In this document: piece after piece, positions 1 to 64,000 of the stretch
How positions within the stretch are numbered: position 1 is the first letter of the stretch
Layout: each line of letters starts with the position of its first letter
From: Bdellovibrionales bacterium
GTDB lineage: Bacteria > Bdellovibrionota > Bdellovibrionia > Bdellovibrionales > UBA1609
Reading direction: 5' to 3'
DNA length: 64,000 nt
NCBI GenBank assembly: GCA_027459485.1
Contig: DAIDIG010000003.1
Coordinates: forward strand, 186,001 to 250,000
Position numbers and translations under genes: made by a program
Notes under the pieces: model-generated
The model's input: only the letters and a program-made list of their open reading frames with translations
Databases searched by the model: none
What the model was told of the DNA's origin: nothing

Positions 1-1236
1 TTCGCTTTCGCTGTACCTCACGTGGAGCGTTTCATGGGCCTGCAAGGCGTATCTAAATGTCATAGTCATCGATAGCTCTGACGCTATACTCTTAAGAAGG
101 TCGTTCACATCTTCACCCGGCGTCGCTTGCAAAAGTTGGCACGCCGTGTACAGGTTGAACTGCAGTTCGGCGCCAGCGGCGTTGCCAAACAGGACATTCA
201 TATTGGCATCGCCCTTTGTCATCATTTGCGCACCTAAACTGGAGCGCTCACCGTTTGTTGCAGAGAGACCGAAAACGTCCGAACGAATAATAGTAGGAAT
301 ATTGGCTGTCCACCCGTCGGTAATCCAATCGAAACTGATAACGCCCTTGTTTATGGGCATGGGCACAAACGTCAAGTCGGCGGCCGCAGCCAATTTACTA
401 TTTAAAGTTTTATATTGTTGAACCATATTATATTGGTTGGATTCAACGGTAACGGACATATTGCCGCCCGGTGACCGAATCAAGCCTGAAAGCTCACTAT
501 CAAGTTCCCTTTTCAAGTTCTGACTTTCGGTCTCAAAATTGGTGCTTGCCGATTGAAACTGTGAGTCTTGATCAACGATTTCGCGTATTCTCTTATCGCG
601 ATCATTCGCGCAAGAAGTCGAATCAGCCTTAGCGAACGCAAGCGCCGGGGCAACCCGATAAATTGCATTGTCGATTCTGACGAGCGCATCGTTGATCGTG
701 GTTAGCGTTTGCCGAAGCCGGTCGCATTCAAAACCCTCGCCACCGTTTTTCTTTAAACAACTCGCAATTTTCGACTTTAGCGCTTGTTTATCGCTCTGAT
801 AAGAGGTCTTCATGCTCGTCAGTTCGTCGCTCGTTTTTTGAAATTGATCAACTTCACCGTCAACTTGATCGCAGCTTTTCTTTAAAGCGTTGATAACCCC
901 GTGGCGGGCCTGGACCTCGCGGGCAGCTCTTGTAAGTTCGCGCGACGCTTGGTTGAGAGCGTCTTCATGACGTTGCAATATTTCGAGAGGCGTGGTGTAT
1001 GCCCGGCACGTTTCAGCATCGAATTGATTTTGCACTCCGCGAATTCTTATCTGCCCGATTGTCGGGGGCAAAACATAGACTGTGTGACAATCGCGACTAA
1101 AATAATATCCATTTGAATTATTTGGATCTTGAATTTGAGCTTTTATATATCGGCAGTTGGGTGTGAATTCCACTGCTTGGCCGAAAGCCAACCCCGAAAC
1201 AAATGTCAAAAGCACTGTTAAAAATAACGTTCGCAT
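1..1236 (-). CDS. Secreted coiled-coil protein, 3' end outside window
   Basis: Open frame of 412 codons running off the left edge with no stop, so the protein is incomplete at its C terminus. It starts with a clear signal peptide (MRTLFLTVLLTFVSGLAFGQA), so the product is exported. Shortly after, a motif D-C-H-T-V-Y-V-x-P-P-x-x-G and a downstream C-R-A-Y...E-I-L-Q-R match the N-terminal region of the protein encoded at 2242-3663, so the two are paralogues. The middle (about residues 90-240) is rich in charged heptads, likely coiled coil, with several Cys. The ATG lies one base after the stop of the preceding gene, so it is translationally linked in a three-gene operon. I do not recognise a family; function unknown. 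Confidence 0.85.
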   Translation of the reverse strand, partial: MRTLFLTVLLTFVSGLAFGQAVEFTPNCRYIKAQIQDPNNSNGYYFSRDCHTVYVLPPTIGQIRIRGVQNQFDAETCRAYTTPLEILQRHEDALNQASRELTRAAREVQARHGVINALKKSCDQVDGEVDQFQKTSDELTSMKTSYQSDKQALKSKIASCLKKNGGEGFECDRLRQTLTTINDALVRIDNAIYRVAPALAFAKADSTSCANDRDKRIREIVDQDSQFQSASTNFETESQNLKRELDSELSGLIRSPGGNMSVTVESNQYNMVQQYKTLNSKLAAAADLTFVPMPINKGVISFDWITDGWTANIPTIIRSDVFGLSATNGERSSLGAQMMTKGDANMNVLFGNAAGAELQFNLYTACQLLQATPGEDVNDLLKSIASELSMTMTFRYALQAHETLHVRYSESE

Positions 1237-1237
1237 T

Positions 1238-2245
1238 TTACTCTACCTCAACTTTTACAGATTCGGTTACATTGAATTGCTTCAGGTTGCCGTTTGGTTG
1301 AGACAAACTTTTAATCAGCGCATTTACGCTCTCGAGAGTCATCTGCACCGGATTATAGTTCTGATTAATCATCGCCGATGCAATGGATTGTATATCGTCG
1401 GCAGTTCGTATCTGGGTATCGAGATGAGCCTTTGCAATAGATATCCCAAGAAGAACCGGAATTACGACGCTTCGATTACTGAAAGAAGTTGTATAGCCAG
1501 AAGTCTTATCTTCCCGCATGCTCAGATCAAGTTTCAGCAATGTGTCGTCGGCTAGTTTGACTTGTGACGGAGTGATTGATGTCCACTGTCTGAGTTCCGC
1601 GTATTGACCGCCGTGAAGTGTAAGATCCAATTGGACTTTCTTTTGCGCCAAATCGCACAGCAATGGCAGGTGCTCGACGTCGAGGCGCACTCCTTTTGCA
1701 CTGGCTAAACTGTATTCAACAATGGGTTGATTCAACAGCGCTCTTAAGTGCTGTTCAGCGATGTTCATCGATTCTGCTCCAGAGCGCACGGTATCCGAAG
1801 AATTATTCCAAACGAATTTCACGTTTATGGGATTTATTACGACGATAGTTTTATTCTTTAACTTCGGGACGCTATATCCATCTTGAGCCAGTTGCCGACC
1901 GATTTCTGACTCGACGGCGCTTAAATTATAATTCGCAACGCGAAAGTAAACTGGTTGCGGACCTACAATATATTGATATTTGTGAAGAGGTGACGAGCTA
2001 TTTATAAGCTTATCGAGCGCCCCACAATTCCACTGCTTGTATTCGCTTCGACTAATTACAAACTGCGGATTAATAACGGCTGGAAGCTTGAGCTCGTAGT
2101 CACCTGATCTCGTGTCAACAGTGTAGGTCAGCGCCTTCTTACCGCCATCGATGCTGACTACTCCCGTAACTTGATTTGCTCTTACTTTTAAAGACAACCC
2201 GATAATAGTTGCCGCAAAAATCGAATTTAAGGTTTGCATTTTCAT
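1238..2245 (-). CDS. Secreted protein of unknown function, middle gene of operon
   Basis: 335 residues with an N-terminal signal peptide ending near residue 23 (..LSLKVRANQ). The mature part is predicted mixed alpha/beta with two isolated Cys and no motif I recognise. Its ATG overlaps the TGA of the upstream gene in an ATGA arrangement, and its stop is one base before the next start, so the three genes at 1-3663 form a tightly coupled operon. Co-expression with two paralogous secreted proteins suggests a joint extracytoplasmic assembly; that is inference. No transmembrane segment beyond the signal is evident. Confidence 0.85.
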   Translation of the reverse strand: MKMQTLNSIFAATIIGLSLKVRANQVTGVVSIDGGKKALTYTVDTRSGDYELKLPAVINPQFVISRSEYKQWNCGALDKLINSSSPLHKYQYIVGPQPVYFRVANYNLSAVESEIGRQLAQDGYSVPKLKNKTIVVINPINVKFVWNNSSDTVRSGAESMNIAEQHLRALLNQPIVEYSLASAKGVRLDVEHLPLLCDLAQKKVQLDLTLHGGQYAELRQWTSITPSQVKLADDTLLKLDLSMREDKTSGYTTSFSNRSVVIPVLLGISIAKAHLDTQIRTADDIQSIASAMINQNYNPVQMTLESVNALIKSLSQPNGNLKQFNVTESVKVEVE

Positions 2246-3663
2246 TTAAGGCCTCCGCGCTTGATTGCAAGGCTTTTGTAGCCGCGCAAATTTTCAACTG
2301 ATTTAAGTGCTGTGTTCGGAAGAATATTCGGCTTGAAGGTCGTCGTGTCGTACCAAACAAGGTTATGGTATTGCTTGACCTCGCCGGTGCTAGACGGCGC
2401 GTATGATGCCAAAAATTTATCGACCTTTGCCCAGTCAATATGTAGGGTGTTCACAGTGTAATAGTGATTGTGGCAAAAAATCGGGCCGATCCCCAAAGCG
2501 TGACTGCAAGTCCGGTTATTCAGTGTCTGTTGAACATTGTACTTCGCGCCGTTGACCGCAAGATCGACCTCACTACTGATCTTAGATAGCAGGCCATCCA
2601 GGATGTAGTGTTCTAAAGATGCGCGGTATTCGTTTTCAAAATTGGGATCCGTTTTAAAAAGCCCCGGATTTAAATTGAGGGTGATCGGATTTGAATTCTT
2701 GAAAGCGGCTTGCAGCTGAGCGACGTCGATGTGCCCATGATATTCTTTGAGAATAGGGCCTAATTTTTTCCGCAGATTAGATGCCTTGTAAGTTACGCTG
2801 ATTAACGCGTCGGTTTGAAGCGGATAAAAATAGGTGTACGTGGCGGCAAAATCGGCCAACGGGTCTTCTGCCAGCTCTGTCTGCCCGTTTAATATGGCAC
2901 ACGTGCCTGAACGGTTGAGTTCGAGTTCAAAAGCCAATGACTGCCCCATGATGACTGGATCGTCGTGCCCACCGTAGTTTTCTAACTCGGGCGGGATCGG
3001 AAAACGATCTGACGATCTGAGGTCATTCGGCAATTGAAGCCCGAAAAATTTTTGACTTACGATATTTGTTTTTGTCGCGTTCACTAAATTCTGTATGTTT
3101 ATCATCGAACCATAACTTACGACACCTTCTTGCGTGCCGGTTAAAACTCCGATGAGTATCGGTAATTGTTTAACTGTTTCACGGCTGCCGGCATTGGCAT
3201 CCTGATACGCTTGAACCAACTTTGACCACTGAAGCGAAATTTGCCCGGTTATTCTTGAGTACGCATCGGTCGAACCATAATTAACTATGTCATTAAGCTG
3301 GGTGGTATAATCGCGGTCAATAGCGACCACATTTTGGCGGTGAGACCGAAATGCCCTCTCATACCATCGTTGGAGGTATTTCAGTGCCGTATCCATAGCC
3401 TCACAGTCGCCGCGCTGCTCGGGATACATGAAATTCGGCTCGTTCATCACCATCGAACCGACAAGCGGTGGCTTGACATAAATAGTGGTGCAGTCTTCGT
3501 TTGTTAAATAGCCGGCATCAAGATCGCCGTATTTTTTCGGATCCGGTTGGTTGACTTTACATGGGTGCTTTAAACTCGGTCCATAATAAGGTAGCGCGTG
3601 ACCCGTACGTGCCACGCCGACGGCCAGAGCGCCTAAAATTAACATTTGTTGCCAAAGCTTCAT
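2242..3663 (-). CDS. Secreted protein of unknown function, first gene of operon
   Basis: 473 residues from the chosen ATG. The frame is open further upstream, but this start has a strong GGAGG six bases before the ATG and gives a clean signal peptide (MKLWQQMLILGALAVGVARTG). A sigma-54 promoter lies about 75 bases upstream, which excludes the longest start. A region with H-P-C...E-D-C-T-T-I-Y-V-x-P-P-x-x-G and a later D-C-E-A-M...Y-L-Q-R-W is shared with the partial protein at the left edge, as is an F-E-L-E-L-x-x-x-x-x-C-A segment. Several paired Cys suggest disulfides in the periplasm or outside the cell. Function unknown. Confidence 0.85.
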   Translation of the reverse strand: MKLWQQMLILGALAVGVARTGHALPYYGPSLKHPCKVNQPDPKKYGDLDAGYLTNEDCTTIYVKPPLVGSMVMNEPNFMYPEQRGDCEAMDTALKYLQRWYERAFRSHRQNVVAIDRDYTTQLNDIVNYGSTDAYSRITGQISLQWSKLVQAYQDANAGSRETVKQLPILIGVLTGTQEGVVSYGSMINIQNLVNATKTNIVSQKFFGLQLPNDLRSSDRFPIPPELENYGGHDDPVIMGQSLAFELELNRSGTCAILNGQTELAEDPLADFAATYTYFYPLQTDALISVTYKASNLRKKLGPILKEYHGHIDVAQLQAAFKNSNPITLNLNPGLFKTDPNFENEYRASLEHYILDGLLSKISSEVDLAVNGAKYNVQQTLNNRTCSHALGIGPIFCHNHYYTVNTLHIDWAKVDKFLASYAPSSTGEVKQYHNLVWYDTTTFKPNILPNTALKSVENLRGYKSLAIKRGGLK

Positions 3664-3736
3664 TTGATACCTCCGATTTCGATTCATAGTATCCCCGTTA
3701 GTTCCTATTACTTTTGTCTGAACGGAAATCGGTTTG

Positions 3737-3752
3737 TGCAACGTCCGTGCCA
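3737..3752 (-). promoter_or_regulatory. Sigma-54 (-24/-12) promoter
   Basis: Reading the minus strand, the sequence is TGGCACG-GACG-TTGCA, a full match to the sigma-54 consensus with GG and GC separated by exactly 10 bases. The expected transcript start is near 3726, about 60 bases before the ATG at 3663. It should therefore drive the three-gene secreted-protein operon and require an NtrC-type activator. No activator binding site was identified upstream. The rest of the 264-base gap up to the tRNA shows nothing else I can name. Confidence 0.85.
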
Positions 3753-3927
3753 GCACATAAAGTGCGGCATTCGGCTTAATTGCAACTTGAATGGTTTGAA
3801 TGCCGTTGTCTCAACAATTGGACCGCGTTCTAAGACCGGAGATTGCACTGTTCAGCGAACAACGGCTTCGCATTCGATAGCAACCTAATGCTACCCTATT
3901 GGACCAGAGTTTGGATATTTGTGGATC

Positions 3928-4004
3928 TGGTGCGGATACACCGACTCGAACGGTGGACCTCGTGGATGTCGACCACGCGCTCTAACCAACTGAGCTATAT
4001 CCGC
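3928..4004 (-). tRNA. tRNA-Val (GAC)
   Basis: 77 bases including an encoded CCA. The acceptor stem GCGGATA pairs with TATCCGC. The D-arm (GCTCAGTTGGTTAGAGC), an anticodon stem-loop CGTGG-TCGACAT-CCACG with anticodon GAC, and a TTCGAGT T-loop closed by CACCG/CGGTG are all present. It is transcribed toward the secreted-protein operon, five bases after the end of lipB. Confidence 0.95.
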
Positions 4005-4009
4005 AATTG

Positions 4010-4744
4010 TCAGGTTTGCGAAAACCGCCAACCTGAGTTGTCTAACATAGGGCTGCCAATTTCACTGGTCAAGGGGGACGTTTGCGGCTTATCGGCCATA
4101 ACCTTTACAAAGTGCGCACACCAGCGTTCAAACACTTCAGGCAAACCAAGGTTGAGGTTTGTAAGGTCAGCTAAACGGGTCACTTTTTGATTTATACGGC
4201 CGCACGAGCGAATCAGCGCAAAATCTTGAAGGTCATTGTGAACATTCAAGGCCAAACCGTGCGAAACCCAACCGTTTTTAATTCGCAGCCCGAAAAACGC
4301 GATTTTAGCACCGCCGACGTATACCCCCGGCTCCGCTTCATCAGTCGAGGCCTCGACACCGAATTCGCCGACCAATAGTTGAGTCGCGCGCTGAAGACGG
4401 CCCACAAATTCACGAACACCCACTCCCCAAGTCGGCAAATGTAGATGCGGGTAGATCACCAATTGCCCGGAATTGTGGAGTGTGGCCTGACCGCCCCGAT
4501 CCGAACCGACAATCTGCACACCGCGGGACCGCAAAACTACTATGCTGGCGCAAATATCTTTCAAAGGATCAGCGCGTTTACCGAGCGTAATTGTGAGCGG
4601 ATGCTCCATCCCGAAAATCGTATGATTGGCGATCGGCAGTTCGAGCGCATGCCGGGCGGCAAAGTCTTTGCCTTCACTTTCGACCGCGCGGACGCCCGCA
4701 ATGTAGTCGATGTTCCCTAACCATTGAGGTTGAAGACTAATCAT
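4010..4744 (-). CDS. lipB: Octanoyltransferase LipB
   Basis: 244 residues of the LipB/LplA-type transferase fold. LipB moves the octanoyl group from acyl-carrier protein to the lipoyl domains of 2-oxoacid dehydrogenases in the cytoplasm, the first step of protein lipoylation. Visible family motifs are R-G-G-Q-A-T-x-H-x-x-G-Q-L-V-x-Y-P, the G-G-A-K-I-A segment with the catalytic Lys, G-L-A-L-N-V, and S-C-G carrying the acyl-accepting Cys. The tail of about 35 residues after the core is low in conservation. No lipA is next to it in the window. Confidence 0.9.
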   Translation of the reverse strand: MISLQPQWLGNIDYIAGVRAVESEGKDFAARHALELPIANHTIFGMEHPLTITLGKRADPLKDICASIVVLRSRGVQIVGSDRGGQATLHNSGQLVIYPHLHLPTWGVGVREFVGRLQRATQLLVGEFGVEASTDEAEPGVYVGGAKIAFFGLRIKNGWVSHGLALNVHNDLQDFALIRSCGRINQKVTRLADLTNLNLGLPEVFERWCAHFVKVMADKPQTSPLTSEIGSPMLDNSGWRFSQT

Positions 4745-4802
4745 GACTAGAGTCTAGCAAGTGGATCGAGGATTTTAAAGCAGGTTTACCGATACGGGGC
4801 GC

Positions 4803-5759
4803 CTAATACATCTCGACTTGGTCGTTTTCTTTGAATCCGGAACCCGAATGAACAATTGCAATGGCCCCGTCTTTACCGAAATAGCTCACGATTTCGAGAG
4901 TGCCTTTCATACGGCCGGGCGCTGTCCCGATATAAACGCCCGTGTCGGGGTCAAAAATATCGCGACCGGTTTCACTGACGCGCAAAATATCGCCGATTTG
5001 AAGGCCCGATAGCCGGCCGGCGTTCAGGTAAATCTTATCGCCGCTCACGAGTGCGATGCGCCCTTCCCACGACAGCTTTTCAACGGCTCGCACGATTTCA
5101 CCTACGGTTTGATGAAATGCTCGCCGTACAGCAATACGAACGAGATTTGGGTCGTCTTCAACGTGGATGTCGTCATTCGAATTATCAGCCACACGAGTCA
5201 TATCCGATTCGACACTTGCCCGCTTCGTGACATCGAGCATGGGTTTACCGGTCGTCGCCGAAAACACGCGAATTTCGACGTTGACCGTCGTGCGCGCGCG
5301 CAAAGTACGAAAGACGCCGATCGGATCGCCTGAACGTTGCGCATTGATATCCAGCACGCGGCCGACAATCACCGCTGATGCGCCTAAGTTTGCCGCCACT
5401 TTCGCGATCGCCGGCATATCATAATCGTTGTTCTTAATAAATGAATGGAGATCCTGGGGGATGTCGCCATTGTTGATCACGATGAACTGGTTGGTGCCGA
5501 CCAAGTCGTCGACCACGGTACGGCGGGCGACCATTTTTATCGCCTGCGGGTGGTGAATATCGCCGTCAAGAAACGGCAAAACGATCACCTTTTTTCGCAA
5601 ATCGCCGTTGGCGCGGGCGTAAAATGAAACGTCTCGAACTTGTGGTGCCAGCGCGCCGTTACTGTTGGCCCCATGGTTCGATTGGACGTCCATAACTCCG
5701 CACGAACACAGTACCGCCGAAATCGCCGCCAGCCCCGCTATAAAACCAAACCTGCCCAT
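4803..5759 (-). CDS. Lipoprotein with CsgG/FlgT-like organisation
   Basis: 318 residues. The N terminus is a lipoprotein signal with L-C-S-C lipobox (acylated Cys 20). The central part (V-I-V-L-P-F...A-A-N-L-G-A-S-A-V-I-V-G-R-V) resembles the periplasmic nucleotide-fold domain of CsgG/FlgT-type proteins. The C-terminal part (S-G-D-K-I-Y-L-N-A-G through G-D-I-L-R-V) resembles the SH3-like end of FlgT. It lies 54 bases downstream of another exported protein whose start resembles the FlgT N domain, so the pair may work together in the envelope. No flagellar genes are nearby, so a flagellar role is only a suggestion. Confidence 0.7.
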   Translation of the reverse strand: MGRFGFIAGLAAISAVLCSCGVMDVQSNHGANSNGALAPQVRDVSFYARANGDLRKKVIVLPFLDGDIHHPQAIKMVARRTVVDDLVGTNQFIVINNGDIPQDLHSFIKNNDYDMPAIAKVAANLGASAVIVGRVLDINAQRSGDPIGVFRTLRARTTVNVEIRVFSATTGKPMLDVTKRASVESDMTRVADNSNDDIHVEDDPNLVRIAVRRAFHQTVGEIVRAVEKLSWEGRIALVSGDKIYLNAGRLSGLQIGDILRVSETGRDIFDPDTGVYIGTAPGRMKGTLEIVSYFGKDGAIAIVHSGSGFKENDQVEMY

Positions 5760-5813
5760 GATATTTCATGATAGCGCTCAATAGGTTCACTCGGCAAATC
5801 GGTCTGGACCCTA

Positions 5814-6983
5814 TCAAAGCGCTTTGACTTTGAGAACGACTCCATCCGGGCTCACGTCGGTGACCCGGACCTTATACTGATCGACTTTGGCCGTTCGAAA
5901 TGCCTGGGCCAGCTGCTGCGGCAGCACCGATGCGTCCGCATCGTACGTCACCTGATCGGCCGCTATGATGCGCTCGTGGAACGCTTTAATATCATGCACG
6001 CTGAGCACGACTGCGGAGCGAAAATCTTCGAACTGCTTCGGTGACAGCGACCCATTCACGACGACGCGGATCACTGAGGCTCCGAACGTCCCCCGCTTCC
6101 AGACATCGTTGAGTTGTGTGCTCAAATCGGCGCAGATTTGCGGCACGACGGTGTTGAGTTCATCCGTTACAACTTTGTGAAACGGGCCCGAATCTGTGGT
6201 GTACGAGCGCGTGATTTCGGCAATTGTACGGCCGTTGCCCGAATAGACTGCTTCTAAATGAACTTCGACATCGTAAGCATCGCTGACATCGGGCTTTGTT
6301 CGAAACATCACCTGCCCGCGCAAGACGATCGAGCTTTTGAAGTACTCGCCTAAAAACAAAGCATCGACCTTTTGCAGGTTTTCGCTCCGGTAAGGTTCAG
6401 GTACCGAATGCTGAAGACGAGCACTGATCGGCGACAGCGCGTAAAAGCCGATCTTCGACAGTTCGCTTTTTAGACTTTTTTCGAAGACGTCGGCATCGGC
6501 ATGCAGGTCGGCAAAATCATTCGAAGCCGGCTTGTACCACCAACCGTAACTGCGCGCGGTCACCCGATCGACGTATTGAACGATAGGTAAAACTTTAGGC
6601 GGCCCCTCGAGCTGGTACAATAGCCCGTTTTCAAGAAGTATCGCGCGCAACGCGGTTAACGAGAGCCGCATTTGTACATCCATCGCATAGACATCTTTGT
6701 CATTCGTCAAATTGTTGCTGCTGATACTCAAAATGTATCGCGACGAATTTTTGATGATCTTGTTTTCAATCGCGTCTTTGAGGCGATCTGTTTTCTGAGC
6801 CCCGATCAGTGTCTTGATGTAATCGAAAGACGCATCCTCAATCGCTTTATTCATCAGCTGATCTTGCACCGCCGAACCGTCTTGCACCTGAACCGCCTCG
6901 TGGCGAGTGATGTCGACGATAACTTGTGCGTTTGCGTGCTGGGCAAAAAATCCGACGGCAAGAATGAATAGTAAGATGCGCAT
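5814..6983 (-). CDS. Exported protein, possible FlgT-N-like domain
   Basis: 389 residues from the chosen start. The frame extends 41 codons upstream into dnaE, but the ATG at 6983 begins a signal peptide (MRILLFILAVGFFAQHANAQ) and clears the dnaE stop by 70 bases. The first mature 100 residues contain a pattern of the type A-I-E-D-A-S-F...I.....D-R-L-K-D-A-I-E-N-K-I-I, similar in layout to the FlgT N-terminal/DUF2066 domains. The rest is beta-rich and unrecognised. The Shine-Dalgarno is weak. It precedes the FlgT-like lipoprotein on the same strand and is probably co-transcribed with it. Function is not established. Confidence 0.7.
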   Translation of the reverse strand: MRILLFILAVGFFAQHANAQVIVDITRHEAVQVQDGSAVQDQLMNKAIEDASFDYIKTLIGAQKTDRLKDAIENKIIKNSSRYILSISSNNLTNDKDVYAMDVQMRLSLTALRAILLENGLLYQLEGPPKVLPIVQYVDRVTARSYGWWYKPASNDFADLHADADVFEKSLKSELSKIGFYALSPISARLQHSVPEPYRSENLQKVDALFLGEYFKSSIVLRGQVMFRTKPDVSDAYDVEVHLEAVYSGNGRTIAEITRSYTTDSGPFHKVVTDELNTVVPQICADLSTQLNDVWKRGTFGASVIRVVVNGSLSPKQFEDFRSAVVLSVHDIKAFHERIIAADQVTYDADASVLPQQLAQAFRTAKVDQYKVRVTDVSPDGVVLKVKAL

Positions 6984-7053
6984 GTGACCAATTGTAGCGA
7001 TTAGGGCCGCGATTGAAAAGCTTGAGTTGCAAAGCGCGACAAGCCGGGCGCCG

Positions 7054-10000
7054 CTATTCAGACAACGACCAGTTCGGTTCGGGCAAAACGCTCGAGACTG
7101 TTTCAAACAGTTGCATATTGAGTTCCACGCCGCGTGGAGACGTCACATCCAAATCCACAACCTTGGCCAATTCCGCCAAATGAACTTTCAGGACACAGGC
7201 CGTTGGGCCGGGATATTTCTCGAGCGCCTCTTTCAAAAGCGCCAATTTTGGCAGGGCCGCCTCATCAATCCCGATTGTAAGGCGCTTCGACTGCTTCAGC
7301 ATATCCAGCGCCGGTTTTACTTTTTCGACGATGATCTTCATTTGACCCAACCCCCCGCCGCCGGCGTCGGAATTGTTGGTGTCCGGCTTTTCTAATTGGC
7401 CGGTTATCACGAGCGCTTGATCATTTTTTAAGACCGCTTCGCATTGCGCGTACACGTCCGGGAAGATCACCAGCTCGCACGACCCCGACGTATCTTCGAG
7501 TGTGCCGAAAGCCATGCGTGTGCCTTTTTTGGTAATGAACGGCTTGATTTCGGTCACAATCCCCGTCACCGAAATTTTTGATTTCGACGGAACCAACTCA
7601 AGCTCGCCGAGAGCAGAAGTCGAAAATCGCTTGAGAAGCCCGGCATAAGTATCGAGCGGATGACCGCTCAAATAAAACCCCAGCACTTCTTTTTCGTACG
7701 CAAGCCTTGCCGATCGCGACCACTCGGGGCAGCGTTCAAGATGTACGGAGTCTTGCTCAATTTCGTCGTCGGACATGGCGAACAGACTGGATTGGCCCAG
7801 CTGATCATCCCGCCTCTTGGCCTCAGAGCGCTCGATAAACTTCGTGTAACCTTGCATAAGTTCGGAACGATGAAACCCGTACTCATCGAGCGCACCGGCT
7901 TTTATGAGACACTCGACGGTCTTTTTGTTCACTCGGCGCAAATCGACCGATGCAAAAAAATCTTCAAGCGTGGCAAAGCGCCCGCCCGACTGCTTCGCTC
8001 GCGCTTCAACGATAGCTTCAACCGCAGCTTGCCCGACACCTTTGATTGCACCCAGCGAAAAAATAATGTCGTCACCGCTCACGCTGAATTTAAACTCTGA
8101 AAAATTGATGTGCGGCGGGCGCACGCGCAGGCCCCGCGCCCGCGCGTCTTTCACGTATTTGACCACTTTGTCTGTATCGCTCGACGATGTCGTGAGGAGT
8201 GCAGCGTAAAACTCCGTCGGGTAATAGTGTTTCAAATAGGCCGTGTAGACCGCGATCACGCAGTACGCCGCCGCATGCGATTTATTGAAACCATACTCGG
8301 CGAATTTCGCCATCAAATCGAATAGCTCTTCAGATCTTTTTTGATCAAAACCATTCTTACTTGCGCCCTCAAGAAACCGCGACTTTTGTTTCGCCATTTC
8401 TTCAGCGATTTTTTTACCCATGGCGCGACGAAGGACGTCCGCTTCGCCCAAACTGTAACTTGCGATGCGCGCGGCGATCAGCTGCACCTGCTCTTGATAT
8501 ATCGTAACGCCGTACGTGTCCTTTAGGATCGGCTCAAGTTCCGGAAAAATATATTCGACCGGCTCTTTACCCGTTTTTCTCTCAAGATATTCGGGGATTT
8601 TATCCATCGGGCCGGGACGATAAAGCGCGTTGATCGCGACGATGTCTTCAAAATTGGTCGGTTGCGCGCGCAAAATAAGGTCCGTTATGCCCTTACCTTC
8701 AAATTGGAAGATACCGGCCGTGTCGCCGCGACTCATGATAGCGTAAACGTTCGGATCTTTGAGCGAGATGTCGGTCGTCGTAATTTTTTTGCCGCGATTT
8801 TTCTCGATGAGTTCGAACGCGTTTTGAATATGAGTCAACGTCGTAAGCCCCAAAAAATCAAACTTGATGAGGCCCATCTTTTCGGCGTGCTTCATATCAT
8901 ACTGCACGACATTTTCGTTGTCGGCGCCTTTGTAAAGCGGCGCGTGTTTCACGATATCGCCGTCTGCGATAATCACTCCCGCAGCGTGAATGCCAGCGTG
9001 TCGAGTCAAACCTTCAATTCGTCGCGCCAAATCGAGAAGTGTCGCGATCTTCGGATCATCGTCGCTCATTTCGCGCAGTCGAGGCTCCGTCGCGATGGCT
9101 TCTTCAAGCGTGATGCCCAATTTTTCAGGGACGAGTTTTGCCACCACATCCACTTCACCGTAGGTCATGCCGAGCACGCGGCCGACATCGCGTATGGCCG
9201 CTTTACACTGCAATTTACCGAATGTGATAATTTGCGAAACCGAACTCTCGCCGTATTTTTTAGTCACGTACTCGATAACGCGGCCGCGGTTATCCTGGCA
9301 AAAATCGACGTCGAAGTCGGGCATTGAAATCCGCTCGGGATTCAAAAACCGCTCGAAAATCAAATTGTAAGGCATGGGGTCCAGATCAGTGATGCCGAGA
9401 GAGTAAGCAACGAGCGAACCCGCGCCCGATCCCCGCCCCGGCCCAACCGGCACGCCATTTGATTTCGCCCAATTGATAAAATCTTGAACGATCAAATAGT
9501 AGCCGTTGAAGCCCATTTGATCGACCACTCGCAATTCATATTCGAGGCGTTCGCGGTAGCGCGGCTGCTTGTCATCGGCCACGGGTTCACCGCGCGCGGC
9601 CAGTTCGCGAAATCGGCGTTCAAGGCCGGACTGGGCAAGACGAGCCATTTCATCTTTCAGCGGCAGATTGTTTTCTGTCGGGAACGACGGCAAATGGTAA
9701 ATGGGCTTGCCGTCCGCCGTTTTGAGTTTAAATTTCACGTCGCAACGTTCAGCAATCTCAAACGTAGTATCGCACGCTTCAGGGATGTCTTTGAACAACT
9801 CCCGCATTTGCTCGGTATTTTTGAAGTAAAATTGGTCGGAACCGAGACGAAAGCGCGCGGGGTCTTGCAGCGTTTTGTTCGTGCCGATGCAAATCAGGAC
9901 TTCTTGCGCCACCTGATCTTGCGGCAATGTGTAATGAACATCGTTGGTCGCCACAAGTTTTATGTTACGCTTTCGCGCCTGCGAGATCAGATACGGCGAG

Positions 10001-10566
10001 ACCTCGTCCCATTCCTTAACGCCCGTACGGTTGAGTTCGAGATAGAAACGGTCGCCGTAGAGCTTCTGGTAAAAATCGAGACGTTCAGCCGCGCGTTCTT
10101 CGCCCAAATTTTTGTATGTCCACGGGACATCCCCCATGAGCGCGCCCGAAATCGCGATCAGGTTTTCGCTATAAGTGCTCAACACTTCATCGTCGATACG
10201 CGGCTTGTAGTAAAACCCTTCTTGAAAACCGATCGAAGAAATCTTGCATAAATTTCGATAGCCGTCGAAATTCTGGGCGAGCAGCACGAGCCGCCGATTG
10301 GGCAAGCGCGCGGCCTCCGGGTCTTCGCCTTTCACCTTGCGCCCACGCGGCGCCAAATAAACTTCGAGCCCTAAGATCGGCTTTATCCCGGCCGCTTTCG
10401 CCGCAAAGTAAAATTCAATCGCGCCAAACATATTACCGTAGTCGGTGAGAGCCACGGCCGGCATGCCGAAGTCTTTAGCCCGCGCGCAAAGCTTATCGAG
10501 TTCGCACGTCGCCTCGAGGAGCGAGTACTGCGAATGCACATGCAGATGAACGAAGCTAGAACTCAA
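7054..10566 (-). CDS. dnaE: DNA polymerase III alpha subunit
   Basis: 1170 residues, the usual length of DnaE, the replicative polymerase. An N-terminal PHP domain begins H-L-H-V-H-S-Q-Y-S-L-L-E. The palm carries G-P-G-R-G-S-G-A-G-S-L-V-A-Y and the catalytic P-D-F-D-V-D-F. The helix-hairpin-helix and C-terminal OB fold (V-T-G-I-V-T-E-I-K-P-F) are visible. The start is TTG: a GGGAG that overlaps the guaA stop sits seven bases upstream and the PHP motif follows directly. Four bases separate it from guaA, so it sits in the guaB-guaA-dnaE run. Confidence 0.97.
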   Translation of the reverse strand: MSSSFVHLHVHSQYSLLEATCELDKLCARAKDFGMPAVALTDYGNMFGAIEFYFAAKAAGIKPILGLEVYLAPRGRKVKGEDPEAARLPNRRLVLLAQNFDGYRNLCKISSIGFQEGFYYKPRIDDEVLSTYSENLIAISGALMGDVPWTYKNLGEERAAERLDFYQKLYGDRFYLELNRTGVKEWDEVSPYLISQARKRNIKLVATNDVHYTLPQDQVAQEVLICIGTNKTLQDPARFRLGSDQFYFKNTEQMRELFKDIPEACDTTFEIAERCDVKFKLKTADGKPIYHLPSFPTENNLPLKDEMARLAQSGLERRFRELAARGEPVADDKQPRYRERLEYELRVVDQMGFNGYYLIVQDFINWAKSNGVPVGPGRGSGAGSLVAYSLGITDLDPMPYNLIFERFLNPERISMPDFDVDFCQDNRGRVIEYVTKKYGESSVSQIITFGKLQCKAAIRDVGRVLGMTYGEVDVVAKLVPEKLGITLEEAIATEPRLREMSDDDPKIATLLDLARRIEGLTRHAGIHAAGVIIADGDIVKHAPLYKGADNENVVQYDMKHAEKMGLIKFDFLGLTTLTHIQNAFELIEKNRGKKITTTDISLKDPNVYAIMSRGDTAGIFQFEGKGITDLILRAQPTNFEDIVAINALYRPGPMDKIPEYLERKTGKEPVEYIFPELEPILKDTYGVTIYQEQVQLIAARIASYSLGEADVLRRAMGKKIAEEMAKQKSRFLEGASKNGFDQKRSEELFDLMAKFAEYGFNKSHAAAYCVIAVYTAYLKHYYPTEFYAALLTTSSSDTDKVVKYVKDARARGLRVRPPHINFSEFKFSVSGDDIIFSLGAIKGVGQAAVEAIVEARAKQSGGRFATLEDFFASVDLRRVNKKTVECLIKAGALDEYGFHRSELMQGYTKFIERSEAKRRDDQLGQSSLFAMSDDEIEQDSVHLERCPEWSRSARLAYEKEVLGFYLSGHPLDTYAGLLKRFSTSALGELELVPSKSKISVTGIVTEIKPFITKKGTRMAFGTLEDTSGSCELVIFPDVYAQCEAVLKNDQALVITGQLEKPDTNNSDAGGGGLGQMKIIVEKVKPALDMLKQSKRLTIGIDEAALPKLALLKEALEKYPGPTACVLKVHLAELAKVVDLDVTSPRGVELNMQLFETVSSVLPEPNWSLSE

Positions 10567-10570
10567 TTCC

Positions 10571-12100
10571 CTACTCCCATTCGATAGTCGCGGGAGGTTT
10601 GCTGGTCACATCATAGACCACACGGTTCACTCCCCGCACCTCATTGGTCAAACGATTCGAAAGCCGCCGCAAAAATTCGGGCGCAAAATGAAACCAATCG
10701 GCAGTCATGCCGTCAGTCGAAGTCACCGCTCGAAGCGCAATGACGTGCTCGTAAGTTCGCCCATCGCCTTGCACGCCGACGGTTTTCAACGGCAACAAAA
10801 CAGTAAACGCCTGCCAAATGCGCGAATAAAGGCCCGCTGTCTTCAATTCTTCAATCAAAATAGCATCCGAATCTCGTACGATTCGTAGCCTTTCTTCGGT
10901 GACTTCGCCAAGCACGCGAATAGCAAGCCCAGGACCGGGGAAGGGATGCCGCCCGAGCATCGCTTCGGGTATTTTCAATTTGCGCCCGAGTTCGCGCACT
11001 TCGTCTTTGAACAGTTCGCGCAGCGGCTCCACGAGTTTGAGATTCAAGTCCTTCGGGAGCCCGCCGACGTTGTGATGCGTCTTGATGGTGGCGCTCGCTC
11101 CGCGCGGCGAAATCGACTCGATCACGTCAGGGTACAAAGTACCTTGAGCCAAAAATGTAATGCCGGAATGTTTTTTAATTTCACCCTTAAAGATGTCGAT
11201 GAATGTGTGGCCTATAATCGTGCGCTTTTGCTCGGGATCCGAAATTTTATCGAGCCGCTTCATGAATTCACTTCGCGCATCCAAACCTTTAACGTTGAGC
11301 CCGAGCTCCTGATAACTTTTGAGCACGTCGTGAAATTCATTTTTTCGTAAAAGGCCATTATCGACGAAAACACAAACGACGCGGTCGGGCCCTAGAACCT
11401 CAGTCAAAATTTTGCCGACGACCGTCGAGTCGACCCCTCCGCTCAAGGCGCACAAAACTTTTTCATCGGCCGGCACCATTTTCTTTACGTAATCATTCGC
11501 CTGATGGAGCATCTCGTTTGCTGTCCAATTCGAATCGGCGTGACAAACTTCGCGACAAAAGTATTTGAGAACGTCGATGCCGTGCTCGGTGTGCGAGACT
11601 TCGGGATGAAATTGCACGGCGAATATTCGCGGCGCCAAAATGGCGGCCGGATGCCCGCTGCTTGAAAACGCGACGATTTCGAACCCCGGGGGCGGCACTT
11701 TCACGACATCGCCGTGACTCATCCATACTTTTTGCGACTTCGGCACATTCGTTAGAGGCGTGCGCCAGTCGACCGTGTTCGCACCGTATTCGCGCTTTTC
11801 GGCGGTCTCAACTACTCCACCGTATTTAAAGGCGAGTAATTGCATGCCGTAGCAAATGCCCATTACAGGAGCAATCGGTTCGAGATCGCGAACCTCGGTA
11901 ATCGGAGCGCCGGTATCGTACACGGATGAAGGACCGCCGCTCAAAATAATCCCGACCGGGGCCTTTTCTCTGATGACCGCAGACGGAGTATTGTAGGGCA
12001 AAAGCTCAGAAAAATACCCGAGTTCGCGCAGTCGCCGTGCAATGAGCTGTGACACTTGCGAACCGAAGTCTACAATAATAAACGGTTTAGGGTCTAACAT
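10571..12100 (-). CDS. guaA: GMP synthase (glutamine-hydrolysing)
   Basis: 509 residues. GuaA converts XMP to GMP using glutamine and ATP. The N-terminal class I amidotransferase domain has the nucleophile in G-I-C-Y-G-M-Q and the His/Glu in F-H-P-E-V-S-H. The ATP-pyrophosphatase domain has the P-loop S-G-G-V-D-S-T-V-V. The C-terminal dimerisation domain ends in the family-typical P-P-A-T-I-E-W-E. It follows guaB by 13 bases, so the two GMP branch steps are one transcription unit, with dnaE after them. Confidence 0.97.
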   Translation of the reverse strand: MLDPKPFIIVDFGSQVSQLIARRLRELGYFSELLPYNTPSAVIREKAPVGIILSGGPSSVYDTGAPITEVRDLEPIAPVMGICYGMQLLAFKYGGVVETAEKREYGANTVDWRTPLTNVPKSQKVWMSHGDVVKVPPPGFEIVAFSSSGHPAAILAPRIFAVQFHPEVSHTEHGIDVLKYFCREVCHADSNWTANEMLHQANDYVKKMVPADEKVLCALSGGVDSTVVGKILTEVLGPDRVVCVFVDNGLLRKNEFHDVLKSYQELGLNVKGLDARSEFMKRLDKISDPEQKRTIIGHTFIDIFKGEIKKHSGITFLAQGTLYPDVIESISPRGASATIKTHHNVGGLPKDLNLKLVEPLRELFKDEVRELGRKLKIPEAMLGRHPFPGPGLAIRVLGEVTEERLRIVRDSDAILIEELKTAGLYSRIWQAFTVLLPLKTVGVQGDGRTYEHVIALRAVTSTDGMTADWFHFAPEFLRRLSNRLTNEVRGVNRVVYDVTSKPPATIEWE

Positions 12101-12113
12101 TGACCGCCCCCGG

Positions 12114-13580
12114 TTAGCTTTCTAAACGATAGTTGGGCGCTTCTTTAGTGATCGTCACGTCATGTACGTGCGACTCCCGCAAACCTTGCGGGCTGATGCG
12201 CACGAAGCGAGCCTTTTTCTGCAGTTCCTCAATAGATTTTGCCCCCAGATACCCCATGCCCGCTTTGAGCCCACCGATCAGTTGGTGAAGTATCGCCGAG
12301 GCTGAACCTTTATACGGCACTTTACCCTCAATGCCCTCTGGGACGAGTTTATCGACATCTTCGATATCCGCCTGCGCATAACGATCTTTCGACCCTTCGG
12401 CCATGGCCCCGAGCGAGCCCATACCACGATACACTTTGTACGTACGGCCTTGATATAAAATCGTTTCACCAGGTGCTTCATCAGCTCCCGCCAAAAGACT
12501 GCCGATCATCACAGTGTTCGCACCAAGGGCCAATGCTTTTGTGATATCGCCCGAAAATTTTATACCGCCGTCAGCTATCACAGTTTTACCGTGCTTGCGT
12601 GCCGTTTCAGAACATGTCTTCACCGCCGAAATTTGCGGCATTCCCACACCCGACACTATACGCGTGGTACAAATACTGCCTGGACCAACGCCGACCTTGA
12701 TCACATCGGCCCCGGCGCGGATTAATGCTTCGGTGGCTTCAGGTGTGACGACATTGCCAGCGACTAATATCACGTTGGGGTATTCGCGATGAATGAATTC
12801 AACTTGCGCAATTACGTTTTTCGAGTGCCCGTGCGCCGAATCTACGACGAGCAAATCCACCCCGGCTCTCACGAGCGCCCCGATTCGTTCGTGCGACTTG
12901 GGGTCAACGCCCACGGCAGCGCCTACGAACAACCGACCAAGCTTATCTTTTGTCGCATTGGGAAAAGTGCTCGCCTTTTCAATGTCTTTAATTGTTATGA
13001 GGCCCTTCAGATTGAAACTATTGTCGACGACCGGCAATTTTTCGATGCGGTGTTTTTGCAACGTGACTTTCGCTTCGGCGAGCGTCGTGCCTACTTTGGC
13101 CGTTACCAAATTTTCTTTGGTCATGACATTCGAAATTGGTTGGCTTGTGTTCGTTTCAAAACGCAGATCGCGGTTGGTAAGAATACCGACCAATTTGCCG
13201 TTCACAGTAATCGGCACGCCGCTAATCGAATATTGCCGCATGAGATCGAGCGCGTCGTTGACCGAATGCTCGGGCGACAAAGTGATTGGATCGGTGATCA
13301 TCCCGCTTTCGTATTTCTTCACGCGCTCGACTTGGAATGCCTGTTGTTCGATCGACATATTTTTGTGGATGACGCCGAACCCGCCGTTTTGTGCCATGAC
13401 CGTCGCGATTTTTCGTTCAGTCACGGTATCCATGGCCGCAGATAAAATCGGCATATTGAGTCGCACGTCGCGGGCAAAATGGCTCACCGTCGAGATTTGC
13501 GAAGGCACCACGTCGGAATAATCGGGAAGTAACAGGATATCGTCAAAGGTCAGCGCCAGGCTGAAATCGTCTGTTTTCAT
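12114..13580 (-). CDS. guaB: IMP dehydrogenase
   Basis: 488 residues. GuaB oxidises IMP to XMP with NAD, the rate-limiting step to GMP. The barrel is interrupted by a tandem CBS (Bateman) module near residues 90-205 (I-T-D-P-I-T-L..; I-S-G-V-P-I-T..). The catalytic loop [11 protein letters not shown] holds the active Cys. A GTG five codons upstream is in frame, but I chose the ATG at 13580. It overlaps the TGA of the carbonic-anhydrase gene as ATGA and fits the usual GuaB start. Confidence 0.96.
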
Positions 13581-14092
13581 ATCGTCTTGTACCACGATTT
13601 GTATCGAATGTAATTATCGGCGCTCTTATTTAAAAATTCGCGTTCCGCCGCATTCAACTCGCGTTTCACAACAGCCGGCCGCCCGACAACCAGCACTCCA
13701 GGCGGAAATTCTTTGTCTTCAGTCACAAGCGCCCCGGCGGCGACGATTGAATCATGGCCGATTTTGGCTTGATCCATGATTATGGCGCCCATGCCCACTA
13801 ATACGCGATCGCCGATTTCACAGCCGTGTAAGATGACGCCGTGGCCGACGGTGACCCGTTTGCCGACGGTGACGCCACATTTATTGAATGTGCCGTGCAA
13901 AATGGCGCCATCTTGGATATTCGACTCTTGGCCGATATGAATGGGCATCACATCGCCGCGCAAAACGGCATTGAACCAAATCGAGGCCCCATCGCCGATT
14001 TCAACGTCGCCTATGACTGCCGCCGTGGGCGCGACAAATACATTCTGCCCCAGCCGCGGTTCACCACGCGATATTTTAATAATTGGATTCAA
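13577..14092 (-). CDS. Gamma carbonic anhydrase family protein
   Basis: 171 residues built of left-handed beta-helix hexapeptides ([19 protein letters not shown]). The His residues in I-L-H-G-T and V-G-H-G..L-H-G sit where gamma-class anhydrases bind zinc, so the metal site looks intact. This is the YrdA/PaaY-type family; carbonic anhydrase activity is not proven for every member. It overlaps guaB by four bases and follows the BFN-domain gene on the same strand. Confidence 0.9.
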
Positions 14093-14125
14093 TCTGTGAC
14101 CCCTCGTTATTTGCCGGATAAACCC

Positions 14126-14620
14126 CTAGTTCAAATACGAGCGCGGATTGACGTCCATCCCCTTCATCACGTCGGTCGAGATCATTTGATCTTCGAGCAC
14201 GCGCGACCGCTCGATATAATCCACCGTCGCGAAAAATCGACAACCTGCACGTAAACAAAACGAAATGGCGGCGTCGGCCGGTACCGTTAAGTCTTTTAGC
14301 TTTTTTGATCCGGTAAAATGCAGTTCAGCAAACTGCCGATGGCCACGCACTTCTTTAAATAAACATTTTTCAAGTCGTACGCCCAAACCGTCCAGAATCT
14401 GAAGGGCTAATGTGTGCGGGGATCCTTCTTTATTGGTGGCTGATTGGGTCACGGCAATGCCGGCGTCCATCGGCGAAAGCCAAATCGGCAGGACGCGCTT
14501 TTCAGCTTTGTCCTTAAAAATCATCACCATACGCGTTTGGCTGGCGCCGACTGCGACTCCAAACGGGAACATCTCAATCCAATCGGATTTCGACCGCAAA
14601 TCGAGCTCCAATGTCGTCAT
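14126..14620 (-). CDS. BFN (DUF151) domain protein
   Basis: 164 residues with the DUF151/bifunctional-nuclease fold: R-V-L-P-I-W-L-S-P-M-D-A-G-I-A near residue 43, and a second block D-L-T-V-P-A-D-A-A-I-S-F-C-L-R. Plant members are reported to have RNase and DNase activity, but the bacterial role is uncertain. The ATG overlaps the miaB stop (ATGA), and this miaB-DUF151 order recurs in related bacteria, which suggests a link with RNA modification. Confidence 0.88.
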   Translation of the reverse strand: MTTLELDLRSKSDWIEMFPFGVAVGASQTRMVMIFKDKAEKRVLPIWLSPMDAGIAVTQSATNKEGSPHTLALQILDGLGVRLEKCLFKEVRGHRQFAELHFTGSKKLKDLTVPADAAISFCLRAGCRFFATVDYIERSRVLEDQMISTDVMKGMDVNPRSYLN

Positions 14621-15960
14621 GGCACGTACTCTCCGTATAAAACCTGTGGCGTGGCTTCTGTCACTTTGATCGACACAGTACGACCGATTAACTCCTTTGT
14701 CCCGTCAAAATGTACCGATTTATTTTGTGTGGTGCGGCCAAAACAAAATCCTTCATCTTCATGAAATTCCTCGACCAAAACGGGCAAATATGTATTCTGA
14801 TATTTTTTCGCGAATTCAAATGACTGCGCGCGATGCTTGGCCAAAAGCCGCGACAAACGTTCGCTCTTCACCTCTTCGGGCACCTGATTTTCAAATTTTG
14901 CGGCTTTCGTATTCGGCCGTGGCGAATATTTAAACGCATAAATGTTTTCGTAGGCCACTTCATCGAGGAGCGACAGTGTCTCTTCAAACTGAGCCTCGCT
15001 TTCACCCGGAAAACCCACGATTAGATCCGTCGATAAAACGACGCCCGGAATGCGCGCACTCAGCATGCGCGCTTTGGCGATATACTCTTCACGCGTATAC
15101 CCGCGGTTCATCGCCTCGAGAATTTGCGAATTACCGGATTGCGCCGGTAAGTGGATGTACTCCATGATTCTATCTCGATGAGATTGCATAACGTCGGCGA
15201 GTTCTTCGTCGAAATCTTTCGGGTGCGGCGAGGTATAACGCAGTCGCTCGATCTCGGTTTTGCTCACGAGGTGTCGTAGCAATTCTGAAAAGCCGGCGCC
15301 GTTATCAGGCGAGCAATACGAATTCACGTTCTGCCCGAGAAGCGTGACTTCTTTGACTCCGCGAGTGGTGAGCTTTTGAATGTCACTCACGATTTCGCTT
15401 AGAGTACGACTGCGTTCGCGACCGCGCGTAAACGGCACCACGCAGAACGTACAAAAGTTATCGCAGCCCTTCATGATGTTCACGAACGTCGAAACGCCGG
15501 GGTTTCGCACCATGGTTTCGATTTGATACGGCTGGCCGTGCGTGAACTGAGCCGAAGCAAAGCGACGGCTTTTATCGGTCACTTCTTGCACAATTTCAGG
15601 GAGTTTATCTATCGCATCCGTGCCGAATACAAAATCAAGAATCGGCAAATCGACCAAAAGCTTGCCTTTTTCTTGCTGGGCCACGCACCCGCCGACGCCA
15701 ATTTTAAGCCGCGGATTTAGCTTTTTGAGAATCCGATATTTACCAACTTCGGACCGAACCTTGTGCACGGGCTTTTCGCGCACACTGCACGAATTGATTA
15801 TGATAAGGGCGGCATCCTCCGGGCGCGAAACCGGCTCGTAATTGAGCATTTCAAGCAGCGCATACATCCGCTCGGTGTCATTCACATTCATCTGACAGCC
15901 GTAAGTTGAAATATAAACGCCGTTGCGCTCGGTAGTGGGGGTCATATTGTCATTCAGCAT
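14617..15960 (-). CDS. miaB: tRNA-2-methylthio-N6-dimethylallyladenosine synthase
   Basis: 447 residues. This radical-SAM methylthiotransferase adds the methylthio group at A37 of tRNAs that read codons starting with U. The N-terminal UPF0004 cluster-binding domain begins T-Y-G-C-Q-M-N-V-N-D. The radical SAM site is G-C-D-N-F-C-T-F-C. A C-terminal TRAM domain follows (L-V-E-E-F-H-E-D-E-G-F..). An in-frame TTG lies one codon upstream and another ATG five codons downstream; no start has a strong ribosome-binding site. It is followed with overlap by the BFN-domain gene. Confidence 0.95.
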   Translation of the reverse strand: MLNDNMTPTTERNGVYISTYGCQMNVNDTERMYALLEMLNYEPVSRPEDAALIIINSCSVREKPVHKVRSEVGKYRILKKLNPRLKIGVGGCVAQQEKGKLLVDLPILDFVFGTDAIDKLPEIVQEVTDKSRRFASAQFTHGQPYQIETMVRNPGVSTFVNIMKGCDNFCTFCVVPFTRGRERSRTLSEIVSDIQKLTTRGVKEVTLLGQNVNSYCSPDNGAGFSELLRHLVSKTEIERLRYTSPHPKDFDEELADVMQSHRDRIMEYIHLPAQSGNSQILEAMNRGYTREEYIAKARMLSARIPGVVLSTDLIVGFPGESEAQFEETLSLLDEVAYENIYAFKYSPRPNTKAAKFENQVPEEVKSERLSRLLAKHRAQSFEFAKKYQNTYLPVLVEEFHEDEGFCFGRTTQNKSVHFDGTKELIGRTVSIKVTEATPQVLYGEYVP

Positions 15961-15997
15961 CAAAAAAGGTTATAGTCGCCGGCAAATAGGCGGTCAA

Positions 15998-16471
15998 ATG
16001 AACCCACGGTTAAAAACCTCATTACAATGGACGACCTTCCCACCCGAACTGCTGGAGCAGATTCGCGGCGTTTTCGACGAAGGCTTTGCCGAATGGCGCG
16101 AGAATCAACCGGGCAAATTTATCGCTGAAGGGCGCCTGTACGCAACCGAACTGCTGTTTCGCATCGGCTACCTGGCAAAGGGTCGTTTGGCGCAATCCAA
16201 TTTTGAGGTGTCGCTTGATTTCGATGCAGCCAAGCAAAACGCCGTCGAACAAATTCATTTTGCCGTCGATTGCGCGGCTTCGCTGCTACAAGAATATATC
16301 GACCAGGATCAGGACCTGCACATTTTCCCCCGCGAATGGCAAGAGCAGACGATCAATAAACGCAAAGTTTTTATTCGGGTCTCGACGGAAAATACGGAGC
16401 TTGAGGCCGAAGCTGATCGCTTGCTTGGCGTCTCGTCTGATGCTCTCGTTCAAGGTGATACCGACGAATAA
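15998..16471 (+). CDS. Conserved-looking protein of unknown function
   Basis: 157 residues from the ATG preceded by AGGCGG. The frame is open further upstream into the divergent miaB start region, but no better site is there. The protein is acidic and helical, with one P-R-E-W-Q-E-Q segment before a C-terminal acidic tail. No signal peptide or membrane segment is seen, so it is probably cytoplasmic. I do not recognise the family. Confidence 0.75.
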   Translation: MNPRLKTSLQWTTFPPELLEQIRGVFDEGFAEWRENQPGKFIAEGRLYATELLFRIGYLAKGRLAQSNFEVSLDFDAAKQNAVEQIHFAVDCAASLLQEYIDQDQDLHIFPREWQEQTINKRKVFIRVSTENTELEAEADRLLGVSSDALVQGDTDE

Positions 16472-16575
16472 CACACTCAGGTACTCACTTGCTCCCCGTT
16501 ATGGGCATTGAACTTGCAGTTTTACCCGGGCGTGGTTCAGCTAAAGTATAAACACACTACAACGAGGAGATCTCC

Positions 16576-16800
16576 ATGACACGAGGAGTAGGCGGACACT
16601 CGCCGGCAAACATTCAAAAATTTCTAGCGGGAATGCACTACCCCGCATCGAAAAACGATCTGCTTGAGTGCGCGAAAAATAACGACGCGCCGTCAGAAGT
16701 GTTAGCCGAACTTAATAACTTGCTGAATGACCGATTCGGTGGCCCTCAGGACGTGATGAAGGCCTACGGTAAAGGTTCACGATCGAAATTGGAGCATTAG
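16576..16800 (+). CDS. DUF2795 family small protein
   Basis: 74 residues with the DUF2795 pattern: N-I-Q-K-F-L-A-G-M-H-Y-P-A-S-K-N-D-L, then A-K-x-N-x-A-P..V-L-x-x-L-N-x-L. A strong GAGGAG lies before the ATG. Members are small, often single-domain proteins of unknown function. It is convergent with the next gene and their stop ends overlap by four bases. Confidence 0.85.
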   Translation: MTRGVGGHSPANIQKFLAGMHYPASKNDLLECAKNNDAPSEVLAELNNLLNDRFGGPQDVMKAYGKGSRSKLEH

Positions 16801-17321
16801 TAAGTTTCGTCGTCGCGCGGTTCGGGAGCGCCGACACCGCTGACTTCTTCGATGTAGGTTTTGGTTTCGTCTTCTTCAGCTTCGCTAGCGGATGCCGAGG
16901 CGGATTCGTCTAGTTCCAACTCTTGAATCGCCGCCATGAAATCTTTTTCGGTGCGCAGATCTTTACGCAGAAGCTCTACGAATTTATCGGCATAGCGTGC
17001 AGTGAGCTCTTCGATGTAGCGCTCAAGTTTGCCATCCGCCAAAATTTTCTTGCGGTTTTGAATTTTCTTCCAATACAGCAGATAATGAAATCGGCAATAC
17101 CCGTCGACCAAACCTATTTGATCGCAATCGGTCGCACGGCAATAACGTCTACCTTCGGCGTCGGTCAATATCACTTCATCGTCAGGCACGACCTCTGCCG
17201 GTACCGTTAATGAAGCAGTTGCAGGGGCTTCTGCTGCGCCAGGCTCAGCGGCCGAAGACACAGCGCTACCTTCAGTATGAGCCGGTTTTACATCTGATTT
17301 TGATTCGTTCTTTTTTGCCAT
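16797..17321 (-). CDS. Acidic/Ala-rich protein with a C-x4-C-x9-C-x2-H cluster
   Basis: 174 residues in three parts: an Ala/Pro/Ser-rich first 50 residues with low complexity, a central basic helical region (residues 60-130), and an acidic Ser/Glu tail. At the head of the centre, Cys 61, Cys 66, Cys 76 and His 79 form a compact possible zinc site, followed by Y-L-L-Y-W-K-K-I-Q-N-R-K-K. The flanking tails look disordered. The charge pattern suggests nucleic-acid or ribosome association, but that is a guess and I do not recognise a family. Confidence 0.8.
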   Translation of the reverse strand: MAKKNESKSDVKPAHTEGSAVSSAAEPGAAEAPATASLTVPAEVVPDDEVILTDAEGRRYCRATDCDQIGLVDGYCRFHYLLYWKKIQNRKKILADGKLERYIEELTARYADKFVELLRKDLRTEKDFMAAIQELELDESASASASEAEEDETKTYIEEVSGVGAPEPRDDETY

Positions 17322-17392
17322 GAGCTACGTGCGACTCTGAGCGATTTCGCCGACCTTGTCAATCCTTTGGAGAAGGTCTTTGCGCGACCATT

Positions 17393-18421
17393 TTATTCAA
17401 CTCTAATGTTGCCCGAGGTCGTCCGCACATAAACTGAGCCACCGTTCGAACCATGCAGCCGACCGGTTTTTAACTGTTCGGAAGGCAGGCGGGTCGATTT
17501 AAGAAAGGTTGGCCCCAAAATCTGGCCATCGTTGGTACCCAAGTTCAGCCACGCTCCACTTGCTGGCAGTCTCAGGTGAACCGTTCCTTCTTGCGAATGC
17601 ATGCGGACATTGGCGTCACCTTCGATTTCGGCAAACACCGGCCCCTGTATGGATTGGCCTCGTAATACTCCTTGAAATTTGTCGATGTGAAGTGGTGCAT
17701 TACCACTAGCAAATTCAAGATTACCCTTAATGCCCGTCAAATGCATCGGCCCGCGATAGGAGGTCACGGTCACAGAACCGGACACATCGGCAAGATCGCT
17801 CGTACCGATGAAATTTTCTAGCGAGAGTTCGCCTTGCAAATGGCTGATTTGCACGGGCGAATTGTAGGTGTCGACATCAATGTGCCCCTTTAAAAATTGC
17901 AAATGAATGGCGCTACTCTCGGCCACTATGGTGACGTTGCCATTGCCACCTTGCACATCGGTTTCACCGTTTAAATTTGTAACATGAAGCTCAGCGGCGA
18001 GATTGAGCACTTGAACGTGGCCGTGGCGCCAATCAATTTCAAGCGGGCGATTCGGGCCATCTACCACCAAATCGTATCGCGGAGACGCCAACCCCGGTTG
18101 GCCGAGAACGTTATTCCATCGGTCTTTCGAGCTCGGGCCTTGGACTTCAATGAGCACCGTATCGTCGTTGCGATGAAAACTAAACTGCCAGTCATCGTCG
18201 GCCGTCACGTGCCTCAACTTTGGCTCCATTTCGTGAACGTGGACCGTGATGTCGTTCAGCATCGGGTTGGCCCGATAAATGACGCTGCCACTAAACCCCT
18301 GGATGCGAATTCGATCTGCCGAGGCCAGATGCATCTTAATCGGTTCAATACTATCAGCCTGAACGATCGCGATCGGCGCCAATATGACGATCGCGAAAAG
18401 CGCGCACAATAAAGCTTTCAT
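17393..18421 (-). CDS. Secreted DUF4097-like beta-helix protein
   Basis: 342 residues with a signal peptide ending at A-D-S. The mature protein is a series of about 20-residue beta rungs (for example G-N-V-T-I-V-A-E-S-S, G-S-V-T-V-T-S-Y-R-G) typical of DUF4097/DUF4098 putative adhesin solenoids. It ends T-T-S-G-N-I-R-V-E, the usual rung type. It is probably periplasmic or on the surface. It is divergent from the thiolase cluster, with about 110 bases between starts. Confidence 0.8.
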   Translation of the reverse strand: MKALLCALFAIVILAPIAIVQADSIEPIKMHLASADRIRIQGFSGSVIYRANPMLNDITVHVHEMEPKLRHVTADDDWQFSFHRNDDTVLIEVQGPSSKDRWNNVLGQPGLASPRYDLVVDGPNRPLEIDWRHGHVQVLNLAAELHVTNLNGETDVQGGNGNVTIVAESSAIHLQFLKGHIDVDTYNSPVQISHLQGELSLENFIGTSDLADVSGSVTVTSYRGPMHLTGIKGNLEFASGNAPLHIDKFQGVLRGQSIQGPVFAEIEGDANVRMHSQEGTVHLRLPASGAWLNLGTNDGQILGPTFLKSTRLPSEQLKTGRLHGSNGGSVYVRTTSGNIRVE

Positions 18422-18533
18422 GGATCCACTTCACCATAGCCTCGCCGGTTTGGCAAATGGCATAGCCCTCATCTCTAACCGTTGACAACTCCCAGTTGAT
18501 TCGGAAGGCTAGAGCCCACTCAAGGAGTCGTAT

Positions 18534-19715
18534 ATGTCCGATGCCGTTTTTATCACCAGCAGTGCTCGCACGCCCGTTGGTTCGTTTCAAGGAGCCTTCG
18601 CCGATACATCCGCGCCTCAGCTCGGTGCTCATGCCATTAAATCGGCTTTACAGCGGGCCAATATCGCGGCTGCGCAGGTTAACGAATGCATCATGGGTGA
18701 AGTCCTAACTGCTGGAGTGGGGCAAGCTCCGGCACGGCAAGCCGCGATTTACGCCGGGCTACCGACGTCAGTCGCGTGCATGACCGTAAATAAAGTCTGC
18801 GGGTCGGGCCTGAAAGCGGTGATGCTCGGGGCGGATTCGATTCGTCTTGGGCAAAGTTCGATTGTTGTTGCGGGCGGGCAGGAGAACATGACTCTCGCCC
18901 CGCACCTACTCGAGCGTTCGCGGGCCGGTTATCGTATGGGCAATTTTAACGTGACAGACGCTATGCTGAAAGACGGGTTATGGGACCCCTACAACAACTT
19001 TCACATGGGCAATGCCGCCGAATTATGCGTGCGTGAATACAAAATTTCGCGCGCTGAACAAGATGCGTTCGCCGTTGAAAGTTACAAGCGCGCGCAAAAA
19101 GCGATACAGGATGGATCTTTCAAAGACGAAATCGCACCGGTCGAAGTGAAGGCCGGCAAGGAAACCGCGACGGTCGCGCAAGACGAAGAACCGATGCGAG
19201 CGAAATTCGATAAAATTCCGCTACTCAAGCCGGCTTTCGAAAAAGACGGCGCCATCACAGCGGCTAATGCCAGCAAAATCAATGACGGAGCGGCGGCAGT
19301 TGTTCTTGCGAACGAGGCGAAATTGAAAGAACTCAGCCTTCACCCGCTTGCCCGCATTGTGAGCTACGCGACGTTTTCGCAAGACCCGAAATGGTTCACG
19401 ACGGCCCCCGTCGGCGCGATGAAAAAAGCTCTTGAGGCTGCGCGACTCACGGCAAAAGACATCGACCTTTATGAAATCAACGAAGCGTTCAGCGTCGTGA
19501 CAATGGTTGCGATGAAAGAATTGAATTTGCCGCACGAAAAGGTGAACGTTCACGGCGGCGCCGTGGCACTCGGCCACCCGATTGGCGCGAGCGGCGCGCG
19601 TCTACTCACCACTCTGATTTACGCTCTTCGAAAATATAAGAAGCGCTACGGGCTCGTCAGTCTATGCATTGGCGGCGGCGAAGCGGTCGCGATGGTGGTT
19701 GAACGAAATGAATAA
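18534..19715 (+). CDS. Acetyl-CoA acetyltransferase (thiolase)
   Basis: 393 residues, full length for a degradative/biosynthetic thiolase. Catalytic residues are all visible: Cys in [14 protein letters not shown], His in [10 protein letters not shown], and the second Cys in [15 protein letters not shown] lies six bases before the ATG. It overlaps by eight bases the CoA-transferase subunit A gene that follows. The three-gene set suggests acetoacetate activation and cleavage to two acetyl-CoA (AtoB-like); the reverse direction is also possible. Confidence 0.93.
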
Positions 19716-20406
19716 AGTCGTAGCAAACGCATCCGAAGCGGTTCGCGGTGTTAAAAGCGGAATGACACTGCTGTTCGGCGGTTTTGGTTTGTGCGGCATC
19801 CCCGAAAATTCGATTTTAGCTTTGCGCGAGCTAGGTGCGAATAATCTCACGTGCGTATCGAACAACGCAGGCGTCGATGATTGGGGGCTCGGTTTACTAC
19901 TGCAAAAAGGCCAAATTAAAAAAATGGTGTCGAGCTACGTTGGCGAAAACGAGCTGTTTGAGAAATTATTTTTGAGCGGGCAACTTGAGGTTGAGCTCAC
20001 TCCGCAAGGCACGCTCGCCGAAAAGTTGCGGGCCGGCGGGGCTGGCATTCCGGCCTTTTACACTCCCACAGGAGTCGGCACTGTCGTCGCCGAAGGCAAA
20101 GAAACAAAAACGATCGACGGCCGCGAATACGTTCTCGAGCGCGCGATTACAGGAGATTTCGCATTCGTAAAAGCGTGGAAGGGCGACAAATTCGGAAACC
20201 TCGTATTTCGCAAAGCATCGCGCAACTTCAACCCGATGGTCGCCACAGCCGGTAAAATCACGGTCGCCGAAGTTGAGGAACTGGTTGAAATCGGCGAACT
20301 CGACCCGGATTCGATTCACACGCCCGGCGTTTACATCAATCGGATCTTTCAAGGCACGAATTATCAAAAACGAATCGAAAATTTGACCGTGTCGAAGCCG
20401 GCTTAA
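19708..20406 (+). CDS. 3-oxoacid CoA-transferase subunit A
   Basis: 232 residues of a family I CoA-transferase alpha subunit: [17 protein letters not shown] then S-N-N-A-G. With subunit B it moves CoA from succinyl-CoA (or another donor) to acetoacetate. The chosen ATG overlaps the end of the thiolase frame by eight bases; a longer frame runs back into thiolase but has no support. Subunit B follows after 13 bases. Confidence 0.92.
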
Positions 20407-20419
20407 GCGGGAGAGTTTT

Positions 20420-21100
20420 ATGGCGCAACAAAAAGGCCTTTCACGCGAACAAATCGCGCAACGAATCGCTCACGAAATCGAACACGGTGATTGCGTGAAT
20501 CTCGGCATCGGCATCCCGACTTTGGCGGCCAATTATATTCCGCTCGACAAACACGTCATGCTTCAAAGTGAAAACGGGTTATTGGGGATGGGCCCTTTCC
20601 CGACCGAGAATCGGGTGGATCCGGATCTCATTAATGCCGGCAAGCAGACCGTGACGGCGGTGCCCGGCGCGAGCTTTTTTTCTTCGGCCGAAAGCTTCGC
20701 CATGATTCGCGGCGGCCATATTGACCTCACGGTTTTGGGCGCGATGCAAGTTTCGCAAACCGGGGATATCGCGAACTGGATGGTGCCTGGCAAACTCGTA
20801 AAAGGCATGGGTGGCGCGATGGACCTCGTCGCCGGCGCGAAGTATGTCATCGTGGCCATGCAACAGCTCGACAATAAGGGCAACAGTAAGCTTGTGCGGT
20901 CATGTACATTGCCGCTCACCGGCCGCGGGTGCGTTCACATGATTGTGACAGATATGGGAGTTTACGAAATTACTCCTCAAGGTTTTTTGCTTACCGAAAT
21001 TGCACCAGGCTTTACCGTCGACGAGATACGTAAGTCCGTCGCGGGCGATTTGAGCGTGGCGCCGAATCTGAAAGCGATGGCACAGCCGGCGACTGTTTGA
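20420..21100 (+). CDS. 3-oxoacid CoA-transferase subunit B
   Basis: 226 residues. The catalytic Glu is in the S-E-N-G-L-L-G-M-G motif. The family-typical [19 protein letters not shown] and [11 protein letters not shown] follow. GGGAGAG sits five bases before the ATG. It completes the thiolase/CoA-transferase cassette for ketone-body use, a plausible route for a bacterium living on host-derived fatty acids. Confidence 0.93.
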
Positions 21101-21112
21101 AATCGTAACTAC

Positions 21113-21547
21113 ATGACAATCGAAATTCTCGAGATTCAACATGGTTCACCTGAGTATGGCCTTGAAGTGACACTTCGAAATAAAATTCTCCGCCAACCGC
21201 TCGGCCTGCACTTTTCTTCTGACGAATTGGCTAAAGAATGCTTCGACATTCATCTTGGTGCATTTTTGGGGCCGGCAATGGTCGGCTGCTTGTTGCTACG
21301 ACGGGTTAATGCACACACGGCTAAAATGCGTCAAGTAGCGATCGACGTTAGCGCTCAGGGCCGCGGGATTGGCCGCCGACTAGTGGCAACCGCAGAAGAA
21401 AGAGCGCGCGCCATGGGCTATACCGTTATTGAATTGAATGCTCGAGCGACCGCCATCGCGTTTTACTCAAAACTTGGTTACGAGGTGTGTGGCGAGCCGT
21501 TTACCGAATTGACATTGGCTCATCAAAAAATGCGAAAAATACTTTAA
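21113..21547 (+). CDS. GNAT family N-acetyltransferase
   Basis: 144 residues with the GNAT core: motif A V-A-I-D-V-S-A-Q-G-R-G-I-G-R-R-L-V binds acetyl-CoA, and A-I-A-F-Y-S-K-L-G-Y-E is motif B. The acceptor substrate cannot be inferred. It sits 12 bases after the CoA-transferase gene on the same strand and may be part of that transcript. The ribosome-binding site is weak. Confidence 0.88.
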   Translation: MTIEILEIQHGSPEYGLEVTLRNKILRQPLGLHFSSDELAKECFDIHLGAFLGPAMVGCLLLRRVNAHTAKMRQVAIDVSAQGRGIGRRLVATAEERARAMGYTVIELNARATAIAFYSKLGYEVCGEPFTELTLAHQKMRKIL

Positions 21548-21653
21548 CTCAAACTAAAATAAATACTCAACCATGGTCGAGACAGGCATGCGTGGTTCAT
21601 GCCAAGTGACAAGCCATCAGGCATAATAAAGAAATTGGACGTGAGGTGTTGGG

Positions 21654-22640
21654 TTGTCCGGTCAAACACGAGAGCTTAAAAAAGGCGAATTGTTATTTCG
21701 CGAAGGCGATCAATCCGATGCGATGTACGTCATAAAAAAAGGTCAAATTTCGGTCGTTAAAACGAAGGGTGCTGGAGAAGTCGAGTTGGCCGAATTAGGC
21801 GCAGGGGCCATGATCGGCGAAATGGCATTTTTTGACAACAAGCCGCGATCGGCTGGCGCGCGAGCAAAATCCGATTCCACCGTCATTGTTCTACCGTTCA
21901 CGTCTCTTTATGCACAGTTCAAAACCTTCCCCGAATGGTTGAAGGCAATGGTGAAAAACGTCAACGGCAAATTACGAGAGGCCAACGCCAAAATCAAGAA
22001 TCTTGAACGAGAAACCGCGATCGATGCGACAGCTTTTGCCCCCCACATGATCACGCGCCTATGCGCCATCATCGCGCTCGTCGGTTTCAAGAGCGGACAA
22101 AAAGAAGGCGACGGGATTGCGCTACCCTATTCCATCCTGCGTAATTATTGCATTCAGATATTTCAGGCGCCGACCAACAAACTCGATCGCATGCTCGAAG
22201 CCCTGCAAGGTTTCGGCGTTCTAAAAGTTGATGATCTCGGTGAAGGCCGAAAAAAGGTCACGCTGCTCAGGCACGATTTTCTCACCGGCTTCGTCGATTG
22301 GTATAATGAGTATCTGTTCAAAGAAGAAAGTAAGCGAATCACGATTACCGAAAAAGAGTTGCCGGCACTGAAGGGGCTGCTATTTTACGGGCTCAAAGGC
22401 AAACCCGACGAAAGCGGGATTGTGACCGTGAATTTAACCGACATGCAAAACAATTCAATGAAAGACCTCGGTCGACTCTTCAGCGTGAGCGATACGGATT
22501 CGCTCGCCGAAAAAAAGGTTGTGCAAGACAAACAATCGGGCGAAGGCGGAGCGCTCACGCAGAAGTTCAATCTAAAAGAGATCGAAACATTAGCTTATTA
22601 TTGGGAGTTGGTTTTCGCATTGTCAAAGATCACGTCCTAA
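21654..22640 (+). CDS. Cyclic-nucleotide-binding domain protein
   Basis: 328 residues starting at TTG with GAGGTG upstream. Residues 1-95 are a CRP-type cyclic-nucleotide-binding barrel: K-G-E-L-L-F-R-E-G-D-Q-S-D-A-M-Y-V-I-K-K-G, then G-E-M-A-F-F-D-N-K-P-R-S-A-G-A-R, the phosphate-binding cassette. The remaining 230 residues are not the normal Crp helix-turn-helix and look like a separate, partly winged-helix-like helical region. It may respond to the nucleotide made by cyclases such as the one at 35762. Confidence 0.82.
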   Translation: MSGQTRELKKGELLFREGDQSDAMYVIKKGQISVVKTKGAGEVELAELGAGAMIGEMAFFDNKPRSAGARAKSDSTVIVLPFTSLYAQFKTFPEWLKAMVKNVNGKLREANAKIKNLERETAIDATAFAPHMITRLCAIIALVGFKSGQKEGDGIALPYSILRNYCIQIFQAPTNKLDRMLEALQGFGVLKVDDLGEGRKKVTLLRHDFLTGFVDWYNEYLFKEESKRITITEKELPALKGLLFYGLKGKPDESGIVTVNLTDMQNNSMKDLGRLFSVSDTDSLAEKKVVQDKQSGEGGALTQKFNLKEIETLAYYWELVFALSKITS

Positions 22641-22668
22641 AAAATCGCTCTCTTAGCTAAATAAGAGA
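22640..22668 (-). terminator. Intrinsic terminator overlapping the lipoprotein stop
   Basis: Reading the minus strand, TCTCTTA and TAAGAGA form a 7-bp stem with a six-base loop, followed by GCGATTTTTT. The stop codon TAG of the lipoprotein gene lies in the loop. It sits between convergent genes and may slow transcription from both sides. Confidence 0.6.
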
Positions 22669-23202
22669 CAATCTCGAGTACGTCGCAATGATTGTGTCAC
22701 CTCGCGGGCAAATGGTCCCGCTCGATAGCGATTTCAAGGTCAGCTGATCCCCCTGAAGTGAAAACGAATCCGCCGGATCATTTGAAATCCCTTTCGTCGA
22801 GGCGGTTTGACCTTGGCATTCTTTTCGCCCGTAAGCGTGGCCACCATTGTAAATCAGCTTGTCGCCTGAAACGGCCACGACATTGTAGTTCTCAAACGAA
22901 CACCCACGGAGAGACGAATAGATACGCATGACACCGTTGTTAAATGTCAGCGTCGTCGATTTGGCTTGAACGAGCATGGCACCGAATGACGTAACAGGGT
23001 GACCGCTCGCGCAGGCGAAATTGACCAGACCCCAATCACCCGTTAAAGCTTGTTGTTTACTCCCGCCCGACGGCGACGAAGCGGAACTCACAGTCAACGC
23101 ATCACCAAATGTCGTCTGTCCCTTGGCTGGCGACTTCCGGGCACAGGCGACTAAATAAACGAGCGCCGTAGTAAACAAGGCAAAGCTGATCGACTTTCTC
23201 AT
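22657..23202 (-). CDS. Small lipoprotein of unknown function
   Basis: 181 residues from the ATG at 23202, which has AGAAGGAG five bases upstream. The frame is open further upstream but that start lacks support. The signal ends in a lipobox L-V-A-C with Cys 20. The mature part begins with a Ser/Gly-rich linker, then a compact beta-rich domain with several Cys (C-A-S-G-H, R-G-C-S-F, K-E-C-Q-G, T-I-C-P-R) that may form disulfides. It reads as an independent unit after pyk. Confidence 0.82.
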   Translation of the reverse strand: MRKSISFALFTTALVYLVACARKSPAKGQTTFGDALTVSSASSPSGGSKQQALTGDWGLVNFACASGHPVTSFGAMLVQAKSTTLTFNNGVMRIYSSLRGCSFENYNVVAVSGDKLIYNGGHAYGRKECQGQTASTKGISNDPADSFSLQGDQLTLKSLSSGTICPRGDTIIATYSRLSLI

Positions 23203-23287
23203 AGGGCTCCTTCTGAAAACGTTCAAGAAGGGCGAATGTAACACAACTGCCCGAAGATTTGGGAACGGCAAACGTGAGCTGAAATAA

Positions 23288-24772
23288 TTACTGATAGCGA
23301 AGCGGTAAATCGTCACTCGCCGGGCGTGATTTGGCGGCCGTGGCGCCGTTTAGAGAGCCAACCTGAAAAATTCGCATGGTGTTTGTTTTGGCTCCTTGAT
23401 GGACCGGCAAACCGAGAGTCATGACCACCTTATCACCGGGCTGGCATAATCCGTATCGCACCAGCTTTTCTTCGATCTGCTCCATCGCCTCTTCACTGCT
23501 TTTGTACGGATTGATGAGCATCGTTTGAATACCCCAAACCAACTCAAGACGATTGAGTGTTTCAGGCACGTACGTCACCGCGACGATCTTAGCACGCGGA
23601 CGAAAGCCCGAAATCAATGTCGCCGTTTTACCGGTCGTCGACAAGCAAACGATGACAGGCGCGTTGATCTTCAAAGCCGAAAGCGAAGCGCTCGCGCCGA
23701 TGGCTTCGGCGACTTCCATAAATTCTTGGTCGAGGGAGATATCATAGTACAGATCGCCTGAGCGCTCGACCTCGATGATTATTTCATGCATGGTTTGAAT
23801 GCACTTAAATGGATATTTACCGCTCGCGGATTCGGCCGAGAGCATGACCGCATCCGAACCGTCGATGACGGCATTGGCCACGTCCGTGATTTCAGCGCGA
23901 GTTGGCCGCGGATTCTCAACCATCGAATCGAGCATTTGCGTCGCGGTGATCACAGGCCGGCCCATTTCATTGCACAACAATATAATTTTCTTTTGCGTCT
24001 GCGGCAGCAGCGTCTGACCGATCTCGACCGCCAGATCGCCGCGCGCCACCATGACGCCGTCACTGAGAACCACAATGTCTTCTAAATTCTCGAGCGCTTC
24101 GAGCATTTCAATTTTCGCGATGATTTTGGTGTTGGGGTTTTTCGCTTGAATGATCTCGCGGAGTTTCTGTATGTCACTCCCTTGGCGCACGAAGCTCAGC
24201 GCCACATAATCGACTTTTTGGGCGAGGCCGAACTCCAAATCGACAAGATCCTTTTCAGTCATGCAATCTACCGGCAAGCGGGCACCGGGCAAATTCATGC
24301 CTTTGCGGTCTTTCAAAATGCCGCCAAAAACCACGCGGCATTTCACTTCGGTCGCGCCGACCGAAAGCACCGTCAACTCAAGCAACCCGTCGTCGAGTAA
24401 TATACGGGTGCCCGGCTCGCATGACTGCGGCAATTCTTTAAAATCGGTGGTGATGGTTTTTTCGTCGCCCAATTCGAGTGTCGTCGAAATAATAACCTCA
24501 GCGCCTTCTTTCAGCGTCACGGCTCCATTTTTTAGCCGACCGACTCGGATCTTGGGGCCTTGCAGATCCTGCAAAATGGCAACCGGAGCGTTCAGCTCAA
24601 GCGACAGTTCGCGAATATGCTGAATCACCTGCAAATGCTCCGCATGCTCGCCGTGCGAAAAATTCAACCGCGCGACGTTCATACCGGCTCGTATCGCTTT
24701 TTCTAAATTTTCTCGTGATCGTGTGGAGGGGCCAATGGTTGCGACAATTTTCGTGCGCCGGTCCGCTAACAT
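23288..24772 (-). CDS. pyk: Pyruvate kinase
   Basis: 494 residues. It makes ATP and pyruvate from phosphoenolpyruvate in glycolysis. Motifs present: T-K-I-V-A-T-I-G-P-S, G-M-N-V-A-R-L-N-F-S-H-G, the metal-binding and catalytic K-I-E with A-R-G-D-L-A-V-E-I-G, and the signature T-A-T-Q-M-L-D-S-M. The C-terminal domain (A-T-L-I-S-G-F-R-P) is the usual allosteric region. About 20 extra residues at the C terminus have no known role. It is the only central glycolytic gene in the window. Confidence 0.96.
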   Translation of the reverse strand: MLADRRTKIVATIGPSTRSRENLEKAIRAGMNVARLNFSHGEHAEHLQVIQHIRELSLELNAPVAILQDLQGPKIRVGRLKNGAVTLKEGAEVIISTTLELGDEKTITTDFKELPQSCEPGTRILLDDGLLELTVLSVGATEVKCRVVFGGILKDRKGMNLPGARLPVDCMTEKDLVDLEFGLAQKVDYVALSFVRQGSDIQKLREIIQAKNPNTKIIAKIEMLEALENLEDIVVLSDGVMVARGDLAVEIGQTLLPQTQKKIILLCNEMGRPVITATQMLDSMVENPRPTRAEITDVANAVIDGSDAVMLSAESASGKYPFKCIQTMHEIIIEVERSGDLYYDISLDQEFMEVAEAIGASASLSALKINAPVIVCLSTTGKTATLISGFRPRAKIVAVTYVPETLNRLELVWGIQTMLINPYKSSEEAMEQIEEKLVRYGLCQPGDKVVMTLGLPVHQGAKTNTMRIFQVGSLNGATAAKSRPASDDLPLRYQ

Positions 24773-24842
24773 ACGTTTGCCTCGAACTGTTTATGAGCGC
24801 CCAATTTTAGCGGCGCCCTTGCCAGCTTTTGCCGATTACGGC

Positions 24843-26522
24843 TTAAGCCTTCTCTTTATTAACGGTTGAGACGACTTGGTCCAGCTTTTCCTGGTTGCGT
24901 CGACTGATTTCATCCATCTGGCGCTCATGAGTGAGCTCAGTGATTCGCGCTTTTTCGTCGTATTTGGACTTCAAAGTCGCGAGCTGGGTGCTTTCTTCGC
25001 GTTTCATTTCTTTGACTAGCCGGCGGTCATGTTCGTCGTGTTCACGGCGTTCGCGAACGAGCTGATCTTGCAAGGCGCGGATCTGCGATTTAAATTTAGT
25101 CTGAAGATTGGCAACCTCTTCTTGGTTCTCTATTTCATGTTTTTCTGCCCGTGCCTCGACACGACGAAGAGCGTCGGCTTGGGTTTTCGATAAGCCGTAA
25201 ACCATATCGCGCTTTTTCTCGTCGTAGGCCTCACGCTGAGTGCGCACGTCGGCATCGAAATCGTCGCGCAATTGCTTTTCGTCTTGCTCTTCGCTTTTGC
25301 GAATTTTGCTGACGCGAGCGTCCGCGTGATCGCTCTCGTACTTGTCGCGGATCGACGTTTGTTCTTTTAAATTATCGAATGCTTCACGATTTTGTTCGTC
25401 GTCGAGCGCCTTCTGATCCAAAATTTGGCGCGAGTTGGCCATCATCTCGTGATCGTATTTGCGATGGAGTTTGCGGATATTGTTGGCGTTGATGCGGTTA
25501 TTGTCGGCCACGGCCTGTTCGCGCGCATTTTCAAGATAATCGAATTTAGTTTCGTATTCGTCGCGCATATCGCCGACTTCGCGTTTGGCTTTTGCTTCCG
25601 CATTCAATGCGTTTTGGGCGTCGCGATTGCGTTCGCGCGCCAATTGCATTTTCAATTCATCGATTTCACGATTCATTCGATCGGCCACCCGATCGTGAAA
25701 TTGCGCGTCTGTACCGCTTTCTTCTTGCAGATCTTTTTCGCGCTGTTTCGCATACCGGTGACGGATATCGCCGAGGTCTTCGTTAAACCCCTGCCGGGCG
25801 CGGGCTAGCGACTGGTTGTGGGCTTCGTCGCGCATCAGAAGATTGTTCATATGCGCGTTTTCTGACCGCGCTTTGTCTTCGTCAAAGCGGTTTTGTTGGT
25901 CACGCAATTGTTGATGATCAGCCTGATACATTTCGCGGTTTTCGCGATCGAGCCGACCTACTTCTTGATCGCGACTTTCGCGAAGCTCCTTCATTTCCTT
26001 TTCATGCTGCTGATCGAGAGCGGTGCGAATACGTTGCACATCCGCTCGTTCGTCGTGGCGAATATTGTCGAGGTCATCAGTGAATTGTTGGTTACGCGCT
26101 TCATCCTCACGTTCGAGTTGATGCTGAAGATCTTCGACGCGATTGTCACGGCCTTCTTTCATGAGACGCAGGTCTTCGCTTGAAGTTTTGCGCGCGCGAT
26201 CGAGCTTCGCTTGATTTTCGGCCATGAGCTTTTCTAATTGCCGGGCGTACATTTTACGCAAGTTATCCACGTCGTTCTGATAGGTCAGATCGCGACGAGT
26301 GATGGCGTCTTGGTTTTGATGTCGGATGCGATCGACTGTATGGGAGTTGGCGCGCTCGACTTCAGCGAGCTCCCGGTCATGGCGCCGGTTCATTTCGGCG
26401 AGCTCCAAGTTTTGTCGCTTGATCAGATCATCGATACGTTTTTGATACCGTCTTCGCGTATCACGCAGCTCGTCGTTCTGCTTGTTCCCGGACGACTTCG
26501 AGCCGATGGTGTTGGATGACAT
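24843..26522 (-). CDS. Long highly charged coiled-coil protein
   Basis: 559 residues. Apart from the first 18, almost the whole length is Arg/Glu/Asp/Gln-rich helix with heptad-like repeats (R-R-R-Y-Q-K-R-I-D-D-L; D-R-E-L-A-E-V-E-R). There is no signal peptide or membrane segment. AGGAGG lies six bases before the ATG, so strong translation is likely. Length and composition suggest a cytoplasmic filament, scaffold or chromosome/cell-shape factor; similar proteins in predatory bacteria are described only as coiled-coil proteins. No catalytic motif. Confidence 0.85.
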   Translation of the reverse strand: MSSNTIGSKSSGNKQNDELRDTRRRYQKRIDDLIKRQNLELAEMNRRHDRELAEVERANSHTVDRIRHQNQDAITRRDLTYQNDVDNLRKMYARQLEKLMAENQAKLDRARKTSSEDLRLMKEGRDNRVEDLQHQLEREDEARNQQFTDDLDNIRHDERADVQRIRTALDQQHEKEMKELRESRDQEVGRLDRENREMYQADHQQLRDQQNRFDEDKARSENAHMNNLLMRDEAHNQSLARARQGFNEDLGDIRHRYAKQREKDLQEESGTDAQFHDRVADRMNREIDELKMQLARERNRDAQNALNAEAKAKREVGDMRDEYETKFDYLENAREQAVADNNRINANNIRKLHRKYDHEMMANSRQILDQKALDDEQNREAFDNLKEQTSIRDKYESDHADARVSKIRKSEEQDEKQLRDDFDADVRTQREAYDEKKRDMVYGLSKTQADALRRVEARAEKHEIENQEEVANLQTKFKSQIRALQDQLVRERREHDEHDRRLVKEMKREESTQLATLKSKYDEKARITELTHERQMDEISRRNQEKLDQVVSTVNKEKA

Positions 26523-26598
26523 CCTGTCCTCCTAAAAATTCTTCGAACGACTCTCTCAAGTTTAGCATTAGGCGTGATTTCGAGCATCGCCCCAAAGT

Positions 26599-27378
26599 CT
26601 AGTTCATGAAATTTTGCGCGCGAAACAGGTTGCGTAGCCGTTTAATTTCGGCCCGATGTTTAGACAATAGCCGAGCTTTGCGCTCTTTTTCCTGTTCAGC
26701 CGACGCCAGTTCACGATTCACGACTTGTGTGTACCAAGGGCCGACGTCCTCTGTCGCCTGCACCCAGGCCGGCAAAAATTCGTCGATTCGCCGCTGAAAC
26801 TCGTTGATATCGGACTCCGAATACACCCGCGCCCATTTGCGAAGCAACGTCTTCACATTCGCCGTTCGCGGGAATTCCGTTCGCGCAACACCTGTGGTCG
26901 CCACGCGGCCGATCGTCACAACCATACCTTTTGGCAACGGAAACACTCTTGTGGACCCGCGCGGACGGTAATTCAAGTCGGCCGTGAGATTGGTGATGTC
27001 GCTGCGCCGATCTTGAGCGCCGATCAACAACTCACCATTTGCAACCCGAACGCGGGCATAAAGTGTTCTGACTTTAATTGGCGTACGTGCGTTCAGCCAA
27101 AAAATACCTCGAACGAGGCGGACCGTCGTCTCGCCTCGCGCTCGAGTAATCACCAAACTGGCTTCGGGCGACATACGCAGGCTGCCGAACGGCAACTTCA
27201 TCAAATGTCGTGCCTTTCCACTCAGAAACGCGCAGACTGAATTTTTCGTATTCTGTTCGAGCCGCGACCAGCATCCGCCGGGGATTTCGACGGGGCGCTC
27301 ATTAAGCGAATCGGCCTTCACACGAACGTCGATCACCGATGCGACCAAGAATGCGAGAATGACCCATCTGCGCTTCAA
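26599..27378 (-). CDS. Exported FecR-like protein
   Basis: 259 residues with a signal peptide ending near residue 22. The middle (residues 60-160) has the FecR-like order: G-S-L-R-M-S-P-E-A-S-L-V-I, V-R-L-V-R-G-I-F-W, I-K-V-R-T-L-Y-A-R-V, and a closing V-F-P-L-P-K-G-M-V-V-T-I. The last 90 residues are charged helix, perhaps coiled coil. It begins inside the stop of the TPR gene (ATGA overlap), so the two are translated together. Confidence 0.72.
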   Translation of the reverse strand: MKRRWVILAFLVASVIDVRVKADSLNERPVEIPGGCWSRLEQNTKNSVCAFLSGKARHLMKLPFGSLRMSPEASLVITRARGETTVRLVRGIFWLNARTPIKVRTLYARVRVANGELLIGAQDRRSDITNLTADLNYRPRGSTRVFPLPKGMVVTIGRVATTGVARTEFPRTANVKTLLRKWARVYSESDINEFQRRIDEFLPAWVQATEDVGPWYTQVVNRELASAEQEKERKARLLSKHRAEIKRLRNLFRAQNFMN

Positions 27379-28061
27379 TCTTGCTCCTGACGAAATTTGG
27401 ATTCAGCCAAAGACGCCAGCCCGCGATCCGGAAACGATTTCATCACTGTTTTATAAATGTTTGCGGCGTCCTCATGACGGCCTTTATCCTCGTAAATCTT
27501 CGCGATCCGAATGAGAGCATACCCCGTCAATTCGCTGCTGGGATAAAGGTTGAGCATTTGGTTGGCGGTGTCGATGGCTTGATCGTCGTCACCCAAATTG
27601 AAGCTCGCGTTGACAATCAGGAACATCGCCTTGGGTACGTCATCCGAATAAGGATGATTATTGATCACCGACTGAAAGATATTGATGGCATGTTCGAATT
27701 TACCGTTATTATATGCACGAACCCCGTCTTGAAAGACCGAATCGGCGGTCTGAAAGCCGATGCTGTCATTCTGCTGATCCTGCACAACGCTTGCGAGTGT
27801 GCGCATCGGGTAGCTCTTCTCGCCTGGCCCTTTTTTCTTGATCGCTTCGGGCAACAAAGTGGCCACTTCGTTTCGAAAATCGGCGAATTGGTACGACAAA
27901 AGAAGGCGTTCGAATCGTTCATGGCGCACCTTGAATTGCAGGCCTTCGATTCGCGCTTGAAGCGCGTGCACCGGGCTGAAATGCTGGCGGAGTCGGCTGT
28001 AAAATAGCGTCGCCGCCAGCGTCCATGCCATTGTGAATGTCACAAAAACGTTGGTATTCAT
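27375..28061 (-). CDS. Membrane-anchored TPR protein (YbgF/BamD-like)
   Basis: 228 residues from the ATG at 28061. An N-terminal hydrophobic segment (F-V-T-F-T-M-A-W-T-L-A-A-T-L-F) anchors it, then a short helical stretch, then tetratricopeptide repeats from about residue 110 (Y-N-N-G-K-F-E-H-A-I-N-I-F-Q; G-D-D-D-Q-A-I-D-T-A-N; G-R-H-E-D-A-A-N-I-Y) in the style of YbgF/CpoB. It probably works in the periplasm. An upstream in-frame start has no ribosome-binding site. Its stop overlaps the start of the FecR-like gene. Confidence 0.85.
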   Translation of the reverse strand: MNTNVFVTFTMAWTLAATLFYSRLRQHFSPVHALQARIEGLQFKVRHERFERLLLSYQFADFRNEVATLLPEAIKKKGPGEKSYPMRTLASVVQDQQNDSIGFQTADSVFQDGVRAYNNGKFEHAINIFQSVINNHPYSDDVPKAMFLIVNASFNLGDDDQAIDTANQMLNLYPSSELTGYALIRIAKIYEDKGRHEDAANIYKTVMKSFPDRGLASLAESKFRQEQD

Positions 28062-28171
28062 CACAGTTCGTATCGGAAAACGAGAATAAAAATTGAATCC
28101 GGACGAAAGTATTGGGCATGAAAGTGAGGCAAAATTGGTCAAACTTTAGACGAACATGTCACGGCGATTGA

Positions 28172-29917
28172 CTACATTTCGGTCGGAGCTGCCATACTCA
28201 AAATTTTGAGACCGCCGCGAATCACCGATTGGGTGATCCAAACAAGCGCCAAGCGTGAATCGAGAAGTTCAGCTTCACCGCCGATGATTTTGTGATGGTG
28301 GTAGAAGTGATTAAAGTCCGCGCATAACTCTAGGAGGTAGTTCGCCACAATATTCGGTTTAAAATTTTGATAAGCTTGACTTAAAACGTCCTCGTAGCGC
28401 AACAGCGATTTGATTAGTTTGCGCTCTTCGGGAGAATCGAGTTTGTGAAGACGGGTCGGTTCAATCTCATCCGGTACTCTCCGGGCCGCCTTAGCTAAAA
28501 TACTGACGCACCGAACGTGCACGTATTGGACATACGGACCCGAATCACCTTCAAAACTAAGGGCTTGCTCCCAATCAAATTCGACGTCACGCACACGGTC
28601 GTTCACCAAATCGTTGAAAATAATGGCGCCGACACCCACTTGCTCAGCGATTTCATCTCTGTTTCTGCTGACGGCTTTGGCCGCAGCAGCACTCTCTGTC
28701 GCCTTTGCGGTCATTCGCTGTTTCACCAGGTCAACAGCGCGATTGAGTAAATCCTCGAGCCGAATAATTTGGCCTTTGCGGCTCGACATTTTGCCGCCGA
28801 GCTCGGCATCTTTGAAGCGGTACAAACCAAAGCCGATATGATGGCATTGTGACCACCATGAAAATCCAAGACGCCGCAAAACGCTGAAAACTTGCTTAAA
28901 GTGGAGCGATTGATCGGCGGCCACTACATAAAGTGCAATGTCGGCTTTTAAAACATTAAATCGGTACATTGCACTGGCAATGTCGCGGGTCGCGTACAGC
29001 GAAGCCCCATCGGACTTCAAAATCAGACACGGCGGTATTTTTTCGTCGCTCAAATCGACGACCATCGCACCTTCGCTCTCGACCAAAAGGTGTTTAGTTC
29101 GCAAAAGTTCCTCGACGCCCTTAAGGCGATCATTATAAAATGATTCACCCCGAACCAGATCATGTTTTACGCCTAACCGGCGCCAGTTTTTGTCAAAATG
29201 TTCAAGTGAAATCTCAACAAATTTTCGCCAGAGCTTAAGGAGCTCTGTGTCGCCCTCTTCCATCTTTTTAAACGTCAGAGACCCTTTGCGTTCAAGCTCG
29301 GGATCATTTTCAGCCTCGGCGTGAAACCGCACGTAGAGTTTGAACAAAGATTCAAAGGCATCAGTCTCAAAATCATATTCTTTACCCCAAAGCTGATACG
29401 CGTACGCGAGTTTGCCAAACTGCACGCCCCAGTCGCCGAGATGATTAAGGCCGATGACTTTGTACCCCTGAGATTCGGCCAGATTGCGCAGGGCCTGGCC
29501 AATCATGGTGGCCCGTAAATGACCCACGTGCATGGGCTTCGCGACGTTGGGGCTTGAGTAATCGATGACAATTGTTTTGCCTTCGCCCGCGCGACGAAAT
29601 CCGAGGCGATCGCCCGCCTTTCGCGTCTCATTATATAATGTCGAGAAAATCTCAAGCTCATCCAAATGAAAATTGACGTAGCCGCCAACCGCTTCGACGT
29701 TCGCAACTCCGGTAATCGGATTTGTCAAGAGGTCATTGACAATTTCTTTAGCGATAACCGGTGGAGCTTTTTTCAATTCACGGGATAATGAAAAAACCGG
29801 TATCGACAAATGGCCGTGCTCGAGATCTTTTGGGATTTCAAAAAGCTCCCCGACAGATTTGCCATTAAAATATTTTGCCAAGTGTTGGGATAAGCGGTCG
29901 CGAATCGGAGTCAACAT
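28172..29917 (-). CDS. argS: Arginyl-tRNA synthetase
   Basis: 581 residues of a class I synthetase that charges tRNA-Arg. The N-terminal Add-1 domain is followed by the HIGH-equivalent H-V-G-H in A-K-P-M-H-V-G-H-L, the K-M-S-S-R-K-G-type loop, and a helical anticodon-binding (DALR) domain ending the protein. It is divergent from the HU gene and shares its upstream region. Confidence 0.96.
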   Translation of the reverse strand: MLTPIRDRLSQHLAKYFNGKSVGELFEIPKDLEHGHLSIPVFSLSRELKKAPPVIAKEIVNDLLTNPITGVANVEAVGGYVNFHLDELEIFSTLYNETRKAGDRLGFRRAGEGKTIVIDYSSPNVAKPMHVGHLRATMIGQALRNLAESQGYKVIGLNHLGDWGVQFGKLAYAYQLWGKEYDFETDAFESLFKLYVRFHAEAENDPELERKGSLTFKKMEEGDTELLKLWRKFVEISLEHFDKNWRRLGVKHDLVRGESFYNDRLKGVEELLRTKHLLVESEGAMVVDLSDEKIPPCLILKSDGASLYATRDIASAMYRFNVLKADIALYVVAADQSLHFKQVFSVLRRLGFSWWSQCHHIGFGLYRFKDAELGGKMSSRKGQIIRLEDLLNRAVDLVKQRMTAKATESAAAAKAVSRNRDEIAEQVGVGAIIFNDLVNDRVRDVEFDWEQALSFEGDSGPYVQYVHVRCVSILAKAARRVPDEIEPTRLHKLDSPEERKLIKSLLRYEDVLSQAYQNFKPNIVANYLLELCADFNHFYHHHKIIGGEAELLDSRLALVWITQSVIRGGLKILSMAAPTEM

Positions 29918-29963
29918 GATTTGGATCTTATCGGAATTTTTTTTCTTTTCAACATCGAGACTC

Positions 29964-29992
29964 TTGACTGATTTAATTCGAGTCTTTAGTTT
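29964..29992 (+). promoter_or_regulatory. Probable sigma-70 promoter of the HU gene
   Basis: TTGACT at 29964-29969, a 17-base spacer and TAGTTT at 29987-29992 make a reasonable -35/-10 pair, about 45 bases before the TTG start of the HU gene. The -10 is a weaker match. The argS promoter should lie on the opposite strand of the same 120-base gap, where I see no clear match. Confidence 0.5.
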
Positions 29993-30040
29993 ACGAATCC
30001 CAACAGTTAAAAGAACTAACCCCTAACAAAGGACTGCGCC

Positions 30041-30340
30041 TTGAATAAAGCGGAACTCATCGAACGAGTAGCTAAAAAAGCGAAATTAACCAAAAGCCAA
30101 ACTGAAACGATCCTCGATGCGACAATTGATGCGATTCAAAAAGCTGTTTCGAGCGGTGAAGAAGTGAAAATCGTCGGCTTTGGTACGTTCGACCGCGCCT
30201 CACGCAAACAACGTAACGGCCGCAACCCAAAAACCGGCTCTACGATTGTTATCCCCGCTTCGCGCGTACCGCGATTTCGCCCGGGTAAAGAGTTTAAAGC
30301 TCTAGTCGAGCCGACCACTGAAACCAGCGCGACCGCCTGA
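30041..30340 (+). CDS. HU family DNA-binding protein
   Basis: 99 residues starting at TTG, with AAGGA eight bases upstream. The sequence is a clear HU/IHF: M-N-K-A-E-L-I-E-R-V-A, G-F-G-T-F-D-R-A, R-N-G-R-N-P-K-T-G, and the DNA-binding arm followed by R-F-R-P-G-K-E-F-K. A short Ala/Thr-rich tail ends it. Such proteins bend and compact DNA and assist replication and transcription. It cannot be assigned to HU alpha or beta by sequence alone. Confidence 0.95.
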   Translation: MNKAELIERVAKKAKLTKSQTETILDATIDAIQKAVSSGEEVKIVGFGTFDRASRKQRNGRNPKTGSTIVIPASRVPRFRPGKEFKALVEPTTETSATA

Positions 30341-30350
30341 TCGGCGCACT

Positions 30351-32108
30351 TCAGCGCATAATTGACGTTCGAATCATAGTTTCTTTCAACGACTCCGCCA
30401 ATCGAGCATCGTGGCGGAGTTGAGACTTAAGTTTTGCGTACTCGCGCCCAGAATCCGCCTTTTCTTGCCGACTCCGATTGACCTCCTTGCTTGTTTCGTC
30501 AATGTCTTTACGAAGGTCACGCAGCGAAATCCATTGCGTCGGGTGAAGGTAATTATTTCGAGATCGGTCGTTGATTCGCGAAAGTACCGGATTTCGTACG
30601 CGATTAAATTCCATCCTCCAGCCGTGGTAAAAAGATCGCCAGGCGCCCGTCGTCAGCGGCTGATTGACTGCCTCAGCTAACTTGGCAGTCACACTCGCCA
30701 TGTGATCGGCCGTCTTTATAAAACTGACCCGCTCGATGTTGTGTTCAAAAATCTCGTCTTTACGCTGCTGTCGAATTTTCTTCACCCAATCGGCTTGCGC
30801 CGTCCCGACATAGACGACACCATCCGCGGCTTTATCTTCACATTGCACATGATAACGGTAAATGCCCCACGGGATGTGCCAGTGGCCGAGATGAACGGAG
30901 CGGCCCTCAAGCGTTCGTACGATCCGTTCGGTAAAGACGCTCGGCCGCCCCAGCACGTATCCGCCGTCTGCCGAAAGATTAAGTTGAATAATATATTGAG
31001 GGCTCGCATCGGTTATAATCTGCAAAACTGGGTCTAAACTCCCGCTACCCGTTTTCTGCACTCGAACGTAGGTTGGCGGGTGAACAATCTTTGGCAAAAC
31101 AATTTTTGCGGGAGGGGTCAACGGCGCAGCAGCCTTTTCAATCGGCATTTCGGCCACCGGTTTCGGCGGCAGTGTCGACGGTGGCACTTGAGTGACCTTC
31201 GGCCTTTCCAAATGTAAGTTTTTTCGGTCCAGATAGGTTGAATACCAAAATACAAATCCCACAAACCCGACAATTGCCGCAATAGTGACAGCGGCGACTG
31301 CGGCCCGGCGCACAGGCGGCAGATCCAAAAAATATCGAAGCGGACCAATGCGAAAGCCGCTGATTGCTTTTTCGTACAGCCGATTTTTTGGCGCGGCCCG
31401 ACCCGGTCGAATCTTTTTTGTTGCGGTAACTTGCGGTTTAATTGGTGCGTCGGATTTCTTCGCCGAGGCGGTCACAGTGATGTCCGTGTTTGAGACTTCG
31501 GGCTTTTTAGCCGGCGCGAGATTCGCTCGCGTTGTTACCAACGTCGGCGCTTCTGCCAAATCGATTGGCGCGGGTGCTTCACTGGGTTCCCTCTGCGGCG
31601 GCAACTCGGGCGGAGTCATCACATCAGAGATGGATTTCGGCACAGGTACGGAAATCGGTCCGATGGTTCTTGTCACTTGTTCAGTGTCAAACAGGCGCTC
31701 TTTAATTTCGGGAACGGCCAAAATCTTATACCATTCCTTCAAACCCTCGCGCCAAATGTAGTCGGTTACCGTAACTTTGCCGTCTTTCAGTTTTCGAACT
31801 ATTTCGGTCGTAGTAAACGGGCCTTTTTGCCGGTACCCACCGCCTTCAGGTTTGCGGGCGAGCAGGACCCAAAGATCATCCTTTTTATGGCCTTTGTCTT
31901 TTTTATCGCGGGCCCCTGCAGCGTCTTTTTTTTCATCAATCGATTTCTGAAATTCGGCGAATGCTTTAAGTTCGCGCCATTGAGTATCGGTCTCGCGGTA
32001 CAATAAATCCCGTCCGTGCAGGCGGCCGGCACGGAGTTCCGCGAGAATGAAATCAGTATTCACAGGTCCGCGGGGTCGGCCTTTCTCTAAATAATACCAT
32101 ACGGACAA
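30351..32108 (-). CDS. GYF-domain membrane protein
   Basis: 585 residues from a TTG start with GGAGG seven bases upstream. Two GYF_2-like domains stand at the N terminus (W-Y-Y-L-E-K-G-R-P-R-G-P; then G-Y-R-Q-K-G-P-F-T-T-T-E-I). They are followed by a long Pro/Ala/Lys linker, a single membrane helix near residue 280 (A-A-V-T-I-A-A-I-V-G-F-V), and a 280-residue exported domain with a C-terminal charged helix. GYF_2 domains bind proline-rich peptides or lie in membrane-remodelling proteins. The domains on both faces of the membrane suggest a bridge or receptor. Function unknown. Confidence 0.85.
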   Translation of the reverse strand: MSVWYYLEKGRPRGPVNTDFILAELRAGRLHGRDLLYRETDTQWRELKAFAEFQKSIDEKKDAAGARDKKDKGHKKDDLWVLLARKPEGGGYRQKGPFTTTEIVRKLKDGKVTVTDYIWREGLKEWYKILAVPEIKERLFDTEQVTRTIGPISVPVPKSISDVMTPPELPPQREPSEAPAPIDLAEAPTLVTTRANLAPAKKPEVSNTDITVTASAKKSDAPIKPQVTATKKIRPGRAAPKNRLYEKAISGFRIGPLRYFLDLPPVRRAAVAAVTIAAIVGFVGFVFWYSTYLDRKNLHLERPKVTQVPPSTLPPKPVAEMPIEKAAAPLTPPAKIVLPKIVHPPTYVRVQKTGSGSLDPVLQIITDASPQYIIQLNLSADGGYVLGRPSVFTERIVRTLEGRSVHLGHWHIPWGIYRYHVQCEDKAADGVVYVGTAQADWVKKIRQQRKDEIFEHNIERVSFIKTADHMASVTAKLAEAVNQPLTTGAWRSFYHGWRMEFNRVRNPVLSRINDRSRNNYLHPTQWISLRDLRKDIDETSKEVNRSRQEKADSGREYAKLKSQLRHDARLAESLKETMIRTSIMR

Positions 32109-32192
32109 TCCATCGCCTCCTACGCCTTCTTGACTTAACCAGCCTATGCTCTTTTAATGTTGGAGTCCACTATCACCGAAAAGGCGCAAGAC

Positions 32193-33383
32193 ATGAAACA
32201 ACGTACGAAAATCAGCTTGGCGTTTTTGATTGGCCTCATCGCCGTCGGTATTCACGGCTATTTGACCGTCCACTTTTTTGATCTCAACTTTGGTTTGCTC
32301 GAAGGTTCGAGCATTTGCAACTTGAGCGCTAAGTTCAACTGCGACACCGTCACGGCAAGTTCGTTTGCTTCATTACTCGGCATTCCGATCGCTCTTTGGG
32401 GAGCTGTCACGAACGGTGCACTGGCGCTGCTACTTTTAGTCTGGCTACTCGGCTGGTCTGAAAATATCCCGCGCCTTGGCCGTTACACCTTATGGCTTTC
32501 CGGTTTCATCGCTGCCACTTCACTCGTGATGGGGTCGATCTCGACCTTCTACATTCGAAGTTTTTGCGTCTTTTGCATGTCCGAATATCTTATGTCGTTT
32601 CTGATTTTCGGCCTGATCTGGTCCGGCCAAGAGCCGTCGCGCCGGCCCGCCACACAATACGTCATCGACCTTTTTCGTGGAGCGAAAGGGTATCTCGGTT
32701 TGCTGGTTGCCATCCCTCTTGTGACATTTTTGGTTAACCGCTCGATTCTAGATCACTACGGCGCCACTCAATTGCCCGAATTAATCAACGAGAGCATCAT
32801 GGATTGGCAGTCAGCCCCGCAGGTTTCGTTATCCGTTCCACCACTGCTTGTATCCGGCAGTCCGCACCCATCAATGACTGTTGCCGAATTCGCAGATTTT
32901 CGTTGCCCGCATTGCCGTCATGCCGTTGGCCCGGTCGAAGCGTTTATGAACTCGCATCCCGACGTACAGTTGCAGTTTTATGCGTTCCCTCTTGACGGCA
33001 CGTGCAACGAGGCGAGCGGCGGAGGCGACGGGATCTCATGTTACCTCGCGCGTACGGTTTTCTGCGCCGAACAATTGAAAAAGCAGGGTTGGGCGCTTCA
33101 TCACTACATATATGATCATCAAATCGAGATCGATGGGAACCAAACCATGGGCTTCGCACAAGATGAAGTAAACGAGTTTTTGAAGCAACGCGGGATTGAC
33201 GAGCACCAGTTTGCAACCTGCGTGCAAAGCCCCAGCACCGACAGTGCCATTCGCGATGAGGCCCGCCTTGGTAATGAAGTCGGCGTAAAGGGCACACCGA
33301 CGTTTTTCGTGAATAACCGTATGCTCTCGCGCGGCAGCTTAATCCCGATTCTTGAGGCGGTTCATTCGCAGCTGACTAAATAA
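32193..33383 (+). CDS. VKOR-DsbA fusion, thiol-disulfide oxidoreductase
   Basis: 396 residues from the ATG preceded by AAAAGGCG; another ATG 12 codons upstream is possible. Residues 1-160 are a vitamin K epoxide reductase-like membrane domain with loop Cys 42 and Cys 50 and the C-V-F-C redox motif at 125-128. After one more membrane helix, residues 220-396 form a DsbA-like thioredoxin domain with C-P-H-C at 238-241 and G-T-P-T-F-F with the cis-Pro. This single chain can oxidise periplasmic proteins and pass electrons to quinone, replacing DsbA/DsbB. Confidence 0.92.
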   Translation: MKQRTKISLAFLIGLIAVGIHGYLTVHFFDLNFGLLEGSSICNLSAKFNCDTVTASSFASLLGIPIALWGAVTNGALALLLLVWLLGWSENIPRLGRYTLWLSGFIAATSLVMGSISTFYIRSFCVFCMSEYLMSFLIFGLIWSGQEPSRRPATQYVIDLFRGAKGYLGLLVAIPLVTFLVNRSILDHYGATQLPELINESIMDWQSAPQVSLSVPPLLVSGSPHPSMTVAEFADFRCPHCRHAVGPVEAFMNSHPDVQLQFYAFPLDGTCNEASGGGDGISCYLARTVFCAEQLKKQGWALHHYIYDHQIEIDGNQTMGFAQDEVNEFLKQRGIDEHQFATCVQSPSTDSAIRDEARLGNEVGVKGTPTFFVNNRMLSRGSLIPILEAVHSQLTK

Positions 33384-33954
33384 ATTTGCTTAGTGATTCA
33401 AAAAGATGATTACTGAAATCATTGAAGACGCGCCAACAAACAGTCGGCAAACCGTGACTCATATCCAGTAAAAAGCCCAGCAGTAAAATCGCCAAAACGA
33501 CGTATACTGTGCTTCGCACCACCCACACAGTTGAACGCAAATCACGCACAATCTCGTCGCGACTCAAACGCTCAACTATTTTGAGAGTCATTTTCAGTTC
33601 TTCGAAGTGATGAACGGCATGATCTAAAATTTCTTGTTGCTTAGCCATCGGCAGCGAACTCAAGTTCGGAAAACTTCGCTTTAACCGAACCGCGTTGATT
33701 AAGTCTTTGGCGTGGACGACATGCGGCTTCGCCCGGTTAACCAAAGTAGGGAACATTGTTTTGCCGGCCATGAAATCGTCGAGTATCTCACTCGCCGCCT
33801 CATATTGGCCTTCAACGACCTCCGCGAGCACCACTCGCCGTAAAGATGCATCTTTGCCGGCTTGACGCGCCTTAAGCTTCGTCTTCAACTGATCTTGAAG
33901 CGCTTGAGTGCGTGCCTCTTCAAGTTTGCGAAAGTCGATTTTCTTTTCACCCAT
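33376..33954 (-). CDS. Predicted membrane protein, unknown function
   Basis: 192 residues. A charged helical first 130 residues is followed by one hydrophobic segment (V-Y-V-V-L-A-I-L-L-L-G-F-L-L-D) near residue 155 and a short tail, so it is tail-anchored in type. An AGGTAAG precedes the ATG. It converges with the VKOR fusion, with an eight-base overlap of stop ends. I do not recognise the family. Confidence 0.75.
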   Translation of the reverse strand: MGEKKIDFRKLEEARTQALQDQLKTKLKARQAGKDASLRRVVLAEVVEGQYEAASEILDDFMAGKTMFPTLVNRAKPHVVHAKDLINAVRLKRSFPNLSSLPMAKQQEILDHAVHHFEELKMTLKIVERLSRDEIVRDLRSTVWVVRSTVYVVLAILLLGFLLDMSHGLPTVCWRVFNDFSNHLFESLSKFI

Positions 33955-34071
33955 ATCTTACCTATCGGCAGACCTACGTCCGGATTGAATATTGACGCAC
34001 AATTTAATACCCGTTTTTTTGACAGAATTTGTCTAAATCTGAGACACTTTTTTATGGGGGGGGCCGTAAAA

Positions 34072-35268
34072 ATGAAAGAAGAAGAAACGATCAAAACCTC
34101 GCTGGACCTTGATTTTGCCGGAGACGATTTCGTGATCGACAGTTCGCTCCCCAAGACTCCGGACCAAATGCCAGATGCGCTCGATTTTTCAGCCCTCCCC
34201 GAATCGGCCTTGCGATCGAACGCGCTCGAATCGGTTTTGCAACAAAATGAAGATTTGATGTCACGACTATCGGTTTCGCTGCGACGAATTTCCTTTCTCG
34301 AGGGCAAGGTAAAAGACGTTGCGACCGAAGCCGAAAAGCATCGCGAACGACACGATAATTTAAAGGACCAAATTCTTGTTTTGAAAGAACAGGCCAAAAG
34401 ACTCGCGGCTAAAAACGAAGCATTCACAGCCGAGCGCGCACGTCACGGGCAAATCGTTGATGAATTAAAGGAACAGGTCCGAATTCTCGAAGTGCGCTAT
34501 GCCGAACTCTTTCAAAGTCATCGTTCGAGTCGCCTCAAAGTGGATGAAGAACTCGGTCTCGCCGAACGCGAGACCAATCGATATCGCAAGTACCGCCAAA
34601 AAATTAAACTGGCTGTGCCGAATCTTCGACGAGAGCTCGAATCATTAAAAGTCCATCTTGGGCAGCGAGACGCGACTCTCGCTGACCTTCGTAAAAATTT
34701 AAACGAAACAACACAGTACATTACGGAACAAGGCCAGATTCACAAACGAGAACTCCGTGAGTTGACCGAAGCTTACGAAGCGAAATTGAAAGCAGCTACA
34801 TTTGGCAATCAAACCCTCGCTGAGCAAAATAAATTGCTTGAAGAGCGGGTCAAACAATTTGACCGCGTTCAGTCGGAGCGCTACCAGCTCGAAAACGAAC
34901 TCGTGGTGGCGAAGCGGCGTGAATCCGATGCCCGCGAAAATTTTGAAATCGAACTGCGCGAAATGCAAACGCAACTCGCCAAGTACCGCAATGAAAGCAA
35001 ACAACTCGCGGTCGAATTGCAATCCACATCCACCGCACGAGATGAAGCGAAATCGGCCTATGAGAATGAGCGTCGCCTCAACCAAAAGCTCAACGAGCAG
35101 GTCGAGTCGTTACAGGCTTTGTGGCAAGAACAGCAAACGAAAATCGAGAGTCTGACGGAGCAGAAGGCTTCTCTGCAGCGATTGAATCAAGAACTCAGCG
35201 TCGCGAGTAATAAGCAAAGACTGGAAATTCGCGAACTTCGCGAAAAATTAGAATCTACTCGAGCGTGA
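34072..35268 (+). CDS. Coiled-coil protein, possible homopolymer at the start
   Basis: 398 residues from the ATG at 34072. The first 60 residues are acidic; from residue 60 to the end almost all is charged coiled coil (heptads such as L-K-E-Q-V-R-I-L-E-V-R-Y-A-E-L). There is no signal or membrane segment, so it is probably cytoplasmic. A run of eight G (34056-34063) lies just upstream. A second in-frame ATG at 34054 ends in that run. If it is the true start the run is coding; if not, it serves as the ribosome-binding site. Its stop overlaps the STAS gene on the other strand. Confidence 0.8.
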   Translation: MKEEETIKTSLDLDFAGDDFVIDSSLPKTPDQMPDALDFSALPESALRSNALESVLQQNEDLMSRLSVSLRRISFLEGKVKDVATEAEKHRERHDNLKDQILVLKEQAKRLAAKNEAFTAERARHGQIVDELKEQVRILEVRYAELFQSHRSSRLKVDEELGLAERETNRYRKYRQKIKLAVPNLRRELESLKVHLGQRDATLADLRKNLNETTQYITEQGQIHKRELRELTEAYEAKLKAATFGNQTLAEQNKLLEERVKQFDRVQSERYQLENELVVAKRRESDARENFEIELREMQTQLAKYRNESKQLAVELQSTSTARDEAKSAYENERRLNQKLNEQVESLQALWQEQQTKIESLTEQKASLQRLNQELSVASNKQRLEIRELREKLESTRA

Positions 35269-35647
35269 GTTTGAGACCAAAAGGTCGTATGCGGCCGATG
35301 GCTTGAACTTCTCCGTTGGTACTGAACGCGCGTTCAGCATCCGTAATGTCCCTATAAATTTCGATACCATCCACTGGGCTAGACTCGAAAAGGCGCATAA
35401 ATTCAGTGCCGACGGAGCAGATCTTAAACCGCGCCCCATTCGATTTTGAAAGTTGCGATAAAAGTTCAAGAAATGGCGTTATCCCGCTCGAGCCGACAAA
35501 ACTAAGTTCGCGAAGGTTAAAAATAATTTTCTTTTCGACAAATTTTTTAAGGCACTGGTCCTTTAGCGAGTCAGCACTTTCAAAATCCATTTGGCCACTG
35601 AGGCTAACCACGAAAATACCGTCTCGATTTTCAACTTTGGCATCCAT
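35255..35647 (-). CDS. STAS-domain protein (anti-sigma factor antagonist type)
   Basis: 130 residues. The STAS signature is D-F-E-S-A-D-S-L, then F-N-L-R-E-L-S-F-V-G-S-S-G-I. The Ser pair in V-G-S-S-G is the usual phosphorylation site of SpoIIAA/RsbV-like proteins. GAGGAGGG precedes the ATG. Such proteins bind anti-sigma or partner-switching kinases. No RsbW-like kinase is in the window, so the partner is unknown. Confidence 0.85.
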   Translation of the reverse strand: MDAKVENRDGIFVVSLSGQMDFESADSLKDQCLKKFVEKKIIFNLRELSFVGSSGITPFLELLSQLSKSNGARFKICSVGTEFMRLFESSPVDGIEIYRDITDAERAFSTNGEVQAIGRIRPFGLKLTLE

Positions 35648-35761
35648 GTCACCCTCCTCTTCTATGCTATCTCCGTTTACGCGAAGAACGTAAGTCCAGA
35701 TTTGTTCGAGTGCGAATCGGCAGGGCTGCTCGTTGTGCCGCCGATTCGCTAACCTGTTGAT

Positions 35762-38458
35762 ATGCCGTCCGCGCGTTCTCTCATTTCCCCCCTCGCAATT
35801 GGTATTTATTTGGCTGTTATTTCGGCCGGCCTTTCAAATAGCTATTACAACAGCCGCCTGAGCGCTCGCCCAAACACATTTTTTAAGGCGCTCCAAGAAA
35901 TAGATCGGCAATCGATAGACGTCCGCTTTCGCTTGCGCGGTCCGCGCCCTGGCTCCCGCAACGTTGCCGTATTGGCCATTGATGATCGATCGGTCAGCAT
36001 CGTCGGCCGCTGGCCTTGGTCGAGAGCGACGATCGCGCGCGCGCTCGAAAATGCGTACAAGTTCGGCGCAAAAGTTATTGCTTCTGACGTCGTTTTCAGC
36101 GAACCGACCGATCGCCCCGAAGTGAGGCTGATCGAGAACCTTCGTAAAACAGCCCATCTACCCGACACTCTCAACGCACAAATTCAACAGGTGCTCGACA
36201 ATACCGACAACGACAAGGCCTATGCCGATTTTGTTCGTCGTCACCAGACCAATTTGATTTTGGGTAGCTTTTCAGAAAGCGAAGAAAACGATTTGCCGGG
36301 ATATACCAACGCCTGTTTTGATTCGCTTTACCAAAACTCTGAACTGGCCAAAGTCATCGCCGCTCAATATAAGCCGCTCGTCGTCATCGCGCAGAATGAA
36401 ATCGCGTTCCCCCCCGAATTCACTGCTTTGTACCAAGCGGCCCTCGATCAAATTCAAACCAAAATCCGTGCCGAATCGCCTATACCGAAAACAGCTATCG
36501 AGCAGTACCAACTTAAGAATAAAATCCTGAATACCGAAGCCGACTTTTGCCAATCGCAGTTTCTGAACCCATCAGCTGATGCGGTCGCTGAACAGCTGCG
36601 CGATCGCTGGTCACTCGTTAAGTCGACTATTGCCGGCCTCACCGCGCCGACCTTTCAAGATTGGGCGAGCACTTACATGATCGATACGCCTCAGAATGTA
36701 GTTCGAAATGCCGCTTTATGGGACTTCAACATTCCCGAGATCCAAGCGCAGAGCCAGAACACTGGATTTTTTAACACTCACCCCGACCCTGATGGAGTCA
36801 TTCGCAATCCACCCTTAATCATGCGCACCGGCACGCAATATCTCCCCTCGATTGCTCTGCAAGCTTATCTCACGGCGACTGGCAATCAGACCGATATCCG
36901 CGTCGGCCCCCTACCGCAAAAGTCAAAAATCGACGGAGCCAACATTGAAGGTGTCACGAATTTTTACATTTCAGACAGCGACGGTAATGATTTGTTTCAA
37001 ATTCCGGCCGACGCCAACGGCCGCATGCTCATTAATTATGCCGGCCCAAACCACATGTTCGCGCACGCCTCGATCGCCGATTTGCTCGATGACTCACTCG
37101 CTGATGTGACGGTGACCCAAAGAATATTCAAGCATGGCCGTTGGGTCTTGAATACGCGCTCCGTTAAAAAAGCGGATTTTTTTAAAAACAAAATTTTGTT
37201 TCTGGGCGCAACGGCTATCGGCATTTTCGATATGCGAAATACGCCTTTTGACGGCGACTTCCCTGGAGTAGAAACTCACGCCAATGTCGTCGACAATCTG
37301 ATACGCCACGACTTTTTAGCGCGCAGCCCGCGTGAATCTCGCGTCATGCCTTGGGTTGTTCTTGTCCTCGGCATAATAATGGCAGTGGCGCTCTCGCAGT
37401 TCGGCGCATTGGCCGGGCTTCTCATGACGACACTCGTGCTCGGTGTTTTATTGCTGATCGACCGGCAATATCTTTTCGGTAAAGGGGTGGTGACTTCGAT
37501 TATGCTCCCACTCGGCGAGGTGTTTCTATTGTACGTCGCGATGACGTTTTACAAATACGTGACCGAAGAACGTGCCAAAAGAGAATTGCGCGGAACATTT
37601 TCGAAATATGTTTCACCGGCAATTGTGAACGAGATTCTCAAAGATCCAAAAAATTTAGAGCTGGGCGGGCGCAAAGAACGAGTGACGACCTTTTTCTCGG
37701 ACGTGCGGGGTTTCACGACCATTTCTGAACGGCTCGACCCACGCGCTTTGAGCGACCTGCTCAATAGCTATCTGACTCCGATGACGGAACTCGTGTTTCA
37801 AAATATGGGCACACTCGACAAATACATGGGCGATGCCATTATGGCATTCTTCGGAGCCCCGATTCATTATCCCGATCACGCCAAATACGCATGCCGATGC
37901 GCCCTTCAAAGTCTCGAAAAACTCGCTGAACTACGCGCCGAATACCAAAAAAAGGGGCTTCCACTTATTGATATAGGGATCGGTCTCAATACAGGCGAAT
38001 GCAGTGTAGGCAACATGGGTTCGCAAACGGTGCGAAATTACACGGTGATGGGCGACCCTGTGAACTTGGCTTCTCGCCTCGAAGGCATCAACAAAACCTA
38101 CGGCACGCATATTATTATCAGCGAATATACGCATGCCGAAGTCAAAGGTGACTTTATTTGCCGTGAAGTCGATTGGGTACGGGTGAAGGGCAAACTCCAA
38201 CCTGTCAAAATCTACGAACTTCTCACGGAGCGCGATCGAGTGGAAAACAACGTTATCGAAATGGCTAAATATTTTAGCGAAGGCTACGAGCTCTACCATC
38301 AGCGCAAGTTCGACGGGGCCATCGCTTACTTTCAAAAGGCAATTGACCGTCACCCGGGCGATTCCACCGCGCGCATTTATATCGAGCGGTGCCAAGAGTT
38401 CATAAGCAAGCCGCCGCCGGATGATTGGGACGGCGTTTACACCATGAAAACAAAGTAA
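35762..38458 (+). CDS. CHASE2-adenylate/guanylate cyclase
   Basis: 898 residues. After an N-terminal membrane helix there is a long CHASE2 sensor in the periplasm (V-A-V-L-A-I-D-D-R-S-V; G-F-F-N-T-H-P-D-P-D-G-V). Membrane helices follow near residue 530, then a class III cyclase domain with T-T-F-F-S-D-V-R-G-F-T-T-I and G-D-A-I-M-A-F-F-G. Finally there are two or so TPR-like helices at the C terminus (K-F-D-G-A-I-A-Y-F-Q-K-A). It likely makes cAMP (or cGMP) in response to an outside signal. The cNMP-binding protein at 21654 is a candidate partner; the link is inference. Confidence 0.92.
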   Translation: MPSARSLISPLAIGIYLAVISAGLSNSYYNSRLSARPNTFFKALQEIDRQSIDVRFRLRGPRPGSRNVAVLAIDDRSVSIVGRWPWSRATIARALENAYKFGAKVIASDVVFSEPTDRPEVRLIENLRKTAHLPDTLNAQIQQVLDNTDNDKAYADFVRRHQTNLILGSFSESEENDLPGYTNACFDSLYQNSELAKVIAAQYKPLVVIAQNEIAFPPEFTALYQAALDQIQTKIRAESPIPKTAIEQYQLKNKILNTEADFCQSQFLNPSADAVAEQLRDRWSLVKSTIAGLTAPTFQDWASTYMIDTPQNVVRNAALWDFNIPEIQAQSQNTGFFNTHPDPDGVIRNPPLIMRTGTQYLPSIALQAYLTATGNQTDIRVGPLPQKSKIDGANIEGVTNFYISDSDGNDLFQIPADANGRMLINYAGPNHMFAHASIADLLDDSLADVTVTQRIFKHGRWVLNTRSVKKADFFKNKILFLGATAIGIFDMRNTPFDGDFPGVETHANVVDNLIRHDFLARSPRESRVMPWVVLVLGIIMAVALSQFGALAGLLMTTLVLGVLLLIDRQYLFGKGVVTSIMLPLGEVFLLYVAMTFYKYVTEERAKRELRGTFSKYVSPAIVNEILKDPKNLELGGRKERVTTFFSDVRGFTTISERLDPRALSDLLNSYLTPMTELVFQNMGTLDKYMGDAIMAFFGAPIHYPDHAKYACRCALQSLEKLAELRAEYQKKGLPLIDIGIGLNTGECSVGNMGSQTVRNYTVMGDPVNLASRLEGINKTYGTHIIISEYTHAEVKGDFICREVDWVRVKGKLQPVKIYELLTERDRVENNVIEMAKYFSEGYELYHQRKFDGAIAYFQKAIDRHPGDSTARIYIERCQEFISKPPPDDWDGVYTMKTK

Positions 38459-38523
38459 AAAATGTACGCCCAAACGCCGATTTTTCGTTGAGTGCCCCGG
38501 GGTTGTCGGCCAAGATCTAGGGT

Positions 38524-40905
38524 ATGCCCCGTGGCTTCTTCATCTTTGCTTTTTCATCACTGCTCGTCTTTTTTTCTGCTCATGCGAGTGCGCAGACGCG
38601 CAAAAAGCCGAACAAAGCCGCAACCGCCCAACCGCCCAAAGCCGGGCTCAATATTTCAGCCGATAACATCTCGCGAGATTACGACACCCACACGTTTTTT
38701 CTGAACGGTCATGTGCAGATCCATTACAAAGGCTCCAATTTACAATGCGATCAAGCAACCGTTTCGACGATCACCCATCAGGTGAAAGCCAAAGGGCACA
38801 TTCAATTGACCAACCCAAAAGCTTTTATCGAAGGCGACGCCATAGATTACAACTATAAAAACAAGACGGGCCAGATCACCAATGGGTCAGTCGAATCCGG
38901 CAATATCCTTTTGCTCGGCGACAAAATTCAAAAAAACTCCGAAACGGACTACGACGCGTTTAACGCGCGATTCACGTCGTGCGTGACGTGCCCTCCTGCA
39001 TGGAGTTTTTCAGGCAGCGAAATCAACGCGCGGCTCGGCGGATATGCCGACATCAAATACCCGATTTTGCGCATTGCCGACTTTCCAATTCTGGCGTTGC
39101 CACGTTTGATCGTCCCGCTCAAAACCGAGCGCCAATCCGGTTTTCTCATGCCGACGCTCAGTTTTTCGTCGGTGGGAGGTACCCAGACGAGCATCCCCTA
39201 TTTTTGGGCGATCAGTAAAAACCAAGACGCCACCGTCACTCTTTCGAATTATTCGAAACTCGGCGTGAAAGAAAATCTTGAGTACAGATATAAACTCAGC
39301 AAAGACAGTTCCGGGCAACTGGAGTTCGGACACATTCGTGACCAAGGCTTCAGCGATTCTTACAGAGCTGGAGGTAGCCCGACCGGGTTGCAAGTACCCT
39401 ACACAAAAACAATGGATCGCGGTTTTCTCACTTACGATCACATTTTCAATATGCCCGATAATTTTGTAAATCGCGTGGACCTCGATCTGGCGAGCGACGC
39501 ACGTTATCCGCGGGATTACTATATGGACATGCCGGTACTCGGCGAACCCGCTCTTGAGAACGATGTCTCGCTCACTAAAAATACCGAACGGCAAAACATG
39601 AGTATCGAAACGGCTTACTACCAAAACTTGCTTGAGCCCGATGCCACAAGTAATAATCAGGACGCGGTTCAGAGATTTCCCGAGATCAGCTACTCGAGCG
39701 TCGATACCGAAATCGGTCATACGAACGCATTTTTTAAGTTCGACTTTGATTATACCAATTTCACCAGTACCGGATATTCGTACGATACAGCTTATCTCGA
39801 TCCCTCAACCGGTTTACGTACCATTCCCACTTATCGTTGTGATCCCGCGGTTTCGAATTGCGATAGTTTTGATCCGGGGATTGATCAAATACGAACCGGC
39901 CAACGGATGATCATCAAGCCGACCGTTAGTTATCCGTTTCATGTCGGCAATTTTTTGGATGTCGACCCGAGCCTCACGTACGGAGACATGGAATATCGAT
40001 TTGACCCAACTCCATCCACGACGTCGGTTGCCGATTACAGTCAAAATGCCGCACGACGATATCTCGAAGGGACGATTTCGGCCAAGACAATATACAGTGC
40101 CGTCTACGGCCCCAGTGACGGAATGTCTCCCCGATATAAACACGAAATTGTGCCTGAGGTGATCTACACCGACATCCCGTGGCAACAAAATCCGAACAAC
40201 GTGTTTTTCGGTAACTTTCAAAACGAACCGATCTGGCGGGCCAACGTGCCGATCGCAAATAACGATTTCACCGGCTCATCCGGGGTTCAATTCGATTATT
40301 TGGATCGTTTCTTCAATGAAAACTACACGACGTTCGTGCTGAGCAATTACCTTACGCGAAAAACGTACGTGAAAGCGCCGGACGGCACCATGCAGGCGAA
40401 TTATTTCAAATTCATGACCTTTCGCGTGAGCGACGGTTATGATTTTCACAACGCGGGAATCCCCGAAGCATTGAACCCGCACCCTTGGTCCGATGTCAAT
40501 GCACTTCTTGATTTGCGCACCGATAGCTTTGAAACAAATACGACATCCGATTACTTCCCCTACGCGCATGTAGCCAACTGGGCGAGTCGCGTACGCTACA
40601 CGACACAGTTGAAAAACTATTTCGAAATTGTTTACAACGACGGCTACATTATCGGTGAAAACCTAGACACTGCCGCTGATCGAACCCAAATCATCAGTGC
40701 TGGCATGGGGTTCACGAAACACTATCTCAATCTGGTCGGCCATCTCGACTACCAGATCATTAATGCGCGATTTTATGCTGAGGGATTGGATTACACCGCT
40801 GATTTCAAATTGCCCGGCAATTGTTTGATTCTTGAACTCACGCACCAATATACCCTCGGGACGTATCAAACCACAGGCGTGAGTTTTAAATACAATTTCG
40901 GCTAG
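38524..40905 (+). CDS. lptD: LPS-assembly outer-membrane protein LptD (OstA)
   Basis: 793 residues. A signal peptide (to A-H-A-S-A-Q) precedes the OstA/LptA-like jellyroll (I-S-A-D-N-I-S-R-D-Y; G-N-V..K-A-K-G-H-I). From about residue 230 a long Tyr/Asp-rich beta-barrel follows, ending with F-K-Y-N-F-G, the aromatic C-terminal residue and Gly typical of an outer-membrane strand. LptD inserts LPS in the outer leaflet. Its N terminus holds a Cys-V-T-C-P-P segment where disulfides occur in the family. It shows the organism has LPS. No lptE is seen nearby. Confidence 0.92.
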   Translation: MPRGFFIFAFSSLLVFFSAHASAQTRKKPNKAATAQPPKAGLNISADNISRDYDTHTFFLNGHVQIHYKGSNLQCDQATVSTITHQVKAKGHIQLTNPKAFIEGDAIDYNYKNKTGQITNGSVESGNILLLGDKIQKNSETDYDAFNARFTSCVTCPPAWSFSGSEINARLGGYADIKYPILRIADFPILALPRLIVPLKTERQSGFLMPTLSFSSVGGTQTSIPYFWAISKNQDATVTLSNYSKLGVKENLEYRYKLSKDSSGQLEFGHIRDQGFSDSYRAGGSPTGLQVPYTKTMDRGFLTYDHIFNMPDNFVNRVDLDLASDARYPRDYYMDMPVLGEPALENDVSLTKNTERQNMSIETAYYQNLLEPDATSNNQDAVQRFPEISYSSVDTEIGHTNAFFKFDFDYTNFTSTGYSYDTAYLDPSTGLRTIPTYRCDPAVSNCDSFDPGIDQIRTGQRMIIKPTVSYPFHVGNFLDVDPSLTYGDMEYRFDPTPSTTSVADYSQNAARRYLEGTISAKTIYSAVYGPSDGMSPRYKHEIVPEVIYTDIPWQQNPNNVFFGNFQNEPIWRANVPIANNDFTGSSGVQFDYLDRFFNENYTTFVLSNYLTRKTYVKAPDGTMQANYFKFMTFRVSDGYDFHNAGIPEALNPHPWSDVNALLDLRTDSFETNTTSDYFPYAHVANWASRVRYTTQLKNYFEIVYNDGYIIGENLDTAADRTQIISAGMGFTKHYLNLVGHLDYQIINARFYAEGLDYTADFKLPGNCLILELTHQYTLGTYQTTGVSFKYNFG

Positions 40906-40969
40906 AAATCTATCATTGATCACACACCAGGCGCGCTACTACAATAGCGAATTTACTGGAGCGCACTGA

Positions 40970-41635
40970 ATGACCGAAGCCACAAAGACGCGAACTCTTA
41001 TCGGCGACAAACTCAAACCCTGGCTGAATGGCGCCGGGATCGACATCGGTTGCGGCGACGACCCGATTTTGCCCACGGCAGACCGCTTCGATCAAGAGCA
41101 CGGCGATGCGAATCGTATCGGCGATTTTATCAATAAAAAATATGACTTTGTTTTTTCAGCTCACTGCCTCGAGCATATGCAAAATCCGCGACAGGCTCTG
41201 CGCGGCTGGTATGAAATTGTCGCACCGGGTGGCTATTTGATTGTGATCGTGCCCGATGAAGATCTTTATGAACAGGGGCACTTCCCCAGCATTTTCAATC
41301 ACGATCACAAATGGACGTTCACAATATCAAAGGCAAAATCGTGGTCGCCCAATTCACTCAATGTCATTGAGTTGGCTCGCGAACTGCCGGGCGCCAAACT
41401 CATTGAGATCGAACTTCAGGACCACGGCTACGATCGCGCACTTCACCGGCATAAAGCGAGCGGGCGCGCGCGATGGCTACTCAAAATGTTTCGCAGCTTT
41501 AATAAACGAATAAAATTCAAAAATTCAGAAAAGCATTTGGCTAAGATCTTTTATGGGCTCGGGGCTGTGATCGATCAAACGGGGATGAGCGATTTTCGTT
41601 TAGCGCAAATCATGCTTGTTGTTCAAAAGACATGA
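40970..41635 (+). CDS. SAM-dependent methyltransferase
   Basis: 221 residues of class I methyltransferase: G-I-D-I-G-C-G-D-D-P is motif I, H-C-L-E-H-M-Q-N-P and V-A-P-G-G-Y-L-I follow. The order and the H-x-x-x-H region resemble the type acting on small molecules or sugars (Methyltransf_11). It lies 64 bases after lptD on the same strand, so it may modify envelope components, but the substrate is not known. Confidence 0.87.
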   Translation: MTEATKTRTLIGDKLKPWLNGAGIDIGCGDDPILPTADRFDQEHGDANRIGDFINKKYDFVFSAHCLEHMQNPRQALRGWYEIVAPGGYLIVIVPDEDLYEQGHFPSIFNHDHKWTFTISKAKSWSPNSLNVIELARELPGAKLIEIELQDHGYDRALHRHKASGRARWLLKMFRSFNKRIKFKNSEKHLAKIFYGLGAVIDQTGMSDFRLAQIMLVVQKT

Positions 41636-41659
41636 GACCCGTTGCCGATTAAAAAAGCC

Positions 41660-42064
41660 TTAAAAACTCCAGTGAGCGCCGAGAGCCGGACGAGCGACCC
41701 GGTCATAGGCAACGTACGGGAAGAAATCAATCGAACGGCTGGCCTGGCCGCCGTCGGCTTCACCGTTGATGATATTTTCTTGTTCTTTTTCGACTTGTTT
41801 CGGCAGCAAATACGCCGTGTAGTACCCAAGCGCGATCCCGAGATAAAGACCGATTGAAGCCCCGCGCGCGACGTTTTGTAAGTTATTGCCGGGCGAGCTC
41901 GAAAACGCCAGTGTCGCCGCACCGACAAGAGTTCCTGCCATGACGCCATATGTGCAACTCATGATAAATTCGCGCTCGGGCGACGTGGCCGCGTGTGCCG
42001 AAGGGGGCGCGATCAAGAACAGTACAACGGCAGTTGAAATTATCGTCGAACCTAAAAATCGCAT
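41660..42064 (-). CDS. Small membrane protein of unknown function
   Basis: 134 residues. A signal peptide or first membrane helix (I-I-S-T-A-V-V-L-F-L-I-A-P-P-S-A-H-A-A) is followed by two further hydrophobic helices with Gly patches (Y-G-V-M-A-G-T-L-V-G-A; G-L-Y-L-G-I-A-L-G-Y-Y) and a short charged tail ending in a segment like an outer-membrane strand (A-L-G-A-H-W-S-F). It lacks a clear ribosome-binding site. It lies at the end of the ffh-rplS-rnhB-yraN run and may be part of that transcript. Confidence 0.68.
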   Translation of the reverse strand: MRFLGSTIISTAVVLFLIAPPSAHAATSPEREFIMSCTYGVMAGTLVGAATLAFSSSPGNNLQNVARGASIGLYLGIALGYYTAYLLPKQVEKEQENIINGEADGGQASRSIDFFPYVAYDRVARPALGAHWSF

Positions 42065-42085
42065 GACTTAAATAGTCTTCCATAA

Positions 42086-42556
42086 TCACGAAAGAAAGTC
42101 TTCAAAGACGAGAACTTCACCCTGATGATTCACCGCAGCGAGATGTAGTCGCACAGGCCGATCGACGCTCTCTTGCCATCGCACAAGCAGACGCCCGAGT
42201 CTTTGCTTTTGTTGTTTCTTCACCGGTGCCGCAAAAACGAGTTCATCAAAATCCACTAGCTTCACTTCAATCAAAAGGATTTCGCCGCCGTTCGACAATA
42301 AAACAAGATCGACTTCAGAAAAAATCGTCGGCAGATTTCGGCAGATCAGTTGCGCGCCTATACCCACAAAGTATTCGAGCGCGAGCGTCTCGGCATGTGA
42401 GCCTTTGGCCTTATTATTGAAGTTCGAAATGCTCGCGGATGGGGAAGAACGTTTTTCGATGGATTTGGCAGGGCCCAAGTTTGCGAATCGCTTCGCAATG
42501 GGCGTCGGTGGCGTATCCTTTATGACGTTTGAACCCATACCCTTGATAAATTTCAT
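42086..42556 (-). CDS. YraN family protein, start uncertain
   Basis: The YraN/UPF0102 endonuclease-like domain covers the last 108 residues: A-E-T-L-A-L-E-Y-F, L-I-C-R-N-L-P, S-E-V-D-L-V-L-L and L-I-E-V-K with the predicted catalytic E/D and E-x-K. The domain begins almost exactly where rnhB ends (42414), but the next ATG upstream (42538 or 42556) lies deep inside rnhB. No ATG, GTG or TTG sits near the domain start; a TTG at 42478 and a rare ATT at 42430 are the closest candidates. The coordinates give the longest frame. The enzyme may act on DNA; function in cells is unclear. Confidence 0.7.
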   Translation of the reverse strand: MKFIKGMGSNVIKDTPPTPIAKRFANLGPAKSIEKRSSPSASISNFNNKAKGSHAETLALEYFVGIGAQLICRNLPTIFSEVDLVLLSNGGEILLIEVKLVDFDELVFAAPVKKQQKQRLGRLLVRWQESVDRPVRLHLAAVNHQGEVLVFEDFLS

Positions 42557-43025
42557 CTAGCCTTTTCATTTCGCGGTCGCGCGCTACTTTTGCCACAATG
42601 GACGCGGCCGAAATACATTTCATCGAGTTGTCGCCGCCAATAATCGTCGTCTGCGGATACCGAAAGTTTTTGATCGGGTGATTGCCATCGACAAATACGT
42701 GGCAGCCGCCCAGTTCTTCAATACTTAATGGCAAACTCTCGAATGCCCGCTTCATCGCCAGCAACGATGCGTTTAAAATGTTTAAACGCTCAATTTCTTC
42801 AACAGTAGCAAAGCCGATGCCGATGCGATGATGGGCCTCAAGCCAAGAAAACATTTCTTCTCGGACTTCTTCGGATAAAAGTTTCGAATCTCGGATTTTT
42901 GCGGAATATTTTCGTTTAAAATTCTCAGGATTGAAAACGACAGCGCCGGCGTAAACCGGCCCAGCGAGGCTACCGCGCCCCGCTTCATCGACGCCAATCT
43001 GCAGGCCTTCAGGTACGGATTTCAA
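42414..43025 (-). CDS. rnhB: Ribonuclease HII
   Basis: 203 residues. It removes ribonucleotides and RNA primers from DNA. Motifs: V-D-E-A-G-R-G-S-L-A-G-P with the first catalytic Asp/Glu, then H-V-F-V-D-G-N-H, and A-A-S-I-V-A-K-V-A-R-D-R as the third cluster. It follows rplS by five bases in the trmD-rplS-rnhB-yraN order common in Gram-negatives. Its end overlaps the yraN frame in a different frame. Confidence 0.95.
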   Translation of the reverse strand: MKSVPEGLQIGVDEAGRGSLAGPVYAGAVVFNPENFKRKYSAKIRDSKLLSEEVREEMFSWLEAHHRIGIGFATVEEIERLNILNASLLAMKRAFESLPLSIEELGGCHVFVDGNHPIKNFRYPQTTIIGGDNSMKCISAASIVAKVARDREMKRLDEIYQGYGFKRHKGYATDAHCEAIRKLGPCQIHRKTFFPIREHFELQ

Positions 43026-43030
43026 GAGAC

Positions 43031-43516
43031 TTACGACTTCTTATCAGTCGTCTCTTTCTTGTCGGCTACCTTCTCTTTTGCAGGAGTAGCCGCAACCGCA
43101 GCTTCGGCGGCTGCCGCCAGAGTTTCGGCACTGGTTGCATCGCCTTCTGAAATCACCAGATCGGATTCAAGTCGGGCCGCACGACCAGCTAAACCGCGCA
43201 AAAAATAAAGACGGCTGCGTCGAACGTGACCGCGATTGATCACTTCGACTTTTTCGATTTTCGGGCTGCTATAAGGGAAGGTTCGCTCAACACCCACGCC
43301 GCTCGAAATCTTACGAACAGTGAAGGTTTTGCCAAGGCCGCTGCCTTGAATCTTGATCACGACACCTTTGTATATTTGAACGCGTTCTTTTTCGCCTTCT
43401 TTAATAGAAACGTGCACATTGACGGTGTCACCGCTTGAAAATTCGTCGAATTTTTTTAACCATTTTTTTTCAGCCGCACGCTTAAGTGTGACTCGTTCGA
43501 TCAAATTCGTGCTCAT
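43031..43516 (-). CDS. rplS: 50S ribosomal protein L19
   Basis: 161 residues; a typical L19 has about 115. The core ([39 protein letters not shown]) is normal. The extra 45 residues at the C terminus are Ala- and Lys-rich and probably disordered. The protein sits at the 30S-50S interface. It is part of the rpsP-khpA-rimM-trmD-rplS operon. Confidence 0.96.
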
Positions 43517-43549
43517 GGTGACTCCTTAATATCTAAGCCGCAGAAACTA

Positions 43550-44119
43550 TCATTGCCCCAAAAGACGGTCAAGAGCGATGGCGGCCGCTGATCGCACTGA
43601 TAAATGCCTATAGTCGTCGCGTGACGAACCTCGGATTGGGTCCAACAAAAAATCACATTGGCGGAGCACGTCGTCGGTTAGCCCCCAGCCAGTGCCGAAT
43701 AGTAAAAGCGTCGGTCGACTGGGCTCATCCCACATGCGTTTGCGAAGATCGCCAAATGAAATACGTTCGAATTCCGGCCGGTTTTGGGCGCTGGTTGCAA
43801 CGATCAGGGGTTTAACCGGAAAATCACGTAATGCCTCTTCAACTGTTTCGGCCGTCGCCACCATTTCAATGGCGGTTTTGCGCATGGGGTTGTGCTCCGA
43901 CCCCTCGCCGACCCGCCAATGATCCAAAACGCGATGGACGAACATCAGCTGCTCTTTTACGCGATTGATAATGTAGTACCGCTCGATCCCAAAAGACCGC
44001 GCGCTTCTGGCAATATCGTGGATATCGAAATTTGTCACATTCGTGCATACGACCTCGCCGTGCTGGTTCCAGCACGGCCAATGTACCAATCCAAGACTCA
44101 CTCTCGGCGCCGTAATCAT
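43550..44119 (-). CDS. SPOUT-type RNA methyltransferase (Methyltrn_RNA_4 type)
   Basis: 189 residues. The fold has V-A-T-S-A-Q-N-R-P-E and L-L-L-F-G-T-G-W-G-L-T-D, the SAM-binding knot signature of SPOUT proteins; it resembles the family placed next to trmD in several delta-like bacteria and Thermotogae. It sits directly after trmD (next base after its stop) and before rplS, suggesting an RNA target, tRNA or rRNA. The site of methylation is unknown. Confidence 0.85.
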   Translation of the reverse strand: MITAPRVSLGLVHWPCWNQHGEVVCTNVTNFDIHDIARSARSFGIERYYIINRVKEQLMFVHRVLDHWRVGEGSEHNPMRKTAIEMVATAETVEEALRDFPVKPLIVATSAQNRPEFERISFGDLRKRMWDEPSRPTLLLFGTGWGLTDDVLRQCDFLLDPIRGSSRDDYRHLSVRSAAAIALDRLLGQ

Positions 44120-44923
44120 CTAAAGTCCCTTCGATGATGAATAAATAGAGTTCACCGACTCAGCTGACAACCCACAGGTTCGCAATTCTTCGGCGGGTAC
44201 TGTCCGTAAAATTTCGCACATTTCGCGCCACAAGCGATCGTCATCTGACGCCAGTAAATCGGGCCGCCGCTCACGACTGACAGCCAAACCGAGCGCCGCT
44301 CGAAACGCGTCGATACTTTTATGGTCACCGCCGCGAAGCACGGTCGGGACGTTTTGCCCGAGCACAGTCGGCGGCCGTGTAAACTGCGGCGCCTCAAGCA
44401 GGCCATTGGCAAAACTGTCAGTTTCTTTTGATTTCTCGTTACCTAAAACTCCCGGCAGAAATCGCGCGATCGAATCGATCATTGCAAGAGCCGCGATTTC
44501 ACCCCCGCTTAGCACGTAATCGCCGACGGATACCACTCGATCGACTTCAGAGTTAATAAATCTTTGATCCACCCCGCCATAACGCCCACATATCAAAGTT
44601 AAATTCGAGGTTTTGAATTGGCAGGCAAACTCACGGGCGAGACCGTCGTTCCACAGCTCGCCGTGTGGCGACAGATACACTCGCGTGCCGGCATACTCAC
44701 CCAATGAATCAACGGCTTTTTTTAAAGGTTCAGCTCGCATGATCATGCCGTCGCCGCCGCCATACGGTCGATCATCAACCGACTTGTGCACGTCTTCGGT
44801 AAAGTCACGCGGGTTGACTGTGTTCACTTGAAAGATCTTATGTTTCATTGCTTGACCGACGACTCCCCAAGACAGAAAGTCGCTCACAGCATCGGGGAAC
44901 AAGGTGATAACGTTGATTCTCAT
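44120..44923 (-). CDS. trmD: tRNA (guanine-37-N1)-methyltransferase
   Basis: 267 residues of the TrmD SPOUT family, which methylates G37 to prevent frameshifting. Motifs L-I-C-G-R-Y-G-G-V-D-Q-R, G-D-Y-V-L-S-G-G-E-I-A form the trefoil-knot SAM site, and R-P-P-T-V-L-G follows in the C-terminal region. It overlaps the rimM stop (ATGA). Confidence 0.96.
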   Translation of the reverse strand: MRINVITLFPDAVSDFLSWGVVGQAMKHKIFQVNTVNPRDFTEDVHKSVDDRPYGGGDGMIMRAEPLKKAVDSLGEYAGTRVYLSPHGELWNDGLAREFACQFKTSNLTLICGRYGGVDQRFINSEVDRVVSVGDYVLSGGEIAALAMIDSIARFLPGVLGNEKSKETDSFANGLLEAPQFTRPPTVLGQNVPTVLRGGDHKSIDAFRAALGLAVSRERRPDLLASDDDRLWREMCEILRTVPAEELRTCGLSAESVNSIYSSSKGL

Positions 44924-45438
44924 TCGACCAAGCCTTCGGGCAGATTCATGCGGATCAGGCGGTTCTCAAATTCCATACTTTCGACAAACGGTTTGATAAA
45001 AGGAATCAGCACCTCATGACCGTTGCGATGGGTGACAAATAAATCCTGAGCGCCGTTCGATGAAAAGGATTCGACCCGACCGATATCGCCTAAATTTCTG
45101 TCAATAATCGTGAAGCCCAGTAATTCTTGTAGGTAAGGCGTCTCGCCAGGGCTAGAGACCAACCATTCTTGCGGCACCAAAAGCTCGCGCCCCTTAAGCG
45201 CTTCGGCTTGCGTGCGGTCCGTAACTCCGGTCAAACTCACAATCAGCCCATCTTTGTGCGGACTCGAATGAATAACATCATATTTCGATAGCGAATCCGG
45301 TTGCTCAGGGTTGACCAAAAGAGCCGCCTTAAACAGTTTCAGCCAATCAGCCCGTTTGGCAAAAAGGCGAATGAATACTTCGCCCTTCAGCCCATGGGCA
45401 TCTCGAATATAACCGACTGCAATGTTATTCGCCTGCAC
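44920..45438 (-). CDS. rimM: 16S rRNA processing protein RimM
   Basis: 172 residues from a GTG start. The N-terminal barrel begins I-A-V-G-Y-I-R-D-A-H-G-L-K-G-E-V. The PRC-barrel end has D-R-N-L-G-D-I-G-R-V and P-F-I-K-P-F-V. It assists 30S head maturation by binding S19. It lies between khpA and trmD in the S16 operon. Confidence 0.93.
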   Translation of the reverse strand: MQANNIAVGYIRDAHGLKGEVFIRLFAKRADWLKLFKAALLVNPEQPDSLSKYDVIHSSPHKDGLIVSLTGVTDRTQAEALKGRELLVPQEWLVSSPGETPYLQELLGFTIIDRNLGDIGRVESFSSNGAQDLFVTHRNGHEVLIPFIKPFVESMEFENRLIRMNLPEGLVE

Positions 45439-45530
45439 GGATTCACACGCCAGAAAAATTCAGCTGACGCCTCCGTGGCGTAATATGCCCGAGTTTGAGA
45501 CGCGCCGCAACTAGTGAGGCAGGCGCCCGT

Positions 45531-45776
45531 TTATTCGACGATTTCTAAGACGCTTCTTTTTTGAAGCTTCGTGCTGGCCGCATTGAGAATTGTGCGCATT
45601 GAGCGAGCCGTCCGGCCTTGTTTGCCGATCACTTTGCCTAGGTCGTCTTTCGCCACTCGAAGTTCGACGACCGTTGTTTGTTCGCCGATGATCTCGTTCA
45701 CTTCTACCTTTTCTGGGCTGTCGACTAGAGATTTTGCCATAAATTCGACCAAATCCCGAAGGCTTGTATGATCCAT
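45531..45776 (-). CDS. khpA: KH-domain RNA-binding protein KhpA
   Basis: 81 residues, a single type II KH domain with V-I-G-K-Q-G in the nucleic-acid-binding loop. KhpA partners with KhpB/EloR in some bacteria. The gene has the standard position between rpsP and rimM. A near copy is encoded at 62664-62936, in the accessory region; by my alignment about 62 of 81 residues are the same. Confidence 0.93.
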
Positions 45777-45820
45777 GATGTCCTCTTCTAAACTCGGCTA
45801 AAGATGCTTGTCACCGATGA

Positions 45821-46081
45821 TTAAATATTACTTATTTTTGTCTTTTCAAATTTACGGATGAGGCTGAGAACTCGCTCTGTCGGCTGCGCACCTTTTTTGA
45901 TCCAATAATTGATCTTATCAAGGTTCAACAAAAGCTCTTTATCTTTACCTTCAGGCGCTGGATTATATTGACCCACAACTTCTAAAAAACGCCCTTTCGC
46001 CGCATACTTCTGATCTGCAACAGTGACGCGATAACGGGGAAGATGTTTTGTCCCGAACCGTGCCAATCGAATAACTACCAT
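45821..46081 (-). CDS. rpsP: 30S ribosomal protein S16
   Basis: 86 residues from the ATG at 46081, supported by AAGGAGAAG upstream. The frame is open 33 codons further but that part is not S16. The S16 fold shows M-V-V-I-R-L-A-R-F-G and Y-R-V-T-V-A-D; W-I-K-K-G-A-Q-P-T-E is conserved. It begins the S16-khpA-rimM-trmD operon downstream of ffh. Confidence 0.96.
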   Translation of the reverse strand: MVVIRLARFGTKHLPRYRVTVADQKYAAKGRFLEVVGQYNPAPEGKDKELLLNLDKINYWIKKGAQPTERVLSLIRKFEKTKISNI

Positions 46082-46189
46082 TTTGTTACTTCTCCTTATT
46101 TTTGTAACCTTATTACTTAGCCCTGCCCTAAAAGACAATAAAGTCCCCCGAGGCCGTACAAGGACTCTGCCTCTAAGCAAGAGATTAAA

Positions 46190-46218
46190 CTAATACTATG
46201 CTTGAATTGAGTCGGCAA
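46190..46218 (-). promoter_or_regulatory. Possible sigma-70 promoter for the rpsP operon
   Basis: On the minus strand, TTGCCG and TATTAG are 17 bases apart in the 170-base gap between ffh and rpsP. Both are partial matches (four of six). The leader after it can form a small stem (AGTCC/GGACT) ahead of a T-rich stretch, which may be a pause site. Weak evidence. Confidence 0.4.
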
Positions 46219-46250
46219 GAATTATGAAGATTACGAAAATTTCAGTTATC

Positions 46251-47582
46251 TTAAAACTGCGGGAATCTACCACGCGTCCCTCCTAGCCCGCCCTTCATCA
46301 TCTGCGACATCACTTTCTGCGACTTCTCAAACTGGTCTATGAACCGATTTACATCACTGACCTGAAGTCCGCTCCCCTTGGCAATTCGAAGCCGCCGCGA
46401 ACCATTCAACACTTTGTGATTGGCTCGCTCTTCGAGAGTCATAGACTGGATCAGGACTTCAATCTTTTTTAGCTCTTGGTCAGGCGGGGTCATTTTTTTA
46501 AGCTGTTGCGAAACCTGACCCATCCCCGGGAGCATCGATAAGAGACTTTCCATACCCCCCATTTTTTTAAGCATCTGAAGTTGTTTAAGAAAATCGTCGA
46601 CCGTGAACTTTGCCTTAGCCAGTTTGCGAGCGGCTTCTTTTGCGCTTTTTTCGTCGATCACCTCTTGGGCTTTTTCAACGAGCGTAATGACGTCACCCAT
46701 ATCGAGCAGTCGCGACACCAGGCGATCCGGATGAAACGGTTCAAAAGCACCGACTTTTTCTCCCGTGCCGAGAAATTGAATTGGCACGCCGACCGCTTCG
46801 CGAATGCTGAGCGCAGCACCACCGCGTGCATCGCCATCTATTTTGGTGAGAATCACCCCGGTTAGGCCGACCGCTTTTTGAAACCCTTCGGCGACATTCA
46901 CCGACTGCTGACCCAACTGACTGTCAGCTACCAGCAAAACATCTTGCGGTTTTAAACTCGCCTTCAATCGAGCTAGCTCGTTCATTAGGTCGGCATCCAC
47001 TTGCATGCGGCCCGCCGTATCGACGATCAGCACATCGACGAAATTTTCACGCGCCCACGCCAGCGCCTGATTGGCCATTTCAACCGGGTCACCATCGGCG
47101 ATTTCACAAATCGGTATACTATTTTGCTTTGCTAAAATTTGAAGCTGCTCGCGCGCCGCCGGTCGATAAATATCGACTGAAATAAGCCCCGGTTTTCGCT
47201 TCAGTTTTTGTCGGATGTAAAGAGCGAGTTTTGCCGACGTCGTCGTTTTGCCTGCACCGTTCAGGCCCACAATCATCGCAACCGACGGCTGGCCTTTCAA
47301 ATTCAAATTGGACGTATCTTGGCCCAAAATCGAAATGAGTTCGTCATGGACAATTTTCGTAAATTGCTGACCAGGCGAAACTGAAGTCAGTACGTCTTGG
47401 CCGAGTGCTTTGACTTTTACCCGATCCAAAAAAGTTTTGACCACTTTGAAATTCACGTCGGCTTCAAGTAGCGCTAGACGAATGTCGCGAATCGCCTCAT
47501 CGATGTTCGATTCTGAAATGCGATGTTGGCCTTTGACCTTCTTGAGTGTCGCTAGAAACCGGTCGCTCAGTTGATTAAACAT
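46251..47582 (-). CDS. ffh: Signal recognition particle protein Ffh
   Basis: 443 residues of SRP54. It recognises signal sequences on ribosomes and is a GTPase with FtsY. The N domain is followed by the G domain (G-L-N-G-A-G-K-T-T-T-S, D-T-A-G-R-M, T-K-I-D-G). The Met-rich M domain ends the protein (M-G-G-M-E-S-L-L-S-M-L-P-G-M). Only 29 bases separate its start from the divergent HD-GYP gene, so the promoter of one must reach into the other. Confidence 0.97.
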   Translation of the reverse strand: MFNQLSDRFLATLKKVKGQHRISESNIDEAIRDIRLALLEADVNFKVVKTFLDRVKVKALGQDVLTSVSPGQQFTKIVHDELISILGQDTSNLNLKGQPSVAMIVGLNGAGKTTTSAKLALYIRQKLKRKPGLISVDIYRPAAREQLQILAKQNSIPICEIADGDPVEMANQALAWARENFVDVLIVDTAGRMQVDADLMNELARLKASLKPQDVLLVADSQLGQQSVNVAEGFQKAVGLTGVILTKIDGDARGGAALSIREAVGVPIQFLGTGEKVGAFEPFHPDRLVSRLLDMGDVITLVEKAQEVIDEKSAKEAARKLAKAKFTVDDFLKQLQMLKKMGGMESLLSMLPGMGQVSQQLKKMTPPDQELKKIEVLIQSMTLEERANHKVLNGSRRLRIAKGSGLQVSDVNRFIDQFEKSQKVMSQMMKGGLGGTRGRFPQF

Positions 47583-47611
47583 TCAGCCCATTTATACCGA
47601 TATGGTGACGT

Positions 47612-48589
47612 ATGCAAGAGAAGCATCCGACTATGGTTCCCGTCCCCGTGCGGGACTTAATTAATGGGTCCACTTCGCCGGTGAATCTCTATGTCCGCAT
47701 CGGAACCGATAAATTCATTCTCATCGAAAAAGCAGGGGTAAAAACCAACAAAGATCGCCTCCAATCTTATGAAGATAAAACGGTCGAATATTTATGGGTT
47801 AAACGTGACGAGTACACCCAACTCGTCGACAACAACATCGCGATCGCGGGCGTCATGGTCAATCAGCAGAGCCTCTCGATTGCGCAAAAAACTCAGATTT
47901 TGTCGCAAGCGGCCGCCGGTGTTTTTGCTGAACTTGAGCATATAGGTCTTGGGTTTGAAACGTACTCTCATGCCCGCCAGATAGTCGAAGCAACTGTTGC
48001 GCTCGCCGAAAATACCGACAATTTGAGCCACCTGCTTAGTAGCCTCAACGATTGCTCAGATGAGCTATTGCGCCATTCAATGGCTGTGTCGAGCATCAGC
48101 GTCTTGATCGCTAATGCGCTCAATTGGGAAAACAAACAGACGGTCGAAAAACTGGCGCTCGGCGCGCTTCTTCACGACATCGGCCTAAAAGCTTTGCCAC
48201 CCGAACTGATTACCAAACCGCGGGCACTGATGTCGTTTGAAGAAATTCAATTGTACGAACAACATCCGTACAAAGGGATGCAAATGCTTCTCAATTTGGG
48301 GATGGTGCCCGACGACGTGGTAGCCATCGTTTACGAGCATCATGAAAATGCGATCGGCCAGGGGTACCCACGAAAGCTGCGCAATATCAAAATGCACCCG
48401 CTCGCCAAAGTAGTCGCGCTTGCCAACGACTTCTGCGAACTCACAGTGCGTAGCACGAATAACCACGCGAAATCACCCAGAGAAGCACTCAAAACAATCG
48501 AAATAACCATGGGGCAGCCCCACAATAAAGAGGCATTTCGCGCTCTTCAACTGGTCGTGAACAAAGAATTCGCCAAAGCGGCGTCTTAA
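47612..48589 (+). CDS. HD-GYP domain protein
   Basis: 325 residues. Residues 1-150 are an N-terminal region of unknown fold. From residue 150 the HD-GYP domain follows: L-L-H-D-I-G-L-K-A-L-P, H-P-Y-K-G, H-H-E-N-A-I-G-Q-G-Y-P. The HD and GYP motifs look intact, so hydrolysis of cyclic-di-GMP is likely; some members in this group degrade other cyclic dinucleotides. The nearby cyclase and cNMP-binding genes are not linked. Confidence 0.88.
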   Translation: MQEKHPTMVPVPVRDLINGSTSPVNLYVRIGTDKFILIEKAGVKTNKDRLQSYEDKTVEYLWVKRDEYTQLVDNNIAIAGVMVNQQSLSIAQKTQILSQAAAGVFAELEHIGLGFETYSHARQIVEATVALAENTDNLSHLLSSLNDCSDELLRHSMAVSSISVLIANALNWENKQTVEKLALGALLHDIGLKALPPELITKPRALMSFEEIQLYEQHPYKGMQMLLNLGMVPDDVVAIVYEHHENAIGQGYPRKLRNIKMHPLAKVVALANDFCELTVRSTNNHAKSPREALKTIEITMGQPHNKEAFRALQLVVNKEFAKAAS

Positions 48590-48608
48590 ATGCTATGACT
48601 GCGAACGT

Positions 48609-49550
48609 ATGTCGATTCAGGTTATTAGTTTTTACCGGTTTCAGACCTTTGATCCCGACCGGGTTCAAGAGCTAACAGTCGAAATCGCGAAATTGCGAGG
48701 CGATTTCAATATTCGGGGCCTTTTTATTCTTGGCGCCGAGGGTGTCAATTGTACGTTTTCGATCGCTCCTGACCAGGCAGACCAGGCAAAGGCAAAATTT
48801 CGAAATTGGTTTGGTGATGTCACGTTTAAGGACAGCTTCTGCGCGAAACATCCGTTCGATGATCTAAAAGTCAAAGTTCGCGACGAAATCGTCACGGCTC
48901 ATCGGCCGCATTTGCGCCCTACAAATCAGCCCCATCGGCACATTTCTCCGACGGAGTGGCAGCAAAAAATGAACGATCCGGATGTTGTCGTGATAGATAC
49001 TCGTAACCGCTACGAATACGATATCGGTCATTTTCAAGGAGCGCTCAACCCCGATACGCGTGAGTTTGGGTCCTTCCCGCAATGGTTATCGAAGTCAGGA
49101 TTGCCCAAAGACAAAAAGATTTTAATTTACTGCACAGGCGGCATTCGCTGCGAAAAGGCCATTTTAGAAATGGAAGAGCAAGGCTACCGTGACGTCTACC
49201 AACTTGACGGCGGCATTCTCAATTATTTGAGCGAGCGGCAAAAGCAAAATTTCACCAATAATTTTGAGGGCGAATGCTTCGTTTTCGATTATCGCGTAGC
49301 GGTCGATGACAAATTGGCGCCCACTCAAACATACAAGCTCTGCCCACACTGCGGCCAACCGGCGCAAGAAAAAATCGACTGCATTCAATGCGGCTCAAAC
49401 GCCATTGTTTGCGCCACCTGTTTGGACGAATCCGATCGTCACACGTGCTCGAAAAATTGCGCGCACCATTTTCGCATGGGGCACCGATCACGCCGGCAAC
49501 CAACCGCGAAGACCGGCAACTCCGGCCATGTTTCAGTTGACTCGAAGTGA
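48609..49550 (+). CDS. trhO: tRNA uridine(34) hydroxylase TrhO (rhodanese family)
   Basis: 313 residues of the YceA/TrhO family, which makes 5-hydroxyuridine at tRNA position 34 using oxygen. An N-terminal ferredoxin-like region (residues 1-95), a rhodanese domain with Y-C-T-G-G-I-R-C-E-K-A (the reactive Cys) and a C-terminal Cys-rich tail with about 12 Cys (C-P-H-C-G, C-I-Q-C-G, C-A-T-C) that may bind zinc. The last 20 residues are basic. The initiator tRNA follows. Confidence 0.92.
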   Translation: MSIQVISFYRFQTFDPDRVQELTVEIAKLRGDFNIRGLFILGAEGVNCTFSIAPDQADQAKAKFRNWFGDVTFKDSFCAKHPFDDLKVKVRDEIVTAHRPHLRPTNQPHRHISPTEWQQKMNDPDVVVIDTRNRYEYDIGHFQGALNPDTREFGSFPQWLSKSGLPKDKKILIYCTGGIRCEKAILEMEEQGYRDVYQLDGGILNYLSERQKQNFTNNFEGECFVFDYRVAVDDKLAPTQTYKLCPHCGQPAQEKIDCIQCGSNAIVCATCLDESDRHTCSKNCAHHFRMGHRSRRQPTAKTGNSGHVSVDSK

Positions 49551-49580
49551 TTCGCCCCATAGAGTGACCACCTAATCTGA

Positions 49581-49654
<74 letters not shown>

Positions 49655-49657
<3 letters not shown>

Positions 49658-49678
49658 ATTTTCGGCCCCGGAAATTGG
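49655..49678. repeat. Inverted repeat abutting the tRNA 3' end
   Basis: CCAATTT and AAATTGG form a 7-bp stem with a G/C-rich centre (CGG/CCG). The first bases overlap the CCA of the tRNA. It may be a terminator or part of an attachment site, but no T tract follows. After it the sequence GGATTTGAACC is the reverse complement of the tRNA T-arm, which could reflect an old att duplication or chance. Confidence 0.45.
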
Positions 49679-49820
49679 ATTTGAACCCCAGACTACCGCA
49701 GCTTCAACTTAACCCTCAGAAACCACTGACAAATAAACAATAACACTTAGGAATCTACGCTTCAGCCGCTCGATATCTTACATTTTTCGAAGTAGCCCAA
49801 GGTCGCCAAGAGTAGCCGTA

Positions 49821-49904
49821 AAATGCTGCTACAAAGCTGCTAAACACGGACCCACCGGTTTAGCAGCATAAAACTATGCTGCCGCAAAATTTGTAGCAGC
49901 ATTT
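49821..49904. repeat. Cluster of nested inverted repeats around a GCAGC core
   Basis: Outer arms of 15 bp (49821-49835 and 49890-49904) are perfect inverted repeats. Inside, a 10-bp pair (49836-49845 and 49858-49867), extended by CGG/CCG after a one-base bulge, forms a 13-bp stem. A 7-bp pair at 49863-49869 and 49876-49882 competes with it. In all, six copies of a GCAGC core, many as TAGCAGCAT, lie in both directions. It is in a 307-base gap between tRNA-fMet and the next gene. It looks like a set of binding sites (integrase arms, replication or plasmid-type iterons) or a folded RNA. Nothing else is seen in the gap. Confidence 0.7.
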
Positions 49905-49964
49905 GGCAGCAAATAGCCTGACTTTCACATCCCGACAAACGCAACATACATAAGGAGGATCACC

Positions 49965-50183
49965 ATGTTTAAACTGCTATTTATACTCATCATCGTTGCT
50001 TACGCTGCTCACTTCCGCGTGAGGTTCAGCGATCTCGCCTTTTGCCATACTCGCCAATGCGTCGCCCGTATGGAGAAGGCAAAAGAAAAGATATTGGATG
50101 TCGACTGGCAGCCCGTCCATGTGTTCCCAGAGGTGGATAAGCAAATTAAACGGTGGTCGGCGGCAGATCGACAAGCGCCGTAA
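49965..50183 (+). CDS. Small membrane-anchored peptide, unknown
   Basis: 72 residues. AAGGAGG lies six bases before the ATG. The first 20 residues form a hydrophobic signal or anchor (M-F-K-L-L-F-I-L-I-I-V-A-Y-A-A-H-F), then a basic helix. No known domain. The strong ribosome-binding site favours a real gene. Confidence 0.55.
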   Translation: MFKLLFILIIVAYAAHFRVRFSDLAFCHTRQCVARMEKAKEKILDVDWQPVHVFPEVDKQIKRWSAADRQAP

Positions 50184-50228
50184 CCATGCAGGCGCTGCCT
50201 TTGTCCATCGACTAATGCGGCGCCATCC

Positions 50229-50822
50229 CTACGAAGCCATAGCGTGGCTTCTAACGAAATTAATAAGTGCGGCTCGCTGACGTTTAGTCTCTTCAATTTG
50301 AGCCCTGTGGTCAAGAATAGCCACGCAGAATTGAACGGCCTCTTCCATCACATTGGCTTCATATTCAAGCTTCCAAACTCTAGTATAAAGATCGACCTTT
50401 TTAAATAATTGATATTTAATCGGAACGCATACTTTTTCTCGTTTGCCTTGATACTTGGCCTGCGCCCTACGAATAACTTCAGTACGAAGAGTTTTAAAGT
50501 TTTCATTGCGGGTTAACCTGAGCAAAAAGAAAACTGTGCATACTTTCATGAATTCCGATTTGCTTAAATTAAACATTCTTGCTAAATCGGTAACCCGATT
50601 TAGCATGGCTTCTGAAAAATACGGTTGAAGCTCCACAATCGATTTTGAAAAACCAAGAGCCCATTTATCGATCTCAGCTTGAAGCTGAGGACCAATGGCA
50701 ACATGACCACACTTTTCACAATGCTCCGCCTTGGTCTCAAAGATTTCTCGACCCACCTTAATTTTCGTTTTTCCAAAAACCACCGAATCCGAATTACAAG
50801 ACGCGCAAATGTTCATACTCAA
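50229..50822 (-). CDS. Zinc-finger (MqsA/YgiT type) protein, possible antitoxin
   Basis: 197 residues. The first 40 residues carry C-A-S-C and C-E-K-C separated by 28 residues, the YgiT/MqsA zinc-finger pattern. The rest is helical and basic (L-A-R-M-F-N-L-S-K-S-E-F resembles a helix-turn-helix). Its start overlaps the stop of the preceding 119-residue gene (ATGA), as in toxin-antitoxin pairs with toxin first. A regulator role is plausible; antitoxin function is inference. Confidence 0.7.
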   Translation of the reverse strand: MSMNICASCNSDSVVFGKTKIKVGREIFETKAEHCEKCGHVAIGPQLQAEIDKWALGFSKSIVELQPYFSEAMLNRVTDLARMFNLSKSEFMKVCTVFFLLRLTRNENFKTLRTEVIRRAQAKYQGKREKVCVPIKYQLFKKVDLYTRVWKLEYEANVMEEAVQFCVAILDHRAQIEETKRQRAALINFVRSHAMAS

Positions 50823-51178
50823 ATCTCCTCATCTTCGCGCAATGATTGTATCTCAAGCTTGAGAGTCCAGTCGTCAGCGAAGAATCCTTTGAAGTAAAGT
50901 TTCAAGTTCGCTCCCATAATTGTAGCCGAATATTTGAACTCAACTACAAACTTGTTCCCGGCACCGCCTGACTTTCTTTGCGCGTATGAACAGGGGTGTG
51001 TGTCCGGAAGATCGAGAATCGGGCTCAAAAACTCCCAGCCACTAATGTTGGGTTTATCTTTCCGAGTCCACAATTTGTAATGTCCCTCTTTGAGACAAAC
51101 CTGAACTCTCGCAAAAGTTGTCTGGGCAGCGAGGTATTTCTTCTTAAAATCATCTTCACTCACCAAAACAATCTCCAA
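50819..51178 (-). CDS. Small protein, possible toxin partner
   Basis: 119 residues, beta-rich in the second half (K-F-V-V-E-F-K-Y-S-A-T-I) with a C-terminal acidic end. No clear toxin motif is visible. Its place directly before the MqsA-type zinc-finger gene, overlapping by four bases, suggests a two-gene unit. The ribosome-binding site is poor (TGGAGATTG region). Family not recognised. Confidence 0.55.
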   Translation of the reverse strand: MEIVLVSEDDFKKKYLAAQTTFARVQVCLKEGHYKLWTRKDKPNISGWEFLSPILDLPDTHPCSYAQRKSGGAGNKFVVEFKYSATIMGANLKLYFKGFFADDWTLKLEIQSLREDEEI

Positions 51179-51349
51179 TCAATATACTTGAATTACCGTA
51201 CATTGTAAAGGCCAGCGATATAAACCTAAAATTCGTTAGTATTTTCAGCATATTAAAATAAATGTTGGGAGGCAACCTAAACGCAAAATCTAGAAATAGA
51301 CAAAAAGTGCAATATGCAATCGTGCAGATAGCAACAACCGCATACCATA

Positions 51350-52828
51350 TCAGTGTGATTCCGGAGGCTTCAATTCCCGCAGCCACATTTGCAGACGTTG
51401 TTTTGAGATACCTAGAAGGCGGGCGGCGGCGGCTTGGTTTTGATGGGTATATTCAAGGGCCGTTTCGATGTAGAGAAGCTGCCGCTCTTTCGATGCTTTG
51501 TCGTAATTGAAGTCGCCATTTTTTATTCTTTCAAGAATGATGTTTTTGATTTGCCTAGGTGATAAATTCGTTTCGCCGGCCAGTTTGCCAGCGACGCCGT
51601 TGCCACCATTTGCGCCGGCGCAATTGGCTCCGGCGCCATCCATGAACGCACTCAACTCTTCTGGTTTAAGTTTCCACGCCTCCCAGAGACTCGGGGTCAA
51701 AACCGGCTGAACGGGATCAATCATCGGCGCAACAGACGTTACAAAGGTCATAAGCTGCCTGACATTACCGGGCCACTCAAACGCAATGATTTCTTTTAGA
51801 AGATCATGGGATATTTCGACATTTCGTAAACCTTCGGATTTAAAAAAGTGTAACATTAAGCTCTCGATGTCTTCGCTTCGCTTACGAAGGGGCGGTAAAA
51901 AAATTCGGTGAACATCAAGTCTGTAAAGTAGGTCGTCACGGAAATTCTTTCTTTTGGCCTCAGCCCATAAATCGCGGTTGGTTGCAGCGATCACTCTAAA
52001 ATCAAACTTTTTTTCATGGTTCGAGCCAACAGCACGAACTGATTTTTCTTGTAAAACGCGCAATAATTTTGGCTGAAATTCAAGCGTGAGCTCGCCAATT
52101 TCATCTAGAAAAATATCTCCACCATTGGCCGCTTCAAATAAGCCCATGCGCCGCTCAGTTGCTCCTGTAAACGCATTTTTTTCGTGGCCAAAAAGCTCGC
52201 TTTCAATAAGTGTCGCTGCAATGGCGCCGCAGTTGACCTTAATGAATGGCCTGTGCTCGTCGCCAAAAGCGGCCCAAATGGCGCGCGCCGCGAGTTCTTT
52301 TCCTGTGCCCGATGCACCAAAAATTAAAAATGGACCATCCGTTTTGCCAATGACTTCGATTCGATGATGAAGTTCTTCGTTAAATTTTGATGGCCCTCGA
52401 TATTTTAAGTAAGACTCGCAAAGTTTTGGATTCATCTTCGGCTCTCTCGATAGCAATTCGGCTTCTTTTTTTCGCCACACGGCCGCATTATTGAGCTTAT
52501 GTCGATAGGCCGACTCATCGAGCGTTCCCTTGACAAGATAATCGACAGCACCTAGTTCGAGACACTGACGCTGAATCTCGTCGTCATCGAGCCCCGACAT
52601 CATAATGATCGGTAAAAGTGGATCAATTTCTCGCGCCTTTTTTAATACGTCGACGCCGGTCAACTTTCCCTTTAACCGAATATCGAGAAATAAAACGTTA
52701 AAACCTTGGGCCTTAATAAGTTTGAGTGCTTCTTCGCCCGTTTCGGCTGACGTCACGTCGCTATCACTAAATGTGAATTGCATCGTTTTCTGAACAAGAT
52801 CGTCATCGTCAACAATTAAAATTTTCAT
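51350..52828 (-). CDS. Sigma-54-dependent response regulator (NtrC type)
   Basis: 492 residues. A receiver domain (phosphoacceptor Asp 49, D-D-D at 7-9, K100 region) precedes an AAA+ central domain with Walker A G-A-S-G-T-G-K-E at 171-178, and a C-terminal Fis-type helix-turn-helix (A-A-R-L-L-G-I-S-K-Q-R-L). The loop that contacts sigma-54 reads N-A-F-T-G-A rather than G-A-F-T-G-A (218-223). It overlaps by four bases with the kinase gene upstream, so they form a two-component system. Confidence 0.92.
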   Translation of the reverse strand: MKILIVDDDDLVQKTMQFTFSDSDVTSAETGEEALKLIKAQGFNVLFLDIRLKGKLTGVDVLKKAREIDPLLPIIMMSGLDDDEIQRQCLELGAVDYLVKGTLDESAYRHKLNNAAVWRKKEAELLSREPKMNPKLCESYLKYRGPSKFNEELHHRIEVIGKTDGPFLIFGASGTGKELAARAIWAAFGDEHRPFIKVNCGAIAATLIESELFGHEKNAFTGATERRMGLFEAANGGDIFLDEIGELTLEFQPKLLRVLQEKSVRAVGSNHEKKFDFRVIAATNRDLWAEAKRKNFRDDLLYRLDVHRIFLPPLRKRSEDIESLMLHFFKSEGLRNVEISHDLLKEIIAFEWPGNVRQLMTFVTSVAPMIDPVQPVLTPSLWEAWKLKPEELSAFMDGAGANCAGANGGNGVAGKLAGETNLSPRQIKNIILERIKNGDFNYDKASKERQLLYIETALEYTHQNQAAAARLLGISKQRLQMWLRELKPPESH

Positions 52829-54672
52829 TGGGGAATCTCCACCACAAAAGTTGAGCCCATGCCTTTATTTGAATAGACCTCCACACGCCCACCATGCAGG
52901 CGCGCAATACGCTCAACAATTGAAAGCCCAAGACCTGTTCCCTTTGACCTATCGGTCGTAAAATACGGATCAAAAATATGCGCAATGTCTGTCTTATCGA
53001 TGCCGATTCCAAAATCGTGAACGCTAAAAATAAATTTTTGATCGACATATTTGGCGTTAATTGAAATTGACGATTTCTCAGGTGACGCGCGAATGGCGTT
53101 TTGTACGAGATTTTGAACAAGGCGTTTCATACTGACTGGGTCAAGAACGACTGTTTGATCTGGCACATTAATTTGAAGCTCAATGTTTTTCTCGCGAAGT
53201 TCAGTTGCAAGATCGAACTTAATATCGTCAAAAAACTTCGTCGCACTGACGGATTCTTTGGTATTGATTTGTCCTTTTGCATAATTGAATAATTCTTGGA
53301 TTCGATCTGTCACAGTCCGCGCTTTTGACTCGACGTCAATCAAAACCGTTTTCATGAACTCGGGATCGTTACCATGAAGAGCCACTCCCGCCGCATCCCT
53401 GAGGGCCGCAAGTGGTGACTTAATGTCGTGAGAAAACTCCATTGCAATTCGCCCTAAGATCGCGTCTTTTTCATTTTCAGCCTTACTTCTTTTAAGCGCT
53501 TCAAAACTTCGAATGCTTCGAAAGATGTGAACGAGCGCAAACACAAATGCAAGAGGAACCAAATAGAATTTAACCGTGTAGATACCATGAAAAATTCCCC
53601 AAAAAATGCCCGTATCCCAAATTTGAAATGCCGATAATATGAGAAACGTAACGCCCAAAAGTTCAACATCCATATACCGCTTCGATAGAAGTTTTCGGTT
53701 TTCGTTCCAGTAATACGCGGCCGAGATAAACCCCGCAATCGGTACGCCAATTATAAGAGGCGCATACGTGCGAATGGCTTCGACGAACTCTGGATACTCG
53801 GCATGACGTAAAAATAGAGCCAACATCCAGAAGAGATAAAGGATAAAGCCTGAGCGCATCGTTTGCAGAATCCATCGTCTAATGGGCAAAAGACTATTGA
53901 TGCATTCAAGGAGCGACCAATCGGCTAAAATTCGAAGGCTAAAGTGAATGGCGCTTGCCGTGTGAACGGGCAAAAACTCGCGCGGTAAATATGAAAAACT
54001 AAGTAAAAAGGCCGCCTCAAAGAGCGCAAATATTCCAAACAAAAAAATTGCCCGGTCAAAATTTGATAGCTGCCAAGAGATAAGCGCCAAAAGCCCTAAG
54101 ATCGAGAGCACAAGGGCTTGCATAAGAGGCGAAACGACAGTGTCCATGGCCATCGCACGCGCGGTCGTGGTCACGGCCGCATAATCGCCGATAAAAACAT
54201 GCCGACTTGGAACGCCAAACCCAAGTCCGTATAAACTTTCGGCGTCAAGCTTAACCGTGAGTGACCGGCGATCAGACCACCGACCAGACGGCAGCTCAAC
54301 AAATAGTGGATGATACCGAGCAAGCGATTTGTAGCCATCGGCATAACCCTGCTCTTTTACGAGATGACCATCTAAGTACACTTTTGAAAGATCGCCGACT
54401 TGGCCGAAATAAAGATAACAAGGAATTTTGTGGCATACGGCGGGCACTTCAAAAGTGCGGGTGAACGAAGCCTTGGCCCCGCGCTTATCATCGGTGAAAC
54501 TATCAAGCACGAGAGGTAGCGTTTGATTTTTTAGTTCATGATCATTTACAAAAACGGTCCAGTGATCTTTTAAATTTCCAAAAATTTGACCCCGAACACG
54601 AAATGTTTCGTAGGTAAAGTGAGTAACCAAATAAATCGCAAATAACGCAGCGATTGCGCTTAAATATTTCAT
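52825..54672 (-). CDS. 7TM-type sensor histidine kinase
   Basis: 615 residues. A signal helix and an extracytoplasmic beta-sandwich (residues 25-165) are followed by about seven membrane helices (residues 175-385), an arrangement like 7TMR-DISM receptors. The kinase core has F-S-H-D-I-K-S-P-L with phospho-His 415, then N-L-V-Q-N-A-I-R-A-S, D-F-G-I-G-I-D and G-T-G-L-G-L-S-I-V of the ATPase. It overlaps its response-regulator gene and starts three bases after the methyltransferase stop. The ligand is unknown. Confidence 0.9.
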   Translation of the reverse strand: MKYLSAIAALFAIYLVTHFTYETFRVRGQIFGNLKDHWTVFVNDHELKNQTLPLVLDSFTDDKRGAKASFTRTFEVPAVCHKIPCYLYFGQVGDLSKVYLDGHLVKEQGYADGYKSLARYHPLFVELPSGRWSDRRSLTVKLDAESLYGLGFGVPSRHVFIGDYAAVTTTARAMAMDTVVSPLMQALVLSILGLLALISWQLSNFDRAIFLFGIFALFEAAFLLSFSYLPREFLPVHTASAIHFSLRILADWSLLECINSLLPIRRWILQTMRSGFILYLFWMLALFLRHAEYPEFVEAIRTYAPLIIGVPIAGFISAAYYWNENRKLLSKRYMDVELLGVTFLILSAFQIWDTGIFWGIFHGIYTVKFYLVPLAFVFALVHIFRSIRSFEALKRSKAENEKDAILGRIAMEFSHDIKSPLAALRDAAGVALHGNDPEFMKTVLIDVESKARTVTDRIQELFNYAKGQINTKESVSATKFFDDIKFDLATELREKNIELQINVPDQTVVLDPVSMKRLVQNLVQNAIRASPEKSSISINAKYVDQKFIFSVHDFGIGIDKTDIAHIFDPYFTTDRSKGTGLGLSIVERIARLHGGRVEVYSNKGMGSTFVVEIPQ

Positions 54673-54675
54673 CGT

Positions 54676-55434
54676 TTACATGCGATCACTCCCACGGACT
54701 CTCGACCATCTAACTGCAAATCTTGCGAAAAATTCGTCCCACGCTTTCAACGCTGATCGTTCGATGTCAAATCCGGCATCGCGAAAGACTTTTGATAAAA
54801 CGGTATCATCAAGAAGGTGCATTTGTTTTGGTAGAAATTGAGCGCGCTCAGGTGCGTGAGCTGCCACATCGTCAATGAACCCTGGGAATTCAACTCCGTC
54901 TTGGCGGCGCTTTTCGTATGTCGGGATGAACGACTGAAAATTACGCAAATAAGGAGTTTCAGAGACGACAAAAACCCTTCCGCTATTTTTAGTTTTATTA
55001 AAACACCAGCGCGCTGTTTGTTTTAACTTTTCGCCATCAAAAAAATGAAGCACTCGGCAGATCAAAATATTATCCAGAGAATTGTTTTCTAAATCTTTGA
55101 ATGCGTCCGGAAAGTCACCATGCTTTGTGATAAGTCGGGCCGCAATTCCTAATTTAACCGCTTCTTTTCGGAGTAGAAATAGGTGACTTGGGTCAAGATC
55201 AATTGCGAGCACCGTTGATTCGGAGTCTTTAAGTGCCTCAAGTGTCGCAATACCAAACGCGCACCCGATATCGGCGTTAAGGCCAAGTGATCGCTTGCAA
55301 GCGTCAGCCCATGCTTTAGAAAACTCATCGAGATAGGTTGTCATGTATCCTGTGTTGTTAAGCGTTTTTACGAAGCCAAATGCATCTGGCTCTGGTATAT
55401 CGATGTCATTGATTTCGGGCATTTTGATCGTCAC
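54676..55434 (-). CDS. SAM-dependent methyltransferase, first gene of signalling operon
   Basis: 252 residues from a GTG preceded by GGGAGA; an ATG four codons later is also possible. Motif I A-D-I-G-C-A-F-G-I-A and D-L-D-P-S-H-L (acidic loop) mark a class I fold. The C terminus ends in a basic tail. The tight link to the kinase suggests a shared pathway, such as modification of the signal or of a target, but the substrate is unknown. Confidence 0.82.
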   Translation of the reverse strand: MTIKMPEINDIDIPEPDAFGFVKTLNNTGYMTTYLDEFSKAWADACKRSLGLNADIGCAFGIATLEALKDSESTVLAIDLDPSHLFLLRKEAVKLGIAARLITKHGDFPDAFKDLENNSLDNILICRVLHFFDGEKLKQTARWCFNKTKNSGRVFVVSETPYLRNFQSFIPTYEKRRQDGVEFPGFIDDVAAHAPERAQFLPKQMHLLDDTVLSKVFRDAGFDIERSALKAWDEFFARFAVRWSRVRGSDRM

Positions 55435-55571
55435 TGGACGTCTCCCGTCACCAGGGTGGTCTAAAGAATACCTGACCCCTATGCCCAGCGATTAACTTAC
55501 GCGGGTCAAACCATAGCAAATTGGTTTATAAGAATGTAGCGAAAAGTTATACAGCCGTAGTTAAGAGAAAT

Positions 55572-56744
55572 TTACCCACGCGGAAGAACCAGCTTCGTAT
55601 AATTCTCGTCCGGCCAAATAAAAAGTGAGCGAACCTGGTCGCCTAAGTGTTTTCGCAAGCGATAGCTAGCGGTGTGGCGGACCATTCCGAAGTAGGAATT
55701 AGTGGACGACCGTAAGCGCTCTAGCGCTTCAGGGCTATACCCATTTGGGTTCATCTTCCACTGAGCCACAATACTTTTAACTCGATGACTAGTTCGCCGT
55801 CTCGGGTACCGCCGATAAGGTTTATGAAAATACCCGACAAAATCAACTCCTTGATCGATAAGGCCAAGGCGTTTCTTGAATGGGTGAAGATCGAGTTTAA
55901 GATGCTCATGCAAAAAATGGCCGATCTCATCGAAGCATTTGTTCAGATACTCAGCGGATGGGTGAAGAATCATGAAATCATCGACGTACCGATAATAATA
56001 CTTCGCCCAAAGATGATGCTTAACGAATTGATCGAGTTCATTGAGATAGACGTTAGCGAAAAACTGGCTCGTTAAATTGCCGATGGGCAATCCTTGATCG
56101 GCTGAATGATTCCAGAGGCTTTTGTGTTTCGGCACACGATTAAAAGCTTCACGCTTTGATTTTAAAAAACTATTGATTCGTGGGTCATGAAATAAAACTT
56201 GCTTTGAAAGATCAAATAGCCACGGCTCATGAATTTTCTTCGTAAGAATGTCAAAAAGCGTTGGTTTTTTGATGCTGACAAAAAAATTTCGCACATCGGC
56301 GCCGAGGTAGTATGCGGGTTCTTTCCAATTTCTTGTAATGGACCTCATTCCCGCCCAAAGTGCATTTGAGCCGGCAAGCGCCCCTCGTCCAGGAATGCAT
56401 GCGAATGTGTTGTGGATGAAGCATGGGTAAAATCTAGGGTACAGTCGATTATAGATCACATGATGAACTATGCGATCACGGAACGTCGCGGCCCATATCT
56501 CGCGGATGTGCGGTTGCTCGACCACAAATGCGACAGTCTGACCGATTTGATAATTCCCGTCGAGAAGATCCTGATAAAGGTCAAAAAGATTCCGTTCTAA
56601 ATCAAATTCGAACTCGAGCTGGTAGATCGTGTCTCGCTTGTGTTTTCGGCAGTCGAAATAGGCCTTGGCCACTTCTTCAAATGTTAACGGCAATTGACAC
56701 CCCGATAGAAGGGAAACGGGGGAGAGCTTTACTTCCGCACACAT
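55572..56744 (-). CDS. DGR reverse transcriptase
   Basis: 390 residues from the ATG at 56744, which lies inside the template repeat. The start may be further along (L-P-L-T-F-E-E starts the conserved part). Motifs: G-A-D-V-R-N-F-F with the first catalytic Asp 150; Q-G-L-P-I-G-N-L-T-S-Q at 217-227, the I-G-x-x-x-S-Q signature of diversity-generating retroelement RTs; and Y-V-D-D at 253-256. A basic C-terminal region follows. It copies the template RNA with adenine mutagenesis. It is last in the order target, avd, template, RT on this strand. Confidence 0.95.
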   Translation of the reverse strand: MCAEVKLSPVSLLSGCQLPLTFEEVAKAYFDCRKHKRDTIYQLEFEFDLERNLFDLYQDLLDGNYQIGQTVAFVVEQPHIREIWAATFRDRIVHHVIYNRLYPRFYPCFIHNTFACIPGRGALAGSNALWAGMRSITRNWKEPAYYLGADVRNFFVSIKKPTLFDILTKKIHEPWLFDLSKQVLFHDPRINSFLKSKREAFNRVPKHKSLWNHSADQGLPIGNLTSQFFANVYLNELDQFVKHHLWAKYYYRYVDDFMILHPSAEYLNKCFDEIGHFLHEHLKLDLHPFKKRLGLIDQGVDFVGYFHKPYRRYPRRRTSHRVKSIVAQWKMNPNGYSPEALERLRSSTNSYFGMVRHTASYRLRKHLGDQVRSLFIWPDENYTKLVLPRG

Positions 56745-56847
56745 CGAACAAGATTTGTGTTGTTCTTGTTGTTGTTGTTCTGGTTGCCAGTCGAGAATTT
56801 CTGGTTGTCGGCGTTATTATTATTGTTCTCCGTCGAAGACCAGTACC
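56730..56847 (-). repeat. DGR template repeat (TR)
   Basis: 118 bp, same strand as the RT. It is identical to the variable repeat at 57536-57653 except at 12 bases, all adenine in this copy. Read in the target frame it has 14 Asn codons (AAC/AAT), which is typical of templates. The last 22 bases (toward 56731) are unchanged between copies, as for an initiation-of-mutagenic-homing site. The upstream side after 56847 has no further match to the target gene. Confidence 0.95.
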
Positions 56848-57087
56848 CGGCAAAAACTTTTGCGATGAGTGTCTCCTTGCTGAACCCGCCGATTACTCAG
56901 CCGGCTCAACCGCCTTCAGTTACAAACCTTAGGCGATACAGGTTGGATTTAAATATCCCAACCGCACCCATCCCGAAGTATTAGATTGCACGCTGAAGTA
57001 GGCCATGACCCACTTCACTCCGGCCTCTCCCCCATTTCTAAGTAAACAAGAAAGCTTTGTGTTTGATGGAAGTCAAGGGAATGTCAT

Positions 57088-57438
57088 TTATTTACTTTTG
57101 CTGACTGATTTTTTCCACCCTTGCGCTTGTTTACCTAACGATTCGGTCATCTCTACGATGGATGCATATGGCTTGGTTGAGATGAGCTTGAGATCATGAC
57201 AAAGGCGAACGAGTAGCTCCAGAACTTGCAGTCGTTCGAGAAGACGTTCGATAACTGGCGCTTTGTTCTCGGTCGAATTGGCTCTGTAAATCAACACGAC
57301 CATCTCAATCACTTCATCATTCATCTTTTGGCCAAGTGTAAATTTGAAATCGCGAGGGAATTCTTTTGTCGCTTTCACCACTCGCTGTAAAAGCTCGTAG
57401 CTCAAGCGATAGATTGGCAAATGTCTGTACTGGGCCAT
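57088..57438 (-). CDS. avd: DGR accessory variability protein (Avd-like)
   Basis: 116 residues of the four-helix-bundle family (bAvd/S23-like): P-I-Y-R-L-S-Y-E-L-L, F-P-R-D-F-K-F-T-L-G-Q-K-M, L-L-V-R-L-C-H-D-L-K-L-I. In known DGRs a pentamer of Avd binds the RT and RNA. The basic surface (K-K at the C terminus) agrees. It lies between target and template as in BPP-1-like layout. The intergenic region 56848-57087 holds part of the probable template RNA and no gene. Confidence 0.9.
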   Translation of the reverse strand: MAQYRHLPIYRLSYELLQRVVKATKEFPRDFKFTLGQKMNDEVIEMVVLIYRANSTENKAPVIERLLERLQVLELLVRLCHDLKLISTKPYASIVEMTESLGKQAQGWKKSVSKSK

Positions 57439-57486
57439 GACAGATACTCCAAAGAGCGCGAGCGAAATTTAACAAAATTTTAAGCG

Positions 57487-57503
57487 ACCCGGCTTCGCCG
57501 GGT
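57487..57503 (-). repeat. GC hairpin downstream of the variable repeat
   Basis: ACCCGGC and GCCGGGT form a 7-bp perfect stem with a GAA loop on the minus strand, 33 bases after the target gene VR. In the BPP-1 DGR a GC-rich stem with a GRNA-type loop close to the VR end increases retrohoming. Here it is further away but could play this role, or act as a terminator (no T run follows). Confidence 0.6.
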
Positions 57504-57531
57504 AAAGGGAAATAATTGAATGACTAAATAA

Positions 57532-59544
57532 TTAATACTTCCGCACACATCGAACAAGAAATGAGTAGTTCTTGTAGTAGCCGTTCTGGTTGCCAGTCGA
57601 GAATTTCTGGTGGTCGGCGTTATTAACATTGTACTCCGTCGAAGACCAGTACCAACTCCCACTCGTATTGAAGTTCCCGATAACGCCATTGTTGTTATAG
57701 AGAACATTTAGTTCTGATGCAGCAGGCAAATACCAGTCTGTGTGACCGTCTGTACCGCTGCCTGAGTTGAGCCCGGCACAGTCTTCGGCGGCAATGTAGG
57801 GGTAATCAGCGTTACCCGTGAGCGCATTCAAGTCAGAAGTATTGGTCGCGCCCGTTACGCCACTTGTGACGTTAGTCGTTGTGTAGCTGGTTGATCCATT
57901 GTTCCAACTCAAACCTACCGCGCTGCCCGTGCAGGCCGTACCGTTCCAGGTCTGACCGTAATCACAAGGGGTTGTGTACATCGGGTTATTGCCGTCGGGT
58001 GAGACGCCGGCGTAAATAGTACCGTCAGCGCAGCGTGTGCCAATCGCGGCCGTTTCGGTAGCGCCATAAGAGCAAGTGCCTGTTGTTGTCGCTCCCCAAA
58101 CGCTACCGCCGCCACCGATAATCATCGTCGCGTTGTTTGTGACTCCGCCGGCCGCATTGGTTGTTTGTTCAAGCTCGACGTAATCGCCATTTTGAATCGA
58201 GCTTGGCCCCGTCGTCCAACTCTGTAAAACCGTGGTGCATGCCGAGTCGCTGCAAATCCGGTATTCTGGGCTACCCACACCTGAGATACTTGTCGGTACA
58301 AGACAGTTGATGCCGGTAATCTGCACAATGTTTGATGTCACAAGCGTTGATAGCGATTGATTCGCAAGATTTGTGAATGAAAACGCCGCAGGAGTCGCGC
58401 TGCTACAGGCCGCCGCCTGAACGGTGTTCCATGCCGTGCCGTTACAAAACTCCAAAATGTTCGTCGTTGTGTTATAACGAACTGTGCCCTTATTTGTGCT
58501 CGTGCAACTAGCCGATGTCATGCCCATACGGACACCACCATTTACATCGAGCGCAGCTTGCGGCGTGTTCGTATCAACGCCAAGCTCATGATTTGTCGAA
58601 TCCCAGTAGAAATTCGTCGCATCGCTCGAAAAATTAGACCCACCGCTGAGTTGCACAGCACCCGCCGCTCCACTAGGCGCGGTGGATGTGCTGGTCGGAA
58701 GTGTCTGTGTCGTCGTGCCGTCATAAAACTTAATTAACTTCGCCGTTGAGTCGAACCACACGCTGCCGGATGTTGGCGATGTCGGCGGGCTTGCCGTTGT
58801 GTAATTTGGTAGATCCGTCGCACCCGTTGACGATTGTGGCGTGAAATTGCCGCTACTTACCGATTGTAAATTTGTGTAGCTTGAGCCTGTAAATAGCGAA
58901 TTGAGATTGGCTTGTGTGAGTTGCGCTCCACCTGATGTATTAACCTGAAGAAGTTGCGAGGGGCTTAAGCCCTGTAGCGTATCTGCAGTTTGTGCTTCGA
59001 CGGCGGTCGGTACGGAACTCAGAATCGTGTCGGGAGAAAGTGTGTCGGCAACTCCCGTCGCTGACGGCGTGACCGTAATTCTGAAATATCGAGTGTCACC
59101 CATAGTTGGTGTGTAGGTTCCTCCCGTGCACGTTTGCCCTGGCGCACTATTACCCGTGATAGCCGTCAAGTTTTGATAAACTTGCGCCATCGAATTACCA
59201 GGGTCGCTCGCCGTTCTTTGGGCCGCTCCCGTAGCAGAGCCAACTTGAATATTGAAATAACCGTTTGTTGAACTCGTGTTCACAGTTTGTTGCTCTTCGT
59301 ACAAAATGCAAGTTTTTGACGGATCGAGAATGTCGAGCGTGAGTTTCGCCGCCGGATCAAGGAGCGGATTTTGCGTGCCCACTTGCAAAAGCTGACCATC
59401 GAGCGTGAAGGATTGCGGGACTGATGTGGAAGTTGTAGCATAGACGCGTTGACCGAGTAAGATTGCGAGAACGAACGTCGTCAGTAACGAAACCACTTGC
59501 GCAAACGAGCGACTAGGAGATGGAACTAACGTGAACTGGCTCAT
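57532..59544 (-). CDS. DGR-diversified secreted fibre-like protein with DUF1566 end
   Basis: 670 residues. An N-terminal signal or anchor helix (residues 14-35: F-A-Q-V-V-S-L-L-T-T-F-V-L-A-I-L-L-G) precedes a Thr/Ser/Asn-rich mature protein with modules like phage tail fibres and large surface proteins of this lineage (G-S-V-W-F-D-S-T-A-K-L-I-K-F-Y-D; L-G-V-D-T-N-T-P-Q-A-A-L-D-V). Residues 545-670 look like a DUF1566/C-type-lectin-fold domain (D-W-Y-L-P at 603-607, Y-W-S-S-T-E at 632-637); the VR occupies 631-670. Diversity would fall on an exposed ligand-binding face. The start codon has only a weak ribosome-binding site. Confidence 0.88.
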   Translation of the reverse strand: MSQFTLVPSPSRSFAQVVSLLTTFVLAILLGQRVYATTSTSVPQSFTLDGQLLQVGTQNPLLDPAAKLTLDILDPSKTCILYEEQQTVNTSSTNGYFNIQVGSATGAAQRTASDPGNSMAQVYQNLTAITGNSAPGQTCTGGTYTPTMGDTRYFRITVTPSATGVADTLSPDTILSSVPTAVEAQTADTLQGLSPSQLLQVNTSGGAQLTQANLNSLFTGSSYTNLQSVSSGNFTPQSSTGATDLPNYTTASPPTSPTSGSVWFDSTAKLIKFYDGTTTQTLPTSTSTAPSGAAGAVQLSGGSNFSSDATNFYWDSTNHELGVDTNTPQAALDVNGGVRMGMTSASCTSTNKGTVRYNTTTNILEFCNGTAWNTVQAAACSSATPAAFSFTNLANQSLSTLVTSNIVQITGINCLVPTSISGVGSPEYRICSDSACTTVLQSWTTGPSSIQNGDYVELEQTTNAAGGVTNNATMIIGGGGSVWGATTTGTCSYGATETAAIGTRCADGTIYAGVSPDGNNPMYTTPCDYGQTWNGTACTGSAVGLSWNNGSTSYTTTNVTSGVTGATNTSDLNALTGNADYPYIAAEDCAGLNSGSGTDGHTDWYLPAASELNVLYNNNGVIGNFNTSGSWYWSSTEYNVNNADHQKFSTGNQNGYYKNYSFLVRCVRKY
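57536..57653 (-). repeat. DGR variable repeat (VR)
   Basis: 118 bp at the 3' end of the target gene, ending five bases before the stop codon is complete. It equals the template except at 12 positions: N638Y, N640V, N645H, N655G, N656Y, N657Y, N660Y, T661S, N662F of the target (template residue to present residue). All changes occur at template adenines (A to T, G or C). The final part (L-V-R-C-V-R-K) is unchanged. Confidence 0.95.
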
Positions 59545-59602
59545 ACCAATCTTATCGGCAGGTTAACCCCAAACTTGAAGACCTTTGTCGCGCATTTGAT
59601 GT

Positions 59603-59614
59603 GGCGAATTCGCC
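59603..59614. promoter_or_regulatory. 12-bp palindrome in the divergent intergenic region
   Basis: GGCGAATTCGCC is a perfect palindrome between the DGR target gene and the ATPase gene. It may bind a dimeric regulator of the target gene, whose promoter I could not place. Low evidence on its own. Confidence 0.35.
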
Positions 59615-59658
59615 TCAAAATGAAACACGAAGCGTAATACGACCAAAGTAATATGGTG

Positions 59659-59692
59659 TTGACTCCAGTTTACTTGCATGTAAACTGGAGTC
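59659..59692 (+). promoter_or_regulatory. Promoter with operator-like inverted repeat, leaderless start
   Basis: TTGACT (59659-59664) and TAAACT (59681-59686) are 16 bases apart. The -10 ends six bases before the ATG at 59693, so the transcript may begin at the start codon. A perfect 13-bp inverted repeat (59661-59673, 59680-59692; half-site GACTCCAGTTTAC) with a six-base spacer covers the whole promoter, which suggests an operator for a dimeric repressor. No Shine-Dalgarno is present. Confidence 0.6.
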
Positions 59693-60829
59693 ATGTCCAT
59701 TTTAGACAGGACTGCTTTTTTAGATCAAATCCGTAAAGATTTGCAAAAGAAAATGGTTTTTATCGGTGGGCCAAGACAAGTTGGCAAAACGACGCTCGCA
59801 CAACAGCTGCTCCACAATTATCGCGAAGGACACCCCGGATACTTAAATTGGGATAATCCAGAGCACCGTCGAAAAATTTTAAATGGCGAATGGCCGCGTG
59901 AACAGAAGCTCATTATTTTTGACGAAGTTCACAAGTTCAAGAATTGGCGCAATTTGATAAAAGGTTACTACGATACTTTCAAGAAAAACCACCAATTTCT
60001 AGTTACAGGGTCGGCCAGGCTCGATTTGTATCGAAAAGGCGGCGATTCGCTTCTGGGCCGCTATTATTATCATAGGCTCCATCCGTTTCATGTGGATGAA
60101 TTGCCTACCAATGTAGCCGCCAAACTATTTCAATTTGGCGGCTTTCCAGAGCCGTATTTGACTAAAGACCCAACTGAACTCAAACGTTGGCATTTACAGC
60201 GGCGTGAGCGAGTGATTTACTCTGACGTTCGCGATTTTGATTCAATTAAAGACATTAGCATGATGGATTTATTAGTTGAGGCGCTGCCGGTTCGAGTGGG
60301 TTCGCCGCTTTCACGCAAAGCGCTCTCCGAGGATATTCAAGTCGATCAAAAGACGGTCGAACGGTGGTTGCAGATTTTAGAGCGAGTTTATTATATTTTT
60401 CGACTTAGCCCGTTTGGGGCGCCGAGAATAAAAGCCGTCAAAAAAGAACAAAAAATGTATTTGTGGGATTGGAGCGAAAACGACAATCTCGGCAAGCGTT
60501 GGGAGAATTTTATCGCAAGTTTACTCCTCAAGTACTGCCACACACTTGAGGATCGGCGTGGTGACAAGATGGAGTTGCGATATCTGCGCGATCAAACGGG
60601 TCGTGAAACTGATTTTGTCGTGACTCGGAACCGACGACCATTGTTCGCAGTCGAAGCGAAACTGAGTGACCGCATACCTGACCCCACACTAAGATATTTC
60701 TCTGAGCGCACTAATATCCCGATTTTTATTCAAGTGTTTCGTGAAGGTTCGGGGATTAGCCTCACTGAAAAAGTGAGCTCGATGCCGCTAAGTGAGTTTG
60801 CACGGTTTTTGAACAATGTAGAACAATAA
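59693..60829 (+). CDS. AAA_14/DUF4143 ATPase
   Basis: 378 residues. The P-loop G-G-P-R-Q-V-G-K-T-T stands at residue 26, Walker B L-I-I-F-D-E-V-H-K follows, then sensor T-G-S-A-R. The C-terminal DUF4143 half includes a nuclease-like segment (E-T-D-F-V-V-T..A-V-E-A-K-L) with D and E-x-K residues. Members are common near mobile DNA and in variable regions, with no agreed function. Its promoter is covered by a long inverted repeat. Confidence 0.88.
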   Translation: MSILDRTAFLDQIRKDLQKKMVFIGGPRQVGKTTLAQQLLHNYREGHPGYLNWDNPEHRRKILNGEWPREQKLIIFDEVHKFKNWRNLIKGYYDTFKKNHQFLVTGSARLDLYRKGGDSLLGRYYYHRLHPFHVDELPTNVAAKLFQFGGFPEPYLTKDPTELKRWHLQRRERVIYSDVRDFDSIKDISMMDLLVEALPVRVGSPLSRKALSEDIQVDQKTVERWLQILERVYYIFRLSPFGAPRIKAVKKEQKMYLWDWSENDNLGKRWENFIASLLLKYCHTLEDRRGDKMELRYLRDQTGRETDFVVTRNRRPLFAVEAKLSDRIPDPTLRYFSERTNIPIFIQVFREGSGISLTEKVSSMPLSEFARFLNNVEQ

Positions 60830-60986
60830 CCAACTCAAAGTCCGACGACTAACGTCCAGGCGGCTCCAGCCAAACTCCTTCATCATTTGAGCACGCCGGG
60901 TCTCTCACAGGAATTATGTTCGGTGAGTCCGGTGTTTTAGACTTAACTACGTAATTTCTGAAGCTTTTTCTTCCGATACGCAGCCG

Positions 60987-62162
60987 ATGGCAAGCGTCCA
61001 CCAACTTTTAGTTAATCGCGGAGCGCGGAAAATTGCGGCGGTCTTTTGCGCCGTTATCGTGACGTTTCAGCCTGCTTTTGCATCGACGGCCTCTGCGACT
61101 CCGGCAGTGGCTCATTCTGCGGATCATACAGCCGCACTCGTTCATAAACGTTATCATGTTAAATGGGACAACCCGAAGTTTGTTCAGCTCATAGGTAATG
61201 AGCGTGGCCGATTTATCTTCGAAGGCAAAACGATGCCGGGCGCGAAGATCGAAATTGAACGCGGGGCTGTGTCGATTGATGCGCGAAGAGGAATTAGCAA
61301 TCTCACAATTACGGAGATGGCACCAAGTCAGCGGCAAACTATTTTCGGACCAAATGCAATTATGATGGGACCAATTATCAAAGAATTTATGGTCGGGCCT
61401 AGCGGTCGGTTTAAAATATTTCTGACCTTGCCATTAGCATATGCTGATATTCCATTTAAAGTCACCCTGAGCCATTCTCGCGTCGAGAATTACGTGATTG
61501 CGATGAAGTTTGATAAAAAATTAATATCCGCTGCGATAGAAGCCAAAACAAAAAAACAGGGTATGTGGAGGTTCGGTCTCGAAGCGCGCTCGGTCGCCTA
61601 CTCGCAGACGAACATGAGTAATCTCAACGAAACAATGCTCGCCGCTCAAATTTCTTACGAGCGGCAGTTTACAAAACGTTGGTCATTTCGAACTCAGTCG
61701 TTCATTGACATAGCCAGAGATACCCCATTTACGACAACTCAAAGTGACGTGTCGGCTCGCTTTTGGGGATTAAACTCGGATTTTATTTACTTTGTTCCGC
61801 TGCGCTCACCTAAATGGTCGCTCGGCGTCGCGGGTGGATTTTATTACATGACAATGTTCCCGTCGGGGCAAAGTTTTGGGTTTGGCAACATGTGGGGGCC
61901 GGAACTATTTCCCATTTTACGCTACTCGCGCAGTAGCAAAAACATTTTTGATTTCTATTTCAGGTATGCTCCAGCAGGTTCGCAAATTACGACAAACTTC
62001 ATGAGTCATGAATCAGCCGTCGGCGGTACATGGCAAAAGCTCTACAACAAAGATCGAAGCATTTCGCTTAATGTTGAGTTTCTACAAGACGAATTTATCA
62101 ATGGTGATGTTTCTACGAAATCGAATGCTATAAATTTCGGAGTGTCGTATGGGGTGCCGTAA
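60987..62162 (+). CDS. Probable outer-membrane protein
   Basis: 391 residues with a signal peptide (I-A-A-V-F-C-A-V-I-V-T-F-Q-P-A-F-A-S). An N-terminal periplasmic part (residues 45-180) has a K-F-V-Q-L-I-G-N-E-R-G-R-F-I-F-E-G-like beta domain. From about residue 195 amphipathic strands rich in aromatic residues form a barrel-like end. No known family. It may be part of a cell-surface module with the lipoprotein downstream. The 157 bases before it show no promoter I can name. Confidence 0.75.
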   Translation: MASVHQLLVNRGARKIAAVFCAVIVTFQPAFASTASATPAVAHSADHTAALVHKRYHVKWDNPKFVQLIGNERGRFIFEGKTMPGAKIEIERGAVSIDARRGISNLTITEMAPSQRQTIFGPNAIMMGPIIKEFMVGPSGRFKIFLTLPLAYADIPFKVTLSHSRVENYVIAMKFDKKLISAAIEAKTKKQGMWRFGLEARSVAYSQTNMSNLNETMLAAQISYERQFTKRWSFRTQSFIDIARDTPFTTTQSDVSARFWGLNSDFIYFVPLRSPKWSLGVAGGFYYMTMFPSGQSFGFGNMWGPELFPILRYSRSSKNIFDFYFRYAPAGSQITTNFMSHESAVGGTWQKLYNKDRSISLNVEFLQDEFINGDVSTKSNAINFGVSYGVP

Positions 62163-62329
62163 ATGGAGGGCCATAACTATGTGCAAGCTTGATAAACAAT
62201 TTCGATTCATTATGAGACGATTAACCGCCGATTGTGCTCGCCCATTTGCACAATTCTCTTCAACGCTGTTAAATGTGCTAGGATGTATTCATGTGCGGCG
62301 CGCGGCACGCACCACTGGGGGGACGTGAA

Positions 62330-62632
62330 ATGCAAAGAAATAATTCTATTTTTAGCCGACTTCGCCGTTTATTCGTTTACTCGATTTTCGCGGGATTGAT
62401 TTGTGGCCTGACTTCCGCGTGCTCAACGTACATTCGCCAAGTTGCCGGCAATAAACCTGCAGCGCCAGTGCAGCAAACAAGCAATCCCATACCTATGAAA
62501 ATTACCCCAGGCGGTAAGATCGCTAGCGGATCGCAAGTGATGGCCGATTTTGACATCACACCCACTCAACAGACGGTTTCTGGCACGAAAGTCTCCTTGG
62601 TTTTTAGTTTCTATCAAAACAGACCCGAATAG
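62330..62632 (+). CDS. Small lipoprotein
   Basis: 100 residues from the ATG preceded by a GGGGGG run; a start 13 codons upstream is possible but less likely. The signal ends in L-T-S-A-C with Cys 31 as the probable lipid site. The mature part is about 70 residues, Pro- and Thr-rich. No domain is recognised. It follows the outer-membrane protein and may share its transcript. Confidence 0.72.
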   Translation: MQRNNSIFSRLRRLFVYSIFAGLICGLTSACSTYIRQVAGNKPAAPVQQTSNPIPMKITPGGKIASGSQVMADFDITPTQQTVSGTKVSLVFSFYQNRPE

Positions 62633-62663
62633 CGTCTAGCCGCTTTTGTTTGGGAGGTGGCGC

Positions 62664-62936
62664 TTGCAAGTCATAGTTAAAAGGGGCGCTGATAACAGCT
62701 CAAGTCTCAGAAATCTAATTGAGTTTTTGGCGAAGGCTCTTGTCGATTATCCGGAACAAGTTGAAGTGAAGGAAATTCCCGGAGAACAAACGACGGTTTT
62801 CGAGCTACGAGTAGCAAAAGGTGACCTGGGCAAAGTTATCGGCAAGCAAGGCAAAAACGCCCAATCCATGCGCACTATTCTCAATGCGGCTAGCACTAAG
62901 ATACAAAAACGAACAGTCCTAGAAATCGTCGAATAA
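62664..62936 (+). CDS. Second KhpA-like KH-domain protein
   Basis: 90 residues from a TTG with GGAGG six bases upstream. The body is a type II KH domain with V-I-G-K-Q-G; about 62 of 81 residues match the khpA product at 45531-45776, with the C-terminal 25 almost the same. The first nine residues are new. It stands outside the ribosomal operon, in the accessory region. Possibly a mobile-element-borne competitor or a regulator of RNA. Confidence 0.82.
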   Translation: MQVIVKRGADNSSSLRNLIEFLAKALVDYPEQVEVKEIPGEQTTVFELRVAKGDLGKVIGKQGKNAQSMRTILNAASTKIQKRTVLEIVE

Positions 62937-63136
62937 GACTTCCGAGCCTTCCCGCCGTCACACGCGCGATCTCAAAATTAGACGCGCCGTGGGTAAAATA
63001 AATAATTTTACTAAGTAAAAAAGTTTTTACCTTTTTGAGTGCGAGATCGATTTTATCGTGTGCTCGCGAAATGGCATAGATTTTGATCATTGGTCTTTTC
63101 TAGCAACTAATTTTTGGTTTGCAGAAAGGATCAAAA

Positions 63137-63478
63137 ATGAAACTTCAACTTCTATCCACTGAAGCCATCGAGACACATTCGCGGGGGCCAAAAAGGCGCC
63201 GAATACGTGCAGCCGATATTTTTAAATCTTGCCCCGCGTGCCATTCAACTGATCTCATCGCGTTCGAAGGCGAAGTGCTCTGCTGTCAATGCCCTTGGGA
63301 TAGTCTTCAGGCAAGCGTTGACACAGGCCTTATGGACTCAGTTTGCGGTCGCCCCGCTCGGCAAGCAAAAAGGCAAGCAAAAAGGCAAACATCAACGACT
63401 GAGAACCCCGCTCTACCCGCTAACAAACCCAATCGGTCCAAAAACATAAATGCCGTTGAGAAAAAAATCACGGCTTAA
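63137..63478 (+). CDS. Zinc-ribbon protein, unknown
   Basis: 113 residues with AAAGGA before the ATG. Residues 32-53 contain C-P-A-C and C-C-Q-C-P-W, a zinc-ribbon-like pair. The C-terminal half is basic and disordered (repeats of R-Q-A-K). It precedes another small Cys protein, so both may be accessory-element genes. Function unknown. The 200 bases before it hold no gene I accept. Confidence 0.65.
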   Translation: MKLQLLSTEAIETHSRGPKRRRIRAADIFKSCPACHSTDLIAFEGEVLCCQCPWDSLQASVDTGLMDSVCGRPARQAKRQAKRQTSTTENPALPANKPNRSKNINAVEKKITA

Positions 63479-63500
63479 CAAAACGAAAGGAATAAAATAA

Positions 63501-63710
63501 ATGAATTTTTCAATTTGCCCTCGATGTGGCATCGAAGCTTTCGAGCATTTATCTACGCACTCGCACTGTATTGAGTGTGGATATTCACCACTCGGCGACA
63601 CTGCCGAATGTAAAACGTGGCGACATCTGGAATTTTGCACATCCGACAAATACCCAGGTTTACACGAGCTATGGCCCTGTCATTATCAGTTTCCACGTCG
63701 ACTTTTATGA
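63501..63710 (+). CDS. Short zinc-ribbon protein, unknown
   Basis: 69 residues with AAAGGA before the ATG. C-P-R-C-G at the start and H-C-I-E-C-G-Y-S-P in the middle form a zinc-binding pair. Small proteins of this type are found on mobile elements. No further match is seen. Confidence 0.6.
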   Translation: MNFSICPRCGIEAFEHLSTHSHCIECGYSPLGDTAECKTWRHLEFCTSDKYPGLHELWPCHYQFPRRLL

Positions 63711-63810
63711 GGCCGCTTGATTGCTATGATTTTTATTTATGGAGCATTGGCGAGCTAAAACTCCCGAAAACCCTTGAACCAAACCTTAACTTTTAGAGGA
63801 GAATTCTAAA

Positions 63811-64000
63811 ATGAATGCAAAACCCTTCGACATAATTGTCGCAAAAGAATACCAGACAAAAATTGACGGGAAAACCGTTAAAAGGACCATTTGGAATAGA
63901 GTCGGCTGTGCCTGGCCATCGAGATCCTACGAATCGATTAGCTTTGAGCTCTACCTGATCCCAGGGCAGCGCTATGTGATCCGCCTTAAAGAACGCGAAA
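63811..64000 (+). CDS. Unknown protein, C terminus outside window
   Basis: Partial at the right edge; 63 codons are visible, starting at an ATG with AGAGGAG upstream. Sequence is beta-rich: F-D-I-I-V-A-K-E-Y, T-I-W-N-R-V-G-C-A-W-P, F-E-L-Y-L-I-P-G-Q-R-Y. The pattern of a Trp-Arg-Val-Gly-x-Ala-Trp strand then a L-x-x-P strand resembles small proteins often seen on plasmids and integrative elements. Function unknown. Confidence 0.65.
   Translation, partial: MNAKPFDIIVAKEYQTKIDGKTVKRTIWNRVGCAWPSRSYESISFELYLIPGQRYVIRLKERE

Follow-up and report, generated by a model that had tools for sequence, protein, structure and literature searches.

The diversity-generating retroelement (DGR) of Bordetella phage BPP-1 has the gene order mtd-avd-TR-brt, encodes the accessory protein Avd and shows adenine-specific differences between its template repeat (TR) and variable repeat (VR). 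Its VR lies at the C-terminus of a binding protein with a C-type-lectin fold and is followed by a GC-rich hairpin; such hairpins in phage DGRs have stems of 7-10 bp and GRNA loops, are located 4-34 bp from the VR, and are needed for homing in BPP-1 (PMC3240598). The TR of BPP-1 abuts avd, and a spacer of 144 nt containing the Rfam RNA family Phage_DGR (RF03022) separates it from brt. Proteobacterial DGRs with the Rfam RNA RT-15 (Pseudomonas, Janthinobacterium, Gallionella) have structured RNA between Avd and TR, together with A-biased repeats. Bdellovibrio bacteriovorus displays mosaic adhesive trimer (MAT) fibres on its surface, one of which binds prey glycans, and the trimer of the MAT fibre Bd2740 has been likened to Mtd of BPP-1 (PMC10769870). 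DGRs appear in that paper in a reference title only and none is described for MAT fibres; the literature searched contained neither a paper linking DGRs with MAT fibres nor a description of the target protein reported here.

The window analysed is a stretch of 64,000 nucleotides from a contig of a Bdellovibrionales bacterium, and it contains a locus which is a complete DGR (Table 1). The gene order, the Avd protein, the adenine-specific TR/VR differences, the C-terminal VR on a protein with a lectin-like tip and the GC-rich hairpin after the VR are common to this locus and BPP-1. Whereas BPP-1 carries its DGR on a phage, the DGR of the window is on a cellular chromosome and its target is a MAT fibre. 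Novelty lies in the MAT fibre target, which deserves attention, rather than in the DGR machinery, which is of an established kind.

Layout of the locus and its reverse transcriptase

The preliminary description, made from the letters of the DNA, had placed a fibre-like target with a C-terminal VR, an Avd-like protein, a TR and a reverse transcriptase (RT) with the motifs IGNLTSQ and YVDD in this order on one strand, and had regarded the element as complete and intact. The ORF and repeat coordinates bear out the order target-Avd-TR-RT on the minus strand, both motifs are present in the RT, and all parts were found, with their genes open. The assignment of the target and of Avd was likewise upheld by profile matches.

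Table 1 Features of the DGR locus, with positions in the window
Feature	Position	Strand	Evidence
Target gene, predicted 670-aa fibre: likely signal peptide, MAT-N base, linker modules, Lcl_C C-type-lectin tip	57532-59544	-	ORF, NF053851, PF07603
MAT N-terminal domain of target, residues 35-202	58939-59442	-	NF053851 Bdello_MAT_N
Lcl_C / C-type-lectin tip domain of target, residues 543-668	57541-57918	-	PF07603, fold matches
VR, last 40 codons of target (residues 631-670 of 670)	57536-57653	-	118-nt repeat of TR
Hairpin starting 32 nt beyond the VR, with a GC-rich 7-bp stem and a GAA loop	57487-57503	-	counterparts in 6/6 family members
Avd accessory protein, 116 aa	57088-57438	-	PF22296, NF033474, phrog_3206
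Putative structured RNA leader, Avd-TR interval	~56831-57024	-	covariation, model R1, sub-threshold Rfam RT-7
TR	56730-56847	-	118-nt repeat pair with VR
DGR RT, 373 aa, start TTG 56693 (mechanical ORF reaches 56744)	55572-56693	-	homology, motifs, tree

Avd matched PF22296 of Pfam (7e-16), the PHROG family phrog_3206, named 'Avd protein of DGR' (2.5e-30), and NF033474 (3.3e-19, under the curated cut-off of that model). The RT matched phrog_1423 of PHROGs at 1.1e-101. Its best PDB match was 8ub7 (2.3e-32), a reverse transcriptase which we take to be that of the BPP-1 DGR, with the best group II entry at 4e-8 and an entry named 'retron-type' at 3e-5. The RTs of the RT-15 DGRs are approximately 48 % identical to that of the window. 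Placement of the RT among group II introns or retrons had been set beforehand as a refuting result, and for group II introns it did not occur: in the maximum-likelihood tree, which took in DGR and group II RTs (retron RTs being compared through PDB and NCBIfam only), a branch with 100/100 support splits the DGR RTs, BPP-1 included, from group II RTs belonging to the same order. A repeat scan of the 160 RT loci closest to the window RT, taken from genomes and viruses, showed an adenine-biased pair at 136 of them. Alignment of five sister RTs begins at the N-terminal motif MxLxFxE, which puts the start of the window RT at the TTG codon, 36 nt after the TR; a start at ATG 56744, inside the TR, was ruled out by the same N-terminal homology.

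TR and VR form an ungapped direct repeat with 90 % identity, and all 12 mismatches are at TR adenines (8 A>T, 3 A>G and 1 A>C). Adenines make up 46 of the 118 TR bases (39 %), giving a binomial p of 1.2e-5 for 12/12 changes at A, and no drift at non-adenine sites was seen between TR and VR over the 118 nt. Every one of the changes is at codon position 1 or 2. AAY codons account for 14 of the 40 codons of the TR, and 26 codons of the tip have a mutable adenine at position 1 or 2.

Target fibre, host and sister cassettes

The N-terminal match of the target to NF053851 (3.4e-30, 105 bits) is well above the curated cut-off of 60 bits, and the C-terminal match to PF07603 Lcl_C was obtained at 3.8e-11. 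A model of the tip, built as a monomer from 11 tips, had a mean pLDDT of 76, an earlier model from 4 sequences having been poor (pLDDT 41) and set aside. The C-terminal domain of Legionella Lcl (8q4e, Z 11.3) was the best match of the tip in sequence and fold; Lcl differs from the window target in having a collagen-like stem. The tip of the Bdellovibrio MAT fibre Bd2740 (8oks), with which the target shares the MAT-N base and the modelled C-type-lectin fold, matched at Z 9.9, with 1.6 A across 87 residues. BPP-1 Mtd (1yu3) matched at Z 7.3, which is weak by itself because values below 8 may, as the tool warns, reflect merely a common arrangement. According to the profile matches and the model, the target combines a constant MAT base with a variable lectin-like tip in one fibre. 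By analogy with the described MAT fibres it would be displayed on the cell surface and could form trimers.

The preliminary description of the genome as Bdellovibrio-like fits the distribution of the Bdellovibrio MAT-N family, which was present in 103 of 141 genomes of the host order versus 0 of 14 control genomes. The host has only 4 MAT genes, which weighs against a role in prey binding; the genus regarded as Bdellovibrio proper has as many as 23, and a DGR RT of the window's type was not found in it. Annotated genes within approximately 20 kb of the DGR are chromosomal, including a two-component sensor and regulator, a methyltransferase, AAA_14/DUF4143 and KhpA, and Ffh, TrmD and RNase HII were recognised by inspection in the same interval. 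The possibility that the DGR is prophage cargo was rejected on the basis of these chromosomal neighbours and of the lack of phage structural genes among the ORFs annotated (a subset) within approximately 20 kb.

The same genome contains a second full cassette of target, Avd, TR and RT (DGR2, L028 5393-8834), in which 8/8 mismatches are at adenines. By inspection, the DGR2 target has a lipoprotein-like anchor, and its tip module is the one seen on the window target (45 % identity over 295 aligned positions). Recent duplication of the window DGR (DGR1) as the origin of DGR2 was unsupported, the DGR2 RT joining that of genome G030 (100/78) and the two TRs being 84 % identical. Between TR1 and TR2 there are 12 differences with no A on either side; at 11 of these each VR carries the base of its own TR, the twelfth being at the repeat end. 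This fits repeated overwriting of the VRs from their own TRs with faithful copying of non-A bases, and suggests that each VR is supplied by the TR of its own cassette. A search of the genome with the TR for remote extra VRs gave, beyond the TR itself, VR1 and one DGR2 repeat, chance-level matches only.

Sister DGRs were found in G030, G008 and G066 (two cassettes), representing three genera other than that of the host, and the element was found in none of the other genomes of the host genus that were examined. Over six cassettes, 65 of 71 pooled TR/VR mismatches are at adenines, and a single clade (support 99/94) unites the RTs of the five cassettes that could be tested; the RT of G005 belongs to a distant lineage. 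The MAT-N domain scored above its cut-off on the G030 target and on both G066 targets, so that with the window's it is present in four of the six cassettes. The G008 target, also a fibre, is cut by a contig end, and a MAT-N fragment ends another contig of G008, which is consistent with one split gene. Both G066 VRs finish in a frame shifted relative to the TR, with length differences of 1-2 nt, which may be assembly error. In an alphaproteobacterial metagenome-assembled genome (MAG) the same tip is found on a short secreted protein with Avd and RT adjoining, so that, subject to the usual caution about MAG binning, the tip and its DGR appear to move between anchors and phyla.

Post-VR hairpin and RNA leader

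Features beyond those in the preliminary description are the VR-flanking hairpin, the structured RNA leader and the second DGR in the genome. The hairpin, read from 57503 to 57487, is ACCCGGC-GAA-GCCGGGT. In six family members the loops are GAA, GAA, GTA, GCA, GTTA and GTTA, and the stems differ from one another, except between the two G066 cassettes. The loop in the window has 3 nt, in contrast to the 4-nt GRNA loops of phage DGRs (PMC3240598), a difference which tells against the reading as a working DGR.

In BPP-1 the structured RNA follows the TR, whereas in the window a leader of 240 nt precedes it and only the short spacer separates TR and RT. Among six sequences, 89.6 % of the cells in the proposed leader helices were paired, compared with 40-52 % when the helices were slid along the alignment, and 26 pairs were changed on both sides versus 14.3 in shuffles, an excess of which part is to be expected because the structure was drawn from the same alignment. 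The three helices of the leader core had 100 % of cells paired, while the long-range helix to the 3' flank of the TR was weaker (77 %). The covariance model R1 matches 56831-56996, the window having belonged to its training set. As a partial control, the covariance model built on the six sequences finds a similar leader in DGRs which were not used for it (L046, 1e-5; L054, 3e-5; L043, 5e-4), in each case immediately upstream of the TR or RT. The leader had no RT-15 match and has a weak resemblance to Rfam RT-7 (RF03028), which matched 56975-57024 in its 5' part only, with 27.5 bits against a gathering cut-off of 116.8. No match to RF03022 was found in window positions 55400-57700, the BPP-1 control scoring 104.7 bits. 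By analogy, the leader, clamped to the 3' flank of the TR, may take the role of the BPP-1 spacer.

Proposed mechanism and alternative explanations

A single transcript would span the Avd gene, the leader, the TR and the RT gene, and the leader together with the sequence just 3' of the TR would fold into a platform for the RT-Avd complex. As in BPP-1, the RT would then copy the TR with misincorporation opposite adenines, and the cDNA would replace the VR at the 3' end of the target gene, probably aided by the hairpin. The TR would be left intact, so that rounds could be repeated. Diversification of the tip would change the surfaces bound, most plausibly those of prey or other bacterial cells; the MAT base makes prey the likeliest ligand. 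The locus is likely to be a functional DGR that diversifies an adhesive fibre tip, an estimate which leaves aside prey as the ligand; judged from its sequence the machine is very probably functional, and it may be active and serve prey binding at present.

A group II intron, a retron or another RT (DRT/Abi) beside a coincidental repeat is extremely improbable. The best NCBIfam match of the RT is indeed a group II model, with 84 bits against a cut-off of 300, and generic RT models of PADLOC match it, but the RT tree and the repeat scan of the nearest RT loci refute the group II intron reading, and the PDB and PHROG matches, the Avd gene and the adenine-only repeat argue in the same direction. 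An inactive fossil, in which the TR/VR pattern is a record of past activity, is unlikely. Current activity cannot be read from single consensus genomes, and the VR shows just 12 of 46 possible adenine changes; against this, the genes and the VR frame are open, the RT motifs are intact, the hairpin and the RNA pairing are conserved, and an idle TR/VR pair would be expected to drift at non-A sites, which the 118 nt have not done.

A genuine DGR with a use other than prey binding, such as attachment to particles, biofilms or kin, or a shifting surface decoy against phages, is a serious possibility, though its chances are well short of even. The lipoprotein-anchored sister cassette allows for such uses, and the occurrence of tip and DGR on that anchor and on the alphaproteobacterial secreted protein means that they are not bound to predation. 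Binding of particles, cells or viruses at the cell surface is also the presumed function of most targets of cellular DGRs (PMC8144416). Most of the six cassettes, however, have the MAT-N base, the family of which has so far been linked to prey handling (PMC10769870). The reading put forward here, tentatively and with a probability somewhat under one half, is that this DGR lineage is a device for prey-range evolution in Bdellovibrio-like predators, in which a mobile cassette of lectin tip, Avd, TR and RT has been fused to MAT bases. A predator would thereby hypermutate the fibres by which it recognises prey, in the way that phage BPP-1 changes hosts, and the cassette may be served by an RNA platform 5' of the TR which is clamped to the TR 3' flank.

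The layout with the leader before the TR and a near-absent spacer provides a contrast to BPP-1 for studies of how DGR reverse transcription is primed, and tips varied by DGRs would be a natural library for the identification of tip ligands. How predatory bacteria recognise a wide range of prey is an open question, for which MAT fibres are leading candidates. Hypermutation directed to a MAT tip, recurrent across genera, would give a predator-like cellular lineage a testable route by which its binding specificity could change fast, and the Bdellovibrio-like host of this element may continually reinvent what its fibre grips.

Tips and repeats of DGRs in other genomes

The fibre predicted from the alphaproteobacterial MAG, with stem repeats of the GIGTTSP type, carries a DGR-variable tip which has 56% identity to the tip of the window's target. 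Within the order, the DGR of another lineage in G117 contains several VR-like repeats, mutually related, and that of G136 has one TR and two targets in tandem. In both MAT targets of G066, a genome of another genus with two sister cassettes, the reading frame shifts within the VR, the length of which differs from that of the TR by 1-2 nt; these shifts could be real, or artefacts of assembling a population with mixed VRs.

Coordinates of the features described
Feature	Location	Remark
Fibre ORF, >3000 aa	L045 1-9093	alphaproteobacterial MAG
DGR, other lineage	L224 6989-11401	same order, G117
DGR, other lineage	L222 6974-9660	same order, G136
Frame-shifted VR ends	L031 8852-8987; L032 1610-1663	G066 MAT targets
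Second complete DGR	L028 5393-8834 (G000:C3:23393-26834)	same genome as window's DGR
TraC/VirB4-like type IV secretion genes	L028 10563-15771	downstream of second DGR
~400-aa protein	window 60987-62162	beside window's DGR; paralogue of next
~400-aa protein	L028 4119-5405	beside second DGR; paralogue of preceding
28-nt inverted repeat	window 59649-59704	arms 82% complementary, zero gap

The two DGRs of the host genome and their surroundings

The target of the second DGR combines a lipoprotein-like anchor with a tip module shared with the window's target. The downstream secretion genes suggest that this DGR lies next to a conjugative or integrative element. The inverted repeat, possibly an operator, straddles the start of the AAA_14/DUF4143 gene and adjoins the 5′ end of the window's target. 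The paralogous proteins beside the two DGRs (40% identity, 5e-99), neither with a Pfam match, may partner the diversified targets or anchor them.
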